A DNA stretch of 64,000 nucleotides from Syntrophobacteraceae bacterium. Lineage in GTDB: Bacteria > Desulfobacterota > Syntrophobacteria > Syntrophobacterales > Syntrophobacteraceae. The translations under genes and the position numbers were made by a program. Location of the stretch: the NCBI GenBank assembly GCA_031292215.1, contig JARLHO010000139.1, positions 29,915 to 93,914 of the forward strand, given 5' to 3'. Shown in pieces: positions 1 to 64,000 of the stretch. Below the pieces are notes generated by a model, which was not told where the DNA came from, did no database searches, and saw nothing but the letters and a program-made list of their open reading frames with translations. The number at the start of each line of letters is the position of its first letter. Within the stretch, counting starts at the first letter, position 1.

Positions 1-690
1 TTTTAGCGCGCAGCTTTTGATTATCTTCCAGATGCCCTGCCTGGAAAGACTCTCTCCCCGGGCATTGAGGAAGACTTCCCGGGCAAGGCCCTCATTTAAC
101 AATGGAGGTCGCCCGTTTTTTAAGTAGTACCGAAGGCTTTGCGCGGCAATTTCTCCCATCGGCACCAGCCGCTCTTTATCTCCCTTGCCACGCACGCGCA
201 CATAGCCGGGTTCCAGGGCGAGCTGGCTTATCTGCAGTTGGGCAACCTCACTCACCCTCAGACCGCACGCGTAGAGCAGTTCGAACATCGCCTTGTCTCT
301 GCCGCCAAGGGGCCGGGAGACATCCGGCTGGGCAAGTAGACTTTCGATTTGCGCCGCAGTCAAGGTCTTGGGCAACTGGGGCCCAAGTTTTGGGAAATGG
401 ACCAGTGACGATGGATTGGACTGGGTTAGCCCCTCTTTTAGCAAAAAGCCGAAAAAAGTGCGCAAGGCCGCCAGCCTGCGAGCACGCGATCGAGGGGAAA
501 AAGATGTCCCCATACTCTGAATATAGCCGCTTATGCTGTTTTGGGAAACTTCCCCCCAGTTTGAAACGGCTAAATCTTTCAGATAATTTTGGAAATGGGC
601 AAGATCGATGGAATAGGCCGAAATCGTGTTCGCGCTAAGTCCTCGCTCGACCGCAAGGTTACTGAGAAAAAGGTCGATTTCGTTTTCCAT
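1..690 (-). CDS. xerD: Tyrosine recombinase XerD, C-terminus cut by window edge
   Basis: Site-specific tyrosine recombinase that with XerC resolves chromosome dimers at dif. The reading frame is open from an ATG at 690 to the window edge, giving 230 of about 295 residues. The N-terminal SAM-like core-binding domain (ENEIDLFLSNLAVERGLS, residues 2-19, continuing to about 85) is followed by the catalytic domain. YACGLRVSE carries the first catalytic Arg, and GKGDKERLVP carries the beta-hairpin Lys. LSRQGIWKIIK lies just before the missing HxxR and Tyr motifs. The fixed XerC/D-like length and lack of phage neighbours argue for the housekeeping enzyme rather than a prophage integrase. XerC or an integron-type enzyme cannot be wholly excluded. 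Confidence 0.85.
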   Translation of the reverse strand, partial: MENEIDLFLSNLAVERGLSANTISAYSIDLAHFQNYLKDLAVSNWGEVSQNSISGYIQSMGTSFSPRSRARRLAALRTFFGFLLKEGLTQSNPSSLVHFPKLGPQLPKTLTAAQIESLLAQPDVSRPLGGRDKAMFELLYACGLRVSEVAQLQISQLALEPGYVRVRGKGDKERLVPMGEIAAQSLRYYLKNGRPPLLNEGLAREVFLNARGESLSRQGIWKIIKSCALK

Positions 691-770
691 TTCCGCTCCC
701 CGGGGGCGTCTGCTTCGAAAAGTTTTCTCGCGCGAAGGCGCGAAGACGGGAAGAAGGCCAAGAAGGCCAA

Positions 771-798
771 GGTGGGCTGCGCTGCGCTTAGCCCACCC
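771..798. repeat. GC-rich palindromic repeat, copy 1
   Basis: A hairpin with GTGGGCT/AGCCCAC arms lies between xerD and pycB. Its 21-nt core (774-794) occurs again as an exact reverse complement at 54001-54021, so it looks like a dispersed intergenic (REP-like) element. It could also act as a terminator, but no T-run follows. Confidence 0.55.
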
Positions 799-835
799 TA
801 CGCTCCCATTCACCCATTCACCTATTCACTACGCA

Positions 836-2482
836 CTATTCACTGCCTTTTTTGGTCTTGTAGCTCTGGAAGTGGTAGTCTACCAGAAATGAGGTCTGGA
901 CGCCGTCCGCAGTTTTGCGCGTCGATATGAGATCGATATTATGGGTCTTTCCGGCCTCGTCGGCAAAAGAGATTCGGGCGCCGTCGGCAAAACCTCCCTT
1001 ATGAAACCAGACCTCGGGTGGCAGGAGCCATGTCTGACCGAAGCGCTCTTCAAATTGTATGAAATCGAGAGCGTCTCGTGGAAATTGGACGTACAGGCAA
1101 AGCTCTTCATTTGTCGCGGGCCGTTTCAGCTTCGATTCGAGAAGAAGACGCCGGGCTTTTAGGTCTTCGTCGGCGATGTCCTGCAGACCGCCTTCCTCGA
1201 TGAGAATTTCCCGCCAGGACTTGCCGTCGGTCCTGCCGCTTTCGAGCACCTTCTTTAGAATCCATTCGGGCGGATCGTAGAATGGAAAAGGCCCGTATCG
1301 ACCGAGGAGCAGCCGTTTGAGATCGTCTGAGGGCTTTTCGTAGCGGCCGTTTAAAACGTTGCTCATGGCCGTTGACCAAAGGATCTGGCTGCCGGGAGTA
1401 ACGACCCAGATGTTGCCCAGCTCCTTTCGAACCTCGATCACTTCGTTTAACAGGTCGTGGGTGCGCTCCAGGAGGCCGGCTTTTTCGGCCTGTTCCATGG
1501 CCAGGCTCAGTGCGCCTCCCGGGAGCTTGTGTCTTTTTACGGTCGGATCGAACCCGTGAAAGGGGCCGGTGAATGCTTCATAGAGCCTTCGTTCGCGCTG
1601 CAGGATATCGGAGGCGTCCAGGATGGGGGGGATGCTGAGTCCCGGGGTTTTGAAGCCGTAATCGTTTAGGTTCTGAATAGCGGTGAGCGCCGGCGCCTGG
1701 CTGTAGATGCCCCCGTAGCCGTGATCGGAGACCTCGACGATTTTCACCCCTTCCTGCACCGCGGCCACGAGGCGGGCGAGGTCGTTGCCGTCCGTGTTGT
1801 GGCCGTGATAGCAGAGCAGCAGTTCGGGAAACCTTTTTCGGATGGCGCAAACCAGGCTTGCGATACGCGCCGGAGACCCCAGCGCCGAATGATTCTTTAT
1901 GCAAAGGATTATGTTTTCGCCAAGAAGCGATAACACCTCTTCGACTTTTTTGGCATAGTAATCATCGGTGTGTTCGCTCCCCGTGCTAAAGCAGATGCAC
2001 GGCATGAGAAGCTTGCCTGCCTCCTTTACCGCGTTTGCCGCCACGACCAGGTTGGGAATGTAGTTTAAAAAATCGTACATCCTCCAGACGTCGATGTATT
2101 TGGAAAGAAGCCTGACTGTCATTTCCACCACGTTATCGGGGTAAGGCCGGTAACCAAAGAGGTTTTTCCCCCGGCAAAGACCCTGGATAAGCGTGTTGGG
2201 CATGGCTTTTCGGACCAGCCGGAGCTTTTCGAACGGGTTTACCTGCTTTTTCATGAGATCCATGTGCACGGTGGCCCCGCCGAATATCTCGAAGGCGAAA
2301 TACCCCGTTGCGTCCCGATAGGGAGCGACCTTGAGGGTCGTCTGAGGCATGATCCGGCACATAAAGTCCGACTGGGAAAGGTCCCGCTCGTTGTTGGTAA
2401 GAAATACTCCGGGCGCGTTGCGCAGGAAATCGAGGATCTCCGCCGTCCGCATCTGTGGTGACACTCTTTGTCGCTCAGCCAT
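836..2482 (-). CDS. pycB: Pyruvate carboxylase-type carboxyltransferase subunit, no biotinyl domain
   Basis: 548-residue carboxyltransferase of the DRE-TIM/PYC_OADA family, which passes CO2 from carboxybiotin to pyruvate or a related keto acid. Seen: a degenerate entry motif (NNERDLSQSDF, about residue 30), FGGATVHMDLM (about 68), IDVWRMYDFLN (about 129), the lysine region IKNHSALG (about 195, where the carboxylated catalytic Lys of the family sits) and the metal-binding YHGHNTDGN (about 224). The usual C-terminal biotinyl motif (A/V-MKM) is absent and the protein ends in a Lys-rich tail. The start is chosen from GGAGC eight bases before ATG 2482. It lies 53 nt downstream of the biotin carboxylase, so the two are probably cotranscribed. 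The biotin carrier must be a separate protein. An oxaloacetate decarboxylase-like role is possible. Confidence 0.75.
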   Translation of the reverse strand: MAERQRVSPQMRTAEILDFLRNAPGVFLTNNERDLSQSDFMCRIMPQTTLKVAPYRDATGYFAFEIFGGATVHMDLMKKQVNPFEKLRLVRKAMPNTLIQGLCRGKNLFGYRPYPDNVVEMTVRLLSKYIDVWRMYDFLNYIPNLVVAANAVKEAGKLLMPCICFSTGSEHTDDYYAKKVEEVLSLLGENIILCIKNHSALGSPARIASLVCAIRKRFPELLLCYHGHNTDGNDLARLVAAVQEGVKIVEVSDHGYGGIYSQAPALTAIQNLNDYGFKTPGLSIPPILDASDILQRERRLYEAFTGPFHGFDPTVKRHKLPGGALSLAMEQAEKAGLLERTHDLLNEVIEVRKELGNIWVVTPGSQILWSTAMSNVLNGRYEKPSDDLKRLLLGRYGPFPFYDPPEWILKKVLESGRTDGKSWREILIEEGGLQDIADEDLKARRLLLESKLKRPATNEELCLYVQFPRDALDFIQFEERFGQTWLLPPEVWFHKGGFADGARISFADEAGKTHNIDLISTRKTADGVQTSFLVDYHFQSYKTKKGSE

Positions 2483-2535
2483 CTTGTAAAGCTCCTACAC
2501 GCTTTATCGAGTTTTTAACGGGTCTCCGCCGCCTA

Positions 2536-3969
2536 TCAGGCATAGGGGTTGTAGCCGTAGGCGTTTATCTCCGCCACCAGGCTGGCCAGTTTGCCCAGCG
2601 GGGGAACTTCTTCCTGATAGTCGAGAAGCCGTGGATGTGTTTCAATGTAAGACGTATCAAAGTCCATGTTTATAAAGTCGGGATCGGTCACGATCTGTTT
2701 GTAATACGGGATGGTGGTCTTTACGCCCGCGATGAGGAAGCTGTCAAGGGATCTGCGCAGACGGTCCACGGCTTCTTTCCAGGTAAAGCCGTAAACGGTG
2801 AGCTTGGACAACATCGAATCATAATATCGTGGAATTTCATACCCCTGGTAGACCGCGCCGTCGATTCGCGTCCCATGGCCGCCAGGGGACTGGTATATCT
2901 CGATAAGGCCCGGGTCGGGCATGAAATTGCACTTGGGGTCCTCGGCCGTTATCCTCAACTCGATGGCCGCCCCCCGAAACGTCACGTCGTCCTGGGTAAC
3001 CGAAAGGGGGCTTCCGGCGGCGACAAAAAGTTGTTCTCTAACGATATCTATGCCGGTAATCATTTCGGTTACCGTATGTTCCACCTGGATCCTGGTGTTA
3101 ACCTCGAGAAAATAATAGTTGTCGTTTGGGTCCAGCAAAAATTCCACCGTCCCCGCACTCAGATAGTTGCAGGCGCGGGCGGCCCTGACAGCGGTCTGGC
3201 AAATCTCTTCGGTTAGCTCTTCGGGCAGAAACGCCGGAGCTATTTCGATCATCTTTTGATGCCGTCTTTGTATCGAACAGTTCCTGGTCCCCAGGTGGAT
3301 GACATTTCCATGGCCGTCGGCCAGCACCTGGACCTCGATGTGCCGGGGGTTGGTCAGCCCCTTTTCAAGATAGACATCACCGTTTCCGAAGGCCATTTGG
3401 GCCTCCGAGCGGCCGATTTGGACAAACTTTTCCAGTTCGCCCATATTCTGAGCGGTCCTGATCCCTCGCCCTCCGCCTCCGGCAACCGCCTTTACCATGA
3501 TGGGGAAACGGTGTTTTTCGGCAAATCCGGTCGCAATCCTCTGGCCTTCCTCTCCCGGAGGCAGAACCGAGGTTCCGGGAATCGAGGGAATCCCAGCCTC
3601 CGTCATCACCCGGCGCGCTATCACCTTGCTGCCCATATCGATTATGACCTGCGGGGGAGGTCCCACAAAGACCAGGCCGGCTTCCGTGCACTGTTTGGAA
3701 AAATGGGGGTTTTCGGCAAGAAAACCATACCCGGGGTGTATGGCTTCGGCATGGGTTCTCTGGGCCGCCTGGATGATGCGTTCGATGTTTAGATAATCGC
3801 GCCTGGGGCCGCTCCCGATGCAGACGGCTTCATCGGCCCGCATGATGTGCATCGAAGTCTTGTCCGTTTCCTCGTAGACGGCCACGGTCTTTATTCCGAG
3901 TTCCTGGGCGGATCTCATAATGCGGATGGCTATCTCGCCCCTGTTTGCTACAAGCAGCTTTTTGAACAT
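2536..3969 (-). CDS. pycA: Biotin carboxylase subunit (pyruvate carboxylase subunit A)
   Basis: ATP-grasp biotin carboxylase, 477 residues, which carboxylates biotin with ATP and bicarbonate. N-terminal domain FKKLLVANRGEIAIRI, then the HPGYGFLAEN motif. The ATP-grasp glycine loop is AVAGGGGRGIR, and RHIEVQVLADGHGNVIHLG carries substrate-binding residues. The conserved catalytic segment is FLEVNTRIQVEHTVTEM. The ATG at 3969 is preceded by GGAGAG. A longer in-frame extension upstream has no family similarity and is left out. The C-terminus ends without a biotinyl domain, as expected for the split type. The partner is the carboxyltransferase directly downstream. Acetyl-CoA carboxylase AccC is the alternative, but the neighbour favours pyruvate carboxylase. 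Confidence 0.88.
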   Translation of the reverse strand: MFKKLLVANRGEIAIRIMRSAQELGIKTVAVYEETDKTSMHIMRADEAVCIGSGPRRDYLNIERIIQAAQRTHAEAIHPGYGFLAENPHFSKQCTEAGLVFVGPPPQVIIDMGSKVIARRVMTEAGIPSIPGTSVLPPGEEGQRIATGFAEKHRFPIMVKAVAGGGGRGIRTAQNMGELEKFVQIGRSEAQMAFGNGDVYLEKGLTNPRHIEVQVLADGHGNVIHLGTRNCSIQRRHQKMIEIAPAFLPEELTEEICQTAVRAARACNYLSAGTVEFLLDPNDNYYFLEVNTRIQVEHTVTEMITGIDIVREQLFVAAGSPLSVTQDDVTFRGAAIELRITAEDPKCNFMPDPGLIEIYQSPGGHGTRIDGAVYQGYEIPRYYDSMLSKLTVYGFTWKEAVDRLRRSLDSFLIAGVKTTIPYYKQIVTDPDFINMDFDTSYIETHPRLLDYQEEVPPLGKLASLVAEINAYGYNPYA

Positions 3970-4562
3970 CGCGCGCTCTCCGTTGCGGTTTGGTAAAGGG
4001 TGGGCCGCAAATTTTAGCGGACCCCACGGCAAAGGGAAAAAAGAATACTCAGGAGCGACAATAATTAAAAAATTCACAATGCGATGCCGTTTGCTCACAT
4101 GCTTCTCGCATTTTTTCACAATACTTAAATTTCATCGTCAGGGCGCCCGAGTCGTGAGGCGCTAGAAACCCTTGAACTTGATCGGGAACGGGGTGAATCG
4201 GCGCGCGTCGCCAGGGCCTCAGAACTAATAGATAAAACTCATTGGGGATGCAAGCAGTATATGCGAAGAAAGAAGGCGGGAAAAGAAAAAAGTAAACGGC
4301 AGGCAAGTATTGCGCGCCTCGTTTTGCGTTTACTTGGGGGGGACGGCTAACCTGCTCTGAAATGTAGCGGGAAGCAAGAAGGACAGCGTCCCCAATCTTT
4401 TGAAGGTTTGGGGGTGTGTCGAGCAAATCCCGTTTACAAAGGGGCGTGAATTGGCATCCGCCGTTTAGGTTACAGGGTAGCCCTTGGCGCAAACCTTTTG
4501 CCCGCCGCCCTCATTTTTTCTTTACATCGAAAAGCTAAAACAGTTATAAGGTTTCATCCTGC
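3970..4562. other. Intergenic stretch without a recognisable gene
   Basis: About 590 bases between pycA and tRNA-Trp. An open frame on the minus strand (4049-4492) has no family features, and its C-terminal part runs into the pycA leader. The part at about 4275-4480 has G/C-runs typical of decayed mobile or repetitive DNA, but I cannot name an element. Confidence 0.5.
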
Positions 4563-4639
4563 AGGCCAGTAGCTCTAACGGTTAGAGCATCGGACTCCAA
4601 ATCCGAGGGTTGGGGGTTCGAATCCCTCCTGGCCTGCCA
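4563..4639 (+). tRNA. tRNA-Trp (anticodon CCA)
   Basis: Complete cloverleaf. The acceptor stem is AGGCCAG paired with CTGGCCT, the D-stem GCTC/GAGC. The anticodon stem TCGGA/TCCGA has loop CTCCAAA with anticodon CCA at 4597-4599. The T-arm is GGGGG-TTCGAAT-CCCTC with one G.T pair. Discriminator G is followed by an encoded CCA end. The CCA anticodon reads UGG, hence tryptophan. Confidence 0.96.
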
Positions 4640-4906
4640 GGTAAAATCGAGGACTTAGCGGAATAGCCGTTAGGTCATTTTTTTCCTGCACGTCCTGTCC
4701 TTAAGTGCAATCTGAAGCCGTTTTTGCCCGTGAATCCTTCAAGCCTGGTAAATATGCTGGTCCATGTTCGAAATAACTTGTGGTGTGGCGATTTCGAGAA
4801 CAGGCGCCGCTATTGTGCGGTTATCTCTGCCCCAAAGTCGTTTTTTATCATACTGCTTCCGAACTGGGTTTAAACCGGAAAATAAAGGCAATTTGAGCTA
4901 TAATAA

Positions 4907-5647
4907 CTACTTGCCAGAGGCCACAATTGGCTGATACAAAGGGCTGCTGCAAGGTTCAAACCCCGCTGGCCAGGGCGCAACCAGACGGCAAAGTAATCTG
5001 AGTTGTAAGGGTGCCTGCCTATTAACTTGTTCGACCTTCATCGTGATCGTTTGCGGATCACAAAGCGAGATCAGTTTATGAACGTCGTCATCGAGATAGC
5101 GTGGACAATAGCCTACGATGGTCATAGGATCAGAAGTTCGCAAAGCTAAGGCCTTAAAATCGTAGCTGTTCTGCAGGTCATGCATAATAAAAAGCCTGCC
5201 GCCCGGGTCGAGACCATTCACTTTCTCGATGACATATTTATCAAGGTGGCTGATTCCATGGCTAAAAAATGAGATTTCGTAATTCCCATCCGCGGTCGGC
5301 GATGGGCAAGCGAACATTTCCAAGGAGTCTGTCGCACGAGCAGCTCCCGTGAGCGCAAGCATTTTTAATTGATTCTGTTCGCTCTTATCCATTTTGAGCC
5401 AAGAGAGGAAATCGTTGTATTCCGGCCTCGTTTTCGTGAGCAATCTATTACTGAAAAGTGGAAATAACTCCTCGGACTCGTAGACTTCTTCAAGTCGCTT
5501 CATTTTAGGAAAGGGTTCAAAAATTGATGATTCAGATGCTCCCCTAGTATATGAAAATCGATATAGTTTCCCATCGAAGCTCAGCATACCGACAGGAAGC
5601 CATTTTCTGGTACTTGGTTCCTGCCATGCCAAATACAATCTATTCAT
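4907..5647 (-). CDS. HIRAN-domain protein with HipA N-terminal-like segment
   Basis: 246 residues. The first ~85 resemble the N-terminal subdomain of HipA kinases (LYLAWQEPSTRKWLPVG, then LFPLFSNRLL and RPEYNDFLSWL). Residues ~148-200 form a HIRAN domain with the pattern GGRLFIMHDLQNSYDFKALAL ... VGYCPRYLDDD. HIRAN domains bind DNA ends or stalled forks in other proteins, and here they sit beside a HipA-like kinase. The start at 5647 overlaps the end of the kinase frame by 4 nt, which indicates translational coupling. GC is lower than in flanking housekeeping genes, suggesting transfer. The role is inferred: a HipS-like partner or antidote of the kinase. Confidence 0.7.
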   Translation of the reverse strand: MNRLYLAWQEPSTRKWLPVGMLSFDGKLYRFSYTRGASESSIFEPFPKMKRLEEVYESEELFPLFSNRLLTKTRPEYNDFLSWLKMDKSEQNQLKMLALTGAARATDSLEMFACPSPTADGNYEISFFSHGISHLDKYVIEKVNGLDPGGRLFIMHDLQNSYDFKALALRTSDPMTIVGYCPRYLDDDVHKLISLCDPQTITMKVEQVNRQAPLQLRLLCRLVAPWPAGFEPCSSPLYQPIVASGK

Positions 5648-6555
5648 CTTAATACCTCTCCCGCTTCCAGCATACGTTCCCGGTTCAATCTAAGCATCTC
5701 AAGAGCAAACCGTGTTTCCTCTGGTGAGATTAAGTCCATGCAGATCCTTTTAAAAATCGAATAATACTGAGCAACGGAGGTATCTCTAAGCTTGGCCAGC
5801 CATATCGGCGCAGCTTTGGGCCGCTTCTTGGCAGCCAGCCGGAACGCCTCAACCGTTGATATGCGCTTGCCTTCTTTATCAAAAAATGCCGATTTCGCCC
5901 TCTTTACGTATGCTGACATGTCTCTTTGTTTGTCTCTGGTTGTGAGTCTGTCGACTCTGTTTTTGTTGTTTTCCGCTGCTCCTAATGACGCCGCGTGATC
6001 AAACGTTGGAGCAAGGAATAGAGTTTTACCAGGCATCCAAATGATTCCCTAATTTTCGTGGTGCCGATCCTGATTTGCAATCAGCGCATCAAGCATTAGG
6101 TACCCCACAAAGATATCGAGCGCAGAGTTCAAATCTGCAGGAAAACCTTGTTGCATCGGCGGTTGTAGAGTGGGGATGCTCAGGATTGCCAAGACATTAG
6201 TAAGCATATATTGGTTTACCCCTCTGAGTTCCTTTCGGGGATAATTTCCAACATGAACCGAGAGAAGTTCGTTCCCAAGGATTAATCGTCCACCTGCGGG
6301 AACTACCGATCTTGTAACAACTCCGTTTATGCCGCGCCAAATGGCAAAGTGATAAGATGCATGTGGAATTTCCAACAAATTGCACAGCTCATCCGCGACT
6401 TTCTCAGTCCAGTTCTCGCCTGTATTTTCTCGTCCAACCTTGAAGAGCCGATTTGAATCAAACCAAAACTTATGCTTTGAACCTAGAGGCTCTGAGGTCT
6501 CCTGCTCGAATTCGGAAACATCAATAATATTGAATAAATTCGATACCAAGCCCAC
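5644..6555 (-). pseudogene. HipA-like serine/threonine kinase interrupted by an amber codon
   Basis: Two open segments in one frame (6555-6049 and 6048-5644) are separated only by a TAG at 6051-6049. The first ends in the HipA catalytic-loop signature DALIANQDRHHEN. The second continues with GIIWMPGKTLFLAPTFDHAASLG, which carries the metal-binding Asp of the kinase fold. Family members have Trp after HHEN, so a single TGG to TAG change explains the break. LGNELL (~residue 102) fits the P-loop-proximal region. The start is a GTG with a weak ribosome site and is uncertain. HipA-like kinases phosphorylate translation factors and cause dormancy; this copy should be inactive unless the amber is read through. 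Confidence 0.72.
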
Positions 6556-6608
6556 TTTCCACTAAATCGATCTCGAATCCTGTTCCCAATTATAGTTCTT
6601 TTTTATAT

Positions 6609-6953
6609 TTAGAGAATAGCATGTTCGGTAACCGAAGAGTACTGAAACGTGAAGCCTGGATCTGTATGATCGCTCAAGACCCCATAGTCAGGCACATCAA
6701 AATGAGATGGAATATCCGCTAAGTTCAAAATCTTGCGCTCCTGGAACCGACCAGTTCCCGGGGACAATATGCCATTGGAATCTCTGTTTTCCACCGTTTC
6801 TGGAATTGAATACATGGCAACGGACATATTCCGTCGCCTTGGGGTTGAGTCCGGAGCTGGTCGGGAGGAAAACGGATGCGGCAATAACTCCACTGCTTTC
6901 AGCGATCTATCATTTTGAAGGACACGGGTATGGGTTGATATTACTTGAGCCAT
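6609..6953 (-). CDS. Doubtful hypothetical protein upstream of the kinase
   Basis: 114-residue frame on the same strand as the HipA-like kinase, 53 nt upstream of it. I recognise no domain. There is no good ribosome-binding site before its start and composition is not strongly protein-like. It may be a real small partner of the kinase system or noncoding DNA; I lean to noncoding. Confidence 0.2.
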   Translation of the reverse strand: MAQVISTHTRVLQNDRSLKAVELLPHPFSSRPAPDSTPRRRNMSVAMYSIPETVENRDSNGILSPGTGRFQERKILNLADIPSHFDVPDYGVLSDHTDPGFTFQYSSVTEHAIL

Positions 6954-7001
6954 GGAAGATGCGGCGGCAGAAAATTATTTCTTCGGTTTTCCGTTTGCCC
7001 C

Positions 7002-8741
7002 TTATCTCCGTAGGGCTGGAAAATCCAGCATCGAAATAAACCTCCGGCTAAAATCGGGATGGGCCCCCAATTCCACCACCCGGATAATGGATGCGAGGCG
7101 CTCCATATCGCGCAGCATCTCCTGGCTGCGCACGACCAGGGCGGCGCCCGAAAGAGAGGAATTTCCAACGAAGGCGACCGGCCCCGAATAGTCCTGCGGC
7201 AGCAGTCCTATCCGTTTGAGGCTTTCAGGATTCAAGTGATAGCCAAAAGATCCGGCAACCGTTATCTGCTGGAGATCCGAGACGGAGCGGCCCGCTTCCC
7301 CCAGAAGCGTTAGAATGGCGGTTATCGCCGCCCCCTTCGCGAGCTGGACCTGGCGGATGTCCTTCTGGCTAATAAAGACATTTTCCGTAAGGAAGTAGCG
7401 GTCCCCCCGCAGCCTGTCGGAAAACCGCCCCGCGCCCGTGGTAAATGCCCCGCCCGGTGCGACCGCGCCGGTGCAAAGTAGAGCCGCGACAAGATCGACC
7501 AGGCCCGATCCGCAAATGCCTATGGGGGGCAAGGCTCCAATTGTGGTAAACCGCAGTTCCCCGTCGTCGCCAACCGTTACCGAGTCAATGGCTCCCGGGA
7601 CGGCCCGGCAGCCGCAGGAAATGTTCATGCCTTCAAGTGCTGGGCCCATCGCGCACGATGTTGCCACCAGCCGGTCCGGGCCCTCTATCAAGACGATTTC
7701 CCCGTTGGTCCCGATGTCGATAAACAGGGTGCAGGGGGGGGCGGACCGGTAATCGATAGCCGTTAGGCCCGCGATGATATCCGCGCCTACATAGGCTGCG
7801 GCCCCCGGCAAGAGTACGAGCCGTCCCTGCGGGGCTATCGGAAGGCCGAAGCGTTGCGCATCCAGGACGAGGGGCTTTAAAAATGCGGGGCGAAAAGGCG
7901 CAAGGGCCAAAGACAAGGGGTTTACGCCCGCCAGGATGTGGAGCATCGTGGAATTTCCGGCAGCGCTCATCAAATAGACCTGGTCCCGGCCCAAGTTCTG
8001 GCCAAGAGTTTGGTCCAGCATCGCCCCCAGCTCTTGTATGAGGGCTAAACGCAGGACCGAGAGGCCATCTCGCTCCCTGCGGCAATACTCTATGCGCGTG
8101 ATGACGTCGCCGCCGTAGGCCGTCTGGGGGTTTAGGGCCGAACTGCACCCGATGGTCTCTCCGGTATCCAGGTCGAACAGGCAAAGGGATAGACCCGTTG
8201 TCCCAACGTCCACTGCGGCCCCAAGGACCGGTTTGCCGTCGAATCGAACGTCGATGGCCTCGTCGCCAAAAAGGATGGCGGACGCATGATTGCTGTTTGC
8301 GTCCCAGCCGGCGATTTTATCTAGAAGCTGCGGGTCGCGAAGCCGAAAGGGAAGGGTTTCGGCATAGGGAACGGCGCTGCTATCCTTTTCGGGCAAAACG
8401 ACACGTTTTACGGGGCTCTCCAAGGCGACCTCGCGCAACCCGAAAGCGGATGCGGACTGAAGCCGCGTCCAGGAATCGCTAAGGGTAACGGCGATGTCGC
8501 CCGCGACTTTTGCCCTGCACGCCAGGCGGACCTTGTCTTCCTGCCCTTCCAGGAGTTTGCGCTCGATCTCGTCTGGCGGGCTCAACTCGCCGTGCGCGCT
8601 CACGCGACACTTGCCGCACACCCCGCGCCCGCCGCAGGTGGACTCGGCTTTCAATCCGCTCCGCCTGATGCACGACAGAAGGGTTTCCCCCTGCTCGGCC
8701 TCTACGGAAAATTTACCGCCGTTAAAGGTTACTTTCGGCAA
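7002..8741 (-). CDS. Corrinoid-reactivating 2Fe-2S/ASKHA ATPase (RACE protein, RACo-like)
   Basis: 579 residues. Plant-type 2Fe-2S ferredoxin domain at residues ~1-75 (STCGGRGVCGKCRV and RLACRA supply the cysteines). Then a linker, then a DUF4445/ASKHA ATPase domain (VDVGTTGLSLCLFDLDTGE, later LFIDIGTNGEIVL and AVPGAID). This is the architecture of proteins that use ATP to push low-potential electrons into inactive Co(II) corrinoid proteins, as RACo does for the corrinoid Fe-S protein. The start is a TTG at 8741 with GAGGAG five to six bases upstream, 14 nt after the DUF1638 stop; a farther ATG would overlap that gene. It is divergent from hgcAB with DUF1638 between. Which corrinoid protein it serves is inference; HgcA is a candidate. 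Confidence 0.85.
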   Translation of the reverse strand: MPKVTFNGGKFSVEAEQGETLLSCIRRSGLKAESTCGGRGVCGKCRVSAHGELSPPDEIERKLLEGQEDKVRLACRAKVAGDIAVTLSDSWTRLQSASAFGLREVALESPVKRVVLPEKDSSAVPYAETLPFRLRDPQLLDKIAGWDANSNHASAILFGDEAIDVRFDGKPVLGAAVDVGTTGLSLCLFDLDTGETIGCSSALNPQTAYGGDVITRIEYCRRERDGLSVLRLALIQELGAMLDQTLGQNLGRDQVYLMSAAGNSTMLHILAGVNPLSLALAPFRPAFLKPLVLDAQRFGLPIAPQGRLVLLPGAAAYVGADIIAGLTAIDYRSAPPCTLFIDIGTNGEIVLIEGPDRLVATSCAMGPALEGMNISCGCRAVPGAIDSVTVGDDGELRFTTIGALPPIGICGSGLVDLVAALLCTGAVAPGGAFTTGAGRFSDRLRGDRYFLTENVFISQKDIRQVQLAKGAAITAILTLLGEAGRSVSDLQQITVAGSFGYHLNPESLKRIGLLPQDYSGPVAFVGNSSLSGAALVVRSQEMLRDMERLASIIRVVELGAHPDFSRRFISMLDFPALRR

Positions 8742-8754
8742 TGGGCTCTCCTCT

Positions 8755-9453
8755 CTAGACTCCGCCCTGGATGGAGGAAAGGGTGTCCGGGGAGCCAAAA
8801 CACAGGTGAGTCAGATCGATTGTGGTAAACGGGGGAACGACGACGAAATAGTCCTCATCCCAGGGCCCTTCGAGAAGGCGCCGCAGGTACTGGTCTTTGC
8901 CCTGAAAAGTTACGAGCTCCAGCCGCAGAGTGGAGGAGATCTCGCGTAGCTCGGGCAGAAGACTCGGGATGTCGTAGGCGCCGGTGTCTATGAGGCCCAG
9001 AAATTTATAGTGTGCGAGCATTTTTCGGTAGACCCGCTCGGTTTTTTCCAGACCCATGCGCGCTACAGTCGCGTGGTATTCCTTCCAGATGTTTGCCTCC
9101 CCCTCCAGCCAGCCCCTGGTTAGGAAGTAGACTCCGCCGCCCTCAGCGCACCGCCGCTTGGCTTCCGCCGATCCAAGGAGCAAGGAGATGCAGTCGTCTA
9201 CTCGCGGTATGACCAACTGGTAATCCCCCGTCTTTAACCCGGTAAGAGCCCCGCCGCAAATCCCGAATCCAAGAAGTACCCTCTCTTTGCCGTTCATCTT
9301 GTCCAGCTCTTCCTGCAGCCTCTGGCGCAGCGAACTGGTTACGAGGTGCAGCCCGGATTCGATCCATGTAAAAGGATAAGGACAGTTCGTTTCGAGTGCG
9401 GCCTTCTCAATTTCATCTCGAATAGTGTTGCATGCAAGAACTACGGTTTCCAA
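8755..9453 (-). CDS. DUF1638 family protein
   Basis: 232 residues if begun at the TTG at 9453 (METVVLACNTIRDEIEKA after AAGGGG); a GTG at 9507 in the same frame lacks a ribosome site. DUF1638 proteins are often encoded beside corrinoid methyltransferase systems and corrinoid activators. The biochemical role is unsettled. Seen: LLGFGICGGALTGLKTGDYQLVIPRVDDC with conserved Cys residues near residues 83 and 105, and YFLTRGWLEG. It ends 14 nt before the corrinoid-activating ATPase, so the two are cotranscribed and lie divergently opposite hgcA. A part in handling metal or corrinoid for the activator is inferred. Confidence 0.8.
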   Translation of the reverse strand: METVVLACNTIRDEIEKAALETNCPYPFTWIESGLHLVTSSLRQRLQEELDKMNGKERVLLGFGICGGALTGLKTGDYQLVIPRVDDCISLLLGSAEAKRRCAEGGGVYFLTRGWLEGEANIWKEYHATVARMGLEKTERVYRKMLAHYKFLGLIDTGAYDIPSLLPELREISSTLRLELVTFQGKDQYLRRLLEGPWDEDYFVVVPPFTTIDLTHLCFGSPDTLSSIQGGV

Positions 9454-9567
9454 CGGTATAGCCCCTTTGCTTCCTGATTGGCAGATATTGTAACCTACCT
9501 GGACCACGCGTGCAAAATAACATATCGCCGAAATGACTCTACACGCGGGCTTTTAGATTTGCATGGC

Positions 9568-9597
9568 TTGGAAAGCTTTTACATTATAAGATATAAT
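9568..9597 (+). promoter_or_regulatory. Candidate sigma70 promoter of hgcAB
   Basis: TTGGAA (9568-9573), an 18-nt spacer, and a perfect TATAAT (9592-9597) in the AT-rich patch between DUF1638 and hgcA, about 75 nt before the hgcA start. No operator for an ArsR-type repressor is obvious to me. Confidence 0.4.
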
Positions 9598-9673
9598 AAC
9601 GAAGTGTTTCATTGATTCTCCACCCTGCGCCGCCGACACTTCCGGACGGTGGCGGCTTCGCAAATCTTATCGC

Positions 9674-10876
9674 GTGAGGGACGCTCTTTTGAAAAAAATT
9701 GAAGAAAACGCTTGCTTGGAAAAGGCAGGGGAAAGCGCCGGGAGCCCTTTTACGGGACAGGCGGGTGCAAAGCCTTCCTGCTGAGCGCCCAAGCCGCTAA
9801 AGACCCGGGAGGGTCTTCCCCGTATCGAGCAGTCCTTCGTTTCAGGTTCTGTGGAAACAGACGCCGGCAAGGCGCCCCGTGTCGAGCCATGTTTGACTTG
9901 GCGGGACCGGCTTGGCGGCTGGAAAGTCCGGTGGTCCATTGGGCGCATGCGCTACCGGGTCGACCCCGGCCTCTACGCGCTGGGGAGCCCCGACCGGGAT
10001 TCCCCGGTTTTTGCCTCCGCCAATTTCAAAATGAGCTTCGATTGCCTGCGTAAATCTTTGGGTCCCGGCAGAAGCGGTTGGATACTGGTCCTTGATACCG
10101 AGGGGATAAACGTGTGGTGCGCGGCGGGGAAGGGGACCTTCGGGACAGCCGAGCTGGTGAAAAGGATCGAATCGAGCGGGCTCGCCCGGGTGGTGAACCA
10201 CAGAAAAATCATCGTCCCCCAACTTGGCGCCCCCGGGGTATGTGCCCGCGAAGTTAAAAAACTTTCCGGGTTCAAGGTGGTATTTGGCCCGGTTCGGGCC
10301 GAAGACCTTCCCCGTTTTTTGGCTTCGGGCATGAAAGCTGTGGCGGGCATGCGCATAAAGACATTTACGACCGGCGAGAGGATGTCGCTTGTCCCCGTCG
10401 AGATAGTGCATGCGATGAAGTCCTTCCTGCTGGTGCTGCCGTTCGTATTCTTTCTGAGCGGTTTTAGCGGGCGGGGAGGGTTCCTCTCTCATGCCTTAAG
10501 ACTTGGCGTGGTGTCGGCTCTCGGCCTTCTGGCGGCAATAGCTGCGGGCGCGGTTATAACACCGATTCTGCTGCCCTGGCTTCCGGGAAGGGCCTTTTCG
10601 CTTAAGGGCCTCTGGCCGGGGATCGCCTTGGCGCCGGTTTTTCTCCTTTTGCGCAATGTGTTGTGGGGGCTTTCTCCGGCGGGATCCCTTGAGATTTGCG
10701 CCTGGATGCTGCTGATACCGGCCCTTTCGGCTTACCTCGCGATGAATTTTACGGGGTGCTCGACTTACACCTCGCTTTCCGGGGTAAAAAAAGAGATGAA
10801 GTGGGCTGTGCCGGCACAGATTGGCGCAGTGGGGCTGGGCGTGGTTTTCTGGGTGGCTTCGATTTTTATCGGATGA
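9674..10876 (+). CDS. hgcA: HgcA, mercury-methylating corrinoid protein; probable selenoprotein
   Basis: HgcA carries the methylcorrinoid that methylates Hg(II). The signature NVWCAAGKGTFGT lies at about residues 146-158 and its Cys is the lower Co ligand. HRKIIVPQLGAPGV and FGPVRAEDLP complete the corrinoid domain. About five membrane segments follow from MKSFLLVLPFVFFLSGF on, with the family motif NFTGCSTYTSLSGVKKEM. Without UGA decoding, translation could begin no earlier than after 9784. Yet the family-like segment FVSGSVETDAG...VEPCLTWRDRLG spans the first ATG (9851) and continues upstream to PSC-UGA-APKP, at UGA 9782-9784. Reading that UGA as Sec gives 400 residues from GTG 9674. TTG 9689, with GAGGG eight bases upstream, is an equally good start. 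First gene of hgcA-hgcB-cupin. Confidence 0.88.
9800..9817 (+). promoter_or_regulatory. Candidate bacterial SECIS hairpin in hgcA
   Basis: AAGACCC-GGGA-GGGTCTT forms a perfect 7-bp stem with a 4-nt loop beginning GG. The stem starts 15 nt and the loop 22 nt after the in-frame UGA at 9782-9784. Known bacterial SECIS elements have a stem of about 4-16 bp, a small loop with G in the first two positions and 16-37 nt between UGA and loop. The fit is direct; function is inferred. Confidence 0.65.
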
Positions 10877-10883
10877 GGTTTTT

Positions 10884-11228
10884 ATGGGTAAACTGGTGTA
10901 TCTAAAAAATGTGGCGACCCTGCAACTAAACGTTGGGGCCTGTTCCGGGTGCGGGATGTGCGCTGTGGTCTGCCCCCGGGGAGTTTTGGAGATAGCGGGC
11001 GGGCATGCCCGGATTTTCGACAGGGACTCCTGTATCGAGTGCGGTGCGTGCGCCCTCAATTGCCCCGAGGACGCTCTCACGGTTCGGACCGGTGTCGGAT
11101 GCGCGTCCGCTGTGATATACAGCTCACTGGGCTTGAATTCCGGCTGCTGCTGTTCCATCGACCAATATGAAGCAAATGGGAAAAATTCCGCGGGGAAAAG
11201 TTCTGCGGGAAAAGGAGAATGCTGCTGA
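10884..11228 (+). CDS. hgcB: HgcB, ferredoxin partner of HgcA
   Basis: 114 residues. Two 4Fe-4S motifs: CSGCGMCAVVCP (~residues 20-31) and CIECGACALNCP (~50-61). In the second, IECGA is the HgcB variant motif. The C-terminus carries CCC (~residue 92) and ends in a CC pair, as in known HgcB proteins, where terminal cysteines handle Hg(II). HgcB reduces the HgcA corrinoid and may pass mercury to it. ATG 10884 lies 7 nt after the hgcA stop, with GGATGAGG overlapping that stop. The Lys/Gly/Ser-rich stretch before the final CC looks like a flexible arm. hgcA and hgcB are together necessary for methylation in tested species. Confidence 0.92.
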   Translation: MGKLVYLKNVATLQLNVGACSGCGMCAVVCPRGVLEIAGGHARIFDRDSCIECGACALNCPEDALTVRTGVGCASAVIYSSLGLNSGCCCSIDQYEANGKNSAGKSSAGKGECC

Positions 11229-11229
11229 T

Positions 11230-11544
11230 ATGAAACTTATCGAAATATTTGAAAACGGATTTTCGGATCTTAACTTCAGGAATTTTCTCGTCCACGACTC
11301 GCCCTATTTTAAGATACTCAATTTCAACTTTAAAGCCGGGCAGGAGCTTCCGGTACATTCACACGACCTGGATGGGCAGGTGAGTATCGTGATTCTGGAA
11401 GGTGAGGGGGAGTTTGTAGGAGAAAACGGCGCCGGCTTGCCCGCAAAGCCCGGGAGCGTGCTGGTTTCAGACATTAGCGAACCCCACGGCCTAAAAGCCT
11501 TGACCGACATGCGAGCGCTAGTCACAATCGCCCCGCCGATTTGA
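11230..11544 (+). CDS. Small cupin-domain protein
   Basis: 104 residues, single cupin fold. The first motif includes GQELPVHSHDLDGQVSIVILEGEGEF with two His and an Asp/Glu pair, and the second is KPGSVLVSDISEPHGLKAL. The His set suggests a bound metal ion. The ATG begins one base after the hgcB stop, with AAAGGAGA inside the hgcB end, so it is translated from the hgc mRNA. Function is unknown: it could be a metal- or small-molecule-binding accessory or an unrelated passenger. An earlier in-frame ATG (11167) overlaps hgcB and is rejected. Confidence 0.8.
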   Translation: MKLIEIFENGFSDLNFRNFLVHDSPYFKILNFNFKAGQELPVHSHDLDGQVSIVILEGEGEFVGENGAGLPAKPGSVLVSDISEPHGLKALTDMRALVTIAPPI

Positions 11545-11880
11545 AAGCGTTGGGCCGGCCGGGAGTGAGCGGTTTCACCGCCAGGTAGAGGCGCTACGGG
11601 ATGCATGCGGCGAGCCCATACCTCGCCGCGGTTTCCAGGTAACCATTATCTCCCGGCCGTCCCGTAGCGCGCGAGTCACCCCATGAAATGGCTTTAACCG
11701 CCGGGATTTCGTGGTCGCGGGGTCGGGGTAACGGCTGCGTGCGACAAAAACCCGCCCGGTCAAAACGACTCGGGAGTCGCCCGCCGCCGAGTGGCTTAAA
11801 ACTCCCGTTCTCCGCGAATTATTCTTACCCTGCCGTGCGCCACTCCCGGGTCGGCCACGATTGCGCGAAGATGAGAATGC
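11545..11880. other. Structured noncoding stretch
   Basis: No gene seen. Outer arms GCGCTACGGGA (from ~11587) and TCCCGTAGCGC (to ~11671) can form an 11-bp stem enclosing an inner GCGGCGAG/CTCGCCGC hairpin. A minus-strand open frame across it (11575-11958) is very Arg/Ser-rich and looks like a shadow of structured DNA. It may be an unrecognised RNA or a decayed repeat. Confidence 0.45.
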
Positions 11881-11985
11881 GAACTGGAGGCGGCTCTTTT
11901 GGAAGCCAAGGCTGATCTGGTTGCGGGCCGAGTGATATCTGAGTCGGTAGACGACCATATCCGGCGAGTAATAGATGAAGTTTAG
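11881..11985 (+). pseudogene. Antitoxin remnant (C-terminal fragment)
   Basis: Only the last 34 residues of a small antitoxin remain (ELEAALLEAKADLVAGRV... to VDDHIRRVIDEV), preceded in frame by a stop. The length, charge pattern and position just before a RelE/YafQ-like toxin fragment identify it as the antitoxin half of a decayed module. Confidence 0.5.
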
Positions 11986-12024
11986 ATTAATCTTCCCTGG
12001 AGAGCTACAACAGGAGGGCTCCGA

Positions 12025-12258
12025 ATTTTTTCAAAAAACATCCTGAACCGATCGACATCGACGCAAAGGTCCTTCGACTGATTGAGGCAAATCCTTATCA
12101 CCCATCGCTTCGGCTACACCCTTTATCTGGAAAATTATCCGGTTTGCATGCAGTGTCCCTATCCCTCAGTTACCAGGATCACCCTGGAGATGATCGTCGA
12201 AGAGCATGAAATCATCCTGGTTAACGTGGGTGATTACGATACCGTCTACAAGGCTTAG
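12025..12258 (+). pseudogene. RelE/YafQ-like mRNA interferase remnant, frameshifted
   Basis: FFKKHPEPIDIDAKVLRLI and NPYHPSLRLHPLSGKLSG match the pattern of YafQ/RelE-type toxins. The frame then breaks near 12172-12176. The missing C-terminus continues in another frame as RITLEMIVEEHEIILVNVGD and DYDTVYKA, stop at 12256-12258. No start codon is left at the expected N-terminus. Both ends are family-like, so this is a decayed toxin rather than noncoding DNA. Confidence 0.6.
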
Positions 12259-12412
12259 AGAAAACCGGAGAACGGTCCCCCATGGTCTCCGTGATGGGGT
12301 AACCTTTTGGGGCTACCGGGCAGGTCCTGGACTTCGTGGCCAATGAGGTTTGACACGACCGACCGCATCTCATTTCCGCCAAGCGGGCCGCATTTTGATG
12401 TTTTACGAATCC

Positions 12413-12448
12413 TTGACAATGATATCGATAGTGATACTATTACGATAT
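12413..12448 (+). promoter_or_regulatory. hicAB promoter with overlapping palindromic operator
   Basis: A consensus TTGACA (12413-12418) is followed after 16 nt by TACTAT (12435-12440). A palindrome with arms ATATCG (12422-12427) and CGATAT (12443-12448), and inner arms ATAGT/ACTAT, covers the -10 region and the hicA ATG (12447). The distance implies a leaderless mRNA. The HicB C-terminal RHH domain is the likely repressor. Confidence 0.55.
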
Positions 12449-12707
12449 GGGAAGAGTTGAAGACATCCTTGAAGAAATGGCGCGCAACCCGGCAGATATT
12501 CGTTTTACCGATTTGTGCAGGGTTTGCGAGCACTATTTCGGCAAGCCGCGTCAGGAAGGTACTGGCCATAGAGTGTATAAGACGCCGTGGCAGGGCGATC
12601 CACGGGTAAACATACAAAACAGGAAAGGAAAGGCCAGAGCGTACCAGGTGAGGCAGGTGCTTAAGGCTGTCGAGAGGTTAAGATTGGAAAATGCCATTGA
12701 AAAATGA
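12447..12707 (+). CDS. hicA: HicA-type mRNA interferase toxin
   Basis: 86 residues. HicA toxins are small double-stranded RNA-binding-fold RNases that cut mRNA. Family features here: an N-terminal helix (GRVEDILEEMARNPADIRF), the glycine-histidine strand GTGHRVYKTPW that holds the catalytic His, and the Lys-rich end GKARAYQVRQVLKAVERL. No ribosome site precedes the ATG, consistent with the leaderless promoter. It overlaps hicB by 17 nt. The longer N-terminus is typical of the HicA subgroup encoded before an RHH-type HicB. Confidence 0.85.
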   Translation: MGRVEDILEEMARNPADIRFTDLCRVCEHYFGKPRQEGTGHRVYKTPWQGDPRVNIQNRKGKARAYQVRQVLKAVERLRLENAIEK

Positions 12708-13020
12708 TCGTTACACTTACCGTGTTATGTGGTCCGATGAAGATAAGGAGCACTTGGGCTTGTGTGCGGAATTCCCTGGCCTGAGCTGGTTGGCACGCAC
12801 TCCTGAGGCTGCTCTGCGAGGCATCCGCAAGGTGGTTGCAGAGGTCGTCAAGGACATGGAGGAAAACCATGAACCCCTGCCGGAGCCGATTTCTTCCAAA
12901 CAGTTCAGCGGTAAATTCGTGGTTCGTGTCCCTCCTGAAGTTCATCGCAAACTGGCGGTACAGGCTGCCGAGGCTGGGGTGAGCCTGAACCGGCTTGTCA
13001 GTTCGAAACTGGCGCAGTAG
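12691..13020 (+). CDS. hicB: HicB-type antitoxin
   Basis: 109 residues. The N-terminal partially degraded RNase H-like HicB domain (YRVMWSDEDKEHLGLCAEFPG, residues ~10-30, LARTPEAALRGI) binds the toxin. The C-terminal CopG-like ribbon-helix-helix (FVVRVPPEVHRKLAVQAAEA, about residues 78-97) binds DNA. The start lies inside the hicA end, so the proteins are made in a coupled way. It likely represses the palindrome over the hicA start. Confidence 0.87.
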   Translation: MPLKNDRYTYRVMWSDEDKEHLGLCAEFPGLSWLARTPEAALRGIRKVVAEVVKDMEENHEPLPEPISSKQFSGKFVVRVPPEVHRKLAVQAAEAGVSLNRLVSSKLAQ

Positions 13021-13129
13021 CCCACCGAGGTGAAAAAAGATGAAGGTCGGAATAATTAAAAGCCAACTATCCTCTCGATTATGGGGTAACCTGCGGGAGG
13101 GCCATCCGGCATGGCGCCAAGCCCGGATT

Positions 13130-13426
13130 TTAGCATACAGATGCTATGCAATCTATACATCGCGTCAGGTCGGCTTGGTGATAAGCCTCCCACAGGTCGA
13201 GAGCGTTCTGGAGATTCAACCACATCTGTGGGCTTGTATTTGTGAACTTGCCAAGCCGCAAAGCCACGTCGGCGCTTATGCCCCGTTTTCCGTTTACAAT
13301 CTCGTTTATGGTTCTTCGATGGACTTCGAGCCTGTCTGCCAGCGTCTGTTGGGTCAGGCCAAACTCCAGTAAGATGTCTTCCCTTATAAATTCACCTGGA
13401 TGTATCGGTTCGTGCTTCGGGAGCAT
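13130..13426 (-). CDS. higA: HigA-type antitoxin, XRE family
   Basis: 98 residues from ATG 13426, preceded by AGGAGA. LPKHEPIHPGEFIREDIL is the typical HigA opening. The XRE helix-turn-helix follows (LTQQTLADRLEVHRRTINEIVNGKRG, about residues 21-46), then SPQMWLNLQNALDLWEAY. It neutralises the adjacent HigB and represses its own operon. Order is toxin first, then antitoxin, as usual for higBA. Its start lies 22 nt after the higB stop. Confidence 0.9.
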   Translation of the reverse strand: MLPKHEPIHPGEFIREDILLEFGLTQQTLADRLEVHRRTINEIVNGKRGISADVALRLGKFTNTSPQMWLNLQNALDLWEAYHQADLTRCIDCIASVC

Positions 13427-13448
13427 CCTGAATCTCCTCTTATCGATG

Positions 13449-13724
13449 CTAGTCCTCAAAAAGAACATCCTCGGCTCTATCTCCCGACCATTCGAAAGAG
13501 ATACGCCACTGTTCGCTTATCCAAATCGAATATCGCATTGGACTGTGTCCCTGAAGTGCGTGCAGTTTATTCGATGGCGGGAAATAAAGGTCCTCTATCC
13601 TTGTAGCCGCCTCAAGCTGTTGCAAGTTTCCGTCTGGCTCGGTTATAAATTGACTGGTCCACTCGCCCAACCTTTTCTCTATCAAAAATTCGCTTGGTTG
13701 TACGGTCTTTGAAGAACCAGTCAT
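13449..13724 (-). CDS. higB: HigB-type RelE-fold toxin
   Basis: 91 residues from ATG 13724 (GGAAG eight bases upstream). The core LQQLEAATRIEDLYFPPSNKL and ISEQWRISFEWSGDRAEDV match plasmid-maintenance HigB toxins, ribosome-dependent mRNA interferases. The N-terminus (TGSSKTVQPSEFLIEKRLGE) is atypical for the family. The C-terminus ends at LFED instead of the usual EIVDYH, so it is slightly short or altered. An upstream in-frame start at 13772 is possible. Confidence 0.8.
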   Translation of the reverse strand: MTGSSKTVQPSEFLIEKRLGEWTSQFITEPDGNLQQLEAATRIEDLYFPPSNKLHALQGHSPMRYSIWISEQWRISFEWSGDRAEDVLFED

Positions 13725-13914
13725 CCTTTTATCTTCCTTTTGCGTGCTACATTGTAACGCACCATGTAACATAAATTAATAAATGACTAAAGCCCGGTAT
13801 CGTCGCGATCATGGAGTACGCACCAGGCATGAGCTTTGGCGCCTGCTTTCGGTCTGAACCCTGCTGAGTGTGGCGGCGGGCAACGTGGAGACCATGTTAT
13901 GTGGAGACTGGCCG

Positions 13915-13943
13915 TTGACACGAAATTCGTGCGGCGCTAGAAT
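13915..13943 (+). promoter_or_regulatory. vapBC promoter with operator-like palindrome
   Basis: TTGACA (13915-13920), a 17-nt spacer and TAGAAT (13938-13943), only 6 nt before the vapB ATG at 13950. The transcript would therefore start at or beside the start codon. An ACGAAATTCGT palindrome (13919-13929) sits between the boxes and is a plausible VapB site. Confidence 0.6.
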
Positions 13944-13949
13944 AGTGTT

Positions 13950-14180
13950 ATGAAAAATGTCACCATTACCCTTGAGGAAGAAGTCGCGCGGTGGGCTCGT
14001 CTTCGTGCTGCTGAGCGCGATACGAGCGTTTCTCGTCTTGTCGGTGAAATGCTGCGGGAGAAGATGATGGAGGAGCAGGCTTACGAGACGGCGATGCAGG
14101 TTTATCTTTCCCGGCCCCCAAAGCAATTGAAAGAGCCCGATCGGACGTATCCTTTACGCGGCGAACTCCATGAGCGATAG
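13950..14180 (+). CDS. vapB: VapB-like ribbon-helix-helix antitoxin
   Basis: 76 residues. The N-terminal RHH DNA-binding domain (KNVTITLEEEVARWARLRAA, residues 2-21, then TSVSRLVGEML) is followed by an acidic/basic toxin-binding tail ending PDRTYPLRGELHER. The start codon is leaderless as judged from the promoter. It overlaps vapC by 11 nt. Confidence 0.85.
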   Translation: MKNVTITLEEEVARWARLRAAERDTSVSRLVGEMLREKMMEEQAYETAMQVYLSRPPKQLKEPDRTYPLRGELHER

Positions 14181-14622
14181 AGTTTTTGTCGATACAAACG
14201 TGCTGGTCTATAGCAGGGACAGTTCTGAACCTGTCAAACAGGCCAAAGCCTCCGAGTGGATGACACACCTCTGGAAGTCCAGAACGGGGCGATTAAGTTT
14301 TCAAGTGCTGCAGGAGTTTTATGTTACGGTTACTGCCAAGCTGAAACCGGGCCTTGATATCGACACGGCCCGCAGTGATGTGCGCCTGCTTCTTGCCTGG
14401 AAACCTGTTTTGACCGATCGGCAAATTCTCGAGAAAGCCTGGTTCATTCAGGATCGGCACGGGTTTTCCTGGTGGGACTCGATGATTGTTGCCGCAGCCC
14501 TGGTGTCTTCCTGTCAATATCTTCTTTCGGAAGATCTTCAAGACAATTTTGAACTCGGCGGGCTGAGAGTCATCGGCCCGTTTGCGGTCCAACCTCCCTC
14601 GATGGGCCAGGGCCTCTTGTGA
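14170..14622 (+). CDS. vapC: VapC PIN-domain toxin
   Basis: 150 residues. PIN-domain ribonuclease: VFVDTNVLVYSRD supplies the first acidic residue, SFQVLQEFYV the Glu, and FSWWDSMIVAAAL the third Asp; LSEDLQDNFELGG supplies the last acidic position. All four acidic positions are present, so it should be catalytically intact. VapC toxins cut initiator tRNA or rRNA. It is coupled to the overlapping vapB. Confidence 0.92.
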   Translation: MSDRVFVDTNVLVYSRDSSEPVKQAKASEWMTHLWKSRTGRLSFQVLQEFYVTVTAKLKPGLDIDTARSDVRLLLAWKPVLTDRQILEKAWFIQDRHGFSWWDSMIVAAALVSSCQYLLSEDLQDNFELGGLRVIGPFAVQPPSMGQGLL

Positions 14623-14914
14623 CATGCAAGCGCAATGTCCAAGCATGCGGTCGCCGGTGTGCGGCCCTTAAGAGCACCATGTGCTTTCCCGGATTAAATA
14701 GCCGGTATCCTCCAGGTCATTGAGAAATCCGGGGCGGGTGTTCCCACCAAAACTCAGGTGGCCCGGGCGAATAAGCGCATCATTTTTGACGACTATCCCA
14801 CCCTTTCCATACCTTCCTGCGGCACGACCGTTTGTCCGGCGGACGCCCGCCGGTTGACCCCAACCGGGTTCCCGGCTACATTGGCATCATGATGATTAGC
14901 TTAAGGACATCAAG

Positions 14915-15181
14915 ATGCGCACTACATTGACCATTGATGACGAAATTGCAATGTCGCTCAAGGATTGGGCTCATCGTAGCGGCAGACCCTTCAGCCAGGT
15001 GGTTAACGACGCATTACGAAAGGGAATGCATGCGCTCGAAAATCCGGAAGCAAAGCCTTACCGGTTATCGCCTGCCTCCATGGGAGCGGTACGCCCCGGG
15101 ATCAACCTGGAAAAGGCGTTGAGTCTGAGCGATGAGTTGGAAAATGGGGCAGTCGCTTTCAAGCTGGAAATGGGGAAGTGA
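14915..15181 (+). CDS. vapB: Orphan VapB-like antitoxin
   Basis: 88 residues. RHH-type start (MRTTLTIDDEIAMSLKDWA), then a long tail (LENPEAKPYRLSPASMG, NLEKALSLSDELE), typical of antitoxins of PIN toxins. Its last codons overlap the start of a vapC that is almost wholly lost. It is therefore an orphan that could still counter related toxins. Confidence 0.78.
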   Translation: MRTTLTIDDEIAMSLKDWAHRSGRPFSQVVNDALRKGMHALENPEAKPYRLSPASMGAVRPGINLEKALSLSDELENGAVAFKLEMGK

Positions 15182-15264
15182 TTCTGGTGGATGTGAATCT
15201 GCTGCTCGGTTTGTGCGCCTCTTCTCTGAAAGACGTGCTAGATATCAATGATTGCCCTAAATGA
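15178..15264 (+). pseudogene. VapC remnant (N-terminal fragment)
   Basis: GTG start overlapping the vapB stop, then ILVDVNLLLGL, the opening strand of a PIN domain. After ~11 residues similarity ends and a stop comes at 15262-15264. The rest of the toxin has been deleted; the following DNA holds a fragment of another gene on the opposite strand. Confidence 0.6.
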
Positions 15265-15400
15265 CTTATCCTCCCACAGGGTCTGGAAGTCCTCCTCCTT
15301 TGCTGCTATCGTTTTGAAACTGGAATCGAGTGTAACAGCTTCCTTTAATGCGGTCAGTGCGAGTCTTTTTTTCCCGAGTGGCTTCCCTCTTCCACGTTAA
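15238..15400 (-). pseudogene. TPR-protein C-terminal remnant
   Basis: The minus frame reads ALTALKEAVTLDSSFKTIAA and KEEDFQTLWEDKSFRAIID. This is the pattern of the last TPR unit and cap of many bacterial TPR proteins. Upstream of an A7 run the frame is lost. The fragment abuts the truncated vapC, so a deletion or rearrangement junction lies here. Confidence 0.45.
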
Positions 15401-15422
15401 ACCTTTTCCACAGCGACCTTCC

Positions 15423-15827
15423 TTAGCGGCTTTTTCCCATCTGCTCATAGCTCAGCTCGTATCGCGACAGTTTGTTGTGCCGCCAAACGATGTTGCCCTG
15501 CCAATCGAACATCGGCGCCTGTTTGACATAGCCGCCCTCGTCCCGCTCCCTGTGGAAGCTGCCTGCCACCACCAGTTTCAACTGGCCCGACGGGTTGTGG
15601 TTGCGCAGGAACCGGCCGATTGCCGTCCTGGCGGCGGTCAAGATGGCCTCAATCAGGGTCCTTACATCGGAAAGGGATGGGGCAGCGGTTCGCACATTTC
15701 GAAGGGGTAACGTGCCCCGCTCGGTTCTCTCGTAGGCAAGCACATCCGGTCCAAAGCCGGAATCGTAGGGGGAAAGAGCAATGGTCAGGCTTTTGAGCGC
15801 TTTGCCGGAAGGTTCAAAAGACTGCAT
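15423..15827 (-). CDS. Hypothetical protein
   Basis: 134 residues, not recognised. It has a well-composed reading frame with a conserved-looking core (LIEAILTAARTAIGRFLRNH, LKLVVAGSFHRERDEGGYV, MFDWQGNIVWRHNKLSRYEL). No signal peptide or membrane segment. It overlaps the end of the next upstream frame by 43 nt, suggesting a two-gene unit at the edge of the toxin-antitoxin island. Confidence 0.45.
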   Translation of the reverse strand: MQSFEPSGKALKSLTIALSPYDSGFGPDVLAYERTERGTLPLRNVRTAAPSLSDVRTLIEAILTAARTAIGRFLRNHNPSGQLKLVVAGSFHRERDEGGYVKQAPMFDWQGNIVWRHNKLSRYELSYEQMGKSR

Positions 15828-16000
15828 AGTCGGATCAATAGCTCGTATGTCATGAGCGCGGCCCGGGCCTCATTTCGAATCATTCCCTCAAGGCCGTGCA
15901 AGGCTGCGTCAATATCGAACGAATCCTCTCCCGCATCCAGGGCCATATCGGCGATGTAAGGTCCGATCGGGTTCTTTGTTGCGTGCAAGGTATCGTCCAT
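15785..16000 (-). CDS. Hypothetical protein
   Basis: 71 residues from the ATG at 16000 (DDTLHATKNPIGPYIADMAL, DAALHGLEGMIRNEARAALM). The frame stays open to 16114, so the true start is uncertain. Not recognised. Helical and acidic in the middle. It overlaps the gene at 15423-15827, perhaps as its partner. Confidence 0.4.
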   Translation of the reverse strand: MDDTLHATKNPIGPYIADMALDAGEDSFDIDAALHGLEGMIRNEARAALMTYELLIRLCSLLNLPAKRSKA

Positions 16001-16356
16001 GATGGTGCTTTCGAAAGGAAGAGCAACGTGGTAAATCGAGGCCAAAAGCTTGTAGGGGCAGTGAATGCCCTGAAAGAAGCAGACTCTTTTGAGGGTTGCA
16101 AGCAGTGTGGCCAAAACGGGAAGACTCCATAAGAGATCGTGCCGCGTTTGTGGGCGATTAACCCCTATTACTCTTCCGGCGGCCCTGTCATAAAGATGTC
16201 CGCGCTACGCACGGAAATGGCAGGGCAGGGGGCCTGCCGGCGGGGGCTTTGCCCACCGGCCGGGGGGATGTTTTCGCGCCGTCGTCCTTGCCCATGGACC
16301 CGCTTAATCGCCTCCGCCCTAAGCCCCCCCCCGGGGGGGGCTTTGCGCCCCTCCCA
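16001..16356. other. Intergenic GC-rich stretch with inverted repeats
   Basis: No convincing gene. The part from about 16220 is very G/C-rich with several inverted repeats (GCCGGCGGGGGC, CACCGGCCGGGG). A near-perfect AAG-C9-G8-CTT palindrome at 16321-16343 precedes the stop of the radical SAM gene. Confidence 0.5.
16321..16343. repeat. C-run/G-run palindrome
   Basis: AAG followed by nine C, eight G and CTTT is almost fully self-complementary. It sits 14 nt beyond the end of the minus-strand radical SAM gene and may serve as a terminator hairpin, although it has practically no loop and only a short T-run. Confidence 0.35.
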
Positions 16357-17235
16357 TCAAAGAGCCCGCATCCATTCGGGTTTAAGGGCGGTTTCGCCCC
16401 GTAGCGCGGTATCGAGCATGGCTATCGCCTTAGCCTTGTCCGCCGGCATTTTTACCCGTAGCGGAAGGTAATTGGACGCATGGTTGGCAATGAAGATGCC
16501 GCGCGTCATGTTGGTGTGGACAAGCATCTCCCGCAGCTCTTCCAGCATCTCGCGGGGGTTTGGAAGTTCGAACCGGCCGGCTTTTACCTGCTCTTCGAGC
16601 TCGGTGCCAGGGTGAATCATGAGGGTAAGGACCCCGGCGTAATTGGGGTCGATTGCTGAGAGGGCCTTTCCGGTTTCGCGGGCGTGTTCAAGAGACCTCT
16701 TGGGGCCGGCAAGACCTAAAATGACCATCGTTGAAAGCTTCATGCCGGCGGCCCGCACTTTTCGTCCCGCCTCAATCATGCGCTCGGGCGTCTGTTTTTT
16801 CCCGATGTCTTGTAGCACCTGCGCATCGCCGCTTTCGAGGCCGAAATAAACGATCCCCAACCCAAGCTCTCGAAGGGTTGCCAGTTCCTCGGCGGTTTTC
16901 CCGAGGATCCCCCTGGAGTCGCCGTAGGTCCCGACCCGTTGAACCCAGGGCATCTTTTCCCGGATTCGCGACAATATCCTCACGAGCCTTTGCTGGGGTA
17001 TGACCAGGGCGTCGCCGTCGATTAAAAAAACCCTTCGGATAAAATCGAAATTTTTGGCAGCATAATCGATGTCCGCATCGATTGTCGCATCGTCTTTTAT
17101 GGTAAAACGCTTGTCCTTGTACGACCCGCAAAAGGTGCACAAGTTGTGTGAGCATCCAAGAGTTACCTGGAGCAATATGCTGTCCGCTTCGCTGGGAGGG
17201 CGGATAATGAAGCCCTCGTAGTGCATTCCGTCCAT
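16357..17235 (-). CDS. Radical SAM protein
   Basis: 292 residues from ATG 17235, with GGAGA six bases upstream. The radical SAM cluster motif is GCSHNLCTFCGSY, with spacing Cx4Cx2C instead of the common Cx3Cx2C. It is followed by the usual TIM-barrel features VFLIDGDALVIP, GIVYFGLESGDAQVLQDIGK and TMVILGLAG. No SPASM extra cysteines are evident at the C-terminus. Substrate unknown; related proteins are annotated as coproporphyrinogen-dehydrogenase-like but lack specific evidence. Divergent from the glycosyltransferase. Confidence 0.8.
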   Translation of the reverse strand: MDGMHYEGFIIRPPSEADSILLQVTLGCSHNLCTFCGSYKDKRFTIKDDATIDADIDYAAKNFDFIRRVFLIDGDALVIPQQRLVRILSRIREKMPWVQRVGTYGDSRGILGKTAEELATLRELGLGIVYFGLESGDAQVLQDIGKKQTPERMIEAGRKVRAAGMKLSTMVILGLAGPKRSLEHARETGKALSAIDPNYAGVLTLMIHPGTELEEQVKAGRFELPNPREMLEELREMLVHTNMTRGIFIANHASNYLPLRVKMPADKAKAIAMLDTALRGETALKPEWMRAL

Positions 17236-17384
17236 TTTAAATCTCCGCGTGATCGGTGAGTGTAAGCTAAAAGAATATAGCCTCCTTAATGAAAATGGAA
17301 TACGATCTTTTTTAAAATAGAGTCCCGAGGCAAGAAGGTTTTCTTTGCGCTCCACGCGTTTTCTTTTACGGGGAAAAATCGTTA

Positions 17385-18146
17385 ATGGATAAAATCCCTC
17401 TTTCCGTTGCGATAATCGCAAAAGACGAAGAAATAGATTTACCGGGCTGCCTGGAGAGTGTTTCGTTTGCAGCCGAAGTCGTGATCGTCGATTGCGGCAG
17501 TCGGGACCGGACAGAAGTTATCGCAAAAGAGTTTGGCGCCCGTTTTTTCGTCGAACCCTGGAAGGGGTACGGCCCTCAGAAAAACAGCGCTCTCGAAAAA
17601 TGCGCCTGCGACTGGGTCCTGATACTGGATGCCGATGAGCGCATCCCCCCCGAGACGGCCGTAAAAATCGGGGAGTTGATAGCAGACAAGGGTAGCGTCG
17701 ACGCCTATTCGTTTCGGCGAAAAAACCTGTTTCACTCCAAATGGATCCACTCCACCGACTGGTGGCCAGACGAAGTCACAAGGCTTTTTAAAAGAGCGAG
17801 AGGCAGGTTTGAAGGGCTTACTCACGAAAAACTCGTAGTCGATGGCGTGACAAAAAGACTTACGTGCTGCATCGAACATTTGAGCTACAATTCCTATTCG
17901 GAACTTTTTAAAAAACTAGACGACTACTCAACCGAACAGTCCGAGCAGATGTTTTCGGCGGGTAGACGAGCGGGACCGGCCGATGCCGTTTTCCGGGGCG
18001 CGTGGATGTTTTTTCGAAACTATTTTCTACGGCTTGGCTTTACCGCCGGCTTCGATGGCTTTGTCATATCGCTTTCGAAGGGAATGGGGACTTTTCTAAA
18101 ATATGCAAAGTTGTATGAATTAAGGAATTTGCGCTCCAGGCAGTGA
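17385..18146 (+). CDS. Glycosyltransferase family 2, LPS core WaaE/KdtX-like
   Basis: 253 residues. GT-A fold: LSVAIIAKDEEIDLPGCLES nucleotide-binding start, VIVDCGSRDRTEVIA, and the DxD-type motif LILDADERIPPETA (about residue 83). WWPDEVTRLFKRARGRFEG and HEKLVVDG match the lipopolysaccharide core beta-1,4-glucosyltransferases. The C-terminal FFRNYFLRLGFTAGFDGFVI is a membrane-associated region. Cytoplasmic face of the inner membrane. A general dolichol-type GT2 is the alternative. Confidence 0.83.
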   Translation: MDKIPLSVAIIAKDEEIDLPGCLESVSFAAEVVIVDCGSRDRTEVIAKEFGARFFVEPWKGYGPQKNSALEKCACDWVLILDADERIPPETAVKIGELIADKGSVDAYSFRRKNLFHSKWIHSTDWWPDEVTRLFKRARGRFEGLTHEKLVVDGVTKRLTCCIEHLSYNSYSELFKKLDDYSTEQSEQMFSAGRRAGPADAVFRGAWMFFRNYFLRLGFTAGFDGFVISLSKGMGTFLKYAKLYELRNLRSRQ

Positions 18147-18216
18147 ATCCTGCGTGCGAAAGGTTAAATTTAAGCCGTACCCCCGATACTGGAGTCATGA
18201 ACAGGGAGAGGGCGCC

Positions 18217-18771
18217 ATGGGCCCGGCAAAAGAGCTTGCAACCTATAAAGATCTTTATAGCATCCCTGAAGATACGATCGGCGAGATTATTGGCGGGGAG
18301 TTGATTGCAACCCCCAGGCCTGCGCCAAGGCATAGTCACGTGGTGACAATTCTTAGTGAAGAACTGGGGCCGCCGTACCGCCGCGGCCGCAGCGGCCCCG
18401 GCGGATGGATTTTTCTCTACGAAACGGAAATCCGGTTAGGAGAAGATACCGTTGTTCCAGACCTTGCCGGCTGGAGGAAGGAGAGGTTCCCACCGCAGTT
18501 TGAACACAACTGGATTCCCGTTTCTCCCGATTGGCTATGCGAAGTGCTCTCGCCAGGCAGCTTTCGCAGCGACAAAGTAAAAAAGATGCCCCTCTATGCT
18601 CGTCACGGCGTTGGATATATCTGGCTTATCGACCCCGTTGCCATGGCAATGGATGCCTTCAGGCTCGAATCCGGCAGATGGTCTTTGCTGGGAAGCTTTA
18701 CGGAAAACGATAAAGTGCGGGTCGAGCCGTTCCAGGAGATTGAAATCGATCTCGGGGATTTTTGGGTCTAA
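18217..18771 (+). CDS. Uma2-family (DUF820) PD-(D/E)XK nuclease-like protein
   Basis: 184 residues from ATG 18217. Restriction endonuclease-like fold: YKDLYSIPEDTIGEIIGGEL, then the nuclease core VVPDLAGWRKER (acidic residue of the motif) and DWLCEVLSPGS with Glu, followed by KMPLYARHGVGYIWLIDP. Uma2 proteins are abundant in cyanobacteria and some Deltaproteobacteria; their role is not known. A closely related paralogue lies at 55101-55688, sharing the DLYSIPE and WLCEVLSP-type segments. Confidence 0.82.
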   Translation: MGPAKELATYKDLYSIPEDTIGEIIGGELIATPRPAPRHSHVVTILSEELGPPYRRGRSGPGGWIFLYETEIRLGEDTVVPDLAGWRKERFPPQFEHNWIPVSPDWLCEVLSPGSFRSDKVKKMPLYARHGVGYIWLIDPVAMAMDAFRLESGRWSLLGSFTENDKVRVEPFQEIEIDLGDFWV

Positions 18772-18841
18772 TTGGAAGTAACCCTTGAAAATAGCCCAAT
18801 TCTCCTACTCTTGCGGCAAGACCTGCGGCAGGAAGGCTCAT

Positions 18842-19513
18842 TTACTCCCGGTTCGCAGTCGATTCGAAGCTACGAAAACTTTTCCCCACGACCGCGCCGA
18901 TTACCGAACCGATGATCGCACCGGCGACAAATTCCGAAAACCAGTGGATGGTGATCGAGACGCCGACTCCGATATAGATGGCGTATAGAATCGCAAAGTA
19001 GCGAATAGCCCGGCTTTGAGGATATAACTCCCAAATCGCGGCAGACATTGCAAACGCTACCGTCGTATGCGAAGACGGCCACCCCCAAAACATTCCCCCG
19101 CGCAAAAAACCGAGGCGAAATCCGTGGCTGCTGTCGATAAGACTGCTGTGGGAAAAGGCGTGAGGCGGCGCTATCCTGCCGGTAAAAACTTTATAAAGAG
19201 AAGAGACAACAAGGCCCGATAGGGCCGCTTGCCCCAAAGCAAAAGCCGTGGTTCCGATTTTGGGAAATCCGCATAGCGAGCCCGCCGCCAAAAGGATCAA
19301 AGGAACCAACACAGGAAGCACCATCCCGAGCCTCACAGCCGAAAAGGCAAATCCATGCAATGCCTCCAGACGTGTGGCAAGGAAGTAGCGCCAATCCAAT
19401 CCGCTCGCTACGATCAAATAGGTAAGAACGATGGCCAGAGCATGCCAGAGCAGATTATAGCCCTTGAAGCATTGGAGGAGATTCCGGGGCAAACGATAAA
19501 AAAATCCGCTCAT
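18842..19513 (-). CDS. PAP2-family membrane phosphatase
   Basis: 223 residues, multi-pass inner-membrane protein (LLWHALAIVLTYLIVASGL, LVPLILLAAGSLCGF, AILYAIYIGVGVSI). The three phosphatase motifs are present: KVFTGRIAPP, GWPSSHTT and ITIHWFSEFVAG with the catalytic His. Such enzymes dephosphorylate undecaprenyl pyrophosphate, phosphatidic acid or lipid A. Substrate is not decidable here. Convergent with the Uma2 gene. Confidence 0.85.
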   Translation of the reverse strand: MSGFFYRLPRNLLQCFKGYNLLWHALAIVLTYLIVASGLDWRYFLATRLEALHGFAFSAVRLGMVLPVLVPLILLAAGSLCGFPKIGTTAFALGQAALSGLVVSSLYKVFTGRIAPPHAFSHSSLIDSSHGFRLGFLRGGMFWGWPSSHTTVAFAMSAAIWELYPQSRAIRYFAILYAIYIGVGVSITIHWFSEFVAGAIIGSVIGAVVGKSFRSFESTANRE

Positions 19514-19538
19514 GGATTCCTATAGAGCTTCCCGGGTC

Positions 19539-20471
19539 TCAATTCACATCGGGCCGGGGATAGAGACCCGCGCGCTCGACGATTTCAGGCACCTTTTCTT
19601 CCCATTCGATGGCCATGATGTGGAAGCCCCGGATTCCAGGGCACTCCTTTAGTTCCTGAATCTGTTCCACCGCGATGTTTATCCCCTCCCGGGCCACGTC
19701 TTCTTTTGCCACTCCCTGGAGCCGCTTGATAATGGAGTCCGGAACGTCCATGCCGGGGACCCTGCTCTTCATGTATTTGGCCATGCCCACCGATTTCATG
19801 GGCGTTATTCCGGCAAGGATCGAAACCTTCTCATTTAGCCCGTGGTCAACGACCTGCCCCATCCACAATTTGAATTTTTCCATATTGTAGATGCACTGCG
19901 TCTGAATAAACTGGGCGCCGGCAGCGACTTTTTTGGCAAGACGAAGCACTCGGACCTCGAAGGGGTCGGCAAAAGGGTTTTCCGCCGCTCCGATAAACAT
20001 CTGAGGCCGCACGTCCATCTCGTGGCCGCTAAGCAGCTTCCCCTCATCGCGCATAAGCTTTACCGTCTGGATGAGTTGAGTCGAGTCCAGGTCGAAAACG
20101 TTGGCCGCTCCGGGGTGGTCGCCAAACCTTTGATGATCGCCCGTCAGGCAGAGCACGTTGTTTATGCCGAAAGCGCCCGCCCCGAGAATATCGCTCTGGA
20201 GTCCTATGCGATTGCGGTCCCGGGTCGTCATCTGGAGCACCGGTTCAAAGCCCAGTTGCTTTATACGGATGCACGAGGCCAGGCTCGACATGCGAACTAC
20301 CGCCGTCTGGTTATCCGTAACGTTAATGACGTCGATATAGGGGCCGACAATACGGGCCTTTTGGTCTACGAGCGCTCCATTGGCGCTTCGCGGGGGGCCG
20401 CATTCGGAGGTTACGGCCAGGTGGCCGGCAGCCAGAATTTTTTCCAATTTGCTGGGCGTCATGGCGCTCAT
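19539..20471 (-). CDS. metF: Methylenetetrahydrofolate reductase
   Basis: 310 residues, TIM-barrel MetF. Interconverts methylene- and methyl-tetrahydrofolate in the Wood-Ljungdahl methyl branch and methionine synthesis. Seen: TSECGPPRSANG near the N-terminus, DVINVTDNQTAVVRMSS, LQMTTRDRNRIGLQSDI, VLCLTGDHQRFGDHPGA and the folate region GAQFIQTQCIYNMEKF. The ATG overlaps the metV stop by 4 nt. As part of a MetF-MetV-MvhD set, electrons are probably exchanged through a heterodisulfide reductase-like partner encoded elsewhere. Confidence 0.92.
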   Translation of the reverse strand: MSAMTPSKLEKILAAGHLAVTSECGPPRSANGALVDQKARIVGPYIDVINVTDNQTAVVRMSSLASCIRIKQLGFEPVLQMTTRDRNRIGLQSDILGAGAFGINNVLCLTGDHQRFGDHPGAANVFDLDSTQLIQTVKLMRDEGKLLSGHEMDVRPQMFIGAAENPFADPFEVRVLRLAKKVAAGAQFIQTQCIYNMEKFKLWMGQVVDHGLNEKVSILAGITPMKSVGMAKYMKSRVPGMDVPDSIIKRLQGVAKEDVAREGINIAVEQIQELKECPGIRGFHIMAIEWEEKVPEIVERAGLYPRPDVN

Positions 20472-21136
20472 AGCCGGGATTCCTCCTTGGTCATTTTGCG
20501 CGGGCCGCCCTCTCGACTCGAAATCCAGTCTTTGGGGGGCGTGGGTTGTTCGAACCGCTTGAGTTCCCCCAGCCCTTTTAGCCGTTCATAGATCAGTTGC
20601 CATCCGCAGGCAACTTCCTTGTCGATTTCGCATTTTCCCTTCGAAGAGCCGCCGCAGGGCCCGTTCAAAAGCCGTTTGGAGCATCTGGAGATCGGGCAGA
20701 TGCCCCCGGTGGTGGCCAGGAGGCATGAGCCGCAGGCCTGGCACCGCTCGCTCCAAACACCCTTTTCATCGGTCACCCCGATAAAGCACGTATCCACGCC
20801 CGGGAAAATCCGCATCTTGTCGTAGGTCTCGGTCATAAACTGCACACCGGCGCCGCAGGCCAGGGACACAACCGCGTCGTAGTCTCCCACCCGGTCGCGT
20901 AATTCCCCGAGGTACTCCCTGTCGCACTGCCGGGTCAGGCTGACTTCGCCCACCTCCATTTTTTTGTGCTGCCTGGCAAAATACATTCGTAGGGCCGATG
21001 CCAGAATCTCCACCTCTTTTAAGCCGCCTGCCTCGCAAACCGCAACGCATCCGTTGCAACCCGCCACGAGGACCTTATCCAAATCCTTTATCTCCCGGAC
21101 GATTTCTTCGATTGGCTTAGGTCTTGCCATTATCAT
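20468..21136 (-). CDS. metV: MetV, zinc/iron-sulfur partner of MetF
   Basis: 222 residues. Matches the methylene-tetrahydrofolate reductase C-terminal family found as a separate MetV subunit in acetogens and sulfate reducers. Cys-rich motifs VAGCNGCVAVCEAGG (about residue 25), ERCQACGSCLLATTGGICP and LNGPCGGSSKGKCEID provide ligands for zinc or Fe-S clusters. Overlaps both neighbours by 4 nt (mvhD upstream, metF downstream), so all three are one translationally coupled operon. Confidence 0.9.
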   Translation of the reverse strand: MIMARPKPIEEIVREIKDLDKVLVAGCNGCVAVCEAGGLKEVEILASALRMYFARQHKKMEVGEVSLTRQCDREYLGELRDRVGDYDAVVSLACGAGVQFMTETYDKMRIFPGVDTCFIGVTDEKGVWSERCQACGSCLLATTGGICPISRCSKRLLNGPCGGSSKGKCEIDKEVACGWQLIYERLKGLGELKRFEQPTPPKDWISSREGGPRKMTKEESRL

Positions 21137-21570
21137 GCGGCTTTCTCCTTTTCCACCCCCTTGATTCGTATCGGATTGGGACCGAGCATTCTGACCTTCT
21201 CGGTCATCTCGCGGCTGATTTCGGCAAATCGGGGCCCTTCACCCGAGGACATGTTGTACATGGCGACCCGATCGGGCTCAAGACCTATGGTGGCGAGCAG
21301 TTTCCGTACGTATTCGACCCGCTTCCTGGCCCGTATGTTGCCCAATTGATATTTGCAGTCCCCTTCCATGCAGCCGGCGACAAAAACGCCGTCCGCCCCC
21401 TTCTCAAGAGCCCTTAGAAGATGTATGACCGCCACCCTGCCGGTGCACGGCACCTTGACGATCTTTATGCTGCTGGGATACGTGAGTCTCATCGAACCTG
21501 CCAGGTCCGCCGCAGCGTAAGCTCACTGGGTGCAGCAGAAGGCAACCACAATCGGTGAAAAGTTTTCCAT
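21133..21570 (-). CDS. mvhD: MvhD/FlpD-family electron-transfer subunit, selenocysteine-containing
   Basis: 145 residues read through an in-frame UGA at 21525-21523 (codon 16): MENFSPIVVAFCCTQ, UGA, AYAAADLAGSMRL. The family has FxCNWCxYxxADLAG at exactly this place, so the UGA stands where a Cys or Sec binds the 2Fe-2S cluster. The rest is typical: IKIVKVPCTGRV, KGADGVFVAGCMEGDCKY, NIRARKRVEYVRKLL. ATG 21570 has AAGGAG eight bases upstream. MvhD links heterodisulfide reductases to hydrogenase, formate dehydrogenase or MetVF; the neighbours point to MetVF. Without UGA decoding the cluster region would be lost. Confidence 0.92.
21493..21509 (-). promoter_or_regulatory. Candidate SECIS hairpin in mvhD
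   Basis: On the minus strand CGGACCT-GGC-AGGTTCG forms a 7-bp stem with one G.U pair and a GGC loop. The stem starts 13 nt and the loop 20 nt after the UGA. This is within the spacing known for bacterial SECIS elements and nearly the same design as in hgcA. Confidence 0.7.
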
Positions 21571-22092
21571 CGTGTCAGTCTCCTTAAAAAAAACATCGAC
21601 CGGAAATGCGATCGGCTCACCGGAAAAGCCGCCGGGCCGGCTCTGTTCGCACAGACATTGAAAAGCGCAGAGGGGCGACAAGAGGGAAACCGCGCCCCCG
21701 GATCGTTTATAATGGGGTAAAAACGCTCTCAAGGCGCCAAACCAGGCGCTTATAATGGCTCTTAGTCAAAAAAACGTGTGGGGATTGGAGCCAAGCGAAC
21801 CGGAGGAGGAAAAAACAGCGTTAGGATAGCTCCCGGAAAACTCCCTTAACAGGTGCTAAATATAGTTTAAAACCATTGTTTTGAAAAGAAAAAAACGTGT
21901 CGGGGGTTCACATGGCCAAAGCCTCTATTTCTTGGTGCAATACCTGTCGATTGCGCCTCCTGTCTTGACAGTCCGGCTCCGAGGTGGGAAAAGTAAGGGG
22001 AAAATATCTTATGAGGAAGCGCGAAAGTCCGGCGGCGGGTGCACGAGGCCCCGGGTTGCTTGCTCCTCTTTTTACGCAAAAGGATTGCGATT
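21571..22092. other. Divergent intergenic region between mvhD and cobM
   Basis: About 520 bases with no gene. A TTATAA-like AT patch near 21707-21716 could be a promoter toward mvhD. I looked for a cobalamin riboswitch (B12 box and GGTG/TCC core) ahead of cobM and did not find a convincing one. Confidence 0.5.
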
Positions 22093-22878
22093 ATGAAAGA
22101 TCCTGTAAGATTTGTCGGGGCGGGTCCGGGGGACCCCGAACTCATTACGGTAAAGGGGATGCGGCTGCTCCAGGAGGCCGATCGCGTCGTGTACGCCGGC
22201 TCCCTGGTTCCGAAAACTTTGCTGCAGTATTGCAGGGAGAATGTCTTGGCCTTTGACTCCGCTTCCCTGACACTTGCCCAGACTCATGCGCTCCTAAAGG
22301 AAGGATATATTGCGGGGGAAAAGGTCGTGAGGCTCCATACGGGAGACCCGGGCCTCTACGGCGCGCTCCACGAACAGATGGCGCTGTTGCACCGCGACAA
22401 TATCGCCTACGAGATCATTCCGGGAGTGAGCGCAGCTTTTGCCGCAGCCGCCGCCATGAACCGGGTGCTAACCATCCCGGAGCTCTCCCAGACCGTTATC
22501 CTGACGCGCCTTGGCGCGAGGACCCCTGTTCCCGGACGTGAAAAGCTGGCCGATCTTGCCGCGCACCGCGCCTCCATGGTCATATACTTAAGCGTGCAGC
22601 GCATCGAAGAGGTCGTGGGGCAACTGCGCGAGCATTACCCGGGAGATACTCCCGCAGTGGTGGCCTACCGCGTGGGGTGGCCGGACCAAAAGTTCCTCCA
22701 CTCGACCCTGGACGCTATCGCGGCCCGGGTGCGCGTTGAGCAAATCGGGCGCCAGGCGCTCATACTCGTTGGCGACGTGTTTGGAGAAAAGGCGCTGGAC
22801 GGCGAAGGGATCAAAAGATCGAAACTCTATGACGAATCCTTTAGTCATCAGTATCGAGATGCCGAAAAAACCGGGTAG
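22093..22878 (+). CDS. cobM: Precorrin-4 / cobalt-precorrin-4 C11-methyltransferase
   Basis: 261 residues, SAM-dependent tetrapyrrole methylase of corrin synthesis. VRFVGAGPGDPELITVKGM is the N-terminal SAM motif, VYAGSLVPKTLLQY is typical of CobM/CbiF, VRLHTGDPGLYGALHEQM and YEIIPGVSAAFAAAAAMN form the substrate region, and VAYRVGWPDQKFLHSTL is near the C-terminus. ATG 22093 with AAGGA upstream is chosen over an earlier in-frame ATG. First of three overlapping genes, cobM-cbiG-cobJ; the presence of CbiG indicates the anaerobic (early cobalt) pathway. Confidence 0.93.
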   Translation: MKDPVRFVGAGPGDPELITVKGMRLLQEADRVVYAGSLVPKTLLQYCRENVLAFDSASLTLAQTHALLKEGYIAGEKVVRLHTGDPGLYGALHEQMALLHRDNIAYEIIPGVSAAFAAAAAMNRVLTIPELSQTVILTRLGARTPVPGREKLADLAAHRASMVIYLSVQRIEEVVGQLREHYPGDTPAVVAYRVGWPDQKFLHSTLDAIAARVRVEQIGRQALILVGDVFGEKALDGEGIKRSKLYDESFSHQYRDAEKTG

Positions 22879-23920
22879 AGAGAAAACGGCGATTTTCGCC
22901 CTTACCCGCAAGGGGGCCGAACTGGCCGAGCGGATTTCGAGGCGGATGCCGGGGAGCCCCTGTTTTTGTCTCGAACGCTACGCGCAAAAACCGGGGATGA
23001 TTGCCTTTGCCCGCCTCTCGGATGCCTTTGGCTCCGCATGGCGAGAGTATGACGGGCTCGTCTGCATTATGGGCTGCGGTATCGCGGTCCGCATGGCGGC
23101 CCCCCTGCTAGCGCACAAGACCTGCGACCCCGCGGTCGTAGTCGTCGACCAAAACGGCGCCTTTGCCGTAAGCCTTCTTTCGGGCCATTTGGGCGGGGCA
23201 AACGAACTGGCCCGAAAGGTCGCAGATATTACCGGCGGCAGGGCCGTCATTACCACTGCCTCCGACATCCAGGGAAAGCTCGCAATAGACCTTGCGGTTA
23301 AAAGCGCCGGCCTGCGGATCGAAAACCTGGCGATGGCCGCAAGAATCCAGGCGGCCATTCTCGATGAAGAACCCCTGTGGATATTTGATCCCGACGGGCT
23401 CCTTTTGAGATATCTTCCGCCCGATCACGGTCTTCAGGTGGTCGAGGCGCCGGGAGATAGCGCTGCGTTTTCGGCAAGTCCCGGTATATGGGTCTCCGAA
23501 TTGCTAGCCCCCATGGGGGGGGAATGTCTCGAAGTCCGCCCGCAGAACCTGGTGGTCGGAGTCGGCTGCAACCGGGGGACGAGTTCGGAGGAAATAGTCG
23601 GGTTTATTAAAGAAAAACTTAAACAAAGCGGGCTTTCGCCCCAATCTATCAGAAATTTCGCAAGCCTGGACTTAAAGGCCGACGAGCGCGGGCTTTTGGA
23701 GGCGGTAAAAGTGTTTGACCGTCCCATTTATTTTTGCGCCCGCAGGGACATCGAGGACATTTTGGTCCCCAATCCGTCGGAAACGGTTGCCCGGCATGCA
23801 GGAGTTAAAAGCGTATGCGAAGCGAGCGCTCTTTGGAGTGCGGGGACGCGGGAATTGCTCGCGCCCAAAAGGAAAGCGGGCAACTGCACGATGGCGGTCG
23901 CCAGGGTAAGCTCTCGATAA
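22829..23920 (+). CDS. cbiG: Cobalt-precorrin-5A hydrolase CbiG
   Basis: About 363 residues from ATG 22829; ATG 22859 is an alternative. CbiG opens the delta-lactone and releases acetaldehyde in the anaerobic corrin pathway. N-terminal domain IFALTRKGAELAERI; core VCIMGCGIAVRMAAPLL; FAVSLLSGHLGGANELARKV; C-terminal domain VVGVGCNRGTSSEEIVGFI and IRNFASLDLKADERGL. Overlaps cobM by 50 nt and cobJ by 106 nt. Confidence 0.93.
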   Translation: MTNPLVISIEMPKKPGREKTAIFALTRKGAELAERISRRMPGSPCFCLERYAQKPGMIAFARLSDAFGSAWREYDGLVCIMGCGIAVRMAAPLLAHKTCDPAVVVVDQNGAFAVSLLSGHLGGANELARKVADITGGRAVITTASDIQGKLAIDLAVKSAGLRIENLAMAARIQAAILDEEPLWIFDPDGLLLRYLPPDHGLQVVEAPGDSAAFSASPGIWVSELLAPMGGECLEVRPQNLVVGVGCNRGTSSEEIVGFIKEKLKQSGLSPQSIRNFASLDLKADERGLLEAVKVFDRPIYFCARRDIEDILVPNPSETVARHAGVKSVCEASALWSAGTRELLAPKRKAGNCTMAVARVSSR

Positions 23921-24744
23921 TCGGACTGGGTCCGGGGGCGCGGTCCTACATGGCCCCGGAGGCCCTTGGCGCGCTGGGCGCCGCGCAAATCGTTCTGGGC
24001 TATAAGACCTACCTGGAGCTGGTAGGAGACCTTCTGCACGACAAAACCGTGGTTGCCGGCGCAATGAGAAAAGAGGTCGAGCGCTGCCAGGCCGCCATTG
24101 ACTTTGCCCTGGCCGGCAAAAACGTCGCCTTGCTCTCCAGTGGCGACGCCGGTATTTACGGGATGGCGGGGCTAGTTTTAGATATCTGCAGGCAAAAAGG
24201 CATCGATGTCTGGGAGTGGGATACGGACTTGAGCGGCGAGGCGCAACAGGGCGCAGAAGAGCAATGCGCGGGTGAGGCGCCCCGGGGCGCTCGCGGTTTT
24301 TTCCTGCGGGTGATTCCGGGGATTGCCGCCTTCAACGCGGCGGCCTCCATCCTTGGCGCCCCCCTCATGCATGACTTTGCCGCAGTCAGCCTAAGCGATC
24401 ATCTAACACCGTGGGAAGTCATCGAAAGACGGCTGCACGCGGCCTCAGAGGCCGACTTCGTCCTGGCGCTCTATAACCCCAGGAGCAAGAGCCGGCCGGA
24501 TTTACTCGAAAAGGCAAGGCAGATAATTCTTCGCAGCCGTTTGGCGCAAACTCCGGCAGGGATCGTTGGCAAGGCGATGCGCGAGGGGCAGTGGAGGCGT
24601 CTTTGCACCCTGGCAGATTTGCCCGTGGAGGAAGTGGACATGCAGACCGTAATAATTGTTGGAAACAGCCAGACCTATGTCTGGAAGGGCTGGATGATTA
24701 CCCCCAGGGGATACCTCGACAAATATGCGGTGGACGAGTCCTAA
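23815..24744 (+). CDS. cobJ: Precorrin-3B / cobalt-precorrin-3 C17-methyltransferase
   Basis: 309 residues if begun at ATG 23815. Tetrapyrrole methylase: LSIIGLGPGARSYMAPEA, VLGYKTYLELV, VALLSSGDAGIYGMAGLVLD, LSDHLTPWEVIERRLHAA, LALYNPRSKSRPDLL, TVIIVGNSQTYVW. Ring-contraction step of corrin synthesis (CbiH in the anaerobic route). The conserved domain starts about 31 residues after the ATG; the true start may lie further inside the cbiG overlap, but no better ATG or GTG is visible. A variable loop of ~24 residues (EAQQGAEEQCAGEA) is inserted before the VIPGIAAFNAAAS motif. Confidence 0.92.
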   Translation: MRSERSLECGDAGIARAQKESGQLHDGGRQGKLSIIGLGPGARSYMAPEALGALGAAQIVLGYKTYLELVGDLLHDKTVVAGAMRKEVERCQAAIDFALAGKNVALLSSGDAGIYGMAGLVLDICRQKGIDVWEWDTDLSGEAQQGAEEQCAGEAPRGARGFFLRVIPGIAAFNAAASILGAPLMHDFAAVSLSDHLTPWEVIERRLHAASEADFVLALYNPRSKSRPDLLEKARQIILRSRLAQTPAGIVGKAMREGQWRRLCTLADLPVEEVDMQTVIIVGNSQTYVWKGWMITPRGYLDKYAVDES

Positions 24745-25772
24745 ATACCGGCGGGGTCAGCCCGTAGAGTTTCCTCTACCTCGGAGAGTATTTTTTCGAT
24801 CCGCTCGGGGGTAAGGCCAAGGGCCTTAAGGCTTTTCACCCGGGTAAGGTCGAGGTCGGGCTTTTTTGTCGGACCCACCGACAGCTTGTGGCAGAGGCAG
24901 TTGGCCGCGCTGACTATTTGGGTCAGTTCGGCCGGGGAGGTGGCCGCATCCAGTTGGTGGTGATCGGCTATGGCCTCCTCTATATTGGCTGCAAAACGCC
25001 ATTGGTTGGTTATCGCCCCGCCCACCAGCGCATGATTGAAGCCAAACATGCGCTGTTCGAGCTCAAAGAAGTCTGTCCCCTCGTTATAGACATCCTCCAT
25101 AATTATCCCCATGGCCTCGGGGGCATGCAAAAAAAGCGCCGTTTTGCCCACATCGTGCATGAGCCCGGCGAGGTAGGCTTCCTCTCTTCGCCGGTAGCGG
25201 ATCTCCTGGGCTATTTTTCTGGCCGCAAGTCCACAGCCCACCGAATGTTCCCACAGGAGCTTTTCGGCCAAGCCCACTTTCGAATAGATGCCCTTTAACA
25301 CCGCAGTCGTAATAAGAGATCGGATGGATTCAAATCCCATGAACACGATGGCGTCATTTAACGTCGCGATCGAGCGGGAAGCTCCATAGAAAGGTGAGTT
25401 GGCAACCTTTAGCACCCTGGCGGCAAGCGCCTGGTCCTGGGTGATCAGTCGATTGATTTCCCGGGGATTGGAATCGTCGTCGGAGAGAAGACCCAGTACC
25501 TGGGAGGCTATATGGGGCATAGCGGGAAGGTCTCCGATCACTTCGGCCACCTTTGCCGCCGAAGACATCCCCGAGTCAAGCGGGGGTAACTTTCCCCGCT
25601 CTACAATATTACGCTGACCCTCGGAGGACGGTTTGCCGGATTCCACCGGTTTGGCAGGCCTTTTCCCGTTAGCCGCGAGTTTGCCTGCGGCAACTGCACT
25701 CGTTTCAGGCTTCATCGCAACTCCGTCTTTATCCGTTTTAAGCTCTGGTCGTCCAGGCCAACCATTCGGCAT
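24741..25772 (-). CDS. HDOD-domain signalling protein
   Basis: 343 residues. A low-complexity N-terminal ~50 residues precede an HDOD domain (IGDLPAMPHIASQVLGLL, ITQDQALAARVLKVANSPFYG, VFMGFESIRSLITTAVL). An HD-like pair remains at LAGLMHDVGKTAL. HDOD proteins act in chemosensory, cyclic-di-GMP or stress signalling without proven hydrolase activity. Ends overlap those of cobJ by 4 nt in convergent direction. The ATG at 25715 is an alternative start. Confidence 0.85.
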   Translation of the reverse strand: MPNGWPGRPELKTDKDGVAMKPETSAVAAGKLAANGKRPAKPVESGKPSSEGQRNIVERGKLPPLDSGMSSAAKVAEVIGDLPAMPHIASQVLGLLSDDDSNPREINRLITQDQALAARVLKVANSPFYGASRSIATLNDAIVFMGFESIRSLITTAVLKGIYSKVGLAEKLLWEHSVGCGLAARKIAQEIRYRRREEAYLAGLMHDVGKTALFLHAPEAMGIIMEDVYNEGTDFFELEQRMFGFNHALVGGAITNQWRFAANIEEAIADHHQLDAATSPAELTQIVSAANCLCHKLSVGPTKKPDLDLTRVKSLKALGLTPERIEKILSEVEETLRADPAGI

Positions 25773-25810
25773 AAGTTGGGAAAAGGTTAAGACATTTTTT
25801 TACCCCGGCC

Positions 25811-26152
25811 TCAGGTTCCGGTTCCGGACTCGGGCGCATGGGAAGGGGCGGGCTGGGAGGGCGCGGGCTTTTGAGAAAACGCCGCCTGAGCCAGTTCTTT
25901 TTCTATCCGTTCGCGCTTTAGGCTGCGGCGGGTCTTGAAATGAAATTTCAGTAGGACCGTCAGACCCATAAAAAATCCCACCAGAAGCGAGATCAGCACG
26001 AGTAGATAGATTTTAACGCTCAGGGCCTTCGCGACAAAATAGAGATTGTACTTCAACGGGAGCGTTTGATTCAAGATCTCGAGGTTTTGATAAACGAAAA
26101 CGCCTAGCAGGCTGAAAATTATCAGAGTTATGATCAGCTTAAACAGCCTCAT
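25811..26152 (-). CDS. LapA-domain membrane protein
   Basis: 113 residues from ATG 26152 with GGAGAG upstream. Two transmembrane segments (LFKLIITLIIFSLLGVFVYQ and IYLLVLISLLVGFFMGLTVLL) flank a short periplasmic loop, followed by a basic cytoplasmic tail and a Pro/Ala-rich end. This is the layout of LapA/DUF1049 proteins, linked in enterics to LPS assembly. It overlaps the HIT gene end by 14 nt. Confidence 0.8.
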   Translation of the reverse strand: MRLFKLIITLIIFSLLGVFVYQNLEILNQTLPLKYNLYFVAKALSVKIYLLVLISLLVGFFMGLTVLLKFHFKTRRSLKRERIEKELAQAAFSQKPAPSQPAPSHAPESGTGT

Positions 26153-26639
26153 CAACGCTCTCCTTCCTGAACAGGGGTAGAAGTTTGGAGTAGGACTGCT
26201 GAATATGTTCGGGAATGCTGCGAATATCGGCAATGGCGGCCATAAAGTTCGTATCTCCGCGCCACCTGGGCACGATATGAAAATGAAGATGCTCCTCGTA
26301 GCCCGCTCCGGCTTCCCGACCGATATTTAGGCCGATGTTGAAACCGTCGGGGTGCATGACTGAGCGCAGAATGCGCGTGGACTTTTTTACCAGGGACATG
26401 AGGGCTAGCTCTTCTTCCGCGGTAAGTTCGTCCAGGCTCGACAGGTGACGCACGGGAGAAACCAGCAGGTGCCCGTTGTTATAGGGAAACTTATTCATCA
26501 TCACCGTTATGAGACCGCTCCTGTAGAGGATAAGACGCTCTTCGTCCGACTGAGCATAATAATCCTTGCAAAAAATGCAACCGGGCGGCTTCTTGCCTAA
26601 GATATATTCGACGCGCCATGGCGCCCAAAGATTATGCAC
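26139..26639 (-). CDS. HIT-family nucleotide hydrolase
   Basis: 166 residues. The histidine-triad motif is EEHLHFHIVPRWRGD (about residues 112-126). The CIFCKDYYAQSDEERLILYR start with CxxC is typical of the bacterial HIT group with Ap4A phosphorylase-like features. Cytoplasmic cleavage of dinucleoside polyphosphates or AMP derivatives is the family role. ATG 26639 begins with MHNLWAPWRVEYI, characteristic of this subgroup. Confidence 0.9.
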   Translation of the reverse strand: MHNLWAPWRVEYILGKKPPGCIFCKDYYAQSDEERLILYRSGLITVMMNKFPYNNGHLLVSPVRHLSSLDELTAEEELALMSLVKKSTRILRSVMHPDGFNIGLNIGREAGAGYEEHLHFHIVPRWRGDTNFMAAIADIRSIPEHIQQSYSKLLPLFRKESVDEAV

Positions 26640-26804
26640 CTCTTATCCGCTCCTTTATCTTCCAGGCCCGGTTGGCGCAAATCGCAGACAGGCGACCCGC
26701 AGCGCAACTCACCCCTTGTGCGTTCTAGCAACCTAAGTCCTAAAAGGTTACGTGGACAGACGACGGACCCGCAGGCGCTCAGACGTTCATTTTTCCCGCG
26801 GCCC

Positions 26805-27293
26805 TCAGAGCTCGATAATTTCGCCCTCGATTTGCTCGTTTATCCTAAGTAAACCGATTGACTTACGGCAGTTTGCCCGCCCCCAAAAAACGGATCCCGG
26901 ATTAAACCAGAGCACGCCGTTTTCCCGTGAAATCCGCGGTTGATGCGTATGGCCGAAAAGAACCGCATCCACGCCGCTTACCTGTTCGCCTATCCTTTGA
27001 CAGATCCCCTCGGGCGGACCCCATCCGTGGGTGATCGCCAGGCGAAACCCGCCCGCCTTCACTATCTTTTGGGCCGGGAGCCTCTGTTTTATAGAATAAT
27101 CATCCATATTCCCGGATACGGCTTCCAGCGGATACCGCTCCAGGTAGTTCAACACGCCGATTTTGTCCCAGTCTCCCAGGTGAATCACCATATCCGCGTC
27201 GTCGCAGAATCGGGAACAAATGGATTTAAATTCTTCGGTTGGTTCCCCCAGGTGAGTATCCGACATCACCACTATCTTTAACTCGTTTGGCAT
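26805..27293 (-). CDS. YfcE/MJ0936-type metallophosphoesterase
   Basis: 162 residues from ATG 27293, GAGGA upstream. Metal-binding motifs in order: VVMSDTHLG, VIHLGDWD, SGNMDDY, ITHGWG and FGHTHQP, all ligands intact. Small calcineurin-like phosphodiesterase; substrates vary (2',3'-cyclic nucleotides and others). A longer frame upstream (to 27371) has no family sequence. Confidence 0.9.
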   Translation of the reverse strand: MPNELKIVVMSDTHLGEPTEEFKSICSRFCDDADMVIHLGDWDKIGVLNYLERYPLEAVSGNMDDYSIKQRLPAQKIVKAGGFRLAITHGWGPPEGICQRIGEQVSGVDAVLFGHTHQPRISRENGVLWFNPGSVFWGRANCRKSIGLLRINEQIEGEIIEL

Positions 27294-27631
27294 GCCGTCC
27301 TCGTGGCTCACGGGCAAAGACCCGGTATGGTTCCAAAATGGGCAATATACCAATAGAGACTGAAAAGACAAGTATTTTCAGTGTGGGTCCGGGCAAGGCG
27401 GCTGGAAATTCGGTCCGCCTGGCGCTGGCCGGTAAATTTGTTCCGATGCCGTTTTGCCTTTTCTGGTTGCCTTTTCTATTTCCTCTTCATATTGCCGTTT
27501 CTCGTTGCCGTTTGGCGGGAGTATCGGACCGTGGTATATGGCTGACAACTGAAGGATCAGGGGGCCTGGACATATGTGATTGCCAGGGGATGTTCATTGT
27601 TGACAATTTGCAGGACTGGGGATTTTGCATT
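27294..27631. other. Intergenic stretch
   Basis: No gene seen. A TTGACA (27600-27605) lies 26 nt before the next ATG, but the -10 partner is poor. Confidence 0.4.
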
Positions 27632-27907
27632 ATGGGTGCTCCGATGAATTTACCGGCAGTTCCGCCCGTGTGGGCCCGGTTTGCGAATGCGCGGATGCCC
27701 AGAGATGGCGCGATTCAACTCGCAGCAGCCGGGGATATTCCATGTCAAGGCTGTCCAAATGGTGGCAGTTATGGCAGCACTGGAATGTATCTCATTGGTG
27801 GCAAAGTTTTGTGCTATGATTGTGCGGTCAAAATGCTCGGGATCGCGAACATGGACTCTGCTCAAAGGGCGCCAATCATGGAACGCTATCTACTAGGGGG
27901 AAATTGA
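27632..27907 (+). CDS. Small Cys-containing hypothetical protein
   Basis: 91 residues. Two CxxC pairs (CQGCPN at ~46 and CYDCAV at ~68) around a Gly-rich hairpin suggest a zinc ribbon. The frame extends upstream of the ATG but that part is not protein-like. It lies 2 nt before the next gene in the same direction, so the pair is an operon. Function unknown; this kind of pair occurs in mobile or accessory DNA. Confidence 0.55.
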   Translation: MGAPMNLPAVPPVWARFANARMPRDGAIQLAAAGDIPCQGCPNGGSYGSTGMYLIGGKVLCYDCAVKMLGIANMDSAQRAPIMERYLLGGN

Positions 27908-27909
27908 GG

Positions 27910-28293
27910 ATGGCTGATCGCAAGTCATTACTCAGTAACTTGGCTGAGGGTGATATTTTTCACGCTGAGAGTCCAAATGGGGCAAAGCTAATTTGCCTCG
28001 TGACGTCTGTTTCCAAAACCATTATTCGGGCAAGGACTGTAACCACTCAAATTCGTTTCCAATTTGATCGACAAACTGGCATTGGCAGGGGAAGATGGGG
28101 CGATGTGTCAATCATGGGCGCCATAAACTGTGTGGCGCCCCTTCCAGAGGAGATTCACAATGTGATGTTGGGAATTGATCGGAAATTTGGGCAGGAGCAA
28201 GATCCTGACGATCCGGATCGATTCAAATTAAACGATGCAGAAATACGAGCCTTGATATATGTCGACTCGCACTGCGCTTCAAATCCTCTATAG
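27910..28293 (+). CDS. Hypothetical protein
   Basis: 127 residues, ATG 27910 preceded by GAGG overlapping the previous stop. Beta-rich N-terminal part (LLSNLAEGDIFHAESPNGAK, IRARTVTTQIRFQFDRQTG) and an acidic C-terminal part (DPDDPDRFKLNDAEIRALIY). No family recognised. Its 3' end overlaps the convergent mqsA-like gene by about 70 nt. Confidence 0.55.
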   Translation: MADRKSLLSNLAEGDIFHAESPNGAKLICLVTSVSKTIIRARTVTTQIRFQFDRQTGIGRGRWGDVSIMGAINCVAPLPEEIHNVMLGIDRKFGQEQDPDDPDRFKLNDAEIRALIYVDSHCASNPL

Positions 28294-28683
28294 GCCTGTC
28301 TTCGAGCTCCCGTGAAAACGGCTCGAGAACCTTGAGCAGTTTAACCAGGGGCAGCGGCGGTTTTGTCTTGCCGTTTTCATAGCGTGAAAAGGCTTTGACG
28401 CCGCCGCCAAAAATCTCGCCAGCTTCGCGCTGGTCAAGAGAAAACTTCTTTCGCACCCTCGCAATGAATATCAGATCTACAATCGAAGCATTGACGTGTT
28501 TTGTGAACTCACGCATCAGCGCACTGGTGCGCCGGGCCTCGTTTACGCCCAAAACCGCCTCGTCGCACTCCGGACAGAAGTCCCTGTTACCGCTGTAATG
28601 ACGGTCGCCTCACCCTTATAAGTGTAAGGCATGTCCCGGGTGTCGCGCACCAGATTGGCCCGCCCGCAGGATGGACACTTCAT
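28223..28683 (-). pseudogene. mqsA: MqsA-type antitoxin, frameshifted
   Basis: The start MKCPSCGRANLVRDTRDM with a first CxxC opens at ATG 28683 (AAGGAG eight bases upstream). Past the TAVTG segment the frame breaks near 28580-28590. The rest (FCPECDEAVLGVNEARR, then the XRE domain SLDQREAGEIFGGGVKAFSRYENGKT) continues in another frame. One missing base restores a full MqsA: N-terminal zinc ribbon, C-terminal helix-turn-helix. No MqsR or DUF4258 toxin lies upstream. It could be a solitary regulator that decayed, or a sequence error. Confidence 0.75.
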
Positions 28684-28723
28684 CTTCATGACTCCTTAAA
28701 GGATACTATGTGTTCAACGACAT

Positions 28724-28738
28724 AGGTTAAAGTAACCT
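28724..28738. promoter_or_regulatory. Candidate MqsA operator
   Basis: AGGTT-N5-AACCT inverted repeat 41 nt before the mqsA-like start. The half-sites resemble the AACCT/AGGTT halves of the known MqsA operator, though with a different spacer and order, so this is tentative. Confidence 0.35.
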
Positions 28739-28875
28739 GCCTGGTTAAAATGGCTTGTGGGTTGATCTCAAGTGGCTGCCATAAAAAGGTTGGTCGGTAT
28801 ATTCGGGTGGGGAAGAGCTGCAGCCCTATGAGATTTTTTCAGTGCGGGGGGGGGAGCGCACACTGGCCGGGAATT

Positions 28876-29622
28876 TCAAACCGGGGCCAGTTCCACATTG
28901 CCCCAAATCCCGATTTTATCTTTTATCGCGATGAGAACCCCTTCAACTGTCGGGATGGAGGGGGCAAGGGCCAGGGCCTTGTCGATATCGGCCCTGGTTT
29001 TTACCATGTTGCCAAGGCGGGTGGCCGCGGCATCGGCAAGGGGGGCGTTTTTCGAAATGACGGTCACCGCATCCGCATTGCCAAAGCTTAAAGACGGGCC
29101 AACGGTTGCCGAAGAGGTGCAAACGCCAAGCGGGAAGCGCTCCGGGCGAAGTTTTATGGCAATTTTACCGGTAAACGGGGAATTAGGTCCGGCAAAGAGG
29201 CCCACCGTGGTCTCCTCGCGCATGTTAAGGTAGCAGTCCCCGCCGTTTTCAACGATTACCGAATCGGAGTAGCGCTCCAGGGAAACTCCGACCGCCTCGG
29301 CGATTGCGCCCGCAATGCTTGCCATGGGTCCCACCCCGGCCGCGATCGCAGCCCCCAGCATGCGCCGGGCGATCGGCGGAGCGAAAGGGTCGTCTGGCAG
29401 CGGCCAAAGCGTGCGCAGGAAATCCTCATGGGAGGCGATGTATGTTTCCAGTTGGAGCCGGCATGTAAGGACCGCCTCCATCGCTTGGGCCTCGAGGTTT
29501 ACCCGGGCGCGGACCCACAGGTCGGTTTCCCTGTATGTTACCCGGAAGCTCTCCCACCCCTGCGGCTTTCGATGCTGGTACCGGTAGAAGCGGTGGGTTT
29601 CGCCAAAATGTTCTACTCCCAT
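28876..29622 (-). CDS. UPF0280 family protein
   Basis: 248 residues. Matches UPF0280, distantly related to ApbE FAD transferases: [52 protein letters not shown] and [18 protein letters not shown]. The family is common in methanogens and anaerobes, with unknown reaction. Start overlaps the end of guaA by 10 nt, implying cotranscription with guaB-guaA. Confidence 0.88.
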
Positions 29623-31166
29623 TCAATCGTGCTCGGCGGCTTGGAGGAAATATCGTAGACCACGCGGTTTACGCCTTTTACCTCATTTATTATCCGGTTT
29701 GAAATCTTTGCCAAAACCTCGTAGGGAAGCCTTGACCAGTCGGCCGTCATGGCGTCAACAGACTCCACCGCCCGAAGGGCGATCACCTGGTCGTAGGTGC
29801 GCTCATCTCCCATGACGCCAACCGATCGTACCGGGAGTAAAACCGCAAATGCCTGCCAGACGTGCTCATACCAGCCGCAGGCCTCGATTTCCTCCTGTAT
29901 CACCGCATCGGCTTCGCGAACGATTTCGAGATTTTCAGCGCTTAACTCCCCGATTATCCTGATAGCCAGGCCCGGGCCGGGGAACGGGTGGCGCATGATG
30001 ACCCTCTCAGGCAGCCCGAGCTCCCGTCCAACCATCCGCGCCTCGTCTTTAAAAAGCTCCCGAAGCGGCTCGATCAGCGCGAGCTTCATCCTTTCGGGCA
30101 ACCCCCCCACATTGTGATGGGTCTTAATCGTCGCCGATGGGCCCTTAAACGAAACCGATTCGATCACATCGGGGTAGAGCGTTCCCTGGGCAAGCCAGCG
30201 CGCACCGCTTATTTTTGCGGCCTCCCGCTCGAAAATCTCTATAAACAGGTTACCGATTATCTTTCGTTTCCGCTCGGGGTCCGAAACGGTATGCAACCGG
30301 TCGAGGAACTCGGCCGAGGCATCGATGGTAATCAGGTTCATTTCGAAATGATCGCGAAATACCCGCTGAACGGTTTCCGCCTCACCCTTTCGAAGAAGCC
30401 CGTTATTTACGAAAATGCAGTGCAGTCGCTCGCCCAGGGCCTGGTGGAGAAGAACGGCCACAACCGAGGAGTCTACTCCTCCGCTAAGGGCGCATATCAC
30501 CCTGTCGTTTCCCACTTTTTTTCGAATCGAGTCGATTTCGGATTCGACAAAGGATTTCATCGTCCACACGGGGCGGCAGCAGCAGATACGAAACAGGAAA
30601 TTTTCCAGTATGTCTTTTCCGCATGGCGTGTGGGCGACTTCCGGATGAAACTGCACCCCGAACATCCGGCGATTGGCATCCCCCATGGCTGCTGCCGGGG
30701 AATTGCCGCTGTGGGCCATTGTGACAAAACCGGGGGGAAGCTCCAGAATGCGGTCCCCGTGACTCATCCAGACCCGGGCGCCAACGGGATCGATATCGTT
30801 AAAAATGTCTCCCGGCAGGTCGATGTCAATGTCTGCCGGGCCGTACTCGCGCCTTTTCGCCTTTTCTACCGCCCCCCCCATCTGGTGGGCCATGAGTTGC
30901 ATGCCGTAGCAGATGCCAAGCAGCGGGACTCCGAGCGAAAAGATCTTCGGGTCGGCAAGGGGCGCGTTTTCCTCGTGGACGCTCGACGGCCCCCCCGAAA
31001 GTATTATCCCCTTGGGCCGGAAGTCTTCGATCTGCTCGATCGACATATTGAAGGGGTGGATTTCACAGTAGACGTGGCTTTCCCTTACCCTTCGGGCGAT
31101 CAACTGAGTTGTCTGGGAGCCGAAATCGAGGATCAGCACCCGCTCCTGGTGCAAATTGTCGAACAT
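29613..31166 (-). CDS. guaA: GMP synthase (glutamine-hydrolysing)
   Basis: 517 residues, full length. Class I glutamine amidotransferase domain ([20 protein letters not shown]; nucleophile Cys in [25 protein letters not shown]), ATP pyrophosphatase domain with P-loop [15 protein letters not shown], and C-terminal dimerisation domain ending [18 protein letters not shown]. Converts XMP to GMP. Downstream of guaB, 23 nt apart. Confidence 0.98.
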
Positions 31167-31189
31167 GTCTTATCCGTTTCCTGCGACCC

Positions 31190-32707
<1,518 letters not shown>

Positions 32708-32720
32708 CTAAACAGGGCCT

Positions 32721-33779
32721 TTATCTCTTCGGGCGCCGCCATGTCAAGTCTGTTCTTAGACCGGGGGCGACTTCGCCAGGGTTTCGGTCTTCCCGCTCGG
32801 CAATCTCGATCACCAGCCCCTCGAGAAGGCCGGCATCGGATACGGTGCAGCTCTTGGCGCCAAAGCAAAAGAGTATTTGTGAAACTATAACCGCCCCGGC
32901 AAGGATTATTTCTTCGCGTCCCGGCTCAAGGCCCGCGATCTTTCGCCGCTCGGACCGGGGCAGGAGGGAAATCTCCTCGATGGTGCGCAAAATCCAGTCC
33001 AGAAAGAGTTCCGCCCCATTTACCCGGTGAGGCTCATAGCGATTCATCCTAAGTTTTATCGCCGCAAGGGTTGTGAGCGTTCCGGCAGTTCCCGCAAGCA
33101 TTAGCTCTTTTGAAGGTAGTATTTTACCGTTTTTGTGTAAATTTTCATACAACATCTCTTTAGCCGCTTCGATTTGCCTTCGGGCCTCAAGCGTCGCAAG
33201 GTTTACGGCACCGGCGCCCGGCGGATCGGCGGCAAGGTACGCCTCGGTAAGCGTTGCCGCCCCGATGGGCCGGCTGGCACTCGCAACCCAATCGGGGGAT
33301 CCGGGAAGTATGAACTCTGTGCTTCCCCCGCCCACATCGAAGAAAAGAGGCGCTTTTGCGCCCGGGTCGATCGCGCTGAGGATGCCCTTTGCGGAAAGCC
33401 TCGCTTCGCTATCTTCCGATAGAATTTTGCAATCAAGGCCCGTCTCGGCGGCTATTCGCCCGAGAACTTCAGGAAAGTTTTGAGCCCGCCGGACCACTCC
33501 GGTCGCTCCGCAGGATACCCCGACCACCTCGAACTCCCCAAGGATTGAGGCGTATTCCTTTAACGCCTCTATGTTTCTTCGTTGCGCCTTCTCGGAGATA
33601 GCGCCCGCGTGGTTGAAACCCTCGGCAAGACGAGTCACCCGTCTTTCGGAACGAAGCGCAACCAGGCTTTGCCCCGATTTTTCGGCAATCAAAAGGCGCG
33701 TGGTATGAGAGCCGATATCGAGTCCGGCGAAACAGTTTTCCGAAATTGCCTTGTTCACAACGGTTTCCTCACTTGACAT
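32721..33779 (-). CDS. ppx: Ppx/GppA-family exopolyphosphatase
   Basis: 352 residues. ASKHA fold: GLDIGSHTTRLLIAEKSGQS (phosphate-1), EDSEARLSAKGIL, FFDVGGGSTEFIL (phosphate-2) and SDAGLLEGLVIEIAE. The family degrades polyphosphate or pppGpp. Single-domain length (no HD extension) fits the short Ppx type. Divergent from the Sua5/YrdC gene. Confidence 0.9.
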   Translation of the reverse strand: MSSEETVVNKAISENCFAGLDIGSHTTRLLIAEKSGQSLVALRSERRVTRLAEGFNHAGAISEKAQRRNIEALKEYASILGEFEVVGVSCGATGVVRRAQNFPEVLGRIAAETGLDCKILSEDSEARLSAKGILSAIDPGAKAPLFFDVGGGSTEFILPGSPDWVASASRPIGAATLTEAYLAADPPGAGAVNLATLEARRQIEAAKEMLYENLHKNGKILPSKELMLAGTAGTLTTLAAIKLRMNRYEPHRVNGAELFLDWILRTIEEISLLPRSERRKIAGLEPGREEIILAGAVIVSQILFCFGAKSCTVSDAGLLEGLVIEIAEREDRNPGEVAPGLRTDLTWRRPKR

Positions 33780-33899
33780 CGCCTTTCAGTTGCCATTATT
33801 TTTGTTTACCTTGCCGGGTTAATCGCCTTTCCCGGAATCCGCTCGAAGGGGCCGTTCACCAATTTTGCTGAAAACTTTACAGAGAGTGGATATGCGACT

Positions 33900-34550
33900 A
33901 TGGAACTACAATCTATTCCGGGAGACGAATCGCAAATGATTCAGGAAATAAACCCAAACCACCCTGAGCCTCGAAAAATTAAAAAAATCGTTGAAGTGCT
34001 GGAAGCCGGCGGCATAATAGCCTACCCCACCGACACCTATTACGGCATCGGGTGCGACCTGTTAAATAAAGCCGCCATAGAAAAGATATACCTTCTCAAG
34101 CGCCGCTCAAAGCAGCAGCCCTTCAGCTTCATCTGCAGCGATCTCAAAAATATTAGCGAATACGCCCAGGTAACCAATTACGCCTATAAAAACATGAAGC
34201 GGTTTTTGCCCGGTCCCTACACGTTCGTCCTGGAAGGCTCCCGCATGGTGCCCCGCATTATGCTTACCAAAAGGCAGACCGTCGGGATCCGCGTTCCCGA
34301 CCACCCGATATGTCTGGCGATTGTCCAGGCGCTCGGGCGCCCGATAATCAGCACGAGCGCAACCGACCCCGAAACCAGTGAGGCATTGTCGACCCCGCGG
34401 GAAATTCAGGACAAAATCGGCTATGCCATAGAGCTCATCGTAGACGGGGGCGTTGTTCCCGGCGTGCCTTCAAGCGTCATTTCACTCGTAAACGATACTC
34501 CGGAAATCCTGCGGGAAGGCGCCGGCGATGTTTCGGCCTTCATAGCCTGA
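33900..34550 (+). CDS. Sua5/YciO/YrdC-family L-threonylcarbamoyladenylate synthase
   Basis: 216 residues. YrdC-like domain: GGIIAYPTDTYYGIGCDL, IYLLKRRSKQQPFSFICSD, RFLPGPYTFVLEG, VGIRVPDHPICLAIVQALG and ISTSATDPETSE. Family members make threonylcarbamoyl-AMP for tRNA t6A. YciO-like paralogues have less certain function; the KRRSKQQPF version is closer to YciO. ATG 33936 is an alternative start. Confidence 0.85.
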   Translation: MELQSIPGDESQMIQEINPNHPEPRKIKKIVEVLEAGGIIAYPTDTYYGIGCDLLNKAAIEKIYLLKRRSKQQPFSFICSDLKNISEYAQVTNYAYKNMKRFLPGPYTFVLEGSRMVPRIMLTKRQTVGIRVPDHPICLAIVQALGRPIISTSATDPETSEALSTPREIQDKIGYAIELIVDGGVVPGVPSSVISLVNDTPEILREGAGDVSAFIA

Positions 34551-34582
34551 AAAAAAGGGGGGAGGGGCCGTGTGTCTAGCGG

Positions 34583-35470
34583 CTACCGGCCAAAGCCCGG
34601 AAGCTCGAACATAAGGCCTGTGGAAGATTCGGACAGAAGACTGTTTAATTTCTCGCTCGCCTTCGAGCCGATCAAAAAATCCAAAAGCGAGGACTCGTCC
34701 TTTTTTCCCTTTTCCACTTCGGGCTCGCCCTTTATGCCGCCAAGCCGTCCCGCCTCCAGTAGAGCGTCTTCGTAATCGCCGATCTGGTCGATGAGCTTTA
34801 GCTTGAGCGCGTCTTCGCCAAGGATTACGCGGCCGTCGGCGATCTTTCGCACATCGGCTTCAGGCAGGTTTCTCGCGCGCGCGACATCTCGGACAAACTG
34901 GTTGTAGGTGGCGTCAATCGTTTTCTGCAGAAGAGCCTGTTCGGCCGGGGTCATTTCTCGGCCCGGATCTCCCATGTCCTTAAATTGCCCGCTTTTAATC
35001 GTGACTGTCTTGTAGCCTATTTTGCCGAAAAGCCCCTGCATGTTGGGCAAGTGGATTATGACGCCTATGCTTCCGGTGAGTGTTCCGGGGTCGGCCAGGA
35101 TGCGGGTTGCAGCCGTTGCGAGATAGAAGGCGCCGGAGGCGGCGACACTTCCCATCGACACCACTACCGGCTTTACCGTAACGGTTCGCCGGACTTCGCT
35201 GTATATCTCCTGGGAGGGGCCAACAGCCCCCCCCGGAGAATTGATACGCAGTAAAATGGCCTTGATGGATGAATCTTTTCTGAACTTCTTTAACTGCTTT
35301 AAGGTATCACGGGAAGTAAGAATGGTTCCCGTGATGTCGATTTCTCCCACGCGGCTGCCTTTAAAAATTTTAGCGCCGGAAATAAGCCAGAGTAACGCCG
35401 TTGTCAGCACAACCCCGCTCACCAACCCGATCAGGCAGCCACGCACTTTCATCGCCTTGAGCTTCGCCAC
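34583..35470 (-). CDS. sppA: Signal peptide peptidase SppA
   Basis: 295 residues, short-form SppA. N-terminal membrane anchor (LIGLVSGVVLTTALLWLIS), Ser nucleophile in SMGSVAASGAFYLA, and catalytic Lys in KSGQFKDMGDPGR. Cleaves leftover signal peptides at the membrane. GTG 35470 (ATG 35452 possible), 15 nt after rpsA. Confidence 0.93.
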   Translation of the reverse strand: MAKLKAMKVRGCLIGLVSGVVLTTALLWLISGAKIFKGSRVGEIDITGTILTSRDTLKQLKKFRKDSSIKAILLRINSPGGAVGPSQEIYSEVRRTVTVKPVVVSMGSVAASGAFYLATAATRILADPGTLTGSIGVIIHLPNMQGLFGKIGYKTVTIKSGQFKDMGDPGREMTPAEQALLQKTIDATYNQFVRDVARARNLPEADVRKIADGRVILGEDALKLKLIDQIGDYEDALLEAGRLGGIKGEPEVEKGKKDESSLLDFLIGSKASEKLNSLLSESSTGLMFELPGFGR

Positions 35471-35485
35471 GGTAACAAGGGGCGA

Positions 35486-37270
35486 TTACTCCTTATCTGT
35501 ATTTGCAGCGCTGTTGGCCGCACTCTGCGCCTTGGCCTCGAGCTCTTCTTTTAGCAACTCGCCAAGATTGGAAGTAGCAGCCCGGCTGGTGTTTACATAC
35601 TCTCCGTAATCGGATCGGTCGTCTTGATCTTCGGTCTTTTTGATCGAAAGGCCGATCTTTCTGTCTTTGGAAGAGATGTTGATCACCTTGGCCGTAATGT
35701 TGTCTCCGGGTTTAAACTGGCCAACCGGAGACTTCACCTTCTCCCGGCTGATTTCGGAGACATGGACAAGGCCTTCGATCCCTTCTTCGAGTTCGACAAA
35801 AAGGCCGAAATCGGTGACGTTGGTAATCGGGCCCGTCACGACAGATCCTATCGGGAAGCGGCTGGGGATGGACTCCCAGGGGTCGGATTCCAGCTGCTTT
35901 ATGCCCAGCGAAAATCTTTCGTTTTCCTTGTCGATATTTAGGACAATCGCCTGGACTTCCTGGTTTTTGCGGAAAATCTCGGAGGGGTGCTTTACCCGCT
36001 TGGTCCAGGAAATATCGGAAATATGCACCAGGCCGTCAATGCCTTCATCGATTCCGATAAAGATTCCAAAATCGGTTATGTTCTTTATCTTGCCGGCAAT
36101 GGTGGTCCCCACGGGGTATTTTTGCGCGATGACATCCCAGGGGTTGGACTCGAGCTGCTTCATGCCAAGGGAGATGCGTTTGCTCTCGGGGTTGATGCTC
36201 AAAACTACCGCTTCCACCTCGTCTCCCACCGACAAGAACTTGGAGGGATGGCGCACCTTCTTGGTCCAAGACATCTCCGAGACATGGATCAATCCCTCCA
36301 CGCCTTCTTCGATCTCGATAAATGCGCCGTAATCGGTAAGACTCACCACTTTTCCCTGCACCTTGGCGCCAACCGGGTACTTGCCCTCGGCCCTCGTCCA
36401 GGGATCGCTTATCAACTGCTTTAACCCGAGCGATACCCTTTCGCTTTCCCGGTCAAAACTTAAGACCTTCACATTGATCTTGTCGCCTATCTGGAACATC
36501 TCGGAAGGGTGTCCGACTCTTCCCCAACTCATGTCGGTGATGTGCAAAAGGCCGTCGATTCCCCCAAGATCCACGAACACCCCGTAGTCGGTGATGTTTT
36601 TTACGATCCCCTCAACCACCTTGTTGTCTTCGAGTGTGGCAAGGGTTGTGGACTTCATCTGCTCGCGCTCTTTTTCCAAAAGCGCCCGGCGCGACAAAAC
36701 GACGTTTCTTCTCTTCTTGTTATATTTTAGGACCTTGAAGGCGAAGGTATGGCCGATAAGAGATTCGAGGTTTCTAACCGGTCTGAGATCCACCTGGGAG
36801 CCGGGCAAAAATGCCTGCACCCCGATATCGACGGCCAGACCGCCCTTGACCTTAGCTGTGACCTTTCCCTCGATAATGCCGTCATCGTTATAGATGTGGC
36901 TTATGTCGTCCCAGACTTTTATCTTGGCGGCCTTTTCCTTGGACAGGTGAATCGTGCCGTCATCGTCGTCATGGAACTCGAGCAAAACGTCAATTTCATC
37001 CCCTATGACCGCCTGGACCTTTCCCATTTCGTCTTTGAATTCATAGACGGGGATCTGGCCTTCCGATTTGTACCCGATATCCACCATGACGAAGTCGTCG
37101 CTTACCTGAACTATCGTTCCGCGAACTACCTCGCCTTCCTGGAAATTTCGGAAGCTGGTTTCATAGAGGTCTTGCATGGAGCCTTCTTCGTCGTCGCCAT
37201 CTTGCTCGTCCGAAGAATACATTGCATCCGGTTCAAGGTTTAGTTTTTCGTAATCATCTTTTACGGTCAT
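35486..37270 (-). CDS. rpsA: 30S ribosomal protein S1
   Basis: 594 residues with six S1 RNA-binding repeats, for example GEVVRGTIVQVSDDFVMVDI, VVEGIVKNITDYGVFVDLGG, AKVQGKVVSLTDYGAFIEIE and VVTGPITNVTDFGLFVELEE. It has an acidic N-terminal lead (SSDEQDGDDEEGS). Unfolds mRNA at the ribosome. Ends with a Lys/Glu/Ala tail. Followed closely by sppA. Confidence 0.98.
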   Translation of the reverse strand: MTVKDDYEKLNLEPDAMYSSDEQDGDDEEGSMQDLYETSFRNFQEGEVVRGTIVQVSDDFVMVDIGYKSEGQIPVYEFKDEMGKVQAVIGDEIDVLLEFHDDDDGTIHLSKEKAAKIKVWDDISHIYNDDGIIEGKVTAKVKGGLAVDIGVQAFLPGSQVDLRPVRNLESLIGHTFAFKVLKYNKKRRNVVLSRRALLEKEREQMKSTTLATLEDNKVVEGIVKNITDYGVFVDLGGIDGLLHITDMSWGRVGHPSEMFQIGDKINVKVLSFDRESERVSLGLKQLISDPWTRAEGKYPVGAKVQGKVVSLTDYGAFIEIEEGVEGLIHVSEMSWTKKVRHPSKFLSVGDEVEAVVLSINPESKRISLGMKQLESNPWDVIAQKYPVGTTIAGKIKNITDFGIFIGIDEGIDGLVHISDISWTKRVKHPSEIFRKNQEVQAIVLNIDKENERFSLGIKQLESDPWESIPSRFPIGSVVTGPITNVTDFGLFVELEEGIEGLVHVSEISREKVKSPVGQFKPGDNITAKVINISSKDRKIGLSIKKTEDQDDRSDYGEYVNTSRAATSNLGELLKEELEAKAQSAANSAANTDKE

Positions 37271-37391
37271 CGATCTTATCGTGCCCCCTTAACCCAAATT
37301 TTTGGCATGTCGCCTAAAAAATAAACTCTATCAAACAGAGTCCCAATAAGCAATCCTAAAGTTCCAATATGGACGCTAAGTTCGTCTTCCA

Positions 37392-38066
37392 TCAGAAGCG
37401 CTTCGCCATCTGCGAGAGCCGGTCGACAACCTCTTGGACCGAAAGTCCGGAGGTGTCGAGAAAAACCGCGTCCTCGGCCATGCGCATGGGAGAATGAGCC
37501 CGCTTGGAATCGGCTGCGTCGCGCGCCAATATGAGCGCCTCGATTTCTTCCAGGCAGAGCTTTTCGCCCTTTTCGAAATATTGGTCAAACCGCCTCTTGG
37601 CGCGCGTCTTGAGGTCGGCGGTAAGAAACACTTTGAGTTCGGCGTCCGGAAAAACCACCGTGGCCGTGTCGCGACCCTCGGCGACAATGCCCGATGCCTC
37701 ACGGGCAAGCCTTCTTTGCCACTCCACAAGAAATTGCCGTACTTCGGGCAGCCGGGAAATTCTCGATGCCGCCTCCGTTGCCTCGGGGGTGCGGAGCTCC
37801 TCTGTCAGCCGCTTTTCGCCCCAAAAAATCCCGAGGCGATCATTTTCAACGCAAAATCGAAGCTCCCTCGCCAAAAGCACCTCCCGCAGCCGCAGGTCGG
37901 CCGGCGCGCCGTTTTTCCCGCAGCCCATGGGGCCGGTTTCAACCGCCCAGGCAACGGCCCGGTACATCGCCCCCGTATCGAGGTAGACAAAGCCCAGGCG
38001 ATTAGCCAGGATCTTGCAAACCGTGCTTTTCCCGGCGCCGGCTGGACCGTCAATGGCGATTATCAC
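37392..38066 (-). CDS. cmk: Cytidylate kinase
   Basis: 224 residues. P-loop IAIDGPAGAGKSTVCKILA, YLDTGAMYRAVAW, EGRDTATVVFPDAELKVFLTA and the LID region LARDAADSKRAHSP. Phosphorylates CMP/dCMP. The ATG overlaps the hisC stop by 4 nt; rpsA follows about 120 nt downstream. The hisC-cmk-rpsA order is common in Deltaproteobacteria. Confidence 0.97.
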   Translation of the reverse strand: MIIAIDGPAGAGKSTVCKILANRLGFVYLDTGAMYRAVAWAVETGPMGCGKNGAPADLRLREVLLARELRFCVENDRLGIFWGEKRLTEELRTPEATEAASRISRLPEVRQFLVEWQRRLAREASGIVAEGRDTATVVFPDAELKVFLTADLKTRAKRRFDQYFEKGEKLCLEEIEALILARDAADSKRAHSPMRMAEDAVFLDTSGLSVQEVVDRLSQMAKRF

Positions 38067-39238
38067 CGGCTCTTCGCCCCGCTTGGAACCCTTCGCCCGG
38101 GGACGGGCGGTTCGCCCTCGCGGCTTGAATCGATCTGCCCGATTTGGGCCAGGGCTTGCCTCAGCGCTTCGATAAAGCGCATATTCTCCTCGGGTAGCCC
38201 GGCGCTTATCCGAATGAAGCGCTCCATGCCGTAGGAGGCCATGGACCTTATGATGACTCCTCGGCGAAGCATCGCCTCAAAGAGTTCCCTGGCTTGGCAG
38301 GGGACTTCTATCAGGAAGAAATTGGCTTCGGAGGGGACGTATGCAAGCCCCATTTTTTCAATTTCTTTGTAGAGAAACTCCAGCCCGTTCCAGGTGGTTT
38401 GCTGTGTTAAACTCAAAAACTCATCGTCGTCCAAGGCCCCAACGGCTGCGGCCTGCGCGAGAGAGTTGGTGTTAAACGGCTGGCGGACACGGTTTAAAAA
38501 ACCGGCGACCTCGGGGTCCATCGCGCCAAAGCCTATGCGAAGCCCGGCTAGTCCGTAGGCCTTGGAAAAGGTACGTAAAACTATTACCGTAGGCCCCTTT
38601 GCGCCTATGTAATCGAAGCCGCGGGGCGTGTCGGGATTGGTGCTAAATTCTATGTAGGCCTCATCGAGTACGACTGCCACGCTTTGCGGGATCTTTTGAA
38701 GAAACGCCTCGAAATCCGCCCTGGCGATTACCTTGCCCGTCGGGTTATTCGGGTTGGTGAGGAAAATGACCTTGGTCTTCGCGCTAACCGCTTGCGCCAT
38801 CTTGTCCAGGTCGATCCCGAGATCTTCTCTTAGCGGTATGGCCACAGGACGGCCCCCCATCCACTGCACCACCAGTTGGTAGAGAAGAAAAGAGGGCGAA
38901 GGCATCATCACTTCGTCGCCCGGGGCCATAAAGGCCCGTATGACCAGTTCGATGATTTCGTTTGAGCCGTTGCCAAGCAAAATGGATTCGAAGGGGAGGC
39001 CGTGCTTTTCGGCGAGCTTTTTTCGCAGATAAAACCCGCTGCCGTCCGGGTAGCGATTGAGTTTGGACATCGCCGAAACAATTGCTTGAGTGGCTTTGGG
39101 CGATGGTCCAAGAGGGTTTTCGTTACTCGCAAGCTTTATCGAGCCGCAGATGCCGTATTCACGTTCCAGCTCTTCTATCGGCTTGCCTGCAGGATAGGGA
39201 ACGATGCGTGCTATATGATCGGATACGGAGGGTTTCAT
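38063..39238 (-). CDS. hisC: Histidinol-phosphate aminotransferase
   Basis: 391 residues from ATG 39238 (MKPSVSDHIARIVPYPAGKP). Fold type I PLP enzyme: IKLASNENPLGPSPKA, LGNGSNEIIELVIRAF, FLTNPNNPTGKVI, VVLDEAYIEFS and the PLP-lysine region RTFSKAYGLAGLRIGFG. The RISAGLPEENMRFIEAL end is typical. The non-his context may mean an aromatic amino acid transaminase role; both are known for this group. Confidence 0.93.
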   Translation of the reverse strand: MKPSVSDHIARIVPYPAGKPIEELEREYGICGSIKLASNENPLGPSPKATQAIVSAMSKLNRYPDGSGFYLRKKLAEKHGLPFESILLGNGSNEIIELVIRAFMAPGDEVMMPSPSFLLYQLVVQWMGGRPVAIPLREDLGIDLDKMAQAVSAKTKVIFLTNPNNPTGKVIARADFEAFLQKIPQSVAVVLDEAYIEFSTNPDTPRGFDYIGAKGPTVIVLRTFSKAYGLAGLRIGFGAMDPEVAGFLNRVRQPFNTNSLAQAAAVGALDDDEFLSLTQQTTWNGLEFLYKEIEKMGLAYVPSEANFFLIEVPCQARELFEAMLRRGVIIRSMASYGMERFIRISAGLPEENMRFIEALRQALAQIGQIDSSREGEPPVPGRRVPSGAKSR

Positions 39239-39424
39239 GTGGTTTTGGGTTGACGATCCCTTCTCATTTTTTTGCTGCCGATTTATAATGAAAAAGTCAG
39301 GGAAAAGCAAGCATTCCGAAGAAAAAATTGCAACCCCATCCGGGATGCTATAGTATTAAACAGTTGTGAGCTTATTGGCTCCAGTGAGCTACCTTACTTT
39401 TTCCCGCCTCCAGAGGGATGACCG

Positions 39425-40405
39425 ATGCCAAAAAAAAGCGTTACAGCAAAGAAGTCTTCCGCAGCAGAGCGGAAAAATTCCGCAGACGCCGGGAAAAACG
39501 AAGAGGCGCCCTCTACCAATATCCAGGAAAAGCATCAGCCCGTTTCCTTTGATCCCTTCCGTCTCTACCTCGACGAGATCAAGCGCTACCCGCTCCTTAG
39601 CCGGGAAGATGAAATGGAGCTGGCTATCCGCTATCGAGAGAAGGGCGATATCGATTCGGCCTACAAGCTGATCACCGCAAACCTGCGGCTCGTGGTAAAA
39701 ATCGCCATGGACTTTCAGAGGTACTGGATGCAAAACCTCATGGATCTCATCCAGGAAGGCAATGTGGGGCTTATGCAGGCGGTAAAGAAATTCGATCCCT
39801 ACCGGGGATACAAATTTTCTTACTACGCCTCTTTCTGGATCAAGGCCTACATCATAAAATTCATCATGGACAACTGGAAGCTGGTTAAAATCGGGACTAC
39901 CCAAGCCCAGAGGAAACTCTTCTTCAACCTGCGAAAGGAAAAGGAACGGCTTGAGGCGCAGGGTATCGAAGCCTCCCCCAAACTGCTAAGCCGCCGTCTC
40001 GATGTGAAAGAATCCGAGATAATCGAGATGGACCAGAGGCTGAACAGTTGGGAGATATCTCTTGACAGCCCGTTAAAAGAAGACTCCGAAGACACCCACA
40101 AGTCTTTTTTGCCCTCCGACGATCTGCCGGTTGACGACCAGATAGCCGACCAGGAAGCCAAAACCATCCTGCACGACAAGCTTATGCTTTTTAGAGATCA
40201 GCTAAAGGGCAAAGAGGCCGTAATATTTGACAAGCGGCTTCTGACCGAAGAGCCCATGACCCTGCAGGAAATCGGAGACAAGTTCGGGATAAGCCGCGAG
40301 CGCGTACGCCAGATCGAAAGCCGGCTCAAAAAAAAGCTAAAGGCCTACCTCGAAGAGGAAATAGCCGATATCGAACTGCTGCAGGAAAGCATGGTGGAAA
40401 TCTAG
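39425..40405 (+). CDS. rpoH: RpoH-like sigma70-family factor
   Basis: 326 residues. A Lys/Ser/Ala-rich N-terminus (~40 residues) precedes sigma region 1.2 (PFRLYLDEIKRYPLLSREDE). Region 2 (LITANLRLVVKIAMDFQRYW, DLIQEGNVGLMQAVKKFDP, FSYYASFWIKAYI) and region 4 (TLQEIGDKFGISRERVRQIE) follow. The size, no long region 1.1 and the QRKLFFNLRKEKERL motif fit sigma32-type heat-shock factors. Which regulon it drives here is inferred. GAGGG precedes ATG 39425. Confidence 0.88.
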   Translation: MPKKSVTAKKSSAAERKNSADAGKNEEAPSTNIQEKHQPVSFDPFRLYLDEIKRYPLLSREDEMELAIRYREKGDIDSAYKLITANLRLVVKIAMDFQRYWMQNLMDLIQEGNVGLMQAVKKFDPYRGYKFSYYASFWIKAYIIKFIMDNWKLVKIGTTQAQRKLFFNLRKEKERLEAQGIEASPKLLSRRLDVKESEIIEMDQRLNSWEISLDSPLKEDSEDTHKSFLPSDDLPVDDQIADQEAKTILHDKLMLFRDQLKGKEAVIFDKRLLTEEPMTLQEIGDKFGISRERVRQIESRLKKKLKAYLEEEIADIELLQESMVEI

Positions 40406-41865
40406 GGATTTCTTTTCCCCCAAACCTTATCGTATACCGCAAGGTAGCGTTTCGCGGACATGGCCCAGGAAAAATCCCGGGCCATGGCCCGCTTTTGAAT
40501 CTCTTGCCATTTGCGCAAATCTTTAAAGAACTCCAGCGCCGACTCTATCTTTTCCAAAAAAGCTTGCGGTTCGTAGCGGGTAAACTTAAAGCCCGTTCCG
40601 GAATCGGGGTGGAGAAAAACGTCTCGCACCGAATTTTCCAGCCCGCCCGTGGCGAAGACGACCGGGATCGTCCCGTAGCGCAGGCTATACATCTGGTTTA
40701 GCCCGCACGGTTCGTAGCGCGAAGGCATAAGGAAAATGTCTGAGCCGGCCTCTATCAGGTGCGCCATTTGTTCGTCATACCGGTTCGTGAGTTTTAGCCG
40801 GTCGGGAAAAAGCTTTTCCATGGCTTGGAGGGATTGCTCGATCGAGGCGTCTCCTGATCCAAGGATCGCCAGGTTTACGGGAAGTTTCATGAGGTCGGGC
40901 AGAATTTTTTCGAGCAGATCGAACCCCTTTTGGGCGGCAAGTCGGCCGATCATTCCCAGCATGGGAAAATGAAAGCTGCTTTCCGAAAAACCCGCCTGCC
41001 TGCAAAGGGCGAGCTTGCATGTCTTTTTGCCCGAAAGATCCTCGGCTGTGTAATTGGCGGGCAGAAGCGAGTCGGCGCCCGGGTCCCATATGTCCGTGTC
41101 GATTCCATTCAGGATGCCCCTCAGGCTTTTTTCCCTCTCCTTTAGGACCCCTTCGAGTCCGAAGCCAAAGTCGCTCGTAGTAATTTCCGCGGCGTAGCGG
41201 GGGCTAACGGTAGTAACGAAATCGCTGTAGACGATGCCCGCCTTGAGAAGATTGCACTGCCCCCAGAATTCGACGCCCTGGAAGGACCAGGTGGTGGGGG
41301 GGAGGTTTAGAAGAGGGAAAAAACCGGCCGGGAAAACCCCCTGGTAGGCGATGTTGTGAATGGTAAAAACGGTGGCTGAGCGGGCGAACCGGGGGTCGTG
41401 GCGCCAGTTGGTTTTAAAGTAGGGGGCAACCAGCCCGGTTTGCCAGTCGTGGAGATGAAAAATTGAGGGGAACCACCCGGCGGCCTCGCAAAGATGCCTT
41501 ACCGATTGGCTAAAGGCGATAAACCTTTCGGCATTGTCTTCATAATCCCCGCGCAGGGGACTGCCATAAAGACCGGCCCGATCGAAGAATTCGTCCTTTT
41601 CCAGAAAATAGACCGGAATCCCCGATGGGGTGCTGCTTTGCCAAAAGTGAACATGATAGTCGTGGGGGCCGATCCTTAGCGTCCGGCCGTTTCCCAAAGG
41701 CAAAAGGTCCGGCGCCATTTCCCGCGCGCAGCGGTAGAGGGGCATAAATATCCTGACATCGCAGCCCAGCTTGTGGAGCGCTTCGGGCAAAGACCCCGCC
41801 ACATCGGCCAGACCTCCCGTCTTGGCAAAAGGGCTCGCTTCGGAAGTGCAAAAAAGAATTTGCAT
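40402..41865 (-). CDS. glgA: Glycogen synthase (ADP-glucose)
   Basis: 487 residues from ATG 41865, GAGGA upstream. GT5 fold: QILFCTSEASPFAKTGGLADV (ADP-glucose site), FHLHDWQTGLVAPYF, FTIHNIAYQGVFP, SPRYAAEI, GIDTDIWDPGAD and MPSRYEPCGLNQMYSLRYGT. Extends alpha-1,4-glucan. Ends converge with rpoH, overlapping 4 nt. Confidence 0.97.
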   Translation of the reverse strand: MQILFCTSEASPFAKTGGLADVAGSLPEALHKLGCDVRIFMPLYRCAREMAPDLLPLGNGRTLRIGPHDYHVHFWQSSTPSGIPVYFLEKDEFFDRAGLYGSPLRGDYEDNAERFIAFSQSVRHLCEAAGWFPSIFHLHDWQTGLVAPYFKTNWRHDPRFARSATVFTIHNIAYQGVFPAGFFPLLNLPPTTWSFQGVEFWGQCNLLKAGIVYSDFVTTVSPRYAAEITTSDFGFGLEGVLKEREKSLRGILNGIDTDIWDPGADSLLPANYTAEDLSGKKTCKLALCRQAGFSESSFHFPMLGMIGRLAAQKGFDLLEKILPDLMKLPVNLAILGSGDASIEQSLQAMEKLFPDRLKLTNRYDEQMAHLIEAGSDIFLMPSRYEPCGLNQMYSLRYGTIPVVFATGGLENSVRDVFLHPDSGTGFKFTRYEPQAFLEKIESALEFFKDLRKWQEIQKRAMARDFSWAMSAKRYLAVYDKVWGKRNP

Positions 41866-42110
41866 CGCGATAAATCCTCTATGCAGGGTGAGATGAGACA
41901 CCTATTGGTGCATGCGTCGCGTTTGTTGCTTCCCTTTACATCATTTCGGGTTCATATTAAACAGCCAACTCTCCACCCACAGGGCGGGACAATATGTCGT
42001 AAATCTTTTCGCCTCTCCTGCCTCCGCGTCTATAGGAGGTTGGAAATCGACCGGAAGTTCTTTAAAATTAATACTGAGTAGAACCAAATAAATCGAGCAG
42101 GGGGGGGATT

Positions 42111-43196
42111 TTGGAAAACAAGCGCCGAGTGAGCAGGCAAATCCATATTGGCGAGGTTCCCATTGGCGGGGATGCTCCGGTTTGCGTCCAGTCAATGACC
42201 AACACGGACACGCGAGACACTCTCTCCACTGTGGCCCAGATCGAAAGGCTAAAGGATGCGGGGTGTGAAATCGTACGGGTTGCCGTTCCCGATGAGCAGG
42301 CAGTCGAAGCTGTCGCGACGATAAAAAAAGCGATTCGAATACCTCTTATAGCCGATATACACTTCGACTACCGCATGGCGATCGGGGCCATGCGCGCTGG
42401 AGCCGACGCCATTCGCATCAACCCGGGAAATATCGGCGGCCCCGATAAGCTAAAAAAAGTCATCGAGGCCGCCAGGGAGCGCAGGGTCCCGGTGCGCATC
42501 GGGGTAAACTCCGGATCGGTGGAAAAGGATCTATTGGCAAAATACGGCCATCCCACCCCGGAGGCCATGGTGGAGAGCGCTCTTCGCCACATAAAGTTTT
42601 TTGAAGATAACGACTTCGATCTTATAAAGGTCTCCATAAAATCAAGCGATGTCATCGACACGATCGATTCCTACAGGCTTTTGGCAAGGAAGACCGACTG
42701 CCCCTTCCATCTGGGAGTGACCGAGGCGGGGACAGTGGTTGGCGGGGCAGTGAAATCGGCCCTGGGGATCGGATTTTTGCTGCTCGAAGGGATCGGGGAC
42801 ACCCTCCGGGTCTCCCTTACCGCCCCCCCGGAAGAAGAGATGGTTGTCGCCTACTCTATCTTGAGGGCCTTGCATCTGCGCGAGAGGGGAGTGGAACTGG
42901 TGAGTTGCCCGACCTGCGGTCGCACCGAAATCGACCTTATAGGGTTGGTGCAAAAAGCGGAAGGATTGCTCAAAACCGTAGTGACCCCGCTTAAGGTCGC
43001 CGTAATGGGATGCGTGGTAAACGGGCCCGGCGAGGCCAAGGAAGCCGATGTCGGCATAGCCGGAGGAAGAGGCGTTGGTATTTTGTTTAAAAAAGGCATA
43101 AGGGTCGACAAGGTGGCTGAGGCCGAGCTGCTAGACAGGCTGATCGAAGAGGTCGAACGGATGACGGGCGAAAAGATAAAGAAAGGGGAAAGTTAA
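42111..43196 (+). CDS. ispG: 4-hydroxy-3-methylbut-2-enyl diphosphate synthase IspG
   Basis: 361 residues, TTG start after a G-rich ribosome site. TIM barrel (PVCVQSMTNTDTRDTLSTVA, LIADIHFDYRMAI, IRINPGNIGGPDKL) and the C-terminal 4Fe-4S domain with CPTCGRTEIDL and GCVVNGPGEAKEAD. MEP isoprenoid pathway. Confidence 0.98.
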   Translation: MENKRRVSRQIHIGEVPIGGDAPVCVQSMTNTDTRDTLSTVAQIERLKDAGCEIVRVAVPDEQAVEAVATIKKAIRIPLIADIHFDYRMAIGAMRAGADAIRINPGNIGGPDKLKKVIEAARERRVPVRIGVNSGSVEKDLLAKYGHPTPEAMVESALRHIKFFEDNDFDLIKVSIKSSDVIDTIDSYRLLARKTDCPFHLGVTEAGTVVGGAVKSALGIGFLLLEGIGDTLRVSLTAPPEEEMVVAYSILRALHLRERGVELVSCPTCGRTEIDLIGLVQKAEGLLKTVVTPLKVAVMGCVVNGPGEAKEADVGIAGGRGVGILFKKGIRVDKVAEAELLDRLIEEVERMTGEKIKKGES

Positions 43197-43263
43197 AAGG
43201 CCCGCCTCGCGCCCTGTAAAGTTTTTACTTTCTACTCGCTGTTTAGCCGCCGGAGGCGTTCGG

Positions 43264-45417
43264 TTGCGATTCTATGAATTGATAGATCTCATTTTGGCTT
43301 ATATGCCCCAGGCAAACATCGGGCTTTTGGAAAAAGCCTATGTGTTTGTCTCTAAAGTCTACAGGGACAAAACTGCGGGGGAGGGACCCTACCTGAAGCA
43401 TCCTCTGGCTATCGGGGCCGTTCTTGCCAGGATGCGTCTTGACGAAGAAAGCATTGCCGCAGGCCTTTTGCATGATTCGCTGGAAAAAGAATATGCCTCG
43501 CCCGAAGAGCTCTCCGAAATGTTTGGCCCCGATGTCTTACGGATCGTACAGGGTGTTGCCAGGCTCACCCAGATCGCCTACGGAAACCGCCAGGAGCGGC
43601 AGGCCGAATATATCCGCAAGATGATCATGGCAATATCTAGCGATGTTCGGGTGGTCCTTGTAAAGCTTGCCGACCGCCTGGACGGCATCGGGGGAACCCT
43701 TCGCGGGGGCGATCGCTCCGGGGCGGGCCTTGCCCGGGAGACCCTCGATATCTATGCGCCCCTTGCCGGCAGGCTGGGCATCGATTGGATGAAACAGGAG
43801 CTTGAAAACTATTCCTTCCGGTGCCTCTATCCCGAGGCCTACGCCGAGATCGAAGCCGGCCTCGCCAAAACCGAAGAGGACCGGATTCGCTACATCCGGG
43901 AAGTCGAGCAGGTCCTAAAGGAGAAGATGGGCGAGTTCGGGATACAGGGCCGCATAAAGGGGCGTCCCAAGCACATCTACAGCATCTATCAGAAAATGGA
44001 GCGGCAAAAACTCGATTTAACGCGCATCTACGACCTGATAGCGTTTCGCGCGATCGTTGACTCGGTAAAATCCTGCTACGAGGCCCTGGCGCTCATCCAC
44101 GCGCTGTGGGAGCCCGTCGAGGGCCGGTACAAAGACTATATCGCACGGCCCAAAAACAACATGTACCAGTCGTTGCACACCACCGTTATCGGTCCCTACG
44201 GCGAACGCATCGAGGTCCAGATCCGCACCCGGGAGATGGACCAGGTGGCCAATGAGGGCATTGCCGCCCACTGGATGTACAAGGAGGGAAAACCGGTAAC
44301 CGAAATCGATCGGGCCGAGACCCGGCGGTTTTCGTGGTTTCGCCAGGTGATGGAGCTGGGGCAGGATCTCGGGGGGGGCAGGACCGATTCCAAATCTCTT
44401 ATGGAGGCGCTAAAAGTCGACTTCTACCCGGGTGAGGTCTATGTCTTTACGCCCGCAGGAGATGTCTTGGCCTTCCCCAAGGGCGCAACGCCGGTTGATT
44501 TCGCCTATGAGGTCCACACCGAGGTGGGCCACCGGTGCGTGGGCGCAAGGGTTAACTCCAAACTGGTCCCGCTAAGATATGAACTCCAAAACGGCGATAC
44601 CGTCGAGGTGCTTACCTCCACCACCCATAAACCCAGCAAGGACTGGCTAAAACAGGTCAAGTCCACCAAGGCGATAAGCCGCATAAGGCATTGGTTTAAA
44701 ACCGAGGAGCGGGAGCGCTCGATCTCTTCGGGAAGGGAGATCTGCGAAAGGGAATTTAGAAAAAAAGGTCTAAATTTCAATAATTATCTAAATTCCGCCG
44801 AACTTGCCGAGGCGGCCCGGGCGTTTTCGCTAAAATCCGTCGACGATCTTCTGGCGGGCATAGGCTTTCACAAGATTACCCCCAACCAGGTGATCGGCAA
44901 ATTGACCGCTCTTCCCCCCGAAGAGGAACACCCCAGGGAGGAGGTCGTCGAGAAAAAAAGGCCGGCGCCGTCAAAAGACGGCATCAAGGTCGACGGACTG
45001 GAAGATATCCTCATTCGAATGGCCCAGTGCTGTAACCCCGTTCCTGGCGAACCGGTCATGGGATACATAACCAGGGGGCGCGGAATTACTGTTCACCGGA
45101 CAACGTGTAAGAATTTGCTGCGGGGAAGCGCTGAGGGCAAAAAAGTAGACGTGCAGTGGAATACGGGAAAAGAGCTGCTTTTCCCGGTGGACATCCGGGT
45201 CGTCTACTCCGGTGAAAGGGATGTGCTCGCCGCGCTAAACGGTGTGCTTGGCCATATGGACGTTAATGTCATGACTCTTAGGGTCGATCGTCAGGTGGAC
45301 ACATCGAGCGTTTGTCACCTGCGAATAGAGGTGAAAGACTCAAAGCATCTCCAACGGGTGATATCAGCTCTTAAATCCGAAAGAGGCGTATATAAAGTCC
45401 AAAGGTCTATGGAATGA
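43264..45417 (+). CDS. relA: RelA/SpoT homologue with degenerate hydrolase domain
   Basis: 717 residues, TTG start after GGAGG. HD hydrolase-like domain (1-190), synthetase (IYDLIAFRAIVDSV, GRYKDYIARPKNNMYQSLHT, IEVQIRTREMDQVANEGIAAHW), TGS (VYVFTPAGDVLAFPKGATPVDF), and C-terminal Zn-finger/ACT (QCCNPVPGEPVMGYITRGRG, RVDRQVDTSSVCHLRIEV). In the hydrolase domain the first metal His is Tyr (KVYRDKTAGEGP). The HDxxED motif is LLHDSLEKE and RLHN is RLDG. Synthetase motifs are intact, so it probably makes but does not hydrolyse ppGpp. Confidence 0.93.
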   Translation: MRFYELIDLILAYMPQANIGLLEKAYVFVSKVYRDKTAGEGPYLKHPLAIGAVLARMRLDEESIAAGLLHDSLEKEYASPEELSEMFGPDVLRIVQGVARLTQIAYGNRQERQAEYIRKMIMAISSDVRVVLVKLADRLDGIGGTLRGGDRSGAGLARETLDIYAPLAGRLGIDWMKQELENYSFRCLYPEAYAEIEAGLAKTEEDRIRYIREVEQVLKEKMGEFGIQGRIKGRPKHIYSIYQKMERQKLDLTRIYDLIAFRAIVDSVKSCYEALALIHALWEPVEGRYKDYIARPKNNMYQSLHTTVIGPYGERIEVQIRTREMDQVANEGIAAHWMYKEGKPVTEIDRAETRRFSWFRQVMELGQDLGGGRTDSKSLMEALKVDFYPGEVYVFTPAGDVLAFPKGATPVDFAYEVHTEVGHRCVGARVNSKLVPLRYELQNGDTVEVLTSTTHKPSKDWLKQVKSTKAISRIRHWFKTEERERSISSGREICEREFRKKGLNFNNYLNSAELAEAARAFSLKSVDDLLAGIGFHKITPNQVIGKLTALPPEEEHPREEVVEKKRPAPSKDGIKVDGLEDILIRMAQCCNPVPGEPVMGYITRGRGITVHRTTCKNLLRGSAEGKKVDVQWNTGKELLFPVDIRVVYSGERDVLAALNGVLGHMDVNVMTLRVDRQVDTSSVCHLRIEVKDSKHLQRVISALKSERGVYKVQRSME

Positions 45418-45837
45418 TCCCGGATTTGTCAAATCGAAAAATGGCTGTATAGGACGAATTTTTCCTTTGTAAGTAATGGCCCGATAGTTTCTGAGTGCGA
45501 GAAGTAATTATTGGATGGTAATGTTTGCAGGTTTCCAATATTTTTCTTGCGCTTTGGATTATTCCGCCATATCCTTCAAAATTAAGAGCCCGGGCCATTT
45601 TTTCTTGCTCCTCGTTGCGATTTTTATGGACAAAACGATTATTCCGGATATAAGAACCTAACTTGGTCAAAACGTTAGTGGGCGCGAGTTGCGCGGCCTT
45701 TTTACCGGATTTTGAAAAACGACTGAGCACTTATGCTATTTGCTTGAGTCTAAGGAGGTGTGCAGAATACGAATTTTCCGGGCGGTGTGAAGGAGGAGGC
45801 TTTTTTTATCATCTGATTATGTCGAGGAGGAAAGAAA
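45418..45837. other. Intergenic stretch before HU
   Basis: About 420 bases of lower GC. One minus-strand frame (45407-45730) shows no family features and overlaps the relA end. No RNA gene seen. Confidence 0.45.
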
Positions 45838-46110
45838 ATGACAAAGGCGGAATTGGTTGGAAAAATCGCTAACGATGGCGGCATCACCAAAGCACAGGCC
45901 GAAAAGGCAGTAGATGGGTTTGTGTCCGCCGTTTCGACAGCGTTGGCCGATGGTGACAAGATTACGTTGGTTGGCTTCGGTACCTTTAGCGTCGGCGAAA
46001 GGTCTCAGCGTGAAGGCCGCAATCCCCGGACCGGCGAAAAGATCAAAATCCCTGCTTCTAAAGTTGTCAAGTTCAAAGCTGGCAAAACCCTCAGCGAAAA
46101 AGTCAAGTAG
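45838..46110 (+). CDS. hup: HU-family DNA-binding protein
   Basis: 90 residues, full length. [50 protein letters not shown] with the intercalating Arg-Asn-Pro of the beta arm, and [19 protein letters not shown] precedes the ATG. Nucleoid protein. Confidence 0.97.
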
Positions 46111-46460
46111 ATATCCGCGTCCGCTCTTTCGATATGAAATCAGGAGGGGGCTGTCAGTATCAATGGATCGACTGCAGTCCCTTTCTTCTTTTTGCAGTCT
46201 AAATATCCCCTCCGGTTATTAATCGGGAATTGACTTTAACCCGCCACACTCTTAGGTTTGATCGGGTTGTAGACTGCATGCGGGGCGAATTTGCCCCCGC
46301 GTCGCGCCGTTGCCGCGACAGCCGGGATATGACCTTGCGCAGGGTTTTGGCCCGCGACCGGCGCGGTTTTCCCGTGCCGATCCGTATAACCGGAAGCGAT
46401 CTGTGAACTCGACCCGGCAGTGTCCTGCGGGAAGTGCCGCGGCAGCCATAGGAGGAAGCG
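46111..46460. other. Intergenic stretch between HU and aconitase
   Basis: No gene. A GGAGGGG arm near 46143 can pair with CCCCTCC near 46206, and a GCGGGGC/GCCCCCGC hairpin lies near 46280. It probably holds the hup terminator and the acn leader. Confidence 0.45.
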
Positions 46461-48389
46461 GTGTCTAAGAATTTGACCCATAAAATACTCGAAGCCCACT
46501 TGGTCGAAGGACGGCTGGTCGCGGGCGAGGAAATAGCTATCCGCATCGACCAGGTGCTTCTCCAGGACGCCACGGGAACCATGGCCATGCTGGAATTCGA
46601 GGCGCTGGGCCTCGAGAGCATAGCGGCGGAAATCGCGGTTCAATACGTCGATCATAATATCATACAGACCGATAACAAAAATGCCGACGACCATATATAC
46701 CTGCAGAGCGCTTCGGCAAGGTACGGGCTTCATTTCAGCCCGGCCGGCAACGGGGTCTCACACCAGGTGCACATGGAAAGATTCGGGATTCCGGGAAAGA
46801 CTCTCATCGGATCCGACAGCCATACGCCGGGGGCAGCCGGAGTCTCGGTCCTGGGCATAGGCGCCGGCGGCCTCGATGTCGCTCTGGCCATGGGAGGATA
46901 CCCGTATCACTTTCCCTGTCCGAAAGTGCTCGGAGTTGAGCTTACCGGAAAACTTCCCGACTGGGTAAGCGCGAAGGACCTCATCCTGGAAATGCTGCGG
47001 CGCTTTGATGTGAAGGGGTGCGTTGGAAAAATCGTCGAATACTTTGGGCCGGGGGTCTTGAGCCTTTCTGCAACGGACCGCGAAACGATTGGCAATATGG
47101 GCACAGAACTTGGCGCCACCACTTCGATTTTTCCCTCGGACGAAAACACCCGCGCCTATTTAAAAGCCCAGGGGCGGGAGAGCGACTGGACAGCTTTTAG
47201 CGCCGATGCTTCCGCGGAATATGACGAATACGAGAAAATCGACCTCTCAAAAGTCGAACCCCTCATCGCCAAGCCGAGTTCGCCGGGAAACGTCGTTACG
47301 GTGCGTGAAGTCGCCGGATTAAAAGTTGACCAGGTAATTGTCGGGAGCAGCGTTAACTCCTCATACCGAGACCTTATGGTGGTGGCCAAGATACTCGAAG
47401 GAAGGCATGCCTGCCCGTGGACCTCTTTAAATATCAATCCCGGAAGCCGCCAGGTGATAGAAAATGTTGCCACCGGGGGCGGGGTCATGTCCCTGCTCCG
47501 GGCCGGGGCGCGGATACACGAGGCGGGATGCCTGGGGTGCATCGGCATGGGACAGGCGCCGGGGACCGGTCAGGTGAGTCTTCGGACCATGCCGCGAAAT
47601 TTCCCCGGCCGTTCGGGCACCAAAGACGACCTGGTCTACCTCTGTTCGCCCGAAACGGGGGCCGCGGCGGCCATAAAGGGCGTCATAACCGACCCGCGAG
47701 ACCTTGGCGATGAGATGCCCTACCCCCGCATAGAAGATCCGAAAGAGTACATCGTCGATGAGTTTTCAATTGTCAGGCCAACCGCCGAGCTTAGGCAAAC
47801 AACAGTCGTTCGCGGCCCCAACATCGCCGCGCTGCCCGCCTTCGATGCGTTGCCCCCCTCTTTGGAAACCAAAGTGGTTTTGATTGCAGGAGATAATATC
47901 TCTACCGATACAATCATGCCTGCAGGCAGTAAAGTGCTTCCTTTGCGGTCGAATATCCCGGCGATAAGCCGGTTTGTGTTTGCGGCCCTCGATGAGGAAT
48001 TCCCCCGAAAATGCGTGGAAGCCGGGGCGGTTACAATCGTTGGCGGTGAAAACTACGGCCAGGGGTCGAGCCGGGAACACGCGGCTCTCGCGCCCCGGTT
48101 CCTGGGCGTGCGGGTGGTGCTGGCGAAAAGTTTTGCCCGCATACACATGGCAAACCTTTGCAACTACGGAATTATCCCGCTGGTGTTCGTAAATCCCGAT
48201 GACTATAGTCTAATAAATATCGGGGCCACTATCGTTTATCGGGACATCCGACGCAGTCTAATCGAAGGCGCCGCGGAGCTGCCCGTCGAAATCGATGGGA
48301 AAACGATACGCGCTGGACTGCGCGTGTCGGAGAGAATGCGCCGCATGCTGGTCGTGGGCGGGGCTCTAAACATGGTACGGCAAGGATAG
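46461..48389 (+). CDS. acn: Aconitate hydratase
   Basis: 642 residues, GTG start after AGGAGG. Substrate and Fe-S motifs: IGSDSHTPGAAGVSVLGIGAGG with the first cluster Cys replaced by context, EAGCLGCIGMGQAPGTG with two cysteines, YLCSPETGAAAAIKG, and the swivel domain MPAGSKVLPLRSNIP, GENYGQGSSREHAALAP and ARIHMANLCNYGIIPL. The short AcnA/homoaconitase-like type used by many Deltaproteobacteria. Followed 42 nt later by citrate synthase. Confidence 0.93.
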   Translation: MSKNLTHKILEAHLVEGRLVAGEEIAIRIDQVLLQDATGTMAMLEFEALGLESIAAEIAVQYVDHNIIQTDNKNADDHIYLQSASARYGLHFSPAGNGVSHQVHMERFGIPGKTLIGSDSHTPGAAGVSVLGIGAGGLDVALAMGGYPYHFPCPKVLGVELTGKLPDWVSAKDLILEMLRRFDVKGCVGKIVEYFGPGVLSLSATDRETIGNMGTELGATTSIFPSDENTRAYLKAQGRESDWTAFSADASAEYDEYEKIDLSKVEPLIAKPSSPGNVVTVREVAGLKVDQVIVGSSVNSSYRDLMVVAKILEGRHACPWTSLNINPGSRQVIENVATGGGVMSLLRAGARIHEAGCLGCIGMGQAPGTGQVSLRTMPRNFPGRSGTKDDLVYLCSPETGAAAAIKGVITDPRDLGDEMPYPRIEDPKEYIVDEFSIVRPTAELRQTTVVRGPNIAALPAFDALPPSLETKVVLIAGDNISTDTIMPAGSKVLPLRSNIPAISRFVFAALDEEFPRKCVEAGAVTIVGGENYGQGSSREHAALAPRFLGVRVVLAKSFARIHMANLCNYGIIPLVFVNPDDYSLINIGATIVYRDIRRSLIEGAAELPVEIDGKTIRAGLRVSERMRRMLVVGGALNMVRQG

Positions 48390-48431
48390 GTGTCTCATCG
48401 ATTGCTGCGACAAACCATCGGGGAGGGGAAA

Positions 48432-49628
48432 ATGGCTGCTGAAATGGTCCGCGTAAAAAACACCGGACTCCGTGGAGTTACGGTCGCCGATACGAAAATC
48501 AGCTACATAGACGGCGAAAACGGGGTCTTGATCTACCGCGGCTACAGAATAGAGGAACTGGCAGAGCGGTCTACCTTTTTGGAAACGGTCTTTCTCCTGT
48601 TAAACGGCCATCTTCCCAAGGAAGTCGAACTGGCTCGGTTTGAAGCCCAAGTCCTGGAGGCGCGGGAATTACCCGGTTTTATCCTCGAAAGCATGGAAAA
48701 ATTTCCCAAGCGCACCGATCCCATGGATGTACTCCAGGCCAGCGTTCCCATGCTTGCCATGGCCGACCCGGACCTTGCAGACGATTCCAGGGAGGCCAAT
48801 GTCCGAAAAGCCGTGAGGCTCATAGCGCGAATTCCTGCTGCGGTTGCCGCCTGGCATCGGATAAGAAACGGGGAAAAGCCTCTTGCGCCCGATAGCGCTT
48901 TGTCGCACGCAGCCAATTTCCTGTGGCAGTTGACCGGGCAAAAGCCAACTGCTGAGGTTGCCCGCGACTTCGACCTCTGTTTGGTCCTGCACGCCGATCA
49001 CACCTTCAATGCCTCAACTTTTGCCTGTCGCGAGGTGGTGTCTACCAACGCCCATATCTACGCGGGGGTTGCGGCAGGCGTGGGCGCGCTTTCCGGCAGT
49101 CTGCACGGGGGGGCGAACGAGCGGGTGATGAAGATGATCCTCCAGCTCGAAACCGAACTCCCCTCGGTCGAAGACGTTGCTCCCTGGGTCAAAAAAATGA
49201 TAGATGGCGGCGGAATAATAATGGGTATGGGACACGCGGTCTACAAGACCTTCGATCCCAGGGGAAAGATACTAAAGGAGATGTCGCGGCGGCTGACGCA
49301 AAAAGCCGGTCATCCGAAGTGGTATGAGTACCTGGTGAGAATCGAGCAGGAAGGTATAAAGGAGTTCACAGCGCGCGGCAAAACGGGCATTAGCACCAAC
49401 GTCGATTTCTACTCGGGCTCGGTCTATGCCTCCATGGGAATTCCTGTCGACATAATGACCCCGGTTTTCGCCATATCGAGGATCTCGGGGTGGTGTGCGC
49501 ACATTATCGAGGAAAAATTCGCCGAAGCCCAGGATAAGCCTGCTCTCTACAGGCCCGAAGCCGAATATGTCGGTAACTATTGCGGAGAGATGGGTTGTGT
49601 ATACCAACCGATGTCCGCCAGGGGATAA
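48432..49628 (+). CDS. gltA: Citrate synthase
   Basis: 398 residues from ATG 48432 (GGGGAGGGG before it). Type I/short citrate synthase with conserved LCLVLHADHTFNASTF, LSGSLHGGANERV with catalytic His, MGMGHAVYKTFDPRG and NVDFYSGSVYASMGIP. Also RISGWCAHIIEE for CoA binding. Condenses oxaloacetate with acetyl-CoA. The product acts as substrate of the upstream aconitase. Confidence 0.96.
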   Translation: MAAEMVRVKNTGLRGVTVADTKISYIDGENGVLIYRGYRIEELAERSTFLETVFLLLNGHLPKEVELARFEAQVLEARELPGFILESMEKFPKRTDPMDVLQASVPMLAMADPDLADDSREANVRKAVRLIARIPAAVAAWHRIRNGEKPLAPDSALSHAANFLWQLTGQKPTAEVARDFDLCLVLHADHTFNASTFACREVVSTNAHIYAGVAAGVGALSGSLHGGANERVMKMILQLETELPSVEDVAPWVKKMIDGGGIIMGMGHAVYKTFDPRGKILKEMSRRLTQKAGHPKWYEYLVRIEQEGIKEFTARGKTGISTNVDFYSGSVYASMGIPVDIMTPVFAISRISGWCAHIIEEKFAEAQDKPALYRPEAEYVGNYCGEMGCVYQPMSARG

Positions 49629-49639
49629 CCTCAAAAGGC

Positions 49640-49760
49640 AAAAGTGCAAAGAAAACCACAGAGCCTCGGAGCCACGGAGTGGACACTGTTTTGACCGGTC
49701 GTTGTCTCCCGGCCGCTCACAAAAGGAAATTCCTCTGTGGCTCGACGCCTCTGTGGTTCG
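49640..49760. repeat. CCACAGAG-type imperfect inverted repeat
   Basis: AACCACAGAGCCTCGGAGCC near 49653 and CCTCTGTGGCTCGACGCCTC...TGTGGTT near 49729-49757 are inverted copies of a CACAGAG-rich unit seen dispersed in many deltaproteobacterial genomes. Noncoding; between gltA and sdhA. Confidence 0.5.
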
Positions 49761-49881
49761 TGTTTGATTGCCGCATGCGATTTCCTCGGGCGACTACCTC
49801 ATGGCATCGGCCTTTGCCTTTTTGTTTTGCCTTCGCGCAGCATCGCTTCCCGCTTCTTTTCCTGATAGGAGATCTCCTCTT

Positions 49882-51603
49882 ATGATCTTTAAACACGATG
49901 TTTTGATCGTCGGGGCCGGCCTTGCCGGCCTGAGGGCTGCAACAGAGGTTGCCGGAAAAGCCGATGTGGCCCTTCTAAGCAAGGTCTATCCCACAAGGTC
50001 CCATTCGGGGGCGGCTCAGGGAGGCATCGCCGCAGCGCTTGAAAACGAGGAGCCCGATTCCTGGGAATGGCACATGTACGATACGGTTAAGGGCGCAGAT
50101 TATCTGTCCGACCAGGACGCCGCCGAAATTCTTGCCAAAGACGCCATCCGGGCCGTCTACGAACTCGAACACATGGGGGTCCCCTTCAACCGCACGCCGG
50201 AGGGAAAAATCGCCCAGCGCTTCTTTGGCGGCCATACCCGAAATTTTGGCGAAGCGGCCGTAAAGCGCATCTGCTACGCCGCCGACCGCTCGGGCCGCGT
50301 CATCATGGATACGCTCTATTTCGATGCGGTAAAGAAGGGCATAAAAATATACCCGGAATTCCATGTGGTCGATCTCGTGTACCGGGACGGGCAGGTTGCA
50401 GGCGTTGTGGCCTATGAGCTTGCGACCGGGGAGGTTCACTTTTTTCACTCCCGGGTGGTCCTTTTGGCTACCGGTGGATACGGCAAGGTTTACAAGGTCA
50501 CCTCCAACGCTTTTGCGAGCACAGGAGATGGCGCGGCCCTGGTCTACCGGCTGGGGCTCCCCCTGCAGGACATGGAGTTTGTCCAGTTTCATCCAACCGG
50601 GATCTGGGGGCTGGGCGTTTTGATAACCGAGGCGGCGCGAGGGGAGGGCGGGGTCCTTCGAAACGGTCAAGGCGAGCGGTTCATGGAAAGATATGCTCCC
50701 ACCATAAAGGATCTTGCCCCAAGGGACATGGTGTCTCGGGCGATCTATACCGAAATGGCGCAGGGCCGCGGAATTAACGGGCGTGACTACGTCCATCTCG
50801 ACTTAACGCATCTTGGAGAAAAAAAGCTGGCCGAAAGGCTCTCGGATATCTCCTCTTTTGTAAAGATTTACCTGGGCCTTGACCCGGCAAAAGACCTTAT
50901 CCCCGTTCATCCCACCTGCCACTATATGATGGGCGGAATCCCCGTAAATATCGACGGGGCGGTGACCGATGAAAAAGATCGTGCCGTTCCCGGACTCTAC
51001 GCGGCTGGGGAATGTTCGTGCATCTCGCTTCATGGGGCTAACCGGCTTGGCTGCAACTCGCTGCTCGATCTCGTAGTCTTCGGCCGAAGGGCGGGCATGC
51101 ACATCCTCGAAAACCTGGATAAGACGCCCTGGATCGACCCGCCGGAGCCCCCCGAGCGTGAGGCGGCAGGTCGCATCAAAGGGCTTTTGGAAAATAGAAA
51201 TGGCGAAAAGCCGGTTTTTATCCGCCGCGAGCTCCAGCAGACGATGATGGACGGTTGCTCGGTGTTTAGGGACGAGGCGGGTCTTCGAAAAGTCGTCGAA
51301 ACCCTCGCGGAGCTCGAAAAGCGGGCCTGCGACATGTCCATCGAAAATTGCGGCAAACGATTCAACACCGATTTGATCGACGGCCTCGAACTGCGTAACC
51401 TCCTCTCGCTTGCCCGGGCGATTGCGGTTTCGGCGCTAAACCGGACCGAAAGCCGCGGGGCGCACTCGCGCGAGGACTACCCCGCCCGAGACGATGAGCA
51501 TTGGCTAAAGCATACGCTTGTGCGACAAACGGACCAGGGCGTTGCGATCGGCGAAAGACCGGTACGGATCACCCGGTTTCAACCCAAGGCGAGAACGTAC
51601 TAA
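49882..51603 (+). CDS. sdhA: Succinate dehydrogenase/fumarate reductase flavoprotein subunit
   Basis: 573 residues from ATG 49882 (AGGAGA upstream). FAD domain DVLIVGAGLAGLRAA, covalent-flavin His in YPTRSHSGAAQGGIAAAL, substrate-binding FVQFHPTGIWG, catalytic Arg region MERYAPTIKDLAPRDMVSRA, VHPTCHYMMGGIPVNIDG and GECSCISLHGANRLGCNS. Oxidises succinate or reduces fumarate. 15 nt before sdhB. No SdhC/SdhD gene adjoins. Confidence 0.95.
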   Translation: MIFKHDVLIVGAGLAGLRAATEVAGKADVALLSKVYPTRSHSGAAQGGIAAALENEEPDSWEWHMYDTVKGADYLSDQDAAEILAKDAIRAVYELEHMGVPFNRTPEGKIAQRFFGGHTRNFGEAAVKRICYAADRSGRVIMDTLYFDAVKKGIKIYPEFHVVDLVYRDGQVAGVVAYELATGEVHFFHSRVVLLATGGYGKVYKVTSNAFASTGDGAALVYRLGLPLQDMEFVQFHPTGIWGLGVLITEAARGEGGVLRNGQGERFMERYAPTIKDLAPRDMVSRAIYTEMAQGRGINGRDYVHLDLTHLGEKKLAERLSDISSFVKIYLGLDPAKDLIPVHPTCHYMMGGIPVNIDGAVTDEKDRAVPGLYAAGECSCISLHGANRLGCNSLLDLVVFGRRAGMHILENLDKTPWIDPPEPPEREAAGRIKGLLENRNGEKPVFIRRELQQTMMDGCSVFRDEAGLRKVVETLAELEKRACDMSIENCGKRFNTDLIDGLELRNLLSLARAIAVSALNRTESRGAHSREDYPARDDEHWLKHTLVRQTDQGVAIGERPVRITRFQPKARTY

Positions 51604-51618
51604 GAAAAGGGGAAAACA

Positions 51619-52323
51619 ATGCCCAGGTTCAGGATAGCGAGGTTTGATCCCGAGTCGGACAAAGAGACCTGGTATAAGACATACGAGGTCGAGGCCATGC
51701 CGCGGGATCGCATCCTCGATTGTCTAAACCGGATCAAGTGGGAGCAAGACGGAACCCTTGGCTACAGGATGTCTTGCGCCCACGGGGTTTGCGGCTCGGA
51801 CGGCATGCGGATAAACGGCGTGTGCGCCCTGGCGTGCCAGAAGCTGGTGAAAGACTACGGGGACGCAGAGGAAATAACGCTTGAGCCTCTTCCTTTTTTT
51901 ACGGTTAGAAAAGACCTGATTGTCGATATGGATGATTTTCTGGAGCGAATCGGGTCCATGAGTCCTTATCTTGTCCGGGCAAAAAACCCGCCGGAAAAGG
52001 AAAGTTTGCAGAGTCCCGAAGAGCACCGGAAGGTGCAAGATGTTATCCGCTGCATACTGTGCGGCTGCTGCACGAGTGCTTGTCCGGTCATGCGGGAAAA
52101 TCCCGACTATGTCGGCCCGGCGGCCCTCGTATGGGCCTACAGGTATCTCTACGATTCGCGCGATGGCGATTTTTTGAAAAGGCTCGAAAAACTAAACGAG
52201 CCCGACGGCGTTTGGCCCTGCGAAAATTTTTTCGAATGCACCCGCGTGTGCCCCAAGGAGATCCCTGTCACCAAATCGATCAATTTCATGAAGCGGGAAA
52301 TCAAAAAGCATGAGTTGCCTTAA
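51619..52323 (+). CDS. sdhB: Succinate dehydrogenase/fumarate reductase iron-sulfur subunit
   Basis: 234 residues. [2Fe-2S] motif SCAHGVCGSDGMRINGVCALAC (about 53-75), then two cluster motifs CILCGCCTSACPV (about 144) and CTRVCPKEIPVTKSI (near 210). Passes electrons from SdhA to a membrane or soluble partner. The next gene is an aldehyde dehydrogenase, not a cytochrome b subunit. Confidence 0.95.
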   Translation: MPRFRIARFDPESDKETWYKTYEVEAMPRDRILDCLNRIKWEQDGTLGYRMSCAHGVCGSDGMRINGVCALACQKLVKDYGDAEEITLEPLPFFTVRKDLIVDMDDFLERIGSMSPYLVRAKNPPEKESLQSPEEHRKVQDVIRCILCGCCTSACPVMRENPDYVGPAALVWAYRYLYDSRDGDFLKRLEKLNEPDGVWPCENFFECTRVCPKEIPVTKSINFMKREIKKHELP

Positions 52324-52416
52324 AGGAGGGGGAGTAAATTCGTGGGTTGCACAGGCGCCTTTTTCCCTTGTAAATTTTTCCTCTGCTGATCATAAATATG
52401 GCGCGGAGGAATATAT

Positions 52417-53781
52417 ATGAAACTTAAATCTATAAATCCATTTACCGGCGAGTTAACTGCCCAGTTCGATCCCATGACCGATGAGGCTTGCCGGGAAGCG
52501 GTTTTTAAGGCAAGAGCGGCATTTGAAAAATGGAAAAGGCTCTCGGTTTCCGAACGGCTTGAGCCCGTGGCAAGGCTTGCCTCGATTCTAAGGCGTAAAA
52601 AGGAACAATACGCGCGCCTTGTCTGCGTCGAAATGGGTAAGCCTATCCGGGAGGCCATGTCGGAGGTCGAAAAATCGGCTCTTCTTTGCGACTATTACGT
52701 CGGGAGCGCTCAAAAGGTGCTGGCAAAGGAGCCGATCGAGACTGCTGCGGCCAAAAGCTACGTGGTCTTCGACCCCCTGGGCGTCATCCTGGGTGTCATG
52801 CCCTGGAATTTTCCTTTCTGGCAGGTGGTTCGCTGGGCCGTGCCCGCCCTTGCGGCAGGAAATGTCTGCCTGCTAAAGCATGCGTCCAATGTTCCGCTAA
52901 CGGCAATCGAGATGGAGAAGATTTTCCGGGAAGCCGGTTTTCCGGAATACGTCTTCCAGACCCTTTTGATCGGTCCCCGGAGCGCCGAAGTCCTCATAGA
53001 ACAGGACCTGATCGAAGGGGTCTCCCTTACCGGAAGCTTTACGGCCGGAGCAGCCATTGGGGCGCTCGCCGGGGGGAAACTAAAAAAGACGGTCCTCGAA
53101 CTCGGGGGCTCGGACCCGTTTATGGTCTTTGAGGATGCCGACCTGGATAAGGCCGCCCGGGCAGCCGTAAGGTCCCGGATGGCCAACGCCGGTCAAAGCT
53201 GCATTGCCGCCAAAAGGTTTATCGTTGCCGAACCGGTTTTCGATGCGTTCCGGGAAAAATTTATCGAAGCGCTAAAAGGGCTCAAAATGGGAGATCCCCT
53301 CGATAGCGCCACCGACCTGGGACCGGTTGCGAGGAAAGAATTTCTAAATATCCTCGAAAATCAACTGGGCGATGCTCTGCAAAAGGGGGCAACGGTCTTT
53401 AGAGGCGCCGAGCCGCCCGGGCAGGGTTATTTTTTTCCCCCCGCGGTTCTAACCGGCCTCACCCCGGACATGGTCGTGCTGCGGGAGGAGGTCTTCGGGC
53501 CGATAGCCGCTCTGGCCGTATCAGGCAGCGAGGCGGAAATGATCCGCATGGCCAACGGAACCCAATTCGGCCTGGGGGCTGCGATCTGGACCCGCGACGT
53601 CGAAAAGGCTCAAAAACTTGCCCGGGAAATCGACGCGGGTTTTGTGGCCATAAACTGTATCGTCAAATCCGATCCGCGCCTTCCCTTCGGGGGGGTAAAA
53701 AAATCGGGATTTGGAAGAGAGCTTTCCCATTATGGGCTTAAGGAGTTCGTAAATATAAAGACTGTCATGGTCGGAAAATGA
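52417..53781 (+). CDS. NAD(P)-dependent aldehyde (succinate-semialdehyde-type) dehydrogenase
   Basis: 454 residues. ALDH fold: PLGVILGVMPWNFPFWQVVR cofactor loop, SLTGSFTAGAAIG, catalytic Glu in VLELGGSDPF, nucleophile Cys in NAGQSCIAAKR and LREEVFGPIAAL. Length and sequence match the GabD/Sad group that oxidises succinate semialdehyde, but other aldehydes are possible. AGGAGG precedes ATG 52417; it may be cotranscribed with sdhAB (94 nt gap). Confidence 0.9.
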   Translation: MKLKSINPFTGELTAQFDPMTDEACREAVFKARAAFEKWKRLSVSERLEPVARLASILRRKKEQYARLVCVEMGKPIREAMSEVEKSALLCDYYVGSAQKVLAKEPIETAAAKSYVVFDPLGVILGVMPWNFPFWQVVRWAVPALAAGNVCLLKHASNVPLTAIEMEKIFREAGFPEYVFQTLLIGPRSAEVLIEQDLIEGVSLTGSFTAGAAIGALAGGKLKKTVLELGGSDPFMVFEDADLDKAARAAVRSRMANAGQSCIAAKRFIVAEPVFDAFREKFIEALKGLKMGDPLDSATDLGPVARKEFLNILENQLGDALQKGATVFRGAEPPGQGYFFPPAVLTGLTPDMVVLREEVFGPIAALAVSGSEAEMIRMANGTQFGLGAAIWTRDVEKAQKLAREIDAGFVAINCIVKSDPRLPFGGVKKSGFGRELSHYGLKEFVNIKTVMVGK

Positions 53782-53889
53782 TCGACCACTACCCACGTGC
53801 CCTCGGGAGCGCATGAAGACATCGGAACTCGCGCTGTTCGTCCGCCCTTTACCCCTTAACGGAGACGCGCAAGAAGGGGCCTGGCTCAA

Positions 53890-53935
53890 TCGCCCCCCTT
53901 TTTTCCAAAGGGGGGTTGGGGGGATTTCGATTCTG
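53890..53935. repeat. C/G-run hairpin repeat (AATCCCCC-type)
   Basis: Read on the minus strand: AAATCCCCCCAACCCCCCTTT followed by an A-run and a G-run. This is a dispersed hairpin unit familiar from intergenic DNA of Deltaproteobacteria and other phyla. It can fold on either strand. Confidence 0.5.
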
Positions 53936-54000
53936 TTCGTACAGCACGGAGTAAACTCCCTTCCTGTTCTTAATCCCATGCTCTTTTAAGATACAAGGTT

Positions 54001-54021
54001 GGGCTAAGCGCAGCGCAGCCC
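54001..54021. repeat. GC-rich palindromic repeat, copy 2
   Basis: Exact 21-nt reverse complement of 774-794 (GGGCTAAGCGCAGCGCAGCC plus C). Lies 33 nt before the UbiA-like gene. Confidence 0.6.
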
Positions 54022-54053
54022 GGCATGAACTTTTCCAGACAGAAGGAGCTCTT

Positions 54054-54992
54054 ATGGTAATAGGCGCATCGACGATTCCGACTCCCTCCCGCATGAAACT
54101 CTTTATGGCGCTCTCACGAACTCCGCACGGGGTTCTCGACATGGCCACCCCGGCCCTTGCGGCTCTTTTCTGGCTCGGCGCGATTCCATCGGCCTTCGTT
54201 GTGGTGATCGGTCTCATTACGGCGTTTGCCGGCTATACTGCGGTATATGCCCTAAATGACCTCGTCGATTATCGAACGGACCGGCGAAAAATAAAGGAGT
54301 GCGGCGAGCTAAAGTGTTCGGCGGGAGACCTTGACGCTGTCTTTGTGCGCCATCCGCTTGCGCTGGGCATGCTAAGCCTTAAGGAAGGGATCGTGTGGAC
54401 GGCGGCCTGGGGGGCGCTCGCACTTTTTGGCGCCTGGCTTCTTAGTCCGGCCTGCGCGCTCATCTTTATCCTCGGCTGCGTCGCGGAAACGATTTACTGC
54501 CTGATGCTAAAGCTTAGCTGGACAAGGGCGCTGGTGAGCGGGGCGGTAAAGAGCGCAGGGGGGCTCGCCGCCATTTACGCCGTTTCGCCAAAAACGTCCG
54601 CGCCTTTTTTGATCGGGTTTTTTCTGTGGTTTTTCTTCTGGGAAATCGGCGCCCAAAACGTTCCAAACGATTGGAGCGACCTGGAAGAGGACGTGCGGAT
54701 GGGGGCTGCGACCATCCCTGTGAGATTTGGCTCCGATGGGGCGGCCCGAATCGTTATGGGGTGCGTGGGGATTTCCGTATTCATGAGCTTGGTTCTTTTC
54801 TGGCTAACGCCCGCCCACCTGAGCGCTTTCTATTTTGCGGGGTCGATTCCGGCGGCTCTTTTCCTGCTTCTTCTGCCCGCCTGGAAGCTCCATTGCGCAA
54901 AGACCGGCGAGCAGGCTTCCACGCTGTTTAACTGGGCCAGCTATTACCCCCTTACCATGTTTATCGTGATCCTGCTTAGCGCGGTTATATGA
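54054..54992 (+). CDS. UbiA-family prenyltransferase
   Basis: 312 residues, eight or nine membrane segments. First Asp-rich motif NDLVDYRTDRRKIKE (about 71-85) binds Mg-prenyl diphosphate; the second is VPNDWSDLEEDVRMGAATI (about 202-220). Transfers a prenyl chain to an aromatic or other acceptor, for example in menaquinone or heme synthesis; the acceptor cannot be told here. AGGAG precedes the ATG. Confidence 0.85.
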   Translation: MVIGASTIPTPSRMKLFMALSRTPHGVLDMATPALAALFWLGAIPSAFVVVIGLITAFAGYTAVYALNDLVDYRTDRRKIKECGELKCSAGDLDAVFVRHPLALGMLSLKEGIVWTAAWGALALFGAWLLSPACALIFILGCVAETIYCLMLKLSWTRALVSGAVKSAGGLAAIYAVSPKTSAPFLIGFFLWFFFWEIGAQNVPNDWSDLEEDVRMGAATIPVRFGSDGAARIVMGCVGISVFMSLVLFWLTPAHLSAFYFAGSIPAALFLLLLPAWKLHCAKTGEQASTLFNWASYYPLTMFIVILLSAVI

Positions 54993-55100
54993 GGGCAGTG
55001 AAGAGTGAAGAGTGAGTAGCTCCGGCTGGTGGCTTGATGGGGTGTTTTCTCGGAACGCGCCCTTTGAAGCAGTGGAAGATTTGAAGAGCAGAGGGCAGCC

Positions 55101-55688
55101 ATGAGCGAACCGGTGAAAAAGAGAGCAACCTACGAAGACCTTTACAGTATTCCCGAAAACACGACCGGAGAGATCCTCGACGGAGAGCTGCTTGTCCATC
55201 CGAGACCGTCGAGAAGGCACATCCATGCCGCCTCCGCTTTGGACAAAACAATAGGCCCTCCCTATCAATTCGGTCGAGAAGGCGGCCCCGGTGGATGGAT
55301 TATACATGTCGAGCCGGAGATTCAATTGGGCGAACACACCATCGTCCCCGACCTGGCCGGATGGAAGAAGGAAAGATTTATATGGGAAGAAGACCAAAAT
55401 TCGATCTCGGTAACGCCCGATTGGATTTGCGAAATTCTCTCTCCGTCCACCTCCCAGATCGACAAAATGAAAAAGATGCCGATTTATGCCGATCATGGAC
55501 TCGGGTATTTATGGCTGCTGGACCCGATTGCAAAAATCCTCCACACCTACAGACTCAAATCGAACGGATGGATTTCCTTGGCCCGTTTTCGTGGAGATGA
55601 CAAGGTGCGGTCTGAACCTTTTCAGGAAATCGAGTTCGACCTCGGGGATTTGTGGCCCAAGTTGGAGTCAAGTAGCGGGTTGCCATAA
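55101..55688 (+). CDS. Uma2-family (DUF820) protein, paralogue 2
   Basis: 195 residues. Same plan as the gene at 18217: YEDLYSIPENTTGEILDGEL, IVPDLAGWKKERF with the nuclease acidic residue, PDWICEILSPSTSQIDK with Glu, and PIYADHGLGYLWLLDP. The two copies are clearly related. Role unknown. Confidence 0.85.
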   Translation: MSEPVKKRATYEDLYSIPENTTGEILDGELLVHPRPSRRHIHAASALDKTIGPPYQFGREGGPGGWIIHVEPEIQLGEHTIVPDLAGWKKERFIWEEDQNSISVTPDWICEILSPSTSQIDKMKKMPIYADHGLGYLWLLDPIAKILHTYRLKSNGWISLARFRGDDKVRSEPFQEIEFDLGDLWPKLESSSGLP

Positions 55689-55840
55689 CGTTACAACCCG
55701 GACGCTGATGCTCTACCAGGCCCAGGTTGCGGGCCGTTTCAGACGATTCGAATCGATTTGCCCCCTTCGCAAAACCGTCGATAATCCGGAAAGACGATCT
55801 TTGATAAGCGAGCCAAAGCTTTGATTTCCGAACTCCCCGC

Positions 55841-55896
55841 AAGGTGGCTCCCTTTGTGTAAAAATCAAGATTTTTGACACAAAGGAGGGCCGCCTT
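55841..55896. repeat. Imperfect 26-bp inverted repeat
   Basis: Arms AAGGTGGCTCCCTTTGTGT-AAAAATC and AAGATTTTTGACACAAAGGAGGGCCGCCTT pair over about 26 bp with a 2-3-nt loop and few bulges. It could be a terminator for the Uma2 gene or the end of a transposed segment. An exact 13-nt part (AGATTTTTGACAC) recurs at 56810-56822. Confidence 0.55.
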
Positions 55897-55931
55897 TCAG
55901 GAAAACAAAAAACGCTTGCAACTGCCCAAGG

Positions 55932-55960
55932 TTGACTTTATAGTAAAATTTCTATATATA
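55932..55960 (+). promoter_or_regulatory. Promoter of the HigBA-like module
   Basis: TTGACT (55932-55937), 17 nt, TATATA (55955-55960), followed by GAGGG eight bases before the TTG start of the toxin. Confidence 0.5.
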
Positions 55961-55976
55961 TAATGAGGGCTGTCTT

Positions 55977-56345
55977 TTGGTTGATCTTGAAACGCCGGTG
56001 TTGCGTCCCTTGGTCTGGCTGGGAAGTTCAAAAAAGAATCTTCTGTCCTTTCCGTCAGAAGCGCAAGAGCTCATGGGCGATGAGCTGCAATTGATCCAAT
56101 TCGGCGGAATGCCAAAGGACGCCAAGTTGTTCAGGGGGGTTGGCAGCGGCGTTATCGAAATTGCCCTGCGGTATGACTCCGATGGTTACCGCACGGTTGT
56201 CGCGGTGCAGCTTGGAACGAAAATTTATGTCCTTCATGCCTTTCAGAAGAAATCCAAGAAAGGCATTGCAACGCCGCAGCAGGATATTGATTTGATCAAG
56301 CAGAGATACACGGAAGCAAAGGAGCTTGCGGAAAATGAAAACTAA
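55977..56345 (+). CDS. higB: Gp49/HigB-like RelE-fold toxin (phage-derived, DUF891)
   Basis: 122 residues, TTG start. Core LVWLGSSKKNLLSFPSEAQ, KDAKLFRGVGSGVIEIALRYD, YRTVVAVQLGTKIYVLHAFQKKSKKGIATP, the signature HAFQKKS/KT of this toxin family, and a C-terminal helix. Ribosome-dependent mRNA cleavage is known in relatives. It overlaps its antitoxin by 11 nt. Confidence 0.9.
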   Translation: MVDLETPVLRPLVWLGSSKKNLLSFPSEAQELMGDELQLIQFGGMPKDAKLFRGVGSGVIEIALRYDSDGYRTVVAVQLGTKIYVLHAFQKKSKKGIATPQQDIDLIKQRYTEAKELAENEN

Positions 56346-56673
56346 CGATCAAAGAGAAACCGAATTTGAAGAAGGCTCCGGCAACGTTTATGCGGATTTG
56401 GGGCTTGAGGATGCGGACGAGCTTTTCGCACGGGCGCAACTGGGATTCCATGTCTATAGAATTCTCAAAGATAAGGGGCTTAAACAACGGGAAATTGCCA
56501 AGTTGCTCGGCATTGCCCAGCCGGACGTGTCCCATTTGATGAACGGGCACTTTAGCCGTTTTACCACGGATAAACTGCTCGATTTTTTCAAGCGGCTTGA
56601 CCAAAAAATCTCGATTCAGATCAGCCAGCACAAACGCGGTGAACCATATCAGGAAATCGGCCTCGTGCCGTAA
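56335..56673 (+). CDS. higA: XRE-family antitoxin of the Gp49-like toxin
   Basis: 112 residues. Starts at ATG 56335 with AAGGAG upstream. An acidic start (FEEGSGNVYADLGLEDADELF) precedes an XRE helix-turn-helix (LKQREIAKLLGIAQPDVSHLMN). Overlap with the toxin stop implies coupling. Typical order: toxin then antitoxin. Confidence 0.9.
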   Translation: MKTNDQRETEFEEGSGNVYADLGLEDADELFARAQLGFHVYRILKDKGLKQREIAKLLGIAQPDVSHLMNGHFSRFTTDKLLDFFKRLDQKISIQISQHKRGEPYQEIGLVP

Positions 56674-56884
56674 GCAAAAGGCTTACCTCCAAAGCCGTTC
56701 AAACCGCGCCGGATTTATCGCCGTGTAAATGACGGTATGCCAGATGTCGCGGTGCCCGCGGTAGCCTGAACAAGCCGCAAGTCTAAGCCTCGCGCTGTGC
56801 CGGAAATCCAGATTTTTGACACCAAAATCCGTGCCTGTGATATCAAGGGCTTGGCTGTGTCATAAATTAGGGACAAAAGACAAC

Positions 56885-57441
56885 ATGAAAATAGGCTATG
56901 CGCGGGTCTCAACCGATGACCAAAACCCCGACTTGCAATTGACGGCTTTGAAGCGGGCAGGGTGCGGCAAGATATTCACCGACAAGACCACGGGCACGAA
57001 CACCAAATGGCCAGCGCTGGGAAAATGCCTTAAGGCTCTCAAGGCAGGTGACGTGCTGACGGTCTGGAAGCTTGACCGGCTGGGCCGGTCGCTGCGTGAC
57101 CTCATCGCCCTGCTGGATGATCTGAAAGCGCTGGGCGCGGCCTTCCGGTCGCTGACCGAGGCTATCGACACGGAAACGCCCACGGGCCGCGCCATGTGGC
57201 AAATGGTCGGCATTCTCGCGGAGCTTGAACGGTCGTTGATCCAAGAGCGGACAAAGGCGGGCCGCGCGGCGGCTATGGCTCGTGGGGTGCGGATGGGCCG
57301 CAAGCGCCTGCTATCCGCGCAACAAGTCGCGTCCACGCCCGCAAGCTGATAGGGCAGGGGGAAGGCCCTGACAATGTGGCTCAATCGCTCAACGTCTCGC
57401 GGCGAACGCTTTACAGGGCTTTAGCGGCTCCGAGACTTTGA
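56885..57441 (+). pseudogene. Serine recombinase (resolvase/invertase, Pin-like) with C-terminal frameshift
   Basis: Catalytic domain intact to ~150 residues: IGYARVSTDDQNPDLQ with the nucleophile Ser, DVLTVWKLDRLGRSLRDL, AELERSLIQERTKAG. At 57329-57331 the frame changes and the HTH_7 DNA-binding end (ARKLIGQGEGPDNVAQSLNV, RRTLYRAL) runs on in another frame to a stop at 57439. The first frame ends early at 57347-57349, so the expressed protein would lack the DNA-binding domain. A 13-nt repeat lies about 60 nt upstream. Confidence 0.75.
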
Positions 57442-57490
57442 GAAAAAGCAGAGTGTTTTTGACGTATGGCTGGGGAAGGAGGTTTTTTGA

Positions 57491-58036
57491 ATGGAGCTTC
57501 TTGGCACTCACAAAGTGAGTTTTGATGGAATTAGGTCATTAGCAATCCAATGCCATTCACTTGCTCTATCCGCATATCATCTACTTTTAGGCAGCACTCA
57601 CAAGGATAAAGAAGGTAGGAGCAAACGCATATATGAAGAGCTGTTTACGGCTAAGTTGTTAGCTCTAGCCATAGTGATTAGAACCACGTTCTACCAAGGT
57701 AGTTCATCTGATACTACCTCTAGCTATATCATACACAGCGGATTTTTATACCGGTATAATGGAGATGATGAAAAGTCTGACATATTTACTATCAAGGATG
57801 TATGTGACAAGATAATTCATGCTGAAGAAGTATCTATGTTTTTGGAAGATGGAGTTCCAAATCCAACTACAACTCTACTTGGTGCGTACCAGAAGCATAA
57901 GTGGGAGCTAACTTTTTCCGTAAGCCTATTTTGCGAAGGCGTACTGAACTGGCTTCAAGATCTTCAGAAAGCAGAAGAGGAAGCAAATACAGGGCTGAAA
58001 AGAAAAAGCACAAATCCAGAAACGCCTACAGAATAA
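57491..58036 (+). CDS. Low-GC hypothetical protein
   Basis: 181 residues, no family recognised. Helix-rich with charged tail (EEEANTGLKRKSTNPETPTE). GC is far below the neighbouring housekeeping genes, and it follows the recombinase, so a mobile origin is likely. AGGAGG lies close before ATG 57491. Convergent with the membrane protein gene by 11 nt overlap. Confidence 0.6.
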   Translation: MELLGTHKVSFDGIRSLAIQCHSLALSAYHLLLGSTHKDKEGRSKRIYEELFTAKLLALAIVIRTTFYQGSSSDTTSSYIIHSGFLYRYNGDDEKSDIFTIKDVCDKIIHAEEVSMFLEDGVPNPTTTLLGAYQKHKWELTFSVSLFCEGVLNWLQDLQKAEEEANTGLKRKSTNPETPTE

Positions 58037-58595
58037 CTGGACAGTTGACATCAGATACCGTATCAGTAATTAGTTTTCGTTTTGTACTTCGATATGCGAA
58101 AAAAAATCCTACAAAAGCCGCTATCTCTATGGAGAAGAAATACAGAGCGGGAAAGTCATGTTCAGGCTTAATGAATTCTAGCACTGCTACCACTAAACCC
58201 AATATCCCTAAACACAATAACGCCGATAGGTAGTAGTATAAATCAACTTCCATATTACGTTTCTTCCAGTCCTGAGGTGTGAACCGATGTACAAACAGTG
58301 GATATAGGAAGAAACCAATAAGTGGTAAAATAGTAAAAAGCCCCAGTGGAATAACAGTAAAAAAAACCTTTTGATTTTTACTTAAATGTTTCTCTTCAAC
58401 GGTTCGCCTTGCCGCTTTTATCTGGTCTGCTATAGGAACCACAATTTCTTTTTTATAGTCCCCTCGTCTTTTTAATTCTGAAATTGCTTCTTTGATCGTT
58501 TCATCGGCATAAGAATCCTTATCGAAATAAATTATTCTAACTAGTTCTTTCGTATCCATTTTTTGAAAGTGGGATTTTAAATAGTCAATATTCAT
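58026..58595 (-). CDS. Low-GC hypothetical membrane protein
   Basis: 189 residues. An N-terminal soluble part (YLKSHFQKMDTKELVRIIYF, ISELKRRGDYKKEIVV) and three or four hydrophobic segments (FFTVIPLGLFTILPLIGFFL, LYYYLSALLCLGILGLVVAV, ALYFFSIEIAAFVGFFFA). Not recognised. Composition suggests acquisition together with the facing gene. Confidence 0.6.
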   Translation of the reverse strand: MNIDYLKSHFQKMDTKELVRIIYFDKDSYADETIKEAISELKRRGDYKKEIVVPIADQIKAARRTVEEKHLSKNQKVFFTVIPLGLFTILPLIGFFLYPLFVHRFTPQDWKKRNMEVDLYYYLSALLCLGILGLVVAVLEFIKPEHDFPALYFFSIEIAAFVGFFFAYRSTKRKLITDTVSDVNCPVIL

Positions 58596-58749
58596 TCTTG
58601 CTGTCCTTCAATCGACCATTTTTTAAGCTCTTATCGGGTGGCCTCGTTAACTGGACACTTTACAACACTGTACGTAATAAATGCCAGTTCTTTTCAAAAA
58701 GTATAAGGTTGCACGGTCTAACGGTTGGCAGGTGATTAGGTTGTTTTTT

Positions 58750-58854
58750 CGCTTTTCGCTTTTCGCTTTTCGCTTTTCGCTTTTCGCTTTTCGCTTTTCG
58801 CTTTTCGCTTTTCGCTTTTCGCTTCTCGCTTCTCGCTCCCCGCTTCTCGCTCCC
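58750..58854. repeat. 7-bp tandem array (CGCTTTT)n
   Basis: Ten perfect CGCTTTT units (58750-58819) followed by five decayed units (CGCTTCT, CGCTCCC) to 58854. It lies 18 nt beyond the stop of the hybrid kinase. It makes a spurious Lys/Ser/Glu-repeat frame on the minus strand. Not CRISPR: no spacers. Confidence 0.9.
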
Positions 58855-58871
58855 CGCCCCTTCTTCCCTCT

Positions 58872-61800
58872 TCACCGCTCCCTGTTCCTGTCGATTTCAT
58901 ACCTTACGGCCGTTCCCAGTTTCTCCAGTATGTAGGGCTTTTTTACATAGGCGCCGGCGCCCAGCGCCTGGGCTCTTGTCACCCGTTCGGTCTCCGAAAA
59001 ACCGCTCACAATGATCGCCTTCTGGCCGGGGTGAAGCTCGAGTATCCTGCTATAGGTGGCCAGACCATCCATGCCGTGGTCCATGATCATGTCGAGGACC
59101 ACCAGGTCGGCCCCGTTTTGCTTTAGATGCTCCACGGCTTGTTCCCCGCTTTGAACACCCGTAACCGAGTAATCGAGTTTCTTCAGCATGAGGCAGGCCA
59201 GTTCCAGTTGCTCTTTCACATCATCTACGACCAGGATGGATTCGCCCCTTCCCCTGTACTCGGCAGCCGATGCCGATGCCTTTTCCAGGGCCTTTTCTTC
59301 CCGTGTTACAGGAAAATACAGGGTGAACGTCGTTCCTTTTCCTTGGGCACTCTCGACATTGATATAGCCCAGATGATCTTTTACCGTTCCCCACACCACG
59401 GCAAGACCCAGGCCCGTTCCACTCCTTCCCATCACCTTCTTTGTGTAAAACGGCTCGAAGATGCGCTTTAGATCGTCGGCCGCTATACCCTCCCCGGTGT
59501 CGGAGATGGTGAACACGACATAGTCCCCGGCCTTTACCTCATCGTATCCCGATACAGGTTTATCCAGATATTTGTTCCTTGTGCTCATTTTTATCGCGCC
59601 GCCTGCAGCCATGGCTTCCACGGCATTGTTAACCAGGTTCAGGATCGATTTCTCCAGGTGAACCGAGGAGCCGGAAAGGTTTAGCAAGTCAGCCTCCAGG
59701 TCCGCCTCGATCGATACGGCGAGGTTGTTGGCAAAGATCGCGGCAAATTCCGGGGAGTTTCGACAATCGAGTATGATCTTATTGAGGTTTAAGACCCCAC
59801 GGTTGGATACGCCTCGTCGAGCCAGGGTCAAAAGGTCCTGAACGATAGCTGCGGCTCTTTGCCCTCCCTTTAAAATCTTCTGGGCCTTCGCTCTTGACGG
59901 GGAGGACTCGTCCAAATCGAGCGTCAGAAGCTCCGAGTACCCTACCACAACACCCAGGACGTTGTTTAGATCGTGGGCCACGCCCCCGGCAAGCGTTCCC
60001 AGCGCCTCCATCTTTTCTGCCCGCTGTAGCCTCTCCTCCAATATCTTTCGGTCATGTTCTGCCTGCTTCTCCTTGGTGATATCCCGTATAAGGACCTGGA
60101 TGAGCCCCATATTTTCCAGCTGGATGTAGTTGAGGGAAACCTCGGCGTCGAAAGGGACCCCATTTTTTCTGATATGTTGCCAATAGAAGCGTTGAGGATT
60201 TCCTTCAACCGTGGCGCTTAGCAACTCGTGACCTTTTTCCTTTGAATTTCTCCCGTCGGGCTGTGTGGGAAAGCTGAGATCCCACGGGGTGCGCCCCGTA
60301 ATGTCTTCGACCTGTTCGCACCCGAAAAGGCCGAGGGCCGTCTGGTTGCACTCTATAAACGATCCTTGCGGAGTTAAGATGAGAGCGCCGTCATTAGCCC
60401 CCTCGAAAAGTGTGTGATATCGCTTCTCGGCTTCCCGCAGTCCTTCCTCGGCCTGCTTTCGTTCCGTAATGTCTCGTACAACTGCGAGTATGCGATTTTG
60501 CCCGCTGATCTCGGCGCTCTTTAAGGACACCTCCGCCCGGAAAGTCTCTCCATTATTCTTTCGAGCCTGCCATTCAAAAACCTGGGGCCCTTCCTCGACT
60601 GTCTTCCGGAGCCACTGCTGAGCCTCCGCTTGCGAGTAGGGGCTGACGCCGAGACTGGCGTCAGTAATAAGGGTCGACCGCCAGGGTTCTTCGCGACTGA
60701 AGCCGTAGAGTTTGAGCGTGGAATCGTTAACATCGAGGACGGCGCCGGTGTCGGCATCATGAATGAAGATGGCGTCGTTTACGGCGTTAAATATTTCCCT
60801 GTAGTTGCGCTCGCTTTGCTGCAGAGCCTCTTCCGCCTTTTTGCGATCGGTGATATCCTGGATGACTCCGAACACTCTTTCTCCCTCGGGGTCGTATTCG
60901 GCTATGGAATGGATATCGATGATCTGCCTGTCGGCAGGTCTTAGGATTTTAAACTCGACGTTATACGGTTCGCCTCTTTCTATCAGCCCTCTTAGCGCCC
61001 TATCGAGCATTTTGCGATACTCGGGCAGTGGAATTTGCTTCACTTCGGCCAGGGACCACTCGCTTCCTTCCACGCCGTAAATGATCCTGGCGCCTTCGGA
61101 GCCCACTATTTCATTACTTCCCGTCTTTAACTCCCAATTGCCCAGGCGGGCCGCCACTTCAGCCCTCTTAAGGCTCTTTTCGCTAAGCCTTAGTTTCTCT
61201 TCCGCCCGCTTTCTCTCGGTGATGTCATTTCCCACACAGAGAACTTCGGCAACCTGTCCATTTTTATAACGGATAGGTATATTGGTCCAGGCTATCCAGA
61301 CCCTTTCGCCGTTTCGGCGCATATTTTCGCTAATGTTGCAGTTGTATGTGACCGGGTCCCGCGCAATGTTGGCTATAAGAGAGGCAAGGTCGCGCCCGGT
61401 GCTCTCGATGGCTGGAACAATGGCGCCCACCAGGCTTTTGCCCAATATCTCCTTTGTCGTGTAGTCAAAGAAGCTACGAGCGAATTCATTGAAAAAGGTC
61501 GCCTTGCCAAGGCTGTCCATTCTGATGATAATGCTGTTGGCGTTTTCAACGAGTTCCCGGTATTGTTTTTCACTTCCCTTTAATGCGTCCAATGTGAGCT
61601 GGAGTTGTGATGTCTTGGCGGCCACACTTTTACGAAGGCTATAGATCCACAAGACTAAAAACAGAATGGCAAAAGCTGTAACACGAGATAAGTACAACAA
61701 GTATTGCATGTAGGCATGACTTATGCCAACGAATGAACCCATCCACTTCCTATTGATGTCCGAGTATTTCGCGGGGGAAATTTTAGAAAACCCGTCATCG

Positions 61801-62498
61801 ATGAGGTTTAGAAGATCTAGCTTTCCCTTTGCCACAGCCCGGTGGAATTGCCCCGAGTAAAGGGGTGGAGAGCGTCTGTATTTGTTTGCGACATTCATCT
61901 TGTTAAGATAGTAGAGAGCGGGTGGCTCATCCATGCAAAACACCCTGATCTCCTTAGAGACCGAGGCTTTTATGATGTCTTGGAAGGTTGGATACTCTTT
62001 TAGCGTGGTAATGCCGTGATCTTTCAGGTACTCGATACACGCGTCGTCTTCCTTGACGCCGATGGTAAAGCCGCGCAGGGAATCGACGCTGCCGATGCCG
62101 CTGATATCTTTGTGGAAAAAAATTGGAACCCGTATTGTCGCATAGGGTTTTGAAAAATCGAACCTCTTGGCCCGTGCCCTGGTCAAAAACATCGTATCGA
62201 TTACGTCCGCCTTGCCTTCTGCAAAGAACTTAAGAGCCTTATCCCAATCCATTCCGGCGAGGTTTACCCCTATCCCGGTCTCTTTTTCCCACAAGCCCCA
62301 CTGGTCTACCAGGATGCCTTGCAGTTTCCCTTGGGAATCGCGGAAAACATAGGGCGGATAATTATCGTCTACTACGACCGTAATCGCTTTTGGTCTTTGG
62401 AACCCGGTTCCATTGCTCGCAAAACATACCGACAGGAGGCAAAAGACAATTGCAGCGGCCAAAGACGTTGCAACAGGTACCCTTTTCCAAGTTCGCAT
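58872..62498 (-). CDS. Hybrid sensor histidine kinase with solute-binding sensor
   Basis: 1208 residues. Signal peptide (1-27), SBP_bac_3 periplasmic domain (~36-255: VVVDDNYPPYVFRDSQGKLQ, DVIDTMFLTRARAKRFDFSK), transmembrane segment (~264-288), four PAS repeats (~310-820, each ending in DITERK/DITDRK). HisKA has the phospho-His in GGVAHDLNNVLG, HATPase in DTGEGIAADDLKRIFEPFYT and GTGLGLAVVWGTV. C-terminal receiver with Asp in DLVVLDMIMDHGMDGL. The sensor resembles amino-acid-binding proteins, so it probably reads an amino acid or related anion. No response regulator or ABC genes adjoin, so output is likely by phosphorelay to a protein elsewhere. Confidence 0.93.
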   Translation of the reverse strand: MRTWKRVPVATSLAAAIVFCLLSVCFASNGTGFQRPKAITVVVDDNYPPYVFRDSQGKLQGILVDQWGLWEKETGIGVNLAGMDWDKALKFFAEGKADVIDTMFLTRARAKRFDFSKPYATIRVPIFFHKDISGIGSVDSLRGFTIGVKEDDACIEYLKDHGITTLKEYPTFQDIIKASVSKEIRVFCMDEPPALYYLNKMNVANKYRRSPPLYSGQFHRAVAKGKLDLLNLIDDGFSKISPAKYSDINRKWMGSFVGISHAYMQYLLYLSRVTAFAILFLVLWIYSLRKSVAAKTSQLQLTLDALKGSEKQYRELVENANSIIIRMDSLGKATFFNEFARSFFDYTTKEILGKSLVGAIVPAIESTGRDLASLIANIARDPVTYNCNISENMRRNGERVWIAWTNIPIRYKNGQVAEVLCVGNDITERKRAEEKLRLSEKSLKRAEVAARLGNWELKTGSNEIVGSEGARIIYGVEGSEWSLAEVKQIPLPEYRKMLDRALRGLIERGEPYNVEFKILRPADRQIIDIHSIAEYDPEGERVFGVIQDITDRKKAEEALQQSERNYREIFNAVNDAIFIHDADTGAVLDVNDSTLKLYGFSREEPWRSTLITDASLGVSPYSQAEAQQWLRKTVEEGPQVFEWQARKNNGETFRAEVSLKSAEISGQNRILAVVRDITERKQAEEGLREAEKRYHTLFEGANDGALILTPQGSFIECNQTALGLFGCEQVEDITGRTPWDLSFPTQPDGRNSKEKGHELLSATVEGNPQRFYWQHIRKNGVPFDAEVSLNYIQLENMGLIQVLIRDITKEKQAEHDRKILEERLQRAEKMEALGTLAGGVAHDLNNVLGVVVGYSELLTLDLDESSPSRAKAQKILKGGQRAAAIVQDLLTLARRGVSNRGVLNLNKIILDCRNSPEFAAIFANNLAVSIEADLEADLLNLSGSSVHLEKSILNLVNNAVEAMAAGGAIKMSTRNKYLDKPVSGYDEVKAGDYVVFTISDTGEGIAADDLKRIFEPFYTKKVMGRSGTGLGLAVVWGTVKDHLGYINVESAQGKGTTFTLYFPVTREEKALEKASASAAEYRGRGESILVVDDVKEQLELACLMLKKLDYSVTGVQSGEQAVEHLKQNGADLVVLDMIMDHGMDGLATYSRILELHPGQKAIIVSGFSETERVTRAQALGAGAYVKKPYILEKLGTAVRYEIDRNRER

Positions 62499-62946
62499 AG
62501 TTTATTTCCTCGTAATCCCGATACCTTTTACCAGCGCCCCGGATCGGCACATCCCCACCACGCGCCCCGGCGCCGTCGTGTGGTTGCCTGTCGCCGTTTT
62601 GACGCTCTTAAGGACACCGGGATAACACAAGCAAATAATATACCATTTATTCAAGGCTTTTATTGGCATACAGTAGCCTTCGCCATGGTAAGCAGGCATC
62701 CTGCCGTTGCGCCCCCCCCTAAAGAAGGAACCATTAGAAAATTCCCAAGCTATTGATGGCCGGTTGATGAAACGAATAAAAAAATATGTGTGACAAATTG
62801 TCACCCCTTTCAACGCTTGTATTGCCACATACGATTGGCAAGCCGGGCGGCAACGCGGAGTCTATCATGGCTAGACACGACGACGGCACAAGGGCTGCTT
62901 ATCTTCAAAATGTTCAGCGCGCTCGCGGAGACAGGCCGCCCATGCC
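62499..62946. other. Intergenic stretch upstream of the hybrid kinase
   Basis: No reliable gene. A minus-strand frame (62502-62828) has no family features. The part after 62860 reads as decayed recombinase-like DNA leading into a HTH remnant. Confidence 0.45.
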
Positions 62947-63040
62947 CTTAAGCAGATAGAACGGAGTGGAGGCCCCTACGAAGTGGCAAAATCCCTCAAT
63001 GTCTTGCGCCGGACGCTTTACGGGGCATTGTCTATGCCTG
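62947..63040 (+). pseudogene. Resolvase HTH_7 remnant
   Basis: LKQIERSGGPYEVAKSLNVL then RRTLYGALSMPAL is the C-terminal helix-turn-helix of a serine recombinase, close in sequence to the one at 57340-57420. The catalytic part is missing. The frame runs on into the gene at 63085, but that gene has its own start. Confidence 0.6.
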
Positions 63041-63084
63041 CTTTAGCGCGTGCCCCGAAAACTTTTCCAGGCTATAATAGTATT

Positions 63085-63441
63085 ATGAAACCTATTTATA
63101 GCGATCATACCCGTCTTGACGAGCGGAGTTTAGCCCTGCATCGGTTCATTGCCGGGAAGATACGGGCCAACCCTGCCTTGTTGGACAAGGCGCGGGCAAA
63201 TTTGCGCCGATGGCAGGAATCCGACGACAGTCCATCGCTTGCTTTCGCAGAGTGGGCGCAAATTCTTACTGGCCCTGTCGATCAAGTGGCGCAATTTTTG
63301 GTAGAACGCTCCGAGCGGGCGTTACGTTTGCGCCAGTCCAGCCCGTTTTGCGGTATTCTCACAGAAGCCGAACGCAGAGCCGTTTATGAATCGCACTCAA
63401 CTCGAACATATCATCCGCGCCGCGAGCAACATTGCGGCTGA
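63085..63441 (+). CDS. Putative antitoxin partner of nucleotidyltransferase
   Basis: 118 residues from ATG 63085. A TATAAT (63073-63078) six bases before the ATG suggests a leaderless start. Helical, charged (LHRFIAGKIRANPALLDKA, SLAFAEWAQILTGPVDQVA, LVERSERALRLRQSSPF). Such proteins precede DUF6036-type nucleotidyltransferases. It overlaps that gene by 56 nt. The toxin-antitoxin reading is by context only. Confidence 0.6.
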   Translation: MKPIYSDHTRLDERSLALHRFIAGKIRANPALLDKARANLRRWQESDDSPSLAFAEWAQILTGPVDQVAQFLVERSERALRLRQSSPFCGILTEAERRAVYESHSTRTYHPRREQHCG

Positions 63442-63973
63442 TTCCGAGATTGTGGTCATCGGAAGTCGGGCTATCCATGCGCAGGATAGTATGAACCTCC
63501 CGCCGATTGTTTTTCAATCGGAGGAAGCCGATGTGTACCCGCGCAATTATCCTGAACGGGCCGAAGACATCGACGCCGCTATCGGTGAGCTTTCGCCGTT
63601 TCATGAAATGCATGGCTATTACGCTCATGGCGTTTCCCCGGAAACGGCCAGGCTTCCTGAAGGGTGGGAGCACCGCCTTATTCGTCTTTCGAGTTCGAAT
63701 ACCGGCGGGGCGACCGGCTTTTGCCTGGATGTGCACGACCTTGTGCTTTCCAAATATGCGGCGAGCCGTGAGAAGGACAGGGAGTTTAATCGGGCTGTGG
63801 TACGGTATGGAGGCGTTGGCAAGAAAATGCTTTTGACGCTCGTGCGCTCAATGCCGGTTGATGACGACAGGAAGGAAATTATCGTGAGAGAAATGGCCGT
63901 AAGGCCGAACCCCGGAAAAAACGATGATGATCCCGGAGGGATCAAAGCCATTAGCCGGGGGTTGAGGGCGTAA
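63386..63973 (+). CDS. DUF6036-like nucleotidyltransferase
   Basis: 195 residues. IVVIGSRAIHAQDS carries the Gly-Ser of the nucleotidyltransferase fold, EADVYPRNYPERAEDIDAAI the Asp residues, then SPFHEMHGYYAHGVSPETA and CLDVHDLVLSKYAASREKDREF. Relatives occur as likely toxins in two-gene systems with a small partner, like MNT/HEPN or AbiE pairs. Substrate unknown. Confidence 0.75.
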   Translation: MNRTQLEHIIRAASNIAADSEIVVIGSRAIHAQDSMNLPPIVFQSEEADVYPRNYPERAEDIDAAIGELSPFHEMHGYYAHGVSPETARLPEGWEHRLIRLSSSNTGGATGFCLDVHDLVLSKYAASREKDREFNRAVVRYGGVGKKMLLTLVRSMPVDDDRKEIIVREMAVRPNPGKNDDDPGGIKAISRGLRA

Positions 63974-64000
63974 GGCCGATATCCCCGGGAAATGGGCGTA

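Follow-up and report, generated by a model that had tools for sequence, protein, structure and literature searches.

A predicted selenoprotein form of the HgcA gene with an N-terminal Cys-Sec pair in a Syntrophobacteraceae bacterium

Does a reading frame that is broken by one UGA codon encode a short leader peptide followed by a shorter HgcA, or a single HgcA selenoprotein? This question is raised by a locus in the 64,000-nucleotide stretch of DNA from a Syntrophobacteraceae bacterium (contig JARLHO010000139.1) that we analysed at its full length and that is called the window here. As the initial annotation had described and our re-reading confirmed, the frame that opens with GTG 9674 and ends at the stop codon TGA 10874-10876 has a single interruption, a TGA at 9782-9784, and the codon before it is TGC (Cys), which gives the peptide KPSC-U-APKP. 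The frame matches the profile NF040863 of HgcA, a protein that is required for the production of toxic methylmercury by bacteria, with 440.1 bits against a cut-off of 275, from frame residue 68 up to model position 324 of 325. Furthermore, the CFeSP-like corrinoid domain PF03599 was found in it with 49.9 bits, and its translation contains the cap helix GINVWCAAGKG with the conserved Cys. The coordinates of this and the other features are collected in Table 1.

Table 1. Features annotated in the window (positions counted from its first letter).
Feature	Positions	Strand	Basis or remarks
RACo-type corrinoid reductive activator, divergent from hgcA	7002..8798	-	PF14574, PF17651
DUF1638 protein between RACo and hgcA	8755..9507	-	PF07796, 140.8 bits
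Shine-Dalgarno-like GAGGGA	9676..9681	+	sequence; similar layout before TTG in L018 and L019
hgcA, predicted selenoprotein form	9689..10876	+	NF040863, cap helix, SD-like site; stop TGA 10874-10876
TGC TGA, Cys-Sec pair (predicted Sec codon UGA 9782-9784)	9779..9784	+	UGA in 42 other loci; Cys in homologues
SECIS-like hairpin	9800..9817	+	stem 9800-9806 / 9811-9817, loop GGGA 9807-9810
hgcB, dicluster ferredoxin	10884..11228	+	NF040864, 101.4 bits vs cut-off 99; Cys at GVGC, more Cys in tail
Small cupin-domain protein directly 3' of hgcB	11230..11544	+	Cupin_2, 27.9 bits vs cut-off 27.2
MvhD/FlpD-like predicted selenoprotein gene	21133..21570	-	CCTQ-U (CxxU), UGA 21525-21523

The initial annotation had also placed the family-like sequence FVSGSVETDAG after the UGA and before a first ATG at 9851. 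This sequence is indeed encoded 3' of the UGA, but the codon at 9851 is GTG. It is the next in-frame start after the UGA, with no in-frame ATG, GTG or TTG between the two, and conserved HgcA coding (QxFVxG) lies in this interval.

The same aligned UGA was found in 42 other loci, which makes 43 distinct loci counting the window. A search of 55 genomes of the class gave an HgcA-level match, that is, one of at least 117 bits, the remaining matches reaching at most 65 bits, in 27 genomes. Among these, 23 have the UGA, two have Cys-Cys (L038, L041), one has neither (L040) and one is cut off before the site (L043). A second search, in genome contigs, gave 38 loci: 22 with the UGA, 15 without it and one cut off (L065). 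At the site, two of these loci, L047 and L048, are identical in DNA sequence to L018 and L019 and were counted once among the 43. Judged by their record titles, nine of the 15 loci without UGA come from Bacteroidota, Armatimonadota, Bacillota, Synergistota and Spirochaetota, and two HgcA proteins of other phyla (L077, L083) do not have such an N-terminal tail.

Regarding the residue preceding the predicted Sec, it is Cys in 36 of the 43 loci, Gly in four, Thr in two and Ser in one, a count that is biased because the loci were chosen for having the UGA. The UGA is retained after Thr or Gly in L053, L057, L060, L027, L028 and L029. Thus, if Sec is inserted there, a direct Cys-Sec pair would not be strictly needed.

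The initial annotation had proposed that a Cys-Sec pair replaces Cys-Cys and that homologues with Cys at the UGA position would support it. In a protein search we listed 120 of the 7998 homologues scored and sorted the states of their tails by script. Among these 120 matches 63 begin after the site, one of them being the window's own short model. Of the 57 listed homologues that cover the site, 28 carry CC in their tail, 24 CxC and five neither. Cys-Cys is therefore the commonest state among them, although not the sole one, and this supports the proposed replacement. We also aligned the window protein with 26 of the 120 listed homologues, which had been picked leaning to CC (alignment A2). Three of the 26 begin after the site, and in this CC-leaning set the Sec column is Cys in 19 of the 23 that span it and Gly, Arg or Ser in the other four, so that Cys stands at the UGA position in part of the homologues. 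The Cys-type homologues of this alignment continue straight through the stretch 3' of the UGA position.

The relationship between both forms can be followed on a tree of 87 HgcA cores, which was built from the part of the protein after the site. On its 87 rows the UGA state requires ten changes and the Cys state eight, where for public proteins the Cys state means CC in the tail, the column itself not always being checked. The well-supported branches alone force at least eight and at least seven changes respectively. L072, L074, L075 and L076, with CC elsewhere in the tail, were scored as 'other', and L035, which is too short, was left out. Moreover, Sec and Cys forms occur as sister pairs, namely L020 (Sec) with P0007 (Cys), with support 100/96, and L037 (Sec) with L038 (Cys), with support 100/100. 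Sec and Cys forms of HgcA thus alternate on the tree, which means that they have been exchanged repeatedly. These sister pairs make the role of selenium testable.

In bacterial SECIS elements the apical loop starts with a G. The hairpin of the window, AAGACCC-GGGA-GGGTCTT, is as the initial annotation had given it: a perfect 7-bp stem with a GGGA loop, the stem starting 15 nt and the loop 22 nt after the UGA. Its conservation was examined in an alignment of 34 UGA loci made without regard to structure (A3), from which eight divergent UGA loci and L068 were excluded. The latter escaped our first cap-helix pattern and is absent from alignments A1 and A3, and it was included in the synonymous resampling. 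RNAalifold found the inner five pairs in these 34 loci; four of them are changed on both sides and two of 170 cells are broken. For the 7-pair stem 87.4% of the cells are paired, the two outer pairs being broken in 15 and 13 of the 34 loci. The covariation was 0.334 compared with 0.218 after shuffling (none of 500 shuffles reached the observed value), and a slid stem reached at most 0.226. Two of the five covariation measures were not clearly above the shuffles, namely the number of pairs in which both sides had changed (59 of 500) and that of additional pair types (93 of 500).

We also resampled the sequences, keeping the same peptide and redrawing the synonymous codons according to each gene's own usage. 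In the window, a hairpin of such energy, in a fitting place and with a G among the first two loop bases, appeared in 0.6% of 500 resamples. The observed hairpin was stronger than the average resample in 41 of the 43 loci, and in 29 it ranked among the best 5%, although the loci are related and a joint P across them would overstate the result. The minimum free energy by itself gave dinucleotide-shuffle z values near 0 in four stretches (-0.38, 0.04, -0.15 and -0.54). One UGA locus (L064) lacks a qualifying hairpin, and four others (L028, L031, L036, L068) have weak ones or one in another place. Among five Cys-Cys sites in four loci, a qualifying hairpin was found at one. Rfam over the window returned a tRNA as its sole match. 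The hairpin whose folding had been recommended as a check is conserved, covarying and rare in resamples, and we predict that it is likely the SECIS signal of this gene.

Regarding the start of the gene, TTG 9689 is likely the start codon rather than GTG 9674, because GAGGGA is placed 7 bases upstream of it and the related loci L018 (GAGGGA) and L019 (AAGGA) are arranged alike. GTG 9674 was set aside, as TTG 9689 with its SD-like site fits better. TTG 9689 lies 31 codons 5' of the UGA, and Sec would be residue 32. An SD-like 4-mer together with an in-frame start 5' of the UGA was found in 38 of the 43 loci; the first start 3' of the UGA has an SD-like 4-mer in 14 of the 43, at distances of 2 to 83 codons, in a lax test that favours the upstream side by counting any upstream start and only the first downstream one. 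Upstream of the pair the tail evolves rapidly (dN 0.64 and dS 0.65 between L017 and L018), and dN is well below dS in the hgcA core. Since the tail is so weakly constrained, dN/dS there adds little for the frame, whose main support comes from the Cys-Sec pair and the sequence after it. The pair itself lies about 60 residues N-terminal of the conserved PGLYAL block.

These observations bear on the best surviving alternative for the UGA, namely that it is a true stop, that a short leader peptide is made and that HgcA is restarted downstream, at GTG 9851 or later, as in many database models. Such a restart would agree with the profile match that begins only at frame residue 68, with the 63 of 120 listed proteins that begin after the site, with the tail-less HgcA of L077 and L083 and with the weakly constrained upstream tail. 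However, it would leave the conserved QxFVxG coding between the UGA and GTG 9851 untranslated, as the window has no in-frame start in this interval, and Cys homologues continue through this stretch. Moreover, the first start after the UGA varies widely in its distance and has an SD-like 4-mer in a minority of the loci, and the covarying hairpin would be left unexplained. We therefore consider a stop with restart very improbable.

An even less probable alternative is that the UGA is read as another amino acid (e.g. Trp in a changed code) or is leaky without Sec. Any readthrough would yield the same frame. Nevertheless, a single tRNA was found in the window, a tRNA-Trp with CCA anticodon, and the hgcA, hgcB and cupin genes all terminate in TGA, so UGA is not generally reassigned. 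In addition, homologues have Cys rather than Trp in this column, and both the hairpin and the Sec genes agree with Sec. Actually, all four genes named in the initial annotation, selA, selB, selC and selD, are present in the same genome: selA was found with 614 bits, selB with 362 bits and selD with 384 bits, as well as a tRNA-Sec with UCA anticodon. The selD gene has one TGA of its own. SelB was above the cut-off in 51 of the 55 class genomes. One of the 23 class genomes with the UGA, G046, has no full SelB match and has selA with 618 bits. Among the 36 genomes from which the other loci come, SelB was over the cut-off in 16 of 20 with the UGA and in nine of 15 without it, and it was not over it in the genome of L065; two further UGA genomes, G065 and G073, have likely SelB fragments. 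SelB is too common to serve as a discriminator of UGA and non-UGA HgcA and was rejected for this use, and its distribution agrees with Sec use without discriminating between them.

Finally, although the assembly is a draft in 177 contigs, it is extremely improbable that the UGA arose by a sequencing error or as a nonsense mutation in a pseudogene, because it recurs at one aligned position in 43 distinct loci, which excludes a read error, and the core has dN well below dS.

Taken together, the in-frame UGA of hgcA is very probably decoded as Sec, with the hairpin as its likely SECIS and an HgcA that would carry an N-terminal Cys-Sec pair. We prefer this reading because of the UGA itself, the covarying hairpin, the Sec genes, the 42 other UGA loci and the Cys in part of the homologues. 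The findings that the initial annotation had named as contrary to it were not encountered: the machinery is present, homologues extend upstream with the Cys motif and the recurrence of the codon speaks against an error in the reads. In the mechanism that we propose, SelB bound to the hairpin would bring the Sec-tRNA to the UGA and Sec would be inserted. The Cys-Sec pair would then be placed on the N-terminal tail of HgcA, where some close relatives have Cys-Cys.

Mercury and selenium have a very high affinity for each other. The Cys-Sec tail could act as a soft-metal arm, taking up Hg(II) or passing on the methylated product, a role to which we give about an even chance. It would work beside the corrinoid and the cysteines of HgcB, as a second, selenium-tipped arm. 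This role is suggested by analogy, because a similar job has been proposed for the tail of HgcB: according to passages of PMC7305189, Cys73 and the tail pair Cys94/Cys95 of HgcB may move Hg(II) or methylmercury, and in the model given there the cofactor and Cys73 are within reach of the HgcB tail.

The main rival to the mercury-arm role is that Sec is inserted and the pair is redox-active, forming a selenenyl-sulfide to protect or re-reduce the corrinoid centre, and is not a mercury ligand. We consider this possible, although clearly less probable than an even chance. Two directly adjacent residues would be unusual as a redox motif, in comparison with CxxU, which counts against it. Sec is also kept in seven of the 43 loci without a Cys directly before it, in a set that is biased as described above. 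On the other hand, a gene for a RACo-type corrinoid activator is oriented divergently to hgcA both in the window and in two relatives, and a passage of PMC13188914 deems a redox function likely for most uncharacterised selenoproteins.

More tentatively, and as a rather doubtful extension of the mercury-arm role, many deltaproteobacterial methylators might be selenium-dependent. A selenolate arm would swing between the corrinoid and HgcB and would have been switched repeatedly between Se and S, and the supply of selenium would set the level of full-length HgcA. If Sec is present in HgcA, work on the Cys-type protein omits a ligand that many uncultured methylators would have.

The partner protein HgcB was read at its GVG site with a pattern that allowed C, U, A, S or T there and that matched 60 of 68 loci, two of them being copies. 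The residue was Cys in all of the 60 loci read. Therefore Sec is not needed in the partner protein, and in this sample the Sec types of HgcB and HgcA do not occur together. Sec in the HgcB of the window was rejected, as its site is GVGC. The cupin gene has a homologue adjoining hgcB in L018 (91% identity), and one was also found within the fetched stretch of L020, L021 and L051.

On the other side of hgcA, the pair of RACo and DUF1638 genes was also found beside hgcA in L018 (the same as L047) and in L035, and the other fetched loci, many of them with short flanks, gave no match to either gene. This pair may be a re-activation system for HgcA. Cobalamin biosynthesis genes lie on the forward strand at 22039-24744, about 11 kb from hgcA, with CbiF and CbiH over the cut-off and a CbiG-like gene between them. 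In two other loci, L066 and L069, a short AbrB-like frame rich in Cys pairs was seen by eye 5' of a Syntrophus-like hgcA without UGA. It is perhaps a metal-sensing regulator.

The window contains a second gene with an in-frame UGA, which would encode an MvhD/FlpD-like selenoprotein. When it is read through, PF02662 is matched with 166.8 bits and the ATG is preceded by AAGGAG; a standard ORF call places its start 3' of the UGA (21133-21492). Next to it comes a gene at 20468-21136 whose protein has no NCBIfam match and is perhaps MetV-like, as in such clusters, and then a MetF-like gene at 19539-20471. The CxxU motif is listed for the MvhD/FlpD family in PMC13188914.

HgcA as a predicted selenoprotein is already in print. 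PMC13188914, a review of 2026, names HgcA (NF040863, motif CU, WP_250697417.1) among the predicted selenoproteins, together with HgcB (NF040864, motif GVGU), and refers to Haft and Gwadz 2023 for this. Likewise, according to a passage of PMC11588087 (2024), some homologues of hgcA and of hgcB may code for selenoproteins. By our reading of the reference numbers, PMC2398784 is the other HgcA source of PMC13188914, and a term search in it gave no match, so that we do not cite it for HgcA. Beyond the passages of PMC13188914 and PMC11588087 mentioned here, our analysis adds the covarying SECIS candidate, the breadth of the UGA in one class, the repeated exchange of Sec and Cys, the likely TTG start and the database entries that are probably too short. 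Regarding the latter, hgcA genes that carry the UGA are probably often annotated too short, as 63 of the 120 listed proteins start after the site. Three of these proteins (P0004, P0009, P0010) match, by eye, L018, L019 and L035, whose DNA carries the UGA, and they are the ones checked at the DNA level.

Compared with the known systems, the HgcA with motif CU of PMC13188914 belongs to the same family and has the same motif, with the same inference from Cys in homologues, and in the passages of that review nothing essential differs from our case. The Sec-type HgcB listed there with GVGU is the partner in the same pathway and has a predicted Sec at a conserved Cys, whereas the HgcB of the window has Cys at this place. 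The Cys-type HgcA proteins (P0007, P0062, P0079, P0120) are of the same family and have Cys-Cys at the columns of the Cys-Sec pair, without UGA recoding. The MvhD/FlpD selenoprotein (PF02662) is an unrelated protein, with CxxU in contrast to the CU of HgcA.
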